Virus record (IMG/VR): IMGVR_UViG_3300021407_000037
Coordinates: 1 to 25,843 of that record
Reading direction: 5' to 3' (one strand)
DNA: 25,843 nucleotides
Source of the DNA: a virus
The notes under the pieces were generated by a model. That model searched no databases and was not told where the DNA came from. It worked only from the letters and a program-made list of their open reading frames with translations. Below are positions 1 through 25,843 of this stretch, in pieces. Position 1 is the first letter of the stretch; each line of letters starts with the position of its first letter. A program made the translations under genes and the position numbers.

Positions 1-473
1 TTGAGGAGTGGGTTCTCGCAGGTGATCTCGATCGTGCAAGTGTCGCCGTTGTCGGTGAGCGTGGGGACATCCAGGCCGCCGAGAAATACTTGCACTGGAT
101 CTTTGAGCAGGTTTCCATTCGAATCGCAAAAGCCGATCCATACCGTGGCCACGCCATTCATGCGCACTTGCTGGCTGGCCTCCACCATCAGCTGGCTCGG
201 GATCCCGCTTAGGCTGAGTGTGATGTTCTGCGCCTGAATCTTCGAAGTCTGCGGAACACTTGAGACTTTTCCCAGCCAGCCCATCCCCGTCCAGGTTTGG
301 CCGTAAGGGAAGGTTGCTAGGGGATTTGAAGGCGGCCCCGCGGGCGCAATCGTGCCCACCCCGCTCCACATGTAGAGCGGTTCATTGGCGAAGGCGATCG
401 ACACGAACATCGCGGGCGACACGGCCGAGGCCGCGATCGCAGCGAGAACGGCGGAAGATAAACTGCGGGGCAT
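1..473 (-). CDS. Conserved distal tail protein, 3' end cut off by the window edge
   Basis: Open from ATG at 473 to the left edge (157 codons, no stop reached). It starts two bases after the stop of the 57-aa gene upstream, so the two are probably translated together. The visible protein begins MPRSLSSAVLAAIAASAV and contains MFVSIAFANEPLYMWSGVGT, a WTGMGWLG stretch and ITLSLSGIPSQL. In my recollection this layout (N-terminal helix, then aromatic-rich beta strands with a W-[ST]-G-x-G pattern) belongs to a conserved phage tail protein found after the tape measure in siphophages with HK97 heads, possibly part of the baseplate or tail tip hub. The hydrophobic N-terminus looks like the family's first helix and not a signal peptide, because strand-forming sequence follows without a cleavage site. 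No enzymatic motif is visible. The remainder of the gene lies outside the window. Confidence 0.7.
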   Translation of the reverse strand, partial: MPRSLSSAVLAAIAASAVSPAMFVSIAFANEPLYMWSGVGTIAPAGPPSNPLATFPYGQTWTGMGWLGKVSSVPQTSKIQAQNITLSLSGIPSQLMVEASQQVRMNGVATVWIGFCDSNGNLLKDPVQVFLGGLDVPTLTDNGDTCTIEITCENPLL

Positions 474-475
474 GG

Positions 476-649
476 CTAGAGTTTGGGGGCGTTGCGGATG
501 ACGGCCGCGGCCGCGGCCTTCCAGGCTTCGCGCACGCAGCTGGGCAGCTGGCTCCAGTCGGGGCGATAGGCAGGCAAGAAGGCTTCGGCCGATTCGCAGA
601 AGCCCTGGTAGGCGCGGGAAGCGAGCTCTTCGAGCTGAGGGCCGTCCAT
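476..649 (-). CDS. Small conserved phage protein (57 aa) between tail genes
   Basis: ATG at 649, TAG at 476-478, 57 codons. An AAAGG sequence lies about nine bases upstream. The protein begins MDGPQLEELASRAYQGFCES and ends with WSQLPSCVREAWKAAAAA plus a short tail. The pattern W-x-x-L-P-x-x-x-R-E-A-W followed by an alanine-rich helix is one I recognise from many short phage ORFs of unknown function, usually 50-80 aa, often near tail or replication genes. It is predicted cytoplasmic and helical, with no signal peptide. The next gene begins two bases after its stop. Function is unknown. Codon use and the tight spacing to its neighbour support a real gene although it is short. Confidence 0.7.
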   Translation of the reverse strand: MDGPQLEELASRAYQGFCESAEAFLPAYRPDWSQLPSCVREAWKAAAAAVIRNAPKL

Positions 650-817
650 TTCAGTTAAACCTTTCTGGGCAGCTACCGAAGACCTTTTTCACCCCGCATA
701 TCTCACAGCACTCTGGAAACCAATATTGGTTCCACAGAAAGCGCAAAGCGCCGCGCAGGCTTTTGTTGCCTGTTGCATTCCACACCACGCGAAACGATGC
801 AAAGCAGTGCGGGAGTC
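650..817. other. 168-nt intergenic stretch with a perfect dyad and a doubtful 29-codon ORF
   Basis: This is the longest gene-free gap in the distal tail block. It contains a perfect 14-bp palindrome, AACCAATATTGGTT at 718-731. Partly matching flanks (CTGGAA / TTCCACAG) extend it to about 712-738. A minus-strand ORF of 29 codons (ATG at 778, stop at 689) reads MQQATKACAALCAFCGTNIG and onward. It has a CxxC-like pair but only a weak ribosome site, so I do not call it as a gene. The dyad could be an operator, a processing hairpin in the tail mRNA or chance. No promoter is obvious on either strand. Confidence 0.35.
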
Positions 818-1558
818 TCAAATCGCTTCCTTCCCTTTAAAGCTGATGCCGTAGGTTTTGGTTTTGTCTTCGTCCCAGGTGCGCGGGTTCTCCGAAAGGC
901 GGAACGTGCCGGCCGTGTTCAGGAGAACGATGCTGGTGCCATCGCTCAGGCTCTCGCGAATGTTCGGAAAGATCTGCAGCGTTGAATTTCCGCCGCCGTC
1001 GCTGTTCGCGTTGAGCACCACTTTGTAAAGTCGCTGCGGCTGCCCGCTGCCGGCGGTGATCTGCAGGTAGTCGCCAGCTTTGAGAATGTTGGTTACGCCA
1101 GTGTTCCAGCCGCGCGTGTTCAGCGAGTTCGAGCCGTTCAGGTTTGAGCCTGAGACCAGCGGCGTGCCCGTGGCCACGCCCTGGGGCGCCGCGCCCAGCG
1201 GATCTCCCCAAAGGAATGTGCCCCACTTGCCGTAGAGCGCGCCTAGAAAGCCCAGCCACTGCTCGGCCTCGGCGCGCGTCATGCGCGGCATTGTGGCTTC
1301 GAATTCAAACCACTGCCCCGGCCAGAGCTGTTCCTGTTGGCTGCCCGTAAAGGGCGACGCCGTCTCAGCCACGATGTTCTGCATCGTGAACTTGATCGAC
1401 TGCGGGCCGAGGCCCGAAATCTGCGGCGGCGTGAGTGGGTAGTTCAGGCTCAAGAGAGGGACCGGAATTTCAATGATGAGAACGTCTTGCGTGACTCGAA
1501 GGTGCCCGGCGAATCCGCCCTCGATGATGAGTGTGTCCTGCGTGTCGCGCAGCGCCAT
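818..1558 (-). CDS. Distal/minor tail protein
   Basis: 246 aa, ATG at 1558, three bases after the stop of the upstream tail gene, with GAGG 11 bases ahead. The N-terminus holds two copies of a short strand motif (TQDTLIIE and TQDVLIIE, residues 6-13 and 23-30), which I recall from conserved phage minor tail proteins. Residues 50-120 (SIKFTMQNIVAETASPF, MPRMTRAEAEQWLGFLGALYG, FLWGDP) look like the phage tail protein whose N-terminal half grips a segment of the tail and whose C-terminal half ends in RLSENPRTW and TYGISFKGKEAI. The role is inferred to be structural at the tail tip. No catalytic residues are evident. A gap of 168 bases separates it from the next gene on this strand. Confidence 0.7.
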   Translation of the reverse strand: MALRDTQDTLIIEGGFAGHLRVTQDVLIIEIPVPLLSLNYPLTPPQISGLGPQSIKFTMQNIVAETASPFTGSQQEQLWPGQWFEFEATMPRMTRAEAEQWLGFLGALYGKWGTFLWGDPLGAAPQGVATGTPLVSGSNLNGSNSLNTRGWNTGVTNILKAGDYLQITAGSGQPQRLYKVVLNANSDGGGNSTLQIFPNIRESLSDGTSIVLLNTAGTFRLSENPRTWDEDKTKTYGISFKGKEAI

Positions 1559-1561
1559 GTG

Positions 1562-2683
1562 TCAACTGGCCTCATATTTCAGGTGTTGCGCGGCGTCGGC
1601 TCCGGCGGCCGTCCATGGCGCGCTCGTGGCCGGGTCGTTCGGAATGCAGGAGTCTACAAAGGCATAGCTCGAGCCCGCGGTAAAGGTTGCGCCGAGCGCG
1701 TTGCTCGTTCCGGAGCGCACGCCATTCTGGAAGGTGCGCGTGTTGGCGTCGTCCTTGCGGTAGTAAGACCGCGCGACAACCATGAAGGGTGGCACCACGA
1801 TGCCGGCCGAGGGCAGGGCATACGAGTCGTAGTTTGTCGAAGTCGACGAGACGTAGGTGGTGTCGCCATCGGGAGGATTGTCGTCCACACACTGCCAGTT
1901 CGCTGAGGCTCCGTTCGGCGTCCACTGCGTCAGGCCTCCAGCGCCCGAGGGCAGCTTCGTGAGCAGCCGGCTGTCGAACCCGCTGCCGATCGGCGCGTTC
2001 TGCGTGCTGCCGGTGTTGTCCCACACCCGGAAGTCGTCGAAGTAAGCTCCGGGGTTCGTGCTGTCGGCAAGCCGCACCTGGTTGGCATAGGCGTTCGAAG
2101 TGAACTGGGTGTTGAGCGAGATCAGGTTGAGCACCTCGGCGCCATTCACCCAAACCTGCAGCACGCCGGCGCTGCCGCTAATGGTGCACAGTACTTCAAC
2201 GCTAAACCACTGCAGTGGAGCGATCACGCCTGGGCCACTGGTGGCGATCACCGTGCCGCCGCCCACGTGCTGGTAGCCGTTGATGGCCTCAATCGCGCCC
2301 GCGTTATTCCATCCGATCGCGACCTGGTATGCGCTGCTGTTGCCGTCGAGCAGCCCGATGATGCTGGTGAAGGAGCTGGGTGTGGAGAGAGCGCGGTAAG
2401 CCACCTTCGCGATCAGCGTGGCCTGGTTCGATTGCATGTTCTTCTGGATGTAGCCCGACGACAGGTAGACGCCCTGGCCGGGCAGCCCGGCGGGCGCGGC
2501 AAAGCGCGCATAAGAGCTGGAATAAACCGGAGTGCCGGAGACGGTTTCGTAAAGGATCGAAGCGGAGTTGTAGTTGTCAAAGCCGTCGCAGAACTGGTAG
2601 AGGCGCGGGTTCTCGCGGCGACGCACGGCCGCACAGAGCGCGTTGGCGTCGCGGACGGCTCGATCCCAGGAAGGAGTTCTCAT
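1562..2683 (-). CDS. Minor tail / receptor-type protein with lectin-like domain
   Basis: 373 aa from ATG at 2683; the ribosome site is weak. A short helical N-terminus (residues 1-25) is followed by a beta-rich region, about residues 30-225, starting QFCDGFDNYNSASILYE and including WFSVEVLCTI, LQVWVNGAEVL and YFDDFRVWDN. This resembles the concanavalin/LamG-like sandwich common in phage tail proteins. The C-terminal third (about 240-373) has TQWTPNGASANWQCVDD, PPDGDTTYV and a run of aromatic-rich strands, a module also typical of siphophage tail tips. It lies between the plus-strand two-gene insert and the other distal tail gene. A carbohydrate- or surface-binding role at the tail tip is inferred from fold appearance and position only. 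Confidence 0.7.
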   Translation of the reverse strand: MRTPSWDRAVRDANALCAAVRRRENPRLYQFCDGFDNYNSASILYETVSGTPVYSSSYARFAAPAGLPGQGVYLSSGYIQKNMQSNQATLIAKVAYRALSTPSSFTSIIGLLDGNSSAYQVAIGWNNAGAIEAINGYQHVGGGTVIATSGPGVIAPLQWFSVEVLCTISGSAGVLQVWVNGAEVLNLISLNTQFTSNAYANQVRLADSTNPGAYFDDFRVWDNTGSTQNAPIGSGFDSRLLTKLPSGAGGLTQWTPNGASANWQCVDDNPPDGDTTYVSSTSTNYDSYALPSAGIVVPPFMVVARSYYRKDDANTRTFQNGVRSGTSNALGATFTAGSSYAFVDSCIPNDPATSAPWTAAGADAAQHLKYEAS

Positions 2684-2716
2684 ATTGCGAAAGTGGTAAA
2701 TGGCTCGAAAGTGGCT

Positions 2717-2745
2717 TTGACAGCGGTTCTAGCGCGTGGCATCAT
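2717..2745 (+). promoter_or_regulatory. Sigma70-like promoter for the plus-strand moron unit
   Basis: TTGACA at 2717-2722 (perfect -35) is followed by a 17-base spacer and CATCAT at 2740-2745, four of six matches to TATAAT. The start codon of the first plus-strand gene is at 2767 behind a perfect GGAGGTG, which leaves room for a short leader. The site sits between divergently oriented genes, exactly where a promoter is needed for the only plus-strand unit in the window. Activity is inferred from sequence only. Confidence 0.55.
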
Positions 2746-2766
2746 GTTCGGCGCCGGAGGTGAACT

Positions 2767-3240
2767 ATGGGTCGCATCTCTCGTGTCCTCTTCGCAGCTC
2801 CGTTGTTGGTATGTTCCATCGGCGCCCTAGGACAAGGGCCGAACGTCTTCATCGACGGGAACGGATCCGAGCAGGAAGCCGCTCGCATGACCAAGACCGT
2901 GCGCCGCGACGACCAAACGATGGAACTTGCACGGGACCTACTTAAGGCGTGCCATGACATCTCGATCACGCGAGAGGAAACGTCTTCACCCGACTACTTC
3001 CTGCTCTTGAACCGGGGCCGGGAGTCTGCCCTTAATCTCGCCGCTTCCCAGGTAATGCTGCTCGATGGCCAGAAGAACGTGATCTATTCCTCGAAGGAGG
3101 GCACGGTCGCGCATGCCGCCCGCGATGGATGTAAAGCAATCCTAGCCGACTGGAAAAAGAGGCGAGCCGCTGTTTCGCCAAAATCCGAACCACCGAAGAA
3201 CTGGTGGCAGACGAGTGCGCCACAGGAGAAAAAACAATGA
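2767..3240 (+). CDS. Exported hypothetical protein, first gene of a moron-like unit
   Basis: 157 aa, ATG at 2767, with GGAGGTG four bases before it. Residues 1-23 (MGRISRVLFAAPLLVCSIGA then LG) form a Sec signal peptide with likely cleavage before Gln23. The Cys at position 16 is not in a good lipobox. The mature part is small and basic-acidic, with SPDYFLLLNRGRESA, SQVMLLDGQKNVIYSS and a DGCKAI segment near residue 120. It ends in a proline/lysine-rich tail. I associate this pattern (a D-Y-x-x-x-L-x-R strand, an 'x-Y-S' hairpin and a helix with a single Cys) with uncharacterised exported proteins of Acidobacteriota, but cannot name a family. It is transcribed against all the phage genes, and its stop overlaps the next start by ATGA. 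A lysogenic-conversion or cell-envelope role is inferred. Confidence 0.7.
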   Translation: MGRISRVLFAAPLLVCSIGALGQGPNVFIDGNGSEQEAARMTKTVRRDDQTMELARDLLKACHDISITREETSSPDYFLLLNRGRESALNLAASQVMLLDGQKNVIYSSKEGTVAHAARDGCKAILADWKKRRAAVSPKSEPPKNWWQTSAPQEKKQ

Positions 3241-3548
3241 GCACCGCAAACGATCACGACCTGCTCGACTATTGTCCGAATTGCGGCTCTGTGGGCTATC
3301 CTCGGCTCCGCAAGCTCGGCTCGACGTGGGTCGAAGTGCTGCTCTGGCTTTCGTTCCTGCTTCCCGGAATTGTGTACTCGATCTGGCGCGCTTCGTCGAA
3401 GCAGTTGGTGTGCCCGAAGTGTGAGTACCCGGGAACAATCCCGCTGGACTCTCCGATCGCGAAGGCCGCCCTGGGCAAGATGCAAAAAACTAGCCCCGTT
3501 GCAGGGATCGCTTCTGGACCTCGCTCGACGCCGCAACTGCTCGCATGA
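3237..3548 (+). CDS. LITAF-like zinc-ribbon membrane protein, second gene of the moron
   Basis: 103 aa. I take ATG at 3237, not the earlier in-frame start at 3204, because it overlaps the upstream stop as ATGA and has AGGAG eight to nine bases ahead. The sequence shows CPNC (residues 13-16), then a single hydrophobic segment WVEVLLWLSFLLPGIVYSIW (about 31-50), then CPKC (60-63) and a following IPLDSP motif. A CxxC - membrane helix - CxxC layout with G-S before the helix and S-I-W-R after it matches a widespread bacterial family of LITAF-like zinc-ribbon membrane proteins of unknown function. The four cysteines probably bind zinc at the membrane face. The last 59 bases overlap the 3' end of the tape measure gene on the other strand. 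It may act at the host membrane, for example in exclusion, but this is inference. Confidence 0.8.
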   Translation: MSTANDHDLLDYCPNCGSVGYPRLRKLGSTWVEVLLWLSFLLPGIVYSIWRASSKQLVCPKCEYPGTIPLDSPIAKAALGKMQKTSPVAGIASGPRSTPQLLA

Positions 3549-5829
3549 TCATTTGCGGCGCGCTCGCTTGTAGGGCGCGCGAAATCTTTTCTTCCACTCC
3601 AATTTCCGATCCCTTAGCGTCGATGTGGAAAACGTTGTTCACTTGCCCCATGCGCAGCTGCGAGTTTGGAGTCACCGAACTGCCCGTAGGTAGGTTCAGC
3701 AACTCTGGGCCTTCTTCGCCCACCAGCGTCATGCCTCCCGGGGTGTAGTCGCTGCCGGCGGCATCCTCACCGTATCCACCGGTGTCTGCGACGTCATTAA
3801 CTCCGCCTCCGCCGCCCCCGCCGCCAATGCCAAAAAATCCGCCACTCCCGCTACCGCCACTTTTCAGCATGAGCTGTGCCGCTGCCATTTGCTGGTTCGC
3901 TGCGGTCTGCATGAGGGTAGCTGCGGCCTGCTGGGTCGATGCGGCGGCCTGCGCAGTCCCACCCCCGAGTAACTTCCCCAGGCCCAGGCTTTGCCCCATG
4001 CTGGTGCCTGACAAATCCTTCAGCCCCTGCATGATCTCTTTGTTGAGAAAGAACTTGAGCGCCGACTGCTCGAGGCTCAGAAAATATTCACGCCAGTTGG
4101 CCTTCCCGGTCGTGATGAGCTTCACGACCTGATCCTCGAAGCCCTTCATGCCCTGGCTGAGAATGTCGAATGTGAATTTTCCGGTGTTTGTCTCCTGCTG
4201 CATCTCTGCGAAGAACGAGCGTAGCCCGTCCTTCGCGTGGACGATTTTCTTCTCCGCCTGCTCCAATGCATCGCCCGCGTGTTGCACCGCGGCCGTGTAG
4301 GCAGCCTGATCGATCAGGCCTTTCTGCAGCAGCGTGTTCAGTTCGCCGACGGCTACTTTGTAGTGGTCGGCAGGCGACATTGCTTCCTGGAAAGCTTGCG
4401 CCGCGAGTTTCAGTTGCGCGCCCTGGTCGTCATTAAACACGGAGAGTTGCGCGCCAGCCGTTCCGCCGCTGCCGAGTTGCGGCGCGATCGGAGTGGCTGA
4501 AGGTCCCATGCCCGGCGCGGTCGTGTTCAGCAGTTGAGAGAGGTTGGGTGGTCCGGCCTGACGAGTGGGCAGTTTAGCTGTGGCTTCAGCTACGTCGGCT
4601 TCTCGCTTAGCCTTGGCCAGCACCTGATCGAGCCGCTTGTCGTATGCGTCGAGCGCCGTCATGGCTGCGCGCATGCCCAGGGCCGATTCCGTTGTTTCAC
4701 CGAGCGCACGGAAATCGGTGTCGGCTTGTTGCTTCATTAGCCGGATCTCGTTCGCTAGCTTCTTTATTGGATCCGTTTCCACCTGAAACTTGCCGAGCGA
4801 ACTGCCCATTTCTTTGTAGAGGGCGTTGAGCTTTTCCTGTGCGGTCGCTTGCTCTTTGATTGCTCGTTCGCGGGCCTGGGCAGCTTCGAGGCCCTCGCGG
4901 TCGCCCTCGATCGCCTTCGCTTCCTTCAGCAGGTTGATCCACTCTTGCACTGCGGCCAGTTGCTCAGGCGTGACCACGCTTTGCCCTTGCTGCTTGATCG
5001 TTTGGCCATGCGGTCCGAATCCGACGATCTGAGTGCTCTCCTCGCGCTCTTTTTGCTGTTGCAGTTCGCGAAGCTTCTGCGTGGCCATGTCCAGGTCGGC
5101 CTCGAAAATCTTCATGGCCTCGTGCGTGCCGTTCCGAGCGTCGAGAGCGAATGCCTGGTCGATGGCCACCTTCAGAGTTGCAAATTGCTTTTGCAGTTCC
5201 TCAGTGTTGAGTCCCGCGTTCGAGGTGAAAATGTTATGAGCCGCGTCGCCGATGAAGGCTTTGATCTGGGTCCACGTCCCTGCTGCCTCTTCCGCCTTTT
5301 TGTTTTCGTTCTCGATTGCAGCTGCGACCTGGTCGAATGCGCGCTTCGCCTCGTCGGCCCCCTCCATCGCTGCTTTCATCGCCGGGCTGAGTCCGTTGGC
5401 CTCGGCGATCTTCCGCGCATAGGAATCGGCGACCGATTGAATTACGTCTTCGGTCTTCGTGATTGAGTCTTTCCACTCGTCCTGGGCGTGCATCGCCTTC
5501 TCGATGCTCTTTGAGATTTTCTCAAACGATTCGAACGCGACAACGCTGATCGCAGAGAACGCGCCCACGCCGAGCACAGACTGTAGAGCCGTGGCCAGGG
5601 CAGGGAACTCCTGCGTCAGCAGTCGCGTCAGCGGCCGCGACAAGTGGATCCCGAGCGCTTCATCGATCAGCCGCAAGCTCTCGGCGCCCTCGCGCGAGGC
5701 GCGCTTCATCTCGGCCGACATGCCGAGAGTCTGGCTGTTGACCAGGCGAAACGCTTCCGGAGCGCCCTTCTCGAGTGCGGAAAGGTCGTAGCCGAGACCG
5801 ACGAGAATTGTTCCGAGGTTTGCGGACAT
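3490..5829 (-). CDS. Tail tape measure protein (lambda-type)
   Basis: 779 aa, ATG at 5829, four bases after the stop of the gp10-like gene. Tape measure proteins line the tail tube, fix tail length and are ejected with DNA. Seen here: a hydrophobic stretch near residues 77-102, long helical and coiled-coil regions (about 100-420) and a lambda-type C-terminal domain at about 550-603 (TGKANWREYFLSLEQSALKF). After these come a Gln/Ala-rich segment, a glycine run (about 657-673), the common MTLVGEEGPELLNLPTGSS motif near 697-715 and a helical tail. There are no cysteines. At 0.15 nm per residue the length would predict a tail of roughly 115 nm, which fits a siphovirus. The 3' end overlaps the convergent moron gene by 59 bases. 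Confidence 0.93.
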   Translation of the reverse strand: MSANLGTILVGLGYDLSALEKGAPEAFRLVNSQTLGMSAEMKRASREGAESLRLIDEALGIHLSRPLTRLLTQEFPALATALQSVLGVGAFSAISVVAFESFEKISKSIEKAMHAQDEWKDSITKTEDVIQSVADSYARKIAEANGLSPAMKAAMEGADEAKRAFDQVAAAIENENKKAEEAAGTWTQIKAFIGDAAHNIFTSNAGLNTEELQKQFATLKVAIDQAFALDARNGTHEAMKIFEADLDMATQKLRELQQQKEREESTQIVGFGPHGQTIKQQGQSVVTPEQLAAVQEWINLLKEAKAIEGDREGLEAAQARERAIKEQATAQEKLNALYKEMGSSLGKFQVETDPIKKLANEIRLMKQQADTDFRALGETTESALGMRAAMTALDAYDKRLDQVLAKAKREADVAEATAKLPTRQAGPPNLSQLLNTTAPGMGPSATPIAPQLGSGGTAGAQLSVFNDDQGAQLKLAAQAFQEAMSPADHYKVAVGELNTLLQKGLIDQAAYTAAVQHAGDALEQAEKKIVHAKDGLRSFFAEMQQETNTGKFTFDILSQGMKGFEDQVVKLITTGKANWREYFLSLEQSALKFFLNKEIMQGLKDLSGTSMGQSLGLGKLLGGGTAQAAASTQQAAATLMQTAANQQMAAAQLMLKSGGSGSGGFFGIGGGGGGGGVNDVADTGGYGEDAAGSDYTPGGMTLVGEEGPELLNLPTGSSVTPNSQLRMGQVNNVFHIDAKGSEIGVEEKISRALQASAPQMIMRAVAASSEVQKRSLQRG
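3558..3593 (+). terminator. Candidate intrinsic terminator after the plus-strand moron
   Basis: Ten bases after the stop of the plus-strand gene, 3558-3565 (GCGCGCTC) pairs with 3573-3580 (GGGCGCGC) as an eight-base stem with one G-U pair and a seven-base loop. GAAATCTTTTCTT follows. The T-rich tract begins a few bases late, so it is not ideal. It lies inside the tape measure coding region of the opposite strand, where a plus-strand terminator would protect the tail operon from antisense transcription. Confidence 0.5.
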
Positions 5830-5833
5830 GTTG

Positions 5834-6391
5834 TTAACGAACTAACTGGTCGATGCGATCGAGCGCGTCGCGCGTGCGATCTATCAGCACCTGTGTTGCC
5901 TCCGCCGACGAAGCATCGAACGCGGGCTTCAGCCAGGGATGCGGCGGCACATCGTGCGAGCCGAATTCAATTTGCCGGCCGGTGCGCCGGCGCTGCTTTG
6001 CCGAGCCGAAGCGCGACTTCCAGCTATAGCCGGCCATGCCGTGGCCGCGCTCCACGAATCCGCCGTAGATGCCCGGAGACGTCGAGGAATCCTGTTTACC
6101 GGCATAGCGGCCGCGCTTGCGGGTTTTTACGGCGCTGCCATCGTAGCCAGGCCCGACGACGACGCGGTTATTGCGGAAATCCCCGGAGACGCGCACCTGG
6201 ACGACGATGTCTTCAGCCAGTTCGCCGGTCTTTCGTGGCGCGCTGGCTTCCGCGGCCGCCTGGATGATTTCGCCAGCTTCCTGCAGAGCATCGCGGGCCA
6301 CCTCGCGCGAGAGCGCCAGCGGGATCTGGTCGAGCCGGCGGAGGACGTCCTCGAGGCCTGAAATTCCCGTGATAGTGATTCCGTCGCCCAT
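5834..6391 (-). CDS. HK97 gp10-like neck/tail protein
   Basis: 185 aa, ATG at 6391. The N-terminus ITGISGLEDVLRRLDQI, then ALQEAGEIIQAAAEASAP and RKTGELAEDIVV are the signature of the HK97-gp10 family (minor tail/head-tail joining component). These proteins normally begin with an L-x-x-x-L-x-x-L-P-x helix followed by A-P-x-x-T-G-x-L. The ending VPPHPWLKPAFDAS matches the family's P-x-P-[FW]-[LM]-x-P-A motif. The protein is longer than usual (often 110-150 aa) because of a basic insert around residues 88-140. In most HK97-like phages this gene lies between the head-tail adaptor and the tail completion gene; here it lies between the tail chaperone and the tape measure. Confidence 0.85.
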   Translation of the reverse strand: MGDGITITGISGLEDVLRRLDQIPLALSREVARDALQEAGEIIQAAAEASAPRKTGELAEDIVVQVRVSGDFRNNRVVVGPGYDGSAVKTRKRGRYAGKQDSSTSPGIYGGFVERGHGMAGYSWKSRFGSAKQRRRTGRQIEFGSHDVPPHPWLKPAFDASSAEATQVLIDRTRDALDRIDQLVR

Positions 6392-6455
6392 GTTGCCGTT
6401 TTAGGTGGCCTAGCGTTCGATTACAGCGATCTTTTCCCCGCGGGCGACCCGTTGC

Positions 6456-6710
6456 CTATTCGAAAACGGAAACCTGCACTTCGTCGCCGTCCTGCTCGCT
6501 TTTGGGGCCATCGGGCGGAGTCTCGAAGGCCGTCAGCTCTGAATCGGCCACCAGGCCGCCCAGCACTTCGTCGTGCTTACAGCCCACGGCGATCGCCAGC
6601 TCAGAATTCATCACGCGGAGGACGACGCCTTCGTTCGAGATCTTCGTCACCTCGCAGAGCAGCTGCGACAGCTTGCCTTCCTCGAGCGGTTGGCCGTTGA
6701 TGTCGAGCAT
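6456..6710 (-). CDS. Small acidic hypothetical protein after the tail chaperone
   Basis: 84 aa. ATG at 6710 overlaps the stop of the frameshifted chaperone product by one base (TGATG), so translation is probably coupled to frameshift readers. It begins MLDINGQPLEEGKLSQLLCE, includes VVLRVMNSELAIAVGCKH and ends with an acidic tail (PKSEQDGDEVQVSVFE). It looks like a compact alpha/beta domain with a disordered acidic C-terminus. I do not recognise the family. Position suggests a small tail assembly factor, but nothing in the sequence proves this. The following 64 bases to the next start hold nothing I can name. Confidence 0.6.
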   Translation of the reverse strand: MLDINGQPLEEGKLSQLLCEVTKISNEGVVLRVMNSELAIAVGCKHDEVLGGLVADSELTAFETPPDGPKSEQDGDEVQVSVFE

Positions 6711-7587
6711 CAGACCAACCCGCGGCGGGGCGGCTCGCCTGCGATCGCATTCGTGAAAACTTCCCTTTTTCCTCCCTCAATTGAGGGAGAAGAATGGATA
6801 GTTCCCGGTTTCAGGTTGCCGAAGGTTGCGGCCATGGTGCGGCGGAAGGCTGCAGCCTCTTCCGGATCCACTTCGAAGCTCTCGCCGCGCTGCACCTTCT
6901 CCACAAACTCGCGCATTTCGTCTTCTTCGCTCTTCGCGCCAGGCATGAAGTCGGCGGCCGTGAATGGCTCCGGTTTGCGATCGGTGTCGCGGTTGACGTT
7001 CGCGATCACCGCGCAGATCAGCGCCGCGGGCCAGAAGCCCTCGCGCGTGATCTGGGTGTCGCACTCGAATAGCAGGTCCAGCTCGCGCGGCGAGATGGCC
7101 AGGAACTCATCGCGGCTTAAACCAAGCTTGCGCTGAGCACGGATCCAAATTCGGACGAGCTCGTCGCCGCGGTCTCTTTCTTGATCGGCGCCAGCTCGCC
7201 TGGCGCCGGAGCGTTTGGGATATCGGCCTCCACGGGCTTCGGCTTCGGCATATACACAGACAGAGCTTTGCCGATCTGCACCGTGATCGCGGTGGTCTCG
7301 GCGAAGTCGAAGTTGATGAGGCCGGCGAGCTCGTCGAGCGTGAATGGAGCCTTCCAGCTTTTGTCGGGCTGCTGCTGATGCAGCCCGGCCCACAGGCAGG
7401 CCATCCAGCGTTCGGGATCCGCCTGCAGGTCGATCTTCGACCAGCTCTTCGGATCGAAGAGCGAGTCGCCGGTCTTCTGCTTGTAGAGAATCACGGCGTG
7501 CATCTGGAAAGCGATCGGCCGCTCCGTGCCGCGGATCGCCACTGTGACCGGCTCGCCGGTGATTTCTTTTTCTAGGACGTCTTTCAT
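6710..7587 (-). CDS. Tail assembly chaperone, -1 frameshift fusion (gpGT-like)
   Basis: This is the long product made when ribosomes slip back one base at CCCAAAC (7219-7213). Codons 1-125 come from the zero frame (7587-7213). The shifted frame then re-reads base 7213 and runs to the stop at 6710-6712, giving about 292 aa. The appended part begins RSGARRAGADQERDRG and contains RKLGLSRDEFLAISPREL and a DLLFECD segment, the look of the gpT/second-ORF domain of siphophage chaperones, which commonly carry a helix ending S-x-x-E-x-x-x-x-[ST]-P-x-E. In lambda the G and GT products coat the tape measure and recruit tube subunits. The same order (tube, chaperone pair, tape measure) holds here. The shifted frame has no start of its own with a good ribosome site. 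Confidence 0.85.
7117..7587 (-). CDS. Tail assembly chaperone, zero-frame product (gpG-like)
   Basis: 156 aa, ATG at 7587 with AAGGA nine bases ahead, twelve bases after the tail tube stop. It begins MKDVLEKEITGEPVTVAIRG and contains AFQMHAVILYKQKTGDSLFD, WMACLWAGLH and FTLDELAGLINF. This matches the tail assembly chaperone fold of HK97-like siphophages: a strand hairpin, then an L-Y-x-x-x-T-G helix, then helices that count T-cell-like repeats of aromatic residues. The C-terminal 31 residues (after the slip site) are Ala/Ser-rich and lack the features of the first 125, as expected when most function lies before the shift or in the fusion. It acts in the cytoplasm with the tape measure during tail assembly. 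Confidence 0.87.
   Translation of the reverse strand: MKDVLEKEITGEPVTVAIRGTERPIAFQMHAVILYKQKTGDSLFDPKSWSKIDLQADPERWMACLWAGLHQQQPDKSWKAPFTLDELAGLINFDFAETTAITVQIGKALSVYMPKPKPVEADIPNAPAPGELAPIKKETAATSSSEFGSVLSASLV
7186..7219 (-). promoter_or_regulatory. Programmed -1 ribosomal frameshift signal: slippery CCCAAAC plus hairpin
   Basis: Read on the minus strand, C-CCA-AAC at 7219-7213 is an exact X-XXY-YYZ heptamer in the zero frame of the chaperone gene (codons begin at 7218 and 7215). After a four-base spacer (7212-7209), CGGCGCCAG (7208-7200) pairs perfectly with CTGGCGCCG (7194-7186) around a five-base loop GCGAG: nine base pairs, all Watson-Crick, eight of them G-C. Heptamer in frame, short spacer and strong hairpin are the three known elements of tail-chaperone frameshifting. 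The -1 frame downstream is the one that stays open to 6710. Confidence 0.9.
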
Positions 7588-7599
7588 TCGGTTTCCTTC

Positions 7600-8163
7600 T
7601 TACGACCAGGTCGCGGTGATGTTGCCCACGATCTTGATGGCGCCCGAGAACGTGATCGCCTTGTTGTATTCCGCGCCCATTTTGAAATCCTGCACATAGC
7701 CGGTGAAGACCAGCGTGGTGCCGTCGGTGGTGGTGATCTTCCAGTAGTTGAGCGCCGCGGATCCGGCCGTCGCGATGTTGGTGAGCAGCCCCTGGGTGAT
7801 CGGGTCGGTCGGATTGAGCACGCCGTCATATTGCACGGTGTCGCCGTCGACGACGGTCTTCAGCCACTCTTTGAAGATCGAGGGCGAGTCGAGGTTGGTA
7901 ATGTCGTCGAACTCAGCCTTGAACCCCGAGAAGCTGAACTTCTTCAGCTGCGCGATGTTGGTGTAGGCAGCGCCGGTAGTGCCTCCGTTGGCTAGCTTCG
8001 AGCCGTAGCCAGGGTAGGCGATGGTTGTGCCGAACAGCGCGGCGCTGGCCGCGGCGGCCAGCCAGAGCACAAACGTTTTGAGCTTCAGCGCGCCGAGCAG
8101 CAGGACCGCGGCGATCAGGATGCCGGCGGGATGGAAAGCAGCGATCAACAGAAAAGCGAGCAT
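7600..8163 (-). CDS. Major tail tube protein with hydrophobic N-terminal extension
   Basis: 187 aa, ATG at 8163 behind AAGGAG at ideal spacing. Residues from about 49 on are a lambda-type tail tube protein: AYPGYGSKL, then IAQLKKFSFSGFKAEFDDIT, NLDSPSIFKEWL, GLLTNIA, a VFTGYVQDFKMGA segment and a final TFSGAIKIVGNITATWS. That is the usual order of strands, with the GY(V)xxF and x-[FS]-x-[GA]-x-[IL]-x-[IV]-x-G elements. Residues 1-48 are strongly hydrophobic and form two membrane-like helices (MLAFLLIAAFHPAGILIAAV onward), which tube proteins do not have. The upstream gene is a paralog with the same AYPGYGSKL motif, and the chaperone pair follows. There are no cysteines. The excellent ribosome site supports the long form. 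Confidence 0.85.
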   Translation of the reverse strand: MLAFLLIAAFHPAGILIAAVLLLGALKLKTFVLWLAAAASAALFGTTIAYPGYGSKLANGGTTGAAYTNIAQLKKFSFSGFKAEFDDITNLDSPSIFKEWLKTVVDGDTVQYDGVLNPTDPITQGLLTNIATAGSAALNYWKITTTDGTTLVFTGYVQDFKMGAEYNKAITFSGAIKIVGNITATWS

Positions 8164-8198
8164 GGGATTTTCTCCTTGGGAAAAACTAAAGAACGAAA

Positions 8199-8630
8199 TC
8201 AGGCGGCGCCGGCTGGACCGGTCATGGCTCCGACGACGGTGAGCTTTGCGCTGAACCCGAGAGCTTTCGAAAGCTGCACGGTGAAGGGCACGTATTCCGC
8301 GACATAAGCGTTGAACTGATAAACGGTGATGCCATCGGAAAGCAGAATGCGCCAGGTGCCCAGCGTGAGATTCGCGTGCAGCGTGCCGAGTTCGAGCTGG
8401 CTGCCGTTCGCGGGATCGAGCACGCCGGCGATATCGATTTGGCCGCCATCGATCTGCACCGCCAGCGGCCGCTCGAAATTGTCGGGCGTGAGGAGGTTTG
8501 TCTGGTCGGTGGTGGTGTGCTTCGAGCCCGAGGGCAGGACTTTCTGCAGCTGCGCGATCGAGAAGTAATCCGTCCCGTCGGTGGTGAGTAGCAGCTTCGA
8601 GCCGTAACCGGGATAAGCTTTGGTGATCAG
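8199..8630 (-). CDS. Second tail tube-like protein, apparently CTG-started
   Basis: 143 aa if started at CTG 8630. The first ATG/GTG/TTG in frame is at 8459, which would remove the conserved N-terminus AYPGYGSKL (residues 5-13) and YFSIAQLQKVLPSGS, clearly homologous to the neighbouring tube protein. CTG at 8630 overlaps the upstream stop as CTGA, with GGAG five bases before it. The rest reads LAVQIDGGQIDIAGVLDP, LTLGTWRILLSDG and VQLSKALGFSAKLTVVGAMT, in the same strand order as the tube family. It is likely a tube subunit variant, a tail terminator-proximal ring or an inactive paralog. The 35-base gap before the next gene contains only that gene's ribosome site. Confidence 0.75.
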   Translation of the reverse strand: MITKAYPGYGSKLLLTTDGTDYFSIAQLQKVLPSGSKHTTTDQTNLLTPDNFERPLAVQIDGGQIDIAGVLDPANGSQLELGTLHANLTLGTWRILLSDGITVYQFNAYVAEYVPFTVQLSKALGFSAKLTVVGAMTGPAGAA

Positions 8631-9115
8631 AACTGCTCCGCTGGGCCCATGGCGATGGGCGGGTTCAGCGCCGGGTTGAGACTCTGGCTCTGCACCGTGT
8701 AGCTATCCGTGTAGAGCGCCTTCAGGCGCAGCACTGAGCGGAAGACATAACCACCTCCGCCGAGTTCGTAGGGATCATCGAAGTCGGCGATTACTTCAGC
8801 GAACTGCAAAATTGTGCCGTCTGGCAGCGGCCCAGTGAAATCGACGAGCAGGTCGCGAATGGTTTGCGAGAGCCTCCGCGCCATGAGCTGACTGTCGGCA
8901 TAGGAATCGAACTGCAGCTCGCCATCGATGAGCGCACTAGAGCCGTCCTGCGTCTTCTCAGCCGGTACGGCGTTCACCACATGCAGCACCACGTAAGGCC
9001 GGGTCGCCTGCTTCTGCGCCAGGCTGAAGAACACACTGTTGTTAGCCGGCGCCGCGAGCAGGGAACTGAGCGGCGTTGTCGTCGTGAGCAGCTCATAGAG
9101 TCCATTCGAAATCAC
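8627..9115 (-). CDS. Tail completion protein, DUF3168-like
   Basis: 162 aa. GTG at 9115 overlaps the stop of the beta-helix gene (GTGA, 9115-9112), so I reject the longer in-frame form from 9232. The protein begins (V)ISNGLYELLTTTTPLSSLL, followed by NNSVFFSLAQKQATRPYVVL, FDSYADSQLMARRLSQTI and FAEVIADFDDPYEL. DUF3168 proteins have this order: an N-terminal helix that ends in L-x-x-L-[LV], a P-x-[VI]-x-[FL] strand, a P-Y-V-V-x strand, then a Y-A-x-x helix and a terminal strand R-S-V-L-x-L-K. They cap or terminate the tail at the head side. Its place just before the tube genes agrees. Confidence 0.8.
   Translation of the reverse strand: MISNGLYELLTTTTPLSSLLAAPANNSVFFSLAQKQATRPYVVLHVVNAVPAEKTQDGSSALIDGELQFDSYADSQLMARRLSQTIRDLLVDFTGPLPDGTILQFAEVIADFDDPYELGGGGYVFRSVLRLKALYTDSYTVQSQSLNPALNPPIAMGPAEQF
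8628..8639 (-). promoter_or_regulatory. Ribosome binding site and CTG start of the first tube-like gene
   Basis: On the minus strand GGAG (8639-8636), five bases, then CTG (8630-8628), which shares bases with the TGA stop (8629-8627) of the upstream gene. There is no ATG, GTG or TTG in this frame between the upstream in-frame stop and 8459. The conserved tube motif lies upstream of 8459, so initiation must be at CTG or an even rarer codon, probably by coupling with the terminating ribosome. Confidence 0.55.
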
Positions 9116-10962
9116 GGCGTCACCGTCGCCGACAGCCCCGAGGGCGCACCAGGAGCCCCGGCGAAAGCATATGGATAGGCGCCCACGTCCCAAGCTCCGC
9201 TGGACGGACGCGCAAGGCACCCAGCTCCACAACTACCAGTGATTCCAAAAAATTGCGGAGCCCCCGTGGTCAGAGGTGAAAAACTTCCAGTGGCTAAACT
9301 CGCGAGATTAGCACCGCTCTGGTAGGCCGATGAACTCGCATTGGGAATGAGATAGGAACTGGTGAGGCTGGGGTTGGTGGTTGTGCTGTGAGCGTCGAAT
9401 CCGAAGCCTTGCCAGGTCGCCCATGATGCGGTATTCCCGTTGGCCTGGCTTCCCCAAAATTTCCCGCTTACGACTGGCGCCCAGATGTTGTGGTCGAAAT
9501 TGCCGAACACTGCCGCCGTCGCCGCCACCGTGGTGATGTAGGTGTTGATATCGTACGAAAACGATCCGGTGTTCCCTACGCAGATGTTGTTTCGATAGTC
9601 CGAACCGCCGGCATTCGTGAGGTTGAAATTCGCGCAGGAGTCCTGCGAGTTTCCCGAAACAGTCGTGTTGTTCCAGACCTGCATATACTTCCCGTAAGGG
9701 TGGGGGTCGCCGCCGCCCTGTCCCAGCCACATGACCCCGAACTCATTGTGGCCGGACGCGCTGTTGGTGGTCACCAGGACGTTATTAAAAATCGCTGCGA
9801 TCATGGAGTCCGCTGCGTAGATGAAGCCCGTTGGGCAGGTGTTCGTAAGGTCGCCATGGATGTAATTGTTATAGATCACCGCATTGAAAGGACCTGCCGA
9901 TCCCCCATAGTTGAACCCTATGACCCCGTCCTGGTGGAATGGACTGGAGCAACCGCCACTGCTCTGCCAGTTCGACCAATTCGTGATGTCGTTGTCGTGG
10001 ATTAAGAGGTTTCCGCAAGTTTCGGAAGATGCACTCCCGCCGAAGTTTATGCCCCAATCGTGGTCCGCCAGCGTGTTGTAGGCGATCTCGGCGTTCGTGC
10101 AGTCGCCACTAGGGTCAAGCGAATAAACGACATTCGCTTTACACTGGCCCGAGATAACGTGGTTAACCGAAGTGCTGGTGACGTTGTTGTTGACGACAAG
10201 GCATTGCGAACCAGCGCCCGCTGTGTCCCCTGAAACCTGGACGTAGATGTTCTGGATCGTGAGGTTCCGAATGACGCTATAGGTTAGGTTGGTGAACGAC
10301 ATGCCCAGCGAGGCCTTTGTGTTCGCCTTTCCAGTGCCGTTCGCGGTGTTCTGGATCACAAGATTCGTCGCTGCGAATGCAGCTCCCGTCGCAGTCCCCG
10401 GAGTTGTTGTCAGTTGCAGCAAGGTGGAACTAATAACCGAACTGACCTGGTACAGGGTGCAGCCCGGCCCCGAAGTGACGATGCAGATCGCGACCAGTCC
10501 TGTGGGGAAGGTTGAACCGGAAACCCACGACACACAATTTGACGTGCAGCTGCTCACGGCTGAATTCGTTGTATTGACCGCCCCGCTGTACAGTCCTCCG
10601 TCGATCAGGACATAACTCCGCCCGCTGCCCGTGATCGCGCCGCTCGACGTGGAGAGATAGGGAGCCTGCAAAATGACAGGTCCCTGGTCGAACAAGAATG
10701 CGGCCATGTTTCCGGAAGTTCCCGAACCCAGGACGGACAGCAACGATCCATTCGCGCTGGCGGTGTAGGTTCCAGGACAGACGTGATTGTTCTTTCCCGG
10801 TCCGTCATCACTGGAGGCGTGCGAAGTCAACGCTCTCGCGTTCGAGCAACTGGTAAGCCCCGTGCCACTGCCTTGCGCCGTCGGAGCGAAGTAGGCGTCC
10901 GACGCAAAGGCCGAAACGCTCAGCAGCGCAATTCCCAGCAGAAATTTTAGTTGTGCTTGAAT
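9112..10962 (-). CDS. Exported right-handed beta-helix protein (tailspike/lyase-like), ATT start
   Basis: About 616 aa if started at ATT 10962, which has GGAGG six bases ahead and gives a textbook signal peptide (QAQLKFLLGIALLSVSAFA, cleavage before Ser). No canonical start exists nearby, and the frame upstream is a shadow of the preceding gene. From about residue 30 (DAYFAPTAQGSGTGLT) the protein has the opening of pectate-lyase/parallel beta-helix proteins. Many Asn-rich rungs follow (YSVIRNLTIQNIYVQVSG, CGNLLIHDNDITNWSNW, FNAVIYNNYIHGDLTN, YMQVWNNTTVSG, HNIWAPVV). The C-terminus GAYPYAFAGAPGAPSGLSAT looks like the start of a fibronectin-like linker. Several cysteines occur in pairs. Polysaccharide binding or cleavage is inferred from the fold; no catalytic site can be assigned. 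Confidence 0.8.
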   Translation of the reverse strand: MQAQLKFLLGIALLSVSAFASDAYFAPTAQGSGTGLTSCSNARALTSHASSDDGPGKNNHVCPGTYTASANGSLLSVLGSGTSGNMAAFLFDQGPVILQAPYLSTSSGAITGSGRSYVLIDGGLYSGAVNTTNSAVSSCTSNCVSWVSGSTFPTGLVAICIVTSGPGCTLYQVSSVISSTLLQLTTTPGTATGAAFAATNLVIQNTANGTGKANTKASLGMSFTNLTYSVIRNLTIQNIYVQVSGDTAGAGSQCLVVNNNVTSTSVNHVISGQCKANVVYSLDPSGDCTNAEIAYNTLADHDWGINFGGSASSETCGNLLIHDNDITNWSNWQSSGGCSSPFHQDGVIGFNYGGSAGPFNAVIYNNYIHGDLTNTCPTGFIYAADSMIAAIFNNVLVTTNSASGHNEFGVMWLGQGGGDPHPYGKYMQVWNNTTVSGNSQDSCANFNLTNAGGSDYRNNICVGNTGSFSYDINTYITTVAATAAVFGNFDHNIWAPVVSGKFWGSQANGNTASWATWQGFGFDAHSTTTNPSLTSSYLIPNASSSAYQSGANLASLATGSFSPLTTGAPQFFGITGSCGAGCLARPSSGAWDVGAYPYAFAGAPGAPSGLSATVTP

Positions 10963-11765
10963 GCCGCGCCTCCGCAGACCCAGTTCGAACTTCCAGACAT
11001 CGTGAATGAGTAAGTTGCCGTGCCCGTGCCGCTGCTCAGGTTGTAGGCCGCGTTGATTTGGTTGCTCCCGTTCGCGCGTTTTCCGTTGGGATCGTTGGTA
11101 GTAAGGGAACCGGTCGGAGTCCAAGTCACCGCTGCCCCCTGCAGTCCCATGCCGACCAGCAACTCGGTTGAGCCCGCTACCGAGCCGGACGCGCCGCTCG
11201 TGCAAGTCGTATTGAAGGCGCTGTTCCCGTTGCTCACGACGGAAACGTCATAAGGCGAACCAGGAATTCCGGCGCTGTGCTTCCACTCCTGAATCACAAC
11301 TCCGATCTGGCCCCCGGAAGTCGTTGAGCTCACCGTGACCGTGTCAGCTCCAGAACTGCCGGCCACAGCCCACCACCCGCACCACCAGCCCATGTTCGTG
11401 GAGCTGGTGTCGTGAATGCAGCCGTTGACATCTGTGTTCGCGTTTCCCGTGCAGGAAGAGTTTCCGTTCGGGCACAGCGCCGTCCAGGTATTCGTCTTGC
11501 TGTCGGCAACGGTGAGGGTCGTTCCGCCATTGGTCTCGTTAGCAAACGCCAGAAGCAGGTGGCCGCTTCCTATGCTGGAAGGATAAGCAACAGCTTCACT
11601 CGTGCCCGCACCGCCGTTAGAACCATTGGCGCTGTTTTGGGCTAGAGAGAATCCCGTGATGGCGGCGCTGGGACTCAAAACCCCGCCGCCAACGATCGGA
11701 GGAGACTGCGCGAGACCTATGCTCGATAACAACAGGAAGAGAAAAAATGGCTTATTGCTGAACAT
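10947..11765 (-). CDS. Exported jelly-roll-like beta-sandwich protein
   Basis: 272 aa. I prefer ATG at 11765 (fifth codon of the longest frame) because it starts a clean signal peptide, MFSNKPFFLFLLLSSIGLAQ, with cleavage before Gln. It overlaps the upstream gene by 14 bases. The mature part contains GSGHLLLAFANETNGGTTLT, VADSKTNTWTAL, a Cys-rich middle with MGWWCGWWAVAGSSGADTV, TVSSTTSGGQIGVVIQEW, and a SYSFTMSGSSNWVCGGAAF ending. I recognise this as a common beta-sandwich (strands L-L-x-[AV]-x, V-x-D-x-x-x-N-x-W, G-x-[VI]-x-x-[IV]-x-E-[WY]) that appears in phage particle and surface proteins. Six cysteines suggest disulfides. Binding or adhesion is a guess from the fold. Confidence 0.7.
   Translation of the reverse strand: MFSNKPFFLFLLLSSIGLAQSPPIVGGGVLSPSAAITGFSLAQNSANGSNGGAGTSEAVAYPSSIGSGHLLLAFANETNGGTTLTVADSKTNTWTALCPNGNSSCTGNANTDVNGCIHDTSSTNMGWWCGWWAVAGSSGADTVTVSSTTSGGQIGVVIQEWKHSAGIPGSPYDVSVVSNGNSAFNTTCTSGASGSVAGSTELLVGMGLQGAAVTWTPTGSLTTNDPNGKRANGSNQINAAYNLSSGTGTATYSFTMSGSSNWVCGGAAFKHN
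10960..10973 (-). promoter_or_regulatory. Perfect Shine-Dalgarno in front of an ATT start
   Basis: On the minus strand GGAGG (10973-10969), six bases CGCGGC, then ATT (10962-10960). It lies within the last codons of the jelly-roll-like gene, so the two genes overlap by 16 bases. ATT starts are rare in bacteria but known, for example in infC. The alternative is a downstream CTG, which would shorten the signal peptide. Confidence 0.5.
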
Positions 11766-13401
11766 AGCGGATCTCACCCGAGGTCTGGCCCGTGCTCGAG
11801 AGCAGCAGGCAGATGTTGTCGGCCGCGGTGGCCGTTTTGTAGACCCAGTTGCCGCCCGTTCCCTTCACCAGGCCGCCGTTCGCTGCGAAATTCCAGCCGG
11901 TGGCTGCCGTGGATCCGCCGGCCATGCCGGCGATGCTCGTAGCGCACGTCGTGCCCGTGCCTTCGACCAGTGCGATGTTTTGCGCGGTCGCGGTGACAAC
12001 GTCGATTGCGCAAATGTAGGTCTGCTTCGACGACGTGCCGGCGATGACCTGGCCGCTGGCGGTGAGGTTGATCACTGTCTGCGAGCCGGCGTTCCCTCCG
12101 CATGGATCGAGCACCGGAGCGGTGCCCCCGACTTGCGCGACATTGACCGATTGATTCGCGGCCAGCGCTACGTTCAGCGCGGTTGTAAGGTTTGGCTGGT
12201 TGGGGTTGATCTGCACGACAAGCGACTTGTCGGCTGCTGCCGCCTGCGTCGATGCAGCTTTCACCGCTGCTGGCCCATTCGTTCCGTCGGCGATCGCGGT
12301 GTAGAGGGGATTGGTCGCACCCGTGGCAGCGCCAGCGACCTGGTTAATGTTCGTGCTTTGGTTGGCCGCGAGTGAGCTGTCATTTGAGATGGTCACGCGC
12401 GGAATTCCAGCTCCGCTCGCGCCCGTGCCGGTGCTAACAGCCGTGCCACCCACATAGTTCAGGTCGACCAGTTGCTGGCCTTTCACGTCGAGCTGCTCTG
12501 CCGAGCTGTTGCCGCTGGTGATGGTGGGCAACGTGGAATTGTAAGTGCCTCCCACGTTCAGGTTGTTCGCCGGCGCGGCCGCATTTTGCGCCGCATCGAA
12601 GATTCCGCCGGCGTTGCCGATGGTGCGCACGTTCCACGTGCCCGATTGCGACACTGCGGGCGTGTTCGTCACGAAAGCATTCATGCCGGCGACGGCGACC
12701 GCGCCTGGCGAGGTGCCATAGTTCGAAGGTGCCCCGAGCGAAGTGCCGGCCAGTTTGTAGAGGTTGATGAAGAGGCTGCGATCGTTGGTGAGCTGCGCGA
12801 TGCCGGCCTGCCCGCTGGTGAGGGGGGTGATGCTCGAGCTATAAAGGCCGCCGATCGGGTTGAAGCTGGTGGTGCCTTGCGTGAACGCGCCTTCATCCGC
12901 CAGCGAGGATCCGCCGGAACTGCTGCAACCGGTTTTGCAATTGATCTCCACATAGCCGCTGCCATCGACCGGGCTTGTCACCGAAACATTGCCCCCTCCG
13001 GAACTGGAGCCGCCGCTGGCGCTGAGCAGTGTGGTGTTGACGGTGATAGTGACGCTTGTGCCTCCGGTCCAGCTGGGCACGATGGTGAACGAGTCGTAGG
13101 CTTTTGAAATCGATGGAGCCCGGATGACGTTCGACGTGCTGGTGTAGGTATCTAGCGAGTCGCAAGAGCCGCCCTGCTTGCAGCCCGAGACCACGATCGA
13201 GACCGTTGCAGGCGAGCCCGTGATCACGTATTCGAACGATGCCGTCATGGCTCCGGCCCCGTTCAGCTCGGTGAGTGTGAGGCCGCTCGAGGTGACAGTC
13301 TTGCTGTCGACGCTGCGTACCTGCGCCTGCGCGCCTGGCACCAGGCACAGCGCGAAGAACAGCAGCATGCCGATCGGCAGAAGATAGCGATTTGGTTTCA
13401 T
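11752..13401 (-). CDS. Exported fibre-like structural protein
   Basis: 549 aa. Start set at ATG 13401, not the earlier TTG at 13470, because it begins a signal peptide (MKPNRYLLPIGMLLFFALCL, cleavage AQA before Gln) and has AAAGGAAA upstream. Residues about 27-130 are a beta domain (GLTLTELNGAGAMTASFEYV, SFTIVPSWTGGTSVTITV), then a Ser/Gly hinge (SGGSSSGGG). A long region of short repeats common in phage fibres follows: GIPRVTISNDSSLAANQS, NPLYTAIADGTNGPAAV and LNVALAANQSVNVAQVG. The C-terminal 110 residues (VIAGTSSKQTYICAIDVV, then TAQNIALVEGTGTTCATSIA and ICLLLSSTGQTSGEIRYV) form a domain I have seen at the C-terminus of many phage particle proteins. Function beyond fibre-like structure is unknown. 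Confidence 0.75.
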   Translation of the reverse strand: MKPNRYLLPIGMLLFFALCLVPGAQAQVRSVDSKTVTSSGLTLTELNGAGAMTASFEYVITGSPATVSIVVSGCKQGGSCDSLDTYTSTSNVIRAPSISKAYDSFTIVPSWTGGTSVTITVNTTLLSASGGSSSGGGNVSVTSPVDGSGYVEINCKTGCSSSGGSSLADEGAFTQGTTSFNPIGGLYSSSITPLTSGQAGIAQLTNDRSLFINLYKLAGTSLGAPSNYGTSPGAVAVAGMNAFVTNTPAVSQSGTWNVRTIGNAGGIFDAAQNAAAPANNLNVGGTYNSTLPTITSGNSSAEQLDVKGQQLVDLNYVGGTAVSTGTGASGAGIPRVTISNDSSLAANQSTNINQVAGAATGATNPLYTAIADGTNGPAAVKAASTQAAAADKSLVVQINPNQPNLTTALNVALAANQSVNVAQVGGTAPVLDPCGGNAGSQTVINLTASGQVIAGTSSKQTYICAIDVVTATAQNIALVEGTGTTCATSIAGMAGGSTAATGWNFAANGGLVKGTGGNWVYKTATAADNICLLLSSTGQTSGEIRYVQQ

Positions 13402-13430
13402 GGAAGTTGTTTCCTTTCGAGAGGAAGCGA

Positions 13431-13823
13431 TCAACTGGCGCCGCCCGCGTTCTGGTTGATCTCGAAGCAATAAATCTTCAGCTGCCAGTGCAGCTCGTCG
13501 ATGTCTTCGATCGCGGCGATTTGAAAGACGCGCGTTTGCCCAGCCTCATTGAGCTGGATAGTCATGTTCTCTTCGACGCCGAGCTGATAAGTGATGACCG
13601 CCAGGTGCGAGACGCGCTGCGCGATCTGCTGCGCTTTGTCGAGTTCGTCGCCGGCTAGCGCATAGAGCGCTGCCCACGAAGTGAACTGCGCGCTGGGCTG
13701 CCCGCTTGAGCCATCGGTGTTGCGCGAACCCGGCGAGCAGAACGTGATCATCCGGTTCATGGCTCCCGGAGTCACATAGCGGCCCTGGCGTGGCAGACCA
13801 GCACTCAGTCGAGGCAGCGGCAT
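13431..13823 (-). CDS. Head-tail adaptor (SPP1 gp16 / HK97 type stopper)
   Basis: 130 aa. ATG at 13823 directly follows the TAG of the upstream gene (TAGATG). The sequence has the Phage_H_T_join order: an N-terminal strand NRMITFCSPGSRNTDG, then FTSWAALYALAGDELDKAQQ, a HLAVITYQLGVEENMTIQL strand pair, FQIAAIEDIDELHWQLKIY and a short tail. Head-tail adaptors of this family form the ring that closes the head and receives the tail, and they carry the W-A-x-[VIL]-x-x-[LA] element seen here. Its place, close to the connector gene, agrees. It has no signal peptide, unlike the genes on both sides of it. Confidence 0.88.
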   Translation of the reverse strand: MPLPRLSAGLPRQGRYVTPGAMNRMITFCSPGSRNTDGSSGQPSAQFTSWAALYALAGDELDKAQQIAQRVSHLAVITYQLGVEENMTIQLNEAGQTRVFQIAAIEDIDELHWQLKIYCFEINQNAGGAS

Positions 13824-14270
13824 CTAGTTCGTCTGAAGAACGGCGTATTTCACGGCCGCGTTGCTGCAGGCCAGGTAGACGTTCTGCGTGCCTGACTGCA
13901 CCCAGCCGGTGAGGAACTTCATCTGGATCCCGGTGATGACGCCCGCAGCCACGGAGTAGGTGGTGAGCGATGTGTCGGTTCGACCGAGATTGTCGGCCAC
14001 GCTGGTGACCGTGAAGGTGTAGGTGCTGCCTCCGGTGTTGTCGACCAGCAAAACCTCGCGGCCGGTGGCGGCGAACGAGTTTCCGTTCGAGGCGTCGCAC
14101 GCGGTGAAGGTGATCGTGAGTTGGCCGGCCGTGACGGCCGCGTTGTTCTGCACCAGCACGACAGTGGTGAGCGGCGTCTGCGCGGCGAACGCGCTGAGGC
14201 TCGCAAAGGTGACCATCAGCGCAATGGCGATGATTCGGGTGAAGAGCGAAGGCTTATTTTTTTGCGACAT
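13824..14270 (-). CDS. Exported small beta protein, decoration-like
   Basis: 148 aa, ATG at 14270 with AAGGAG seven to eight bases ahead. Residues 1-29 form a Sec signal peptide (MSQKNKPSLFTRIIAIALMV to SAFA) with cleavage before Ala/Gln. The mature domain of about 118 residues contains TTVVLVQNNAAVTAGQLTIT, GREVLLVDNTGGSTYTFTV, TSVADNLGRTDTSLTTYSVA and a final GWVQSGTQNVYLACSNAAVK. The V-x-D-x-x-G-R-x-x-[DS]-[LI] step followed by a G-W-x-Q-S/D-G-x-x-Y-L ending is a pattern I know from small phage proteins near head-tail genes, thought to be decoration or minor structural proteins. Those relatives usually lack a signal peptide. Two cysteines could form one disulfide. Confidence 0.7.
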   Translation of the reverse strand: MSQKNKPSLFTRIIAIALMVTFASLSAFAAQTPLTTVVLVQNNAAVTAGQLTITFTACDASNGNSFAATGREVLLVDNTGGSTYTFTVTSVADNLGRTDTSLTTYSVAAGVITGIQMKFLTGWVQSGTQNVYLACSNAAVKYAVLQTN

Positions 14271-14283
14271 GGGTGAGTTCTCC

Positions 14284-15186
14284 TTAGCCGCGGGTAGCGG
14301 CCTTGATGTGAATTTTCCAGCGATAGAGCAGGCGCTGCAGGCGCGGGTTCTCCGAAATCGATCCGGAGACCGACAGCTCGCGGTTGTAGTAGCCCTCGGA
14401 AATCAGAGTGCGCATAGCCGAGCGCAGCGTGGCCGGCACTGCGGTGCCATCGTTGCCGTAGCCGGCGATGTAGTGAATGGAAACCGCGTTTGGAACGTAG
14501 AGCACGGGCGGCCAGCTCTGCCCCGGCATCGGGAAGATGCGGCCCGGGCAGGTGATGTTGTCGTAGAGGAAATCGCCCGCGGGCGCCAGGCCCTGATTCG
14601 TCCAGGTCAGCCCAGCGTCAGTGGTGGCGCCGTCCTCGGTAATACTCCATGCCGGCGTGGAGGCCCCGGAGCTGACCGTGCCATCTTCGTTGGCCTGAGT
14701 CTCATCCACTGCAGTTACTTCCTGCAGGTTGCCGTTTGAGTCCTGGATCTCGTCGCCGATCGCGAATTTTATATTCGGAGCCCAGGGCGCCGGCGCCGGC
14801 AGCAGCGAGAGAGTCTGAGTGGTGACGGAGTCGACATAGTCGATGCGCGTGACCTCGCGCAGCGGCGAGCGCAACAGCTTGAGCATCTGCGAGTAGTTCC
14901 ACAGAGTGGTCGAATACCGCGGCAGCGAATAGTAGCTGGGCGGGTAGGCCATCTGGCTCATCACGGAGTCGACGAAATAGGGGAAGCTGTCGAGCACCTG
15001 GTTGTAGCCCTTGTTCACCAGCGAGCGCCCGGTATAGCCCTCCACCTCTTCGCGAGCGGCCTGAATCAGTTCCGCGATGAACGTGTCGTCGGCCGTGACG
15101 CCGACCGGCACCTTCAGATGGTTCTTGACGTCGGCCAGCAGCAACGGCTCGGCCAGCGGCGCGATCTCTTCGGTTATATAAGCCAT
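14284..15186 (-). CDS. Head-tail connector (gp6-like / phiE125 gp8 family)
   Basis: 300 aa, ATG at 15186, ten bases after the stop of the repeat fibre gene. The N-terminus PLLLADVKNHLKVP, DDTFIAELIQAAREEVEGYT and GRSLVNKGYNQVLDSFPYF is the classic gp6-like connector opening: L-x-x-x-K-x-x-L-[RK], D-D-x-x-I-x-x-L-I-x-x-A-R-x-x-[VA]-E and T-x-[RK]. The C-terminus PATLRSAMRTLISEGYYNRE matches P-x-x-[LI]-[RK]-x-A-[ML]-x-x-L-[VI]. Together they form the ring attached to the portal. A middle insert, about residues 135-215 (GDEIQDSNGNLQEVTAVDET and onward), makes it longer than the usual 180-220 aa. It has no signal peptide although both neighbours do. Confidence 0.87.
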   Translation of the reverse strand: MAYITEEIAPLAEPLLLADVKNHLKVPVGVTADDTFIAELIQAAREEVEGYTGRSLVNKGYNQVLDSFPYFVDSVMSQMAYPPSYYSLPRYSTTLWNYSQMLKLLRSPLREVTRIDYVDSVTTQTLSLLPAPAPWAPNIKFAIGDEIQDSNGNLQEVTAVDETQANEDGTVSSGASTPAWSITEDGATTDAGLTWTNQGLAPAGDFLYDNITCPGRIFPMPGQSWPPVLYVPNAVSIHYIAGYGNDGTAVPATLRSAMRTLISEGYYNRELSVSGSISENPRLQRLLYRWKIHIKAATRG

Positions 15187-15196
15187 CAGTTAGAGC

Positions 15197-17272
15197 TCAC
15201 GGGATCGTGGTGACGACTTCGTTCGAATAGCCGCTCTGCTGCGCGCCGACGAACGCAGCCACGACGTAGTAGTAAGTTTGGCCGGCGATCGCCGTGGGAT
15301 CCTGAGCGGTCTGCGTGTTGGGGGCGAGCGTTTGAATCGCCGTGTAAGGACCGCCGCTGGTCTGCGACTGATAAACAATTTGCGAAGTCACGCCGACAGT
15401 TTCGGAGTGACGCCAGATCAGCCTGGCACCGCTTTGCGTCGCTGTCACCCGCAGCGCGTAGGGTGCCGCGACTCCAGCTTGCGTTGTGGTCTGGACGACA
15501 TTCGAGTAGGCGCTTTCGATCGTGCCGACCAGCGCGGTCACCGCGTAGAAATAAGTTTGTCCTGGAGCAACGGTGACGTCGGTGAAAGTTTGCGCCTGCG
15601 GCGAGAGCTCCGCGATCACGCTGAACCCGGAGCCGCCGTCGCGGTAGAGATTCTGCGACGTCACCAGCACGCTGGGCGAATAGCGCCAGACCAGGACGGA
15701 GGCGCCCGCTGTTTGCGTGACTCTTAGCCAGATTGGCGCTGCGGCGAACGGAGTGGTCGCCAGGGTCAGACTGTCGGGCGTGTTCAGCGCCTCGCCCAGA
15801 CTTACAAACGAGTTCTGCTGGCTGTGTGGCACCGCGGCCAGCGCGGCGCTGGTGCTCAGACTTTCGCTGAGTGGCTGGAACCAGGCTGTGTGCTCCGTCA
15901 GCGAATCGCTGAGGCTCAGCGTTTCGCCGAGCGCCTGTGCGTGCCCGTACTGTCGCGCGAGGGAATCGCTGGTGGTGAGATCTTCGGTGAGGTCGATCTG
16001 GGTGATGGAAGCCAGGCTCAGAGCCGCGCTGGTGCTCAGAGACTCGCTGAGTGTCTGGGACCAGGCCACCTGCCGCGCCAGCGAGTCGCTGGTCGTCAAG
16101 GTTTCGCTGAGCGCATAAACATGGCCATCCACTCGTGAGAGGTAATCGCTGGTGGTCAGGCTCTCGCTCGGTGACTGAACCCACCCGACCTGCCGCGCCA
16201 GCGAGTCGCCGGTGGTCAACGTTTCGCTGAGTGACTGGATCCAGGCAACCTTGCGCGCCAGCGAGTCGCTCGTGCTCAGGCTCTCGGTGAGTCCGACGTT
16301 TCCCTGGAAGTTGGTGGAGAGCGCATCGCTGGTGGTCAGACTTTCGCCGAGCGCTTGCGTCCAGCCGACCTGGCGCGTCAGCGAGTCGCTGGTCGTCAAC
16401 GTTTCGCTGAGCGACTCGGGCCAGCCCGCCTTGCGTGCAATCGAGTCGCTCGTGCTCAGACCCTCGATGAGGTTTGGGCCAAGCAATGCCGTCACGCTCA
16501 TCGAGTCGCTGGTAGTGAGTGATTCGCTGAGCGACTCGGGCCAGCCTGCCTGGCGCGCAATCGAGTCGCTCGTGTTCAGGCTTTCGGTGAGCCCGATATT
16601 CCCCTGGAAGTTGGTGGAGAGCGCATCGGCTGTGATGAGGCTTTCGCTGAGCGATTCCGGCCAGCCCGCCTGTCGCGCAATCGAGTCGCTCGTGCTCAGA
16701 GTTTCGCTGAGAACCTGCGCGTGAGAATACTGCCGCGCCAGGGAATCGTTGCTGCTCAGGCTCTCGCTCAACCCGGTCCCGTGCTGGGCATTGCTCGAGA
16801 GCGCGGCGCTTGTGCTCAACGTCTCGCTCGGCTGCCGAGAGCCGGCAAACTGCCGCACCAAATTGTCGCTGGTGGTGAGCGACTCGGAGAGAGACCCCAG
16901 ATACGTCAGAGGAATGTAGGCCGTGCCCTGGTTGGAGTTGCTGCTCTCTACTCCGTTGAGCTGCCAGACGGCCGTGGTCACGTAGTAGTACGTTTGCCCG
17001 CTGATCGCCGTGGCATCGGTGTAGGAAAGCCCGCTGACGCAGTCGGCGATCCGCGTGTACGGACCACCGCTCGCGACGCCGCGATAAACCCGATACCATA
17101 CGGGGCTGGAGCTGGAGGCTGTCCAGTTCAGCACCACCTCGTAAGGGTTCGTGGGTTCCGGCGCAACGGCGATGGAGTCGGTTGTGCACAGGTATTCCGA
17201 CGGCGCTGCGGATCCGCTTTGCGCGGCAGCCGAAGCGCCCAGCAGGGCAAAGATGAAGGCGACTCGCCACAC
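15197..17272 (-). CDS. Exported repeat fibre protein: FN3-like domains flanking nineteen 20-residue repeats
   Basis: 691 aa. GTG at 17272 begins a signal peptide (MWRVAFIFALLGASAAAQ) four bases after the stop of the upstream gene. Residues about 38-120 resemble a fibronectin type III domain (VVLNWTASSSSPVWYRVYRG, GQTYYYVTTAV). Residues 128-508 are about nineteen units, almost all exactly 20 residues, with consensus L-S-E-[ST]-L-[ST]-T-S-D-S-[LI]-A-R-Q-x-G-W-x-x-[SA]. Two more FN3-like domains (about 510-600 and 601-691) share the GQTY[FY]Y[AV]V[TA]A signature with the first. Such layouts suit a stiff extended shaft with binding ends on the cell surface or phage particle. Only two cysteines are present, both in the N-terminal domain. 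Whether it is a virion fibre or a host surface adhesin is not decided by sequence. Confidence 0.78.
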   Translation of the reverse strand: MWRVAFIFALLGASAAAQSGSAAPSEYLCTTDSIAVAPEPTNPYEVVLNWTASSSSPVWYRVYRGVASGGPYTRIADCVSGLSYTDATAISGQTYYYVTTAVWQLNGVESSNSNQGTAYIPLTYLGSLSESLTTSDNLVRQFAGSRQPSETLSTSAALSSNAQHGTGLSESLSSNDSLARQYSHAQVLSETLSTSDSIARQAGWPESLSESLITADALSTNFQGNIGLTESLNTSDSIARQAGWPESLSESLTTSDSMSVTALLGPNLIEGLSTSDSIARKAGWPESLSETLTTSDSLTRQVGWTQALGESLTTSDALSTNFQGNVGLTESLSTSDSLARKVAWIQSLSETLTTGDSLARQVGWVQSPSESLTTSDYLSRVDGHVYALSETLTTSDSLARQVAWSQTLSESLSTSAALSLASITQIDLTEDLTTSDSLARQYGHAQALGETLSLSDSLTEHTAWFQPLSESLSTSAALAAVPHSQQNSFVSLGEALNTPDSLTLATTPFAAAPIWLRVTQTAGASVLVWRYSPSVLVTSQNLYRDGGSGFSVIAELSPQAQTFTDVTVAPGQTYFYAVTALVGTIESAYSNVVQTTTQAGVAAPYALRVTATQSGARLIWRHSETVGVTSQIVYQSQTSGGPYTAIQTLAPNTQTAQDPTAIAGQTYYYVVAAFVGAQQSGYSNEVVTTIP
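15750..16891 (-). repeat. Tandem 60-bp coding repeats (about 19 units)
   Basis: The repeat core sits at an exact 60-base spacing through 16891-15800, with one longer unit near the 3' end. The most conserved part encodes S-E-[ST]-L-[ST]-T-S-D-S; the last six or so residues vary. A second level is visible: units at 16261 and 16561, and at 16321 and 16621, match each other better than their neighbours (both pairs include NFQGN[IV]G and A-L-S-T), pointing to a 300-bp, five-unit duplication. All units keep frame. Confidence 0.9.
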
Positions 17273-17275
17273 GCA

Positions 17276-17818
17276 CTAGATGGAGACGGTCCAGGTGATC
17301 GTGAGGGTGTCGGTGTTCGCCAGGTTGACCTGGGTGAAGGCGGCCTCAAACACCATGGTGCCCGAGCTGGAGGCATTGAACATGCCGGCCTTCTGCACCG
17401 ATTGCGAAGCGGTCGCTGTCCAAGTGTGGGCGAGCGTCCACGTGGAAGTGCCACTCGAGTGGGCATAGGTGCCTTGAGCCCGCGCGCAGCCGTTGGTGGT
17501 GATTTCGCTCGGCAGTGTGCAGCTCGAGGACCCTGCAGCGCAATCGCCGGCCGCGGGCGCCGTCGCGTCGTTGGTGAGAGCGATGTAGTTCACCGTAGCC
17601 GGCGGCGCGGAGGTGTTGCCCATTGCGCTTGCCTGCCAGTCGGCTCCGCCGGTGGTGCGCAGGTTGTGAATCTCGTTGTCGTAGAAGATCGTTCCATCCG
17701 CATGGCGCGCCACAATGTGGACGTTGACCTCGCGCGTGGGATGGACCTCGACTTGAGAAAAAGCGCTGGCGGCGACTAATAGCGCGACCAGCAGGCTGAG
17801 GAATTTGCGTGTTTTCAT
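17276..17818 (-). CDS. Exported phage protein of unknown function
   Basis: 180 aa, ATG at 17818 with AAAGGA five to six bases ahead. Residues 1-22 (MKTRKFLSLLVALLVAASAF then SQ) are a Sec signal peptide. The mature domain contains VNVHIVARHADGTIFYDNEI, NLRTTGGADWQASAMG, VNYIALTNDATAPAAGDC and, at the end, MVFEAAFTQVNLANTDTLTI. The order 'H/R-x-x-x-G-x-[VI]-x-D-x-E-x-x-N-L-[VR]-[TV]', then a T-x-[VIL]-x-Y-[IM]-A-[LV]-[GT]-x-[GD] strand, then F-x-x-[VA]-x-L-x-x-x-D-T-[LI]-x-[IV]-[TV]-W is one I know from phage structural proteins in head-tail regions of soil bacteria. Three cysteines. Its stop is directly followed by the GTG of the repeat fibre gene. Confidence 0.72.
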   Translation of the reverse strand: MKTRKFLSLLVALLVAASAFSQVEVHPTREVNVHIVARHADGTIFYDNEIHNLRTTGGADWQASAMGNTSAPPATVNYIALTNDATAPAAGDCAAGSSSCTLPSEITTNGCARAQGTYAHSSGTSTWTLAHTWTATASQSVQKAGMFNASSSGTMVFEAAFTQVNLANTDTLTITWTVSI

Positions 17819-17871
17819 AACTATCCTTTCGTGGTTTTCGAGGAACTCGGTGATTTTGAAAAGTCGGGGAT

Positions 17872-18081
17872 CTATGCGCGGCGTTTGCCGAACAGGGCCT
17901 TCTTTGCCGCCTGCTGCGCGGGCGCGACTGCGCGCTCGGAGATGGCCGCGACGGCCATCGATTCAACATCCTGCGGCTTCGCTTCTTCTGCGGTGCCGCC
18001 GGCGATCATGCGTTTGGCGACGTCGGGCACCATGTCGAGAACCTGGTGGGTGGCTTTGATGCGAACACGAATCATCTGCAT
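17872..18081 (-). CDS. Small hypothetical phage protein (69 aa)
   Basis: I take ATG at 18081 (MQMIRVRIKATHQVLDMVPD) because AAGGA lies seven bases ahead; the longer in-frame form from 18108 has no ribosome site and would start inside a candidate terminator. The protein is one strand (IRVRIKA), a helix (VAKRMIAGGTAEE), then an Ala-rich basic helix ending LFGKRRA. Short proteins with an x-[IV]-[RK]-[VI]-x strand and a '[VI]-x-x-[LM]-[IL]-x-x-G-x-A' helix often follow the capsid gene in HK97-like phages, but I cannot name a family. A 53-base gap follows before the next gene. Confidence 0.6.
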   Translation of the reverse strand: MQMIRVRIKATHQVLDMVPDVAKRMIAGGTAEEAKPQDVESMAVAAISERAVAPAQQAAKKALFGKRRA

Positions 18082-18101
18082 AGGGAAATCCTTTTGTCGC
18101 G

Positions 18102-18159
18102 AAAACAAAGCCTGCTGGCCGGGCCAATAAAGGAGCCGGTTCCACTTACCGCAGCAGGC
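18102..18159 (-). terminator. Possible weak terminator between the capsid-proximal genes
   Basis: GCCTGCTG (18159-18152 on the minus strand) pairs with CAGCAGGC (18117-18110), eight base pairs, with a 34-base loop that includes short self-complementary CCGG and GGCC segments. TTTGTTTTC follows. The long loop makes this weaker than the terminator after the capsid gene. It sits in the 67-base gap after the 185-aa gene and before the ribosome site of the 69-aa gene. Confidence 0.4.
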
Positions 18160-18175
18160 CTTTAAGTCAGCTGGT

Positions 18176-18733
18176 TTAGCTGATGGTGACGCCGCTCGAC
18201 TGCACCGGGATCCACTTGCCGTTCCGGGCGACGAAGGTGACGAAGCTACCTTGAGTGCCGTTGAACGTGGCCAGGTGATGCGACGGTGTGATCACGTTGG
18301 CACTCGCAGTCACGGTATGTGCGTGGCCACTGTTGTCGATGATCGTGATCTCGAGCCCGTCGTTGCCGCCGGCCGAAGGCGCGCCCGCGACTGGAGTTGC
18401 CAGCGTGGTTGCGTTGACGCCTGCAGTCTCGATGAAGCTGGTGCCGCAGATCGGCACGATAGTGGTCGTCGAGAGGCCGGGAGGCAGATTGAGCGAGCCG
18501 CCGCCGCCCGTGATGACGTCGGTGGTGCCGGTGAGAACTTCGAACTGGAAGGGCAGATTGCTGCTCTGCCCCACGACAGTGTCGTAGTCCGGCGAAAGCG
18601 GACCGACCATGGGGCCGGGGCTTTGCGCGGTGATGAACGTGCCGAAGAGGCCCGCAGCGGTCAGCGTGGCGACAACAGTCTTCCAGCCGAGCGCGTGCAG
18701 GAACAAGAGAGCGAAAAGCGCAGCGTGTGTCAT
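18176..18733 (-). CDS. Capsid-adjacent protein with membrane-like N-terminus, decoration candidate
   Basis: 185 aa. ATG at 18733 is chosen over the longer GTG form from 18793, which would run through the capsid terminator; GGAG lies upstream of 18733. It begins MTHAALFALLFLHALGWK and continues with a second hydrophobic stretch (TVVATLTAAGLFGTFI), so two membrane helices or a poor signal peptide. The rest is a beta-rich domain with LPFQFEVLTGTTDVITGGGG, GNDGLEITIIDNSGHAHTVT, HHLATFNGTQGSFVTFVARN and GKWIPVQSSGVTIS. Phage proteins placed straight after the major capsid are often head decoration proteins, and the 'D-x-x-G-H-A-H' and 'F-x-x-x-x-G-x-x-[VI]-x-F-V-x-x-N-G-K-W' elements fit a small beta barrel. 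The membrane part is unexplained. Confidence 0.65.
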   Translation of the reverse strand: MTHAALFALLFLHALGWKTVVATLTAAGLFGTFITAQSPGPMVGPLSPDYDTVVGQSSNLPFQFEVLTGTTDVITGGGGSLNLPPGLSTTTIVPICGTSFIETAGVNATTLATPVAGAPSAGGNDGLEITIIDNSGHAHTVTASANVITPSHHLATFNGTQGSFVTFVARNGKWIPVQSSGVTIS

Positions 18734-18772
18734 GGTGAGTTCTTCTCCTGAATCGGAATTTGTGGCGGGATC

Positions 18773-18805
18773 CGAAAAACCCGGCCGCCGCACGGGCGGC
18801 CGGGT
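18773..18805 (-). terminator. Strong intrinsic terminator after the major capsid gene
   Basis: On the minus strand ACCCGGCCGCC (18805-18795) pairs perfectly with GGCGGCCGGGT (18789-18779) around a five-base loop CGTGC, eleven base pairs with no mismatch. TTTTTCG follows. It begins 25 bases after the capsid stop codon. Stem, short loop and U-run are all ideal, so most transcripts through the capsid gene should end or be stabilised here. Confidence 0.88.
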
Positions 18806-18829
18806 CTTCTGGTTTCCGCGTTCTCGCTA

Positions 18830-20428
18830 CTAGCTGGTTGCCTGCTGCAGGTAGCAGATGGGGTGCGTGCCGGCGTCGAGCAACTGGCCGTCGGCGCGGC
18901 TGAAGCCGATGAGCGCCAGCTGACCGTAGTCGGCGAAGCGTTCACGCAGCGTGATGATGCCCAGCTCTTTGACGCGTCGAATCACGTATTTATCGAGCTG
19001 GCCGAAGAGCACCGTGTTCTGGTTCGTGGTTGCGGTGGCCGGAACCGGTGTCATGTCGTTGTTGATGTGGTACTCGTAGCTGTTGATCTGGTCCGGCTCA
19101 CTCGAAGCCATGCTCGGCTTCCACAGCGGACGACCGTATTTGTCGAGCAGGATCTTGATGCGCCGCAGGGTTTGATCGTGGAACATATAGGCGGCGCCGC
19201 GGCGGTAGAGCGGATCGACGGTGTGCTCGAGGTTGTCGAGATCCGCAGAGCCGATCGAAGTGCCGCCGGTTTCAGCTCCACCATCGTTGCCAGAAGCGCC
19301 GGCAGCGATCAGTGGAATTCCGTAGCCGTTGTTCGCGCCGGTCCACGGGGTGGTGGAAGGCGTGCCGCATGCCGCGATCACGGCTGTGACGATTCCGTTG
19401 GGCGCGTTGGTTCCCGTGCCCACCGTGAACTGGTTGTTGTAGATACGGCCGATGCGGATGGCGAGCTTCTTTTTGAGATAGCTCTCTATGTCGAAGGCCG
19501 AGTCCTGCATCAGTTCGAGCGAGATCTTCACCATCTTCGAGCTGAACTTCCAGGCGCCGAACAGCACCTGGCCGATGGTGACGTCTTTCTCGGTGACTTG
19601 CTGGCCTTCGCCCAGGAGCTCGCCCATGATCGTGGTGTCGTTGTCGGTCGGGTAGGGCAGTGGCTGGCCGGTGGCGGTGTCCATGATCTCTGAGGTCAGG
19701 AGCATGGGGCCGTAGTACTTCAGGGCTTCTTCGACGTCGTAGACGAAGCCCTTGGGCACGAAATAGCCGCCCAGAGTGAGTGAGCCGATGCCCATGTCAC
19801 GCTTTTCCTGGTCGTTGACTTCAGGGCCGCCCAGCAGGAAGCCGCGGAAGTCGGCGTGACGGCCGAAGACGATTTCGCGATCGTCGTTCGCAGCCCGCGC
19901 CGGGTCGCCGGTGGAGACGGCGCACAGGTAGCGCTTGAACGCCTCGAAGAAGCGTTGGTTGAGGCCTTCGATGGTGGAACGCACGTCGGAGTGAACAGCC
20001 TCGAGCGCCAGATTCTTGAACTGCAGCTGGCCCCCGCGCTTGCTCACTACAACGCCGTGGCGACGCAGAGCTGCGTCGTAGATGGCGATGTGGCTTGAGC
20101 GATCGCTGCCAGCTCCGGAGCCAGGCTGCCCGGAAGGCGGCCGCGTGCTCGAGCCCAGCTCGCGATCGAGGTTGCCCATGCGCAGTTCGCGCTCGTTGTC
20201 GGCGGTGATCTGGTCGCGTTCGGCGATCAGGCCGCAGATGCTGGTGGGCGCAGGTGCGTCCACGCTGTAGCCGTCGCCTCCGAAGTCGATCTTGTCGAAG
20301 GACGCGCGAGCCTCTTTGACTTCTTGCGTTGTGGTCTTTTTGTCGGCGATCTTTTTGCGGAACTCCTGCGCCTGTTCATTCAGCCGCTGCAGTTCCTGGC
20401 GGATCGCGCTCAGTCTGGATTGACTCAT
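18830..20428 (-). CDS. Major capsid protein, HK97 fold, with scaffolding delta domain
   Basis: 532 aa, ATG at 20428 with AAGGAAAA upstream. Residues 1-45 are a coiled coil (MSQSRLSAIRQELQRLNEQA onward), the start of the HK97-type delta domain that scaffolds the prohead and is removed by the neighbouring protease. From about residue 190 on, capsid features are seen: DFRGFLLGGPEVNDQEKRDM, GGYFVPKGFVYDVEEALKYY, the LLGEGQQVTEKDVTIGQVLF and KFSSKMVKISLELMQDS strands of the spine/A-domain region, YNNQFTVGTGTNAPNGIVTA, AYMFHDQTLRRIKILLDKYG and a final ALIGFSRADGQLLDAG. The order and length fit the Phage_capsid (PF05065) family. It is followed by the strongest terminator in the window. Confidence 0.93.
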   Translation of the reverse strand: MSQSRLSAIRQELQRLNEQAQEFRKKIADKKTTTQEVKEARASFDKIDFGGDGYSVDAPAPTSICGLIAERDQITADNERELRMGNLDRELGSSTRPPSGQPGSGAGSDRSSHIAIYDAALRRHGVVVSKRGGQLQFKNLALEAVHSDVRSTIEGLNQRFFEAFKRYLCAVSTGDPARAANDDREIVFGRHADFRGFLLGGPEVNDQEKRDMGIGSLTLGGYFVPKGFVYDVEEALKYYGPMLLTSEIMDTATGQPLPYPTDNDTTIMGELLGEGQQVTEKDVTIGQVLFGAWKFSSKMVKISLELMQDSAFDIESYLKKKLAIRIGRIYNNQFTVGTGTNAPNGIVTAVIAACGTPSTTPWTGANNGYGIPLIAAGASGNDGGAETGGTSIGSADLDNLEHTVDPLYRRGAAYMFHDQTLRRIKILLDKYGRPLWKPSMASSEPDQINSYEYHINNDMTPVPATATTNQNTVLFGQLDKYVIRRVKELGIITLRERFADYGQLALIGFSRADGQLLDAGTHPICYLQQATS

Positions 20429-20563
20429 CGGAATTTTCCTTGGTTGAATTCGGCCCGCCCTACCTCACCGAGGCAGGGTTGCGCGTTGCGGGGAGCCACG
20501 CTTCAGCTGTCACGCCGAGCCGCATCCGGCGCGTGTTCCCCGGCGGAACTTGAGTTGTGTTGG
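20429..20563 (-). other. Leader of the capsid gene with a stem-loop
   Basis: A 135-base gap between protease and capsid, large for this operon. On the minus strand CCTGCCTC-GGT-GAGGTAGG (20477-20459) forms an eight-base stem with one G-U pair, ending about 30 bases before the capsid start. Another short stem, CGCCG/CGGCG, lies upstream. I find no convincing promoter and only a 21-codon ORF without support. A role in capsid mRNA processing or stability is possible, since the far end of the same gene carries a strong hairpin. Confidence 0.4.
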
Positions 20564-21490
20564 CTAAACTTTGGCGATCAGGCGAATGCCCGAACTCAGC
20601 AGGCGTGAATCGACGGCGGCCAGTGCCGCGGCGCGATCGTCATCTTCGCCCGTGTGATCGCAATCTTTGTCGTCGCAGCTGGGGTCGCTGCAGTTTTCGC
20701 AGTCGCCCACCTGGCACTCGGGGCAACTGCACTGGCAATCTTTTCCTGCGCCAACAGAGGCGCGGGCTGCAGCGGCGGCCGCGCTGCGGGTGTCTTTGCA
20801 GCGGCAGTTCTTTTCATCGCCGCAATCGACCATGTGATCGGCGCAGTTGTCGCATTTCGAATCGCGGGCGCAGGCCACGCAGCGACAGTCACACTCGGCC
20901 TCTTTCTTCTTTCCGCGCTCGATGGCGGCGCGCACTTCGGCGGGCAGTCCGTCGATGGCGAGCACCTGCGAGCGCATCTCGGAACGCGCTCCAACGCTCG
21001 TTCCCGTATAGGCCGGGTAGGTGACCGGACCAACATCGTAGAGATCCACGTCTTCGATCTCGCGAGTGCTGATGGTCTTTCCGTCTTTGCTCTCGTCGCG
21101 CCAGGTCTGCTTGGTCACGTTGAAGGCGAAGCTGCAGCCGTCCAGATCGCCGCGGTCGATGGAGGTGTGCACATCGCGGCCCAGCTGGGTGTCAGGCATG
21201 TCATTGATGAAGGTCAAACCCTTGTCGTCCTGCTTCATGCGCAAGGTGCCGCCAGCGGAGCGCCCGAGCAGATGATTCGGGTCGTGATTGAAGAGGCAGC
21301 GCACGTCTTGCTTTTCCTTAAGGGCGCGCGTGAATGTTCCGGGCTTGACGATCTCGACGACGCGATAGGAAGGACTGTCCCAGAGGACATACTCTTCGTC
21401 AAAGACCGCCGCATATCCCTCGATGCCAGGCTTGTCTTGCGCTTTTGTGGCGCGGACCTCTGCACCTTTTGTGAAACGGCGTTCGATCAT
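20564..21490 (-). CDS. Prohead protease (HK97 family, S78) with cysteine-rich C-terminal tail
   Basis: 308 aa. ATG at 21490 overlaps the portal stop as ATGA. Residues 1-165 are a normal HK97-type serine protease: IEGYAAVFDEEYVLWD, FNHDP with catalytic His69, GRSAGGTLRMKQDDKGLTF, RGDLDGCSFAFNV with catalytic Ser120 and VDLYDVGPVTYPAYTGTSV. It cleaves the capsid delta domain inside the prohead. The remaining 130 residues are unusual. Between residues 200 and 277 there are 17 cysteines, mostly as CxC, CxxC and CxxxxC pairs in acidic surroundings (CDCRCVACARDSKCDNCADH), split by an Ala-rich linker. This looks like one or two metal-binding or disulfide knots. The last part is an ordinary helix. 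Loss by self-cleavage after assembly is possible. Confidence 0.9.
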   Translation of the reverse strand: MIERRFTKGAEVRATKAQDKPGIEGYAAVFDEEYVLWDSPSYRVVEIVKPGTFTRALKEKQDVRCLFNHDPNHLLGRSAGGTLRMKQDDKGLTFINDMPDTQLGRDVHTSIDRGDLDGCSFAFNVTKQTWRDESKDGKTISTREIEDVDLYDVGPVTYPAYTGTSVGARSEMRSQVLAIDGLPAEVRAAIERGKKKEAECDCRCVACARDSKCDNCADHMVDCGDEKNCRCKDTRSAAAAAARASVGAGKDCQCSCPECQVGDCENCSDPSCDDKDCDHTGEDDDRAAALAAVDSRLLSSGIRLIAKV

Positions 21491-23313
21491 GATTTCACCT
21501 CGATATCGGTTTCTTCTTTTGCTGCGGACGTGGCCGCGGTGCGATACGCTTCGACAGCCAGGGCCCGGACGGCGCGCACCAGTTCACGCTGCGCGATCGC
21601 ATCGGCCGATCCGTTGGCTGTGCCCCAGGACTCGTTGTTTGAACGGTGCTGCATGGTTTCCAGGTAGCCGGCGAGGAAGCGCGAGCTTTCGAGTCCGTCA
21701 GGACTCGGGGCGGCGCCAAACATCGCAGCCGCGTGGCGCTCGAGCTCCTCACCGATGCTTACCAGGACCGGCATAAAAACCTGCCGGAATGTCTTCAAAT
21801 CACACTGAGAACGCGCGGTAACACGCCCGAAAGCGTCGCGAAAAAGCCGCGAATAGGCGCTGGAAACGCGCTGAATCAGCAGCCGGCCGCGGTTACCTTT
21901 GGACTTGCCCTTTTTCCCGGGCTTGTCGTCACTTTCGTTACCCTGCTGCTCGTTGTCTTGGTCGTCATCTCCGCCGGCGCCGGGCAGTGCGGGCGTGGCG
22001 AAGAGCTGGTCGACCGGAGCCATGTTGATCTGCATCCAGGTGGTGTCGGCCGCGGGCGTGGGCAGGGGATTGTCGTTGAGGCGGGCGCGCGCATCGTTCG
22101 GCTGCCACACGCCCCACTGCACCATAGCCTGGATGAATGCGCGAAGATCTGCAGCCGCGGGCGTGACCAGCGGCCAGGTATCGAAGAACACTCCAAACTT
22201 GCGGCCGGCACCGCGGCCGGTGGCAGGCCGCGGGAAAAGTTTGCGCTTCGCCTCCTGCTCCCAGCAGATGAGATCTGGGCGCAGCGAGAAGGTGAGGAAC
22301 TCCTGGCCGATCTGCTCGACATTGGCGCGGCTGGTTTTTTCGGTGACGCCCACCATGTGCGGCGGCACGTTGCCCATGACTCTACAGATCTCCGAAATCT
22401 GAAAAGCGCGGCTCTCGATGAACTGACCTTCGTTCGGCTTGGTCGAGGTCGGCGTGTATTCTTCGCCACCCTCGAGCACCAGCGGTCGCTGCATGTTCTC
22501 TCCGCCCCAGGCTTCCTGCACTTCGCGAACAAAGTTGGCCTTATCTTCGGGTGAGAGGGTGCCGGGCAGCTTGAAGATCCCGTAGCCGAGCGCGCCGTTG
22601 CCGAAAAACTTTCCGCCGAACTTTTCCGTGGCCAGCGCCAGGCCCACGGCGTTGCGCGCGAGCTGGATGACGTCTTGCCCGATGCGGCCGTCGAGAGCCA
22701 GGCCCGGCATGTGCATCATGTCGGCCGCGAGAATTCCGCGCTCGGCCGTGTGGCCTTCGTTCATGCCTTCTTCGGTGTCGATCGGCGAAGTCTCGACGCC
22801 TTCTGTCGTGGCATAGAAAAGATCCCCTGGCCGCACCAGCTCGCCGCGGATGATCATCTTCTCGGACGCGCGGCGCACTTTCATACGCGCGGGGTTGCGG
22901 GGCCAGAGCGCTACCGGCCGTTCGCCGCCGTCGCGCTGGATCTCGATGTAGCCATTGCCCCAGAGCATGCGGTGCGCCTGCACCGTCTTGCGCAGGGTGA
23001 AGCTCGACATTTCATCGTTAGGCTCGTGATCGAGCAGATCCCAGAGGCTGTGATCGTGGGCGATGCGCCGGTTGATGCGGCCGTCTTCGTTGACGATCTT
23101 CTCGAAGATCTTGAGATCGAGCGCGGCGACGGCGCCGGCCTTCAGTTCGACACAGCAATAGACCGTGGAAACCTGCAGCGCCGTCAGCTCGGAGACGCGG
23201 ATCCCGGAGTCGGTACGGCCGCCGTTGTAAATGTCGAGCAGCCACTCCGCAGGGAACGAGAGCGGTGTCTGCGGATTCTCAAGCGAGCTGCGGAACTCAG
23301 AGATTAGGCCCAT
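21487..23313 (-). CDS. Portal protein, HK97 family, with charged C-terminal extension
   Basis: 608 aa, ATG at 23313 immediately after the stop of the small membrane gene. Portals form the twelve-subunit ring at the capsid vertex through which DNA enters. Residues 1-430 match the HK97 family: SELTALQVSTVYCCVELKAG, a DHSLWDLLDHEPNDEMSSFT clamp helix, LWGNGYIEIQRD, RPGDLFYATTEG, QLARNAVGLALATEKFGGKF, EYTPTSTKPNEGQFIESRAF, ISEICRVMGNVPPHMVG and ANVEQIGQEFLTFSLRP. Residues about 447-478 are an unstructured Asp/Gln/Lys linker (GGDDDQDNEQQGNESDDKPG). A helical C-terminal domain of 125 residues follows, with FRDAFGRVTARSQCDLKTF, longer than the usual 400-450 aa portal. The last four bases overlap the protease start. 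Confidence 0.93.
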   Translation of the reverse strand: MGLISEFRSSLENPQTPLSFPAEWLLDIYNGGRTDSGIRVSELTALQVSTVYCCVELKAGAVAALDLKIFEKIVNEDGRINRRIAHDHSLWDLLDHEPNDEMSSFTLRKTVQAHRMLWGNGYIEIQRDGGERPVALWPRNPARMKVRRASEKMIIRGELVRPGDLFYATTEGVETSPIDTEEGMNEGHTAERGILAADMMHMPGLALDGRIGQDVIQLARNAVGLALATEKFGGKFFGNGALGYGIFKLPGTLSPEDKANFVREVQEAWGGENMQRPLVLEGGEEYTPTSTKPNEGQFIESRAFQISEICRVMGNVPPHMVGVTEKTSRANVEQIGQEFLTFSLRPDLICWEQEAKRKLFPRPATGRGAGRKFGVFFDTWPLVTPAAADLRAFIQAMVQWGVWQPNDARARLNDNPLPTPAADTTWMQINMAPVDQLFATPALPGAGGDDDQDNEQQGNESDDKPGKKGKSKGNRGRLLIQRVSSAYSRLFRDAFGRVTARSQCDLKTFRQVFMPVLVSIGEELERHAAAMFGAAPSPDGLESSRFLAGYLETMQHRSNNESWGTANGSADAIAQRELVRAVRALAVEAYRTAATSAAKEETDIEVKS

Positions 23314-23541
23314 TTACTTTTTTCGCAAACCGCGGATGAAGCTGCTGGTTAGCTCGAGCACAGGAAGCAGAAGACAGAAGCCGCCGGCAGCGATCAGTCC
23401 GAACTCGACCTTCACTAGGCCAACGCCGGCGGAGACCATCGCAGCGCCGCAAACGTAGAGCGCATCGGCACGCCAGGAAGCACGTGCGCGCGCTTGTTGC
23501 TCTCGTGTATGCCGATCGATCGGAAGCGGGTTGCTGCTCAT
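23314..23541 (-). CDS. Small two-helix membrane protein between terminase and portal
   Basis: 75 aa. I choose the ATG at 23541, not the earlier one at 23556, because it overlaps the large terminase stop as ATGA and GGAGA lies nine bases ahead. The first 25 residues are charged (MSSNPLPIDRHTREQQARAR). Two hydrophobic helices follow (ADALYVCGAAMVSAGVGLV and FGLIAAGGFCLLLPVLEL), with a basic end GLRKK. The family is not recognised. Small holin-like or membrane-anchoring proteins are rarely encoded at this place. The reading frame, start site and coupling make the gene real, but no function is evident. Confidence 0.7.
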   Translation of the reverse strand: MSSNPLPIDRHTREQQARARASWRADALYVCGAAMVSAGVGLVKVEFGLIAAGGFCLLLPVLELTSSFIRGLRKK

Positions 23542-25295
23542 AGCGGAATTCTCCAAAGCCGCGGGCGCGTGGTGACTGGTGTCGCCATCGAGCGGCTGAT
23601 CGCCATGACCAGCGCCACGATGCCGTCGATCTTTTCTCGCACCTTCGACTTATCAGGTTTCAGATTGCCCGCGGGATCCGTGGACACGACCAGGTTGTCG
23701 GCCATCCAGGTGAGCACGGGATTATTGCCGTGATCGAACTCGGCCGCGACGATCATTTTCAGAAGCTCTTTCGTCGGGGCGCTCATCGACTGATAGCCCT
23801 GCCGGCATTCAACCATCTGGAATCCGTCGGCGATCAGCTGAGTGGAAAGCTGCGTCGCGTTCCAGGGATCGAAGGCGGTTTCGACGATGTGGAATTCGCG
23901 CGCCAGCTTGCGGTGCTGCTCGCGGATGAAGTCGTAGTCGATGACATCGCCGGGCGTTGCGGTGATGAAGCCCTGCCGCACCCAGACGTCGTAAGGAACG
24001 CGATCGCGCTTGGAGCGCTGCTCGATCGAGTTCTGAGGCACGAAGAAAAACGGCAACACGCGCGCACGCTCGAGGCCGGATTGTTTCGGGAAGAAAAGAA
24101 CGGGAGCGGCGGCGATGTCGATCGTGTTGGCCAGATCATCGCCGCCAAAACAAGTCTTGCCTTTAAGTTCCTGTATCCAGCGCTGGCGCGTCTCGACGGG
24201 ATCGGCCGCGGCGGAACATGCGGCCCACTTGTGCGGGGCGATGGCGCGCTCGTCCTGCTGCGTCCAGACGTTGAGGTGCAGCCGGAGGAAAGAGTTCAGC
24301 GCTGTCGGTTCGTTCTTGGCGCGCTGGGCCTGCTCGCGCAGATACTCGATCTTCACCGATTTGCCGAAATTCGGATTGCACTTCTGCCACTCGAGTTCGC
24401 TCTCCCAGTCAGCGCCGTCGTCGAGCATGGCGACGAAAGCGAAGAAAGTGTCGTCTTGGAGCACGCCCTCGAGGATCTTGCGGGCATACTCGTATTGCGC
24501 GTAGCAGAACGAATGGCGATCGTAGCCGTGCGTGGTGATGCCGATCATGAGCGGCTGCCGGCGAGCGGCCTGGGACGTCGCCAGGACGTCCCAGAGATCG
24601 CGGCTGGCATGGACGTGGACCTCGTCGGCGAGGCCTGCGGAGGCGTTGAGGCCGTGGTGGGTTTCATCGTCGGCCGAGAGTGGCATGAAGCGGGAATTCG
24701 TGGCCAGGACGTGCAGGTTGTTCTTCACGTGCCCGACGCGCTTCGAGAGTGCCGGCGAGGCGTTGCGCATCTGCACGGCTTCGTCGAAGATCAGCTTCGC
24801 CTGGTCCTTGGTCGACGCGAATGTGTAGACCTCGGCGCCAGGCTCACCGTCGGCGACCAGGAGATAGAGACCCAGTCCGGAGACCTCAGTGGTCTTGCCG
24901 TTTTTCCGCGGCACGGCGATGTAGGCGATTCGAAAGCGCCTGGTACCGTCAGCGCGCTTCCAGCCGAAGATCATGGCGACCTGGAAGGCCTGGAAGAGCT
25001 CGAGCTGGAACGGCTGCCCGGCCCACTCACCTTTCGAGTGATGCAAGAAGGCGAAGAAGTCGATCGCGCGCCGCGCGGCGTCCACGTCGAAGCGCAGGCC
25101 GCGCTTCGGGCCGTCGACGAGATCCCGCAGGTGCCGCTCGCAAGCGAGACGGATCAACTGGTTGACAGGGATCTCGCCCGACAGCACTCCCTCGATGTAC
25201 AGATCCCAGGGAGCGCTAGTTCGGTTTGCTGCTGCTGGTTTGTCGCGGCGCGTTGAGGAACGTTTCGAACGGGTCGGCATCGTCGCTGTCGGCAT
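23538..25295 (-). CDS. Terminase large subunit (Terminase_1/YmfN type ATPase-nuclease)
   Basis: 585 aa. ATG at 25295 or 25280; both are in frame and overlap the small terminase by 80 or 65 bases, with no strong ribosome site. It packages DNA: the ATPase drives translocation and the nuclease cuts concatemers. Seen: a helical N-terminus with WAGQPFQLELFQAFQVAMIF (91-110), Walker A PRKNGKT (129-135), Walker B acidic pair in GLADEVH (221-227) and a TTHG coupling motif near 254. Nuclease acidic residues lie in FGGDDLANTIDIAAAPV (383-399) and a DKSKVREKIDGIVALVMA motif near 548-565. All landmarks of the HK97-type family are present, so it looks active. It is placed after small terminase and before portal as expected. 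Confidence 0.94.
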   Translation of the reverse strand: MPTATMPTRSKRSSTRRDKPAAANRTSAPWDLYIEGVLSGEIPVNQLIRLACERHLRDLVDGPKRGLRFDVDAARRAIDFFAFLHHSKGEWAGQPFQLELFQAFQVAMIFGWKRADGTRRFRIAYIAVPRKNGKTTEVSGLGLYLLVADGEPGAEVYTFASTKDQAKLIFDEAVQMRNASPALSKRVGHVKNNLHVLATNSRFMPLSADDETHHGLNASAGLADEVHVHASRDLWDVLATSQAARRQPLMIGITTHGYDRHSFCYAQYEYARKILEGVLQDDTFFAFVAMLDDGADWESELEWQKCNPNFGKSVKIEYLREQAQRAKNEPTALNSFLRLHLNVWTQQDERAIAPHKWAACSAAADPVETRQRWIQELKGKTCFGGDDLANTIDIAAAPVLFFPKQSGLERARVLPFFFVPQNSIEQRSKRDRVPYDVWVRQGFITATPGDVIDYDFIREQHRKLAREFHIVETAFDPWNATQLSTQLIADGFQMVECRQGYQSMSAPTKELLKMIVAAEFDHGNNPVLTWMADNLVVSTDPAGNLKPDKSKVREKIDGIVALVMAISRSMATPVTTRPRLWRIPL

Positions 25296-25746
25296 TGATT
25301 TGGAGTTTGGATCGCGAGGCCGGCGTGAGACCGAACTCGCTTTCGAAGCTGCGCATGTGCTTGAGTGCGTCAGACTTAACGCGTACCGCGGGATTTGTTT
25401 TCAGAGTGGTGGTGACGGTGTCACCGCCGCGGCTCTGGACAACTTCAGCGATCAGAATTCCGTGCTTCGCGATCGCGGCTTCGGCCATGGCCCACTGTGC
25501 GATCGCTGAGCAGTAGCCGCCGAGGGCATCGCCGTCGGCGACGGTGAGAATCTTCATCGCCTCGATGATCGGAATCAGGCGTTTCCACGCCAGGACTGCG
25601 ATCTTCGATAGGTGCGGCGGCATCTCGGGGATGCCGAGCTTCGGCTTCGGCTCGCGGTGGTTCAACTTTCGCTTGCCGGCATTGCCCTGAAGCTTTCGGA
25701 CGGCTGTTGGCTTACGATTGCGGCCGCCGGATCCTTTACCGCCCAC
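25216..25746 (-). CDS. Terminase small subunit, P27 family
   Basis: 176 aa, GTG at 25746, weak ribosome site (GGTG). It begins MGGKGSGGRNRKPTAVRKLQ, the Gly/Arg-rich opening common to P27-family small terminases. LGIPEMPPHLSKIAVLAWKR, IEAMKILTVADGDALGGYCS and AQWAMAEAAIAKHGILI follow, then NPAVRVKSDALKHMRSFESE and FGLTPASRSKL, the C-terminal P-x-x-[RK] motif of this family. It binds packaging sites on the phage DNA and activates the large subunit. The C-terminal Ser/Lys tail overlaps the large terminase start. It is the first gene of the block; the promoter must lie in the following 97 bases or beyond the edge. Confidence 0.9.
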   Translation of the reverse strand: MGGKGSGGRNRKPTAVRKLQGNAGKRKLNHREPKPKLGIPEMPPHLSKIAVLAWKRLIPIIEAMKILTVADGDALGGYCSAIAQWAMAEAAIAKHGILIAEVVQSRGGDTVTTTLKTNPAVRVKSDALKHMRSFESEFGLTPASRSKLQINADSDDADPFETFLNAPRQTSSSKPN

Positions 25747-25843
25747 TTTTCACCGAAAATTCTTTTGCTGCGGCCGCGTGTGTGGTGTTTGAAGCCGGTC
25801 GTAGGCCACCGCTGCGGCGAAACTCGCCCCCCCTCCCCCCCCC
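25747..25843. other. Upstream edge with a C-only tract
   Basis: 97 bases upstream of the small terminase. I see no gene, no clear promoter and no attachment site. The last about 20 bases on the plus strand are C apart from a single T, unlike anything else in the window. This most likely marks a contig end, a sequencing artefact or a cap added during library preparation, and should not be read as biology without reads across it. Confidence 0.6.

Follow-up and report, generated by a model that had tools for sequence, protein, structure and literature searches.

Sec-type signal peptides among the head–tail genes of tailed phages suggest export of would-be particle parts

Exported phage proteins and the closest described systems

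Tailed phages are taught as assembling wholly in the cytoplasm, and none is known to send would-be particle parts out of it or to take up parts from the periplasm. Superinfection exclusion proteins, such as Llp, Cor, and Ltp, are small lipoproteins or membrane proteins of infected cells or lysogens that block the receptor or injection. The lambda protein Lom is an exported protein encoded among the tail genes of a temperate siphophage (PMC12309495). Lom is a single outer-membrane protein encoded after gene J, whereas each phage considered here carries five to eight such genes between the capsid and tape measure genes, several of them in virion-type families. Filamentous phages likewise have virion proteins with Sec signals, as described for the coat protein pIII (PMC8310372); pIII and pVIII are both Sec-dependent coat proteins. 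However, the assembly of filamentous phages takes place in the membrane as they are extruded, in the form of ssDNA filaments lacking a terminase, portal, and capsid module, whereas the present phages are tailed, have the HK97 fold, and carry genes for terminase, portal, and lysis, and the DNA analysed encodes a terminase/portal/HK97-capsid module. The T4 antiholin RI carries a cleavable Sec signal and acts in the periplasm (PMC8385771). In contrast to RI and other exported lysis regulators, the signal peptide genes reported here show no relation to holins or lysis genes and are located in the head–tail stretch.

Searches of the open-licence literature turned up no paper that treats Sec signals on the structural genes of tailed phages as a system, in agreement with the initial annotation of this DNA, which knew of no described system with this arrangement. 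Our analysis suggests that one phage group sends would-be particle parts out of the cytoplasm, because several proteins encoded among its head–tail genes carry export signals, and one of them, a small virion-type protein here termed D, carries a cysteine pair almost only when it carries a signal. If true, this would represent either a second stage of virion maturation, located in the periplasm, or a new type of envelope protein that the phage makes itself and that descends from virion parts, and a signal peptide would be no ground for excluding a phage gene from a structural role.

The late module and its signal peptide genes

The window, that is, the whole stretch of DNA analysed, comprises 25,843 nucleotides of the IMG/VR record IMGVR_UViG_3300021407_000037; the same phage is present in a longer contig, IMGVR 3300050821_016371 (the source of locus L002). 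All late genes lie on the minus strand and encode terminase, portal, protease, the HK97-type capsid protein (MCP), the signal peptide stretch, tail tube, chaperone, and tape measure. The window is thus an HK97-type siphophage late module, with the order TerS-TerL-portal-protease-MCP-connector-head closure-terminator-tube-chaperone-tape measure. Genes were called with a purpose-written codon-based caller. The connector, head closure, and tube genes were identified by Pfam/PHROG, the MCP by tblastn to annotated capsids, and the remainder by homology and order (Table 1).

Table 1. Window features discussed in the text (SD, Shine–Dalgarno sequence; SP, signal peptide).
Feature	Position	Strand	Start and SD	N-terminus	Description
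B	18176..18733	-		33-aa hydrophobic extension	spike-like beta protein after the capsid gene
C	17276..17818	-	ATG, SD AAGGA	SP MKTRKFLSLLVALLVAASAFSQ	PHROG 5417-like, E 1.9e-5
G	15197..17272	-	GTG	SP MWRVAFIFALLGASAAAQ	FN3-like domains; ~20 degenerate SESLxTSDSL repeats
Connector	14284..15186	-		no SP	gp6-like head–tail connector; Pfam PF05135, E 6.8e-10; internal control
D	13824..14270	-	ATG, SD AAGGAG	SP ...FTRIIAIALMVTFASLSAFAAQ	small beta-sandwich virion-type protein; cysteine pair C58/C135
Head closure (HCP)	13431..13823	-		no SP	Pfam PF05521, E 7.6e-6; internal control
E	11752..13401	-	ATG, SD AAGG	SP MKPNRYLLPIGMLLFFALCLVPGAQAQ	fibre-like variable protein
F	10947..11765	-	ATG	SP MFSNKPFFLFLLLSSIGLAQ	6 cysteines; unmatched in the closest phage
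H	9112..10962	-	putative ATT at 10962	SP-like stretch in frame	beta-rich, repeat-like; 16 cysteines
TTP1	8199..8630	-	CTG at 8630, inferred from relatives	no extension	tail tube protein; PHROG 158, E 8e-7
TTP2	7600..8163	-	SD AAGGAG	45-aa hydrophobic hairpin	second tail tube paralogue
Moron	2767..3240	+ (opposite strand)		SP	homologues in an Acidobacteriota genome and, at the equivalent position, in the contig of L005 (L080)

Signal peptides were called not by SignalP but by a home-made rule, which demanded a charged start, a 9-residue uncharged hydrophobic core, and small residues at positions -3/-1. The initial annotation had proposed six Sec signal peptide genes in this stretch. All six were recovered on the minus strand by our gene calls, and five of them have well-placed starts and a clear Sec-type signal, with a positive n-region, a hydrophobic core, and small residues at -3/-1. 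For the sixth, H, the signal-like stretch lies in frame but has no canonical start: ATG, GTG, and TTG are absent nearby, and GGAGG is positioned 6 nt upstream of the putative ATT. The connector and head closure genes, described as free of signals, proved so under the same rule. The tube proteins do lack cysteines, as had been claimed, but one of the two paralogues, TTP2, has a membrane segment. Beyond the six genes, B and TTP2 also have strongly hydrophobic N-termini preceded by good SDs. Inspection by eye revealed no lipobox in the window signals, and D homologues within the clade defined below keep an AFA-type cleavage site. Capsid-targeting propeptides, considered as an alternative, were set aside since the signals are of the Sec type.

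The signal peptide genes abut or overlap their neighbours within one operon. A promoter consensus scan of their region gave no match on the coding strand, and terminator-like sites occurred at chance level. Judged by this consensus scan only, these genes differ from lom-like morons, which have their own promoter and terminator between late genes. Scanning the window for Rfam families and tRNAs gave no match.

These tailed soil phages probably have Acidobacteriota as hosts. The moron of the window has a homologue of 42% identity in an Acidobacteriota genome, where its immediate neighbour is a tape measure gene 36% identical to the window's over 516 residues and an integrase-like gene lies nearby; this moron/tape-measure pair points to Acidobacteriota as hosts. 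Searches of 396 Acidobacteriota genomes returned only distant MCP matches, no close one, and a single marginal D match inside a 1034-aa frame. Four clade contigs carry integrases, and the contig of L005 carries the usual lysis-type gene set.

Signals and cysteines across related loci

MCP searches yielded 60 viral loci; 29 loci with a member of the B or D family as well were defined as the clade, and 27 loci served as the outgroup. Of the 239 clade genes that follow the capsid gene, 75 were called as signal peptide genes, against none of the 138 that precede it, an excess limited to the genes from MCP to tail; the outgroup loci gave 7 of 135, at least three of these calls being false. In lambda, HK97, and three MCP relatives, which served as named controls, the rule made 3 calls among 71 late genes, namely lom, one probable moron, and one false positive. 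The rule never called a signal in MCP (63 proteins), portal (49), protease (52), connector (46), or head closure (28), yet it did so in 11/11 homologues of E and in all 22 clade copies of D. Three further D calls (L036-L038) are false positives of the rule.

An artefact, whether from misplaced starts, from N-termini that are hydrophobic by chance, or from host genes joined to a viral contig through misassembly, would be compatible with the missing canonical start of H and with the positives that the rule returns on shuffled proteins (3%) and shuffled signal peptide proteins (9%). The comparative data contradict it, as the same slots and signals recur in independent contigs from many samples, strong SDs precede both extended and unextended starts, and most of the coding signals are under purifying selection. 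We therefore regard an artefact as highly improbable. The signals and their conservation are established observations.

Across all gene families, even and odd cysteine counts stand at 51:13 in mature signal peptide proteins and at 65:87 in proteins without a signal (p 6e-7). Paired cysteines are typical of proteins made for an oxidising compartment, and export into such a compartment is probably real.

The D protein of the window has 148 residues. An alignment-based search retrieved 80 loci, and 68 distinct sequences were aligned. Some copies carry a signal and others start right at the domain (MAQT..., MPRV..., MPFT...), with a strong SD usual for both forms. Among complete signal-bearing copies, both cysteines (58 and 135 in the window) are present in 36 of 42, neither in 5, and one in 1, whereas none of the 21 complete copies without a signal has either cysteine (Fisher 1.6e-10). 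A tree built only from the mature domain shows nine changes in the signal, at least six of them on well-supported branches. Six phylogenetically independent pairs differ in the signal; in three of these the cysteines differ too, each time in the direction expected. The coupling is thus strong in counts and not significant by independent pairs, which are too few. In most phages, the signal-bearing copy is the sole D copy. At L144, it adjoins a copy without a signal and may do a different job. This observation counts against the docking model set out below, as do the five signal-bearing copies without cysteines and the use of a home-made rule for the calls.

Structurally, the AlphaFold model of D (mean pLDDT 80.5) consists of an N-terminal helix and a beta-sandwich. 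Comparison with viral models (BFVD) gave matches with E down to 2e-6 and TMt up to 0.75. The best of these are mostly phage proteins of 103-119 aa, a length that leaves no room for a signal, and a few lower matches are annotated as 'virion protein' or 'structural protein'. PHROG 16194, 'tail protein', matches D weakly. Foldseek against the PDB returned nothing below E 0.02, and tblastn of D and B against named phages gave no match. D lies between the connector and head closure genes, and in distant phages just upstream of the tail tube gene. It shares its predicted fold and an operon slot near the connector or tail tube with small virion proteins of ~115 aa (BFVD; PHROG 16194), but differs from them in its cleavable signal and C58/C135; its own relatives without a signal also lack the cysteine pair. 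These features suggest that D is a virion-type protein that gained a signal several times.

The remaining signal peptide genes are more variable. Signal-bearing copies of C occur in L008 and L014 (85-87% identical to the window), and a homologue without a signal occurs in L015. G also has signal-bearing copies in L008 and L014, 43-44% identical over the C-terminal part. Compared with L003, whose MCP is 94% identical, the window has C and G, which L003 is missing, as well as F and H, which have no counterpart there. E aligns only partly between the two, at 51%, whereas the other shared genes are 59-96% identical. The signal of E has the form LLxFxLCLVP and shows stronger conservation than the remainder of the protein. 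The H slot holds other signal peptide proteins in L003 and L014. Domain searches of 40 signal-bearing proteins gave scattered Ig-like matches only and no tailspike chaperone domain, and PDB sequence searches found nothing for H, D, and B and only FN3-type domains for G.

The initial annotation had offered the capture of host export signals by structural genes as one explanation, and this is supported for D, B, TTP2, and C, whose homologues lack the N-terminal part in the same or related operon slots. It had also proposed that relatives starting after the extension would make export unlikely. Such relatives do exist for B, TTP2, and D; however, they indicate repeated gain or loss of a selected signal rather than misannotation, because strong SDs precede both start forms and the D cysteine pair tracks the signal. 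Wrong start codons for B, D, and TTP2 are ruled out by the SDs at both forms. The gain or loss of signals in homologous proteins, like the cysteine coupling of D, are directly observed.

Hydrophobic anchors and the fate of the signal-bearing proteins

B and TTP2 lack the features of Sec signal peptides: most of their extensions have no charged n-region at the start, and no cleavage site is conserved. In the absence of a conserved cleavage site, they are read as anchors, and the N-termini do look like anchors in sequence. Among 31 B homologues, 17 have the extension and the remaining 14 start where it ends or immediately behind it, with strong SDs at all starts. The AlphaFold model of B places a helix at residues 3-30, and its fold matches phage tailspike and capsid-spike domains. 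TTP2 matches the PHROG 158 profile from residue 61 (E 7.9e-12), and over its body (residues 46-187) it can be aligned with the lambda-type tail tube proteins of PHROG 158 and the Pfam Phage_TTP families, to which it adds the hydrophobic hairpin that neighbouring TTP1 lacks. The extension is present in 5/8 TTP2 homologues, and three relatives start MTTTAYPG or MTTTAIPG where the window reads FGTTIAYPG. At the eight loci where both genes are readable, the B and TTP2 extensions co-occur or are both absent, and they tend to end in LFGT. Acidic residues are absent from 22 extensions (810 residues), compared with 9.9% in the background. In B, pN is 0.4-0.6 in most extension pairs, compared with 0.03-0.12 in the remainder of the protein. 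A membrane-anchored tail tube protein is hard to fit into a cytoplasmic assembly line, and these two anchors are the least explained part of the system.

One alternative is that these hydrophobic N-termini belong to virion proteins that undergo no export, and that they serve, for example, in insertion into the next host's membrane at DNA entry or as assembly anchors. It fits TTP2 and B best, given their long acid-free hydrophobic stretches, the lack of a conserved AxA site, and the common LFGT end, and the conserved LCLVP core of E is unusual for a discarded signal. However, the signals of D, C, F, and G show textbook n-h-c organisation and small amino acids at the site of cleavage, the D cysteines track the signal, and the signals diverge freely in sequence while their chemistry is kept, as the pN values of B illustrate. 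We consider this alternative unlikely. The simplest reading, which we hold with high confidence, is that D at the least would be exported, with C, E, F, and G likely to follow the same route.

As to the fate of the exported proteins, our main reading, with a probability of roughly 0.4, is that accessory parts made late are exported and oxidised and then become attached to virions at lysis. We infer the export itself, the processing, the docking, and the role of the two anchors from the patterns above. In these temperate HK97-type siphophages, head–tail accessory proteins would be made from the late operon as Sec precursors, which the host Sec machinery would export and whose signals (in D, E, F, G, C, and probably H) signal peptidase would remove. 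The processed proteins would then fold and form disulfides in the periplasm. Once holin and endolysin open the cell, this periplasmic pool would meet finished particles, and D and the fibre-like proteins would dock on them; optional outer parts can dock on particles after assembly. B and TTP2, with uncleaved hydrophobic anchors, would probably reside in the inner membrane before or during assembly. The complete picture, in which part of virion maturation in this lineage takes place outside the cytoplasm, through Sec export, periplasmic disulfides, and addition at lysis, while the inner membrane holds a tethered tube paralogue and spike protein, is offered more tentatively still.

Nearly as likely is a model in which the host envelope is where the exported proteins act and none of them enters virions. 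Late in infection or in lysogens, they would be located in the periplasm, in the outer membrane, or on the surface, where they might exclude other phages, alter adhesion, or stop released progeny from sticking to debris. The signals and the cysteine parity fit export of this kind equally, lambda lom provides a known exported protein encoded among tail genes (PMC12309495) that our rule detects, L144 retains a D copy without a signal beside the signal-bearing one, and the integrases in four clade contigs indicate temperate phages. Unlike morons, however, the genes lie within the late operon and show no match to a promoter or terminator of their own; moreover, homologues of D, B, and TTP2 without a signal occupy structural slots, and the signal-bearing copy is mostly the only one. 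Docking at lysis is favoured because D, B, and TTP2 belong to virion-type families in structural slots, because the signal peptide genes lie inside the late operon with no coding-strand promoter match, and because the fibre-like genes turn over like receptor-binding genes.

Signal peptides and putative anchored-type proteins in related phages

D, the small beta-sandwich virion-type protein, occurs in L144 as paralogues, one of which carries a signal peptide without the cysteine pair, and the other of which has no signal. In other phage types, distantly related homologues of D (L168:3019, L171:1371 and L173:3019) adjoin the tail tube gene and possess signal peptides of their own, apparently gained independently. 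Additional anchored-type proteins in related phages are suggested by two L107 genes, one of which has an SGTT end resembling that of B, the spike-like beta protein.

Features of the late region and its relatives
Feature	Location	Strand	Description
Moron	window 2767-3240	+	signal peptide; adjoins tape measure gene, opposite strand
ORF	window 3204-3548	+	two CxxC motifs, transmembrane stretch
TTP1	window 8199-8630	-	apparent CTG start
Stem	window 18779-18805		GC-rich, 11 pairs, MCP-B interval; then T residues on minus strand
Late genes	L107:2031-2555; 4178-4819		long hydrophobic N-termini
D paralogues	L144:2532-2978; 3025-3387		side by side

Reading frames of TTP1 and G

TTP1, the tail tube protein without an extension, seems to start at a CTG, which forms a CTGA overlap with the preceding stop codon, has GGAG upstream, and is replaced by ATG or GTG in relatives; its first third was therefore missed by the ORF listing. 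In G (15197-17272), approximately 20 degenerate SESLxTSDSLxRQ repeats are set between FN3-like domains, and this repeat gives rise to long out-of-frame ORFs across the gene.

Capsid-gene stem and opposite-strand genes

The stem beside the capsid gene (MCP) resembles the putative terminator 3' of the HK97 capsid gene. Similar stems seem to be present in relatives.

Conserved counterparts of the moron lie at L080:18481-18930, in the contig of L005, and at L180:10402-10833, within a prophage remnant from Acidobacteriota. The neighboring ORF, which looks like a zinc-ribbon membrane protein, overlaps both the moron end and the tape measure gene.
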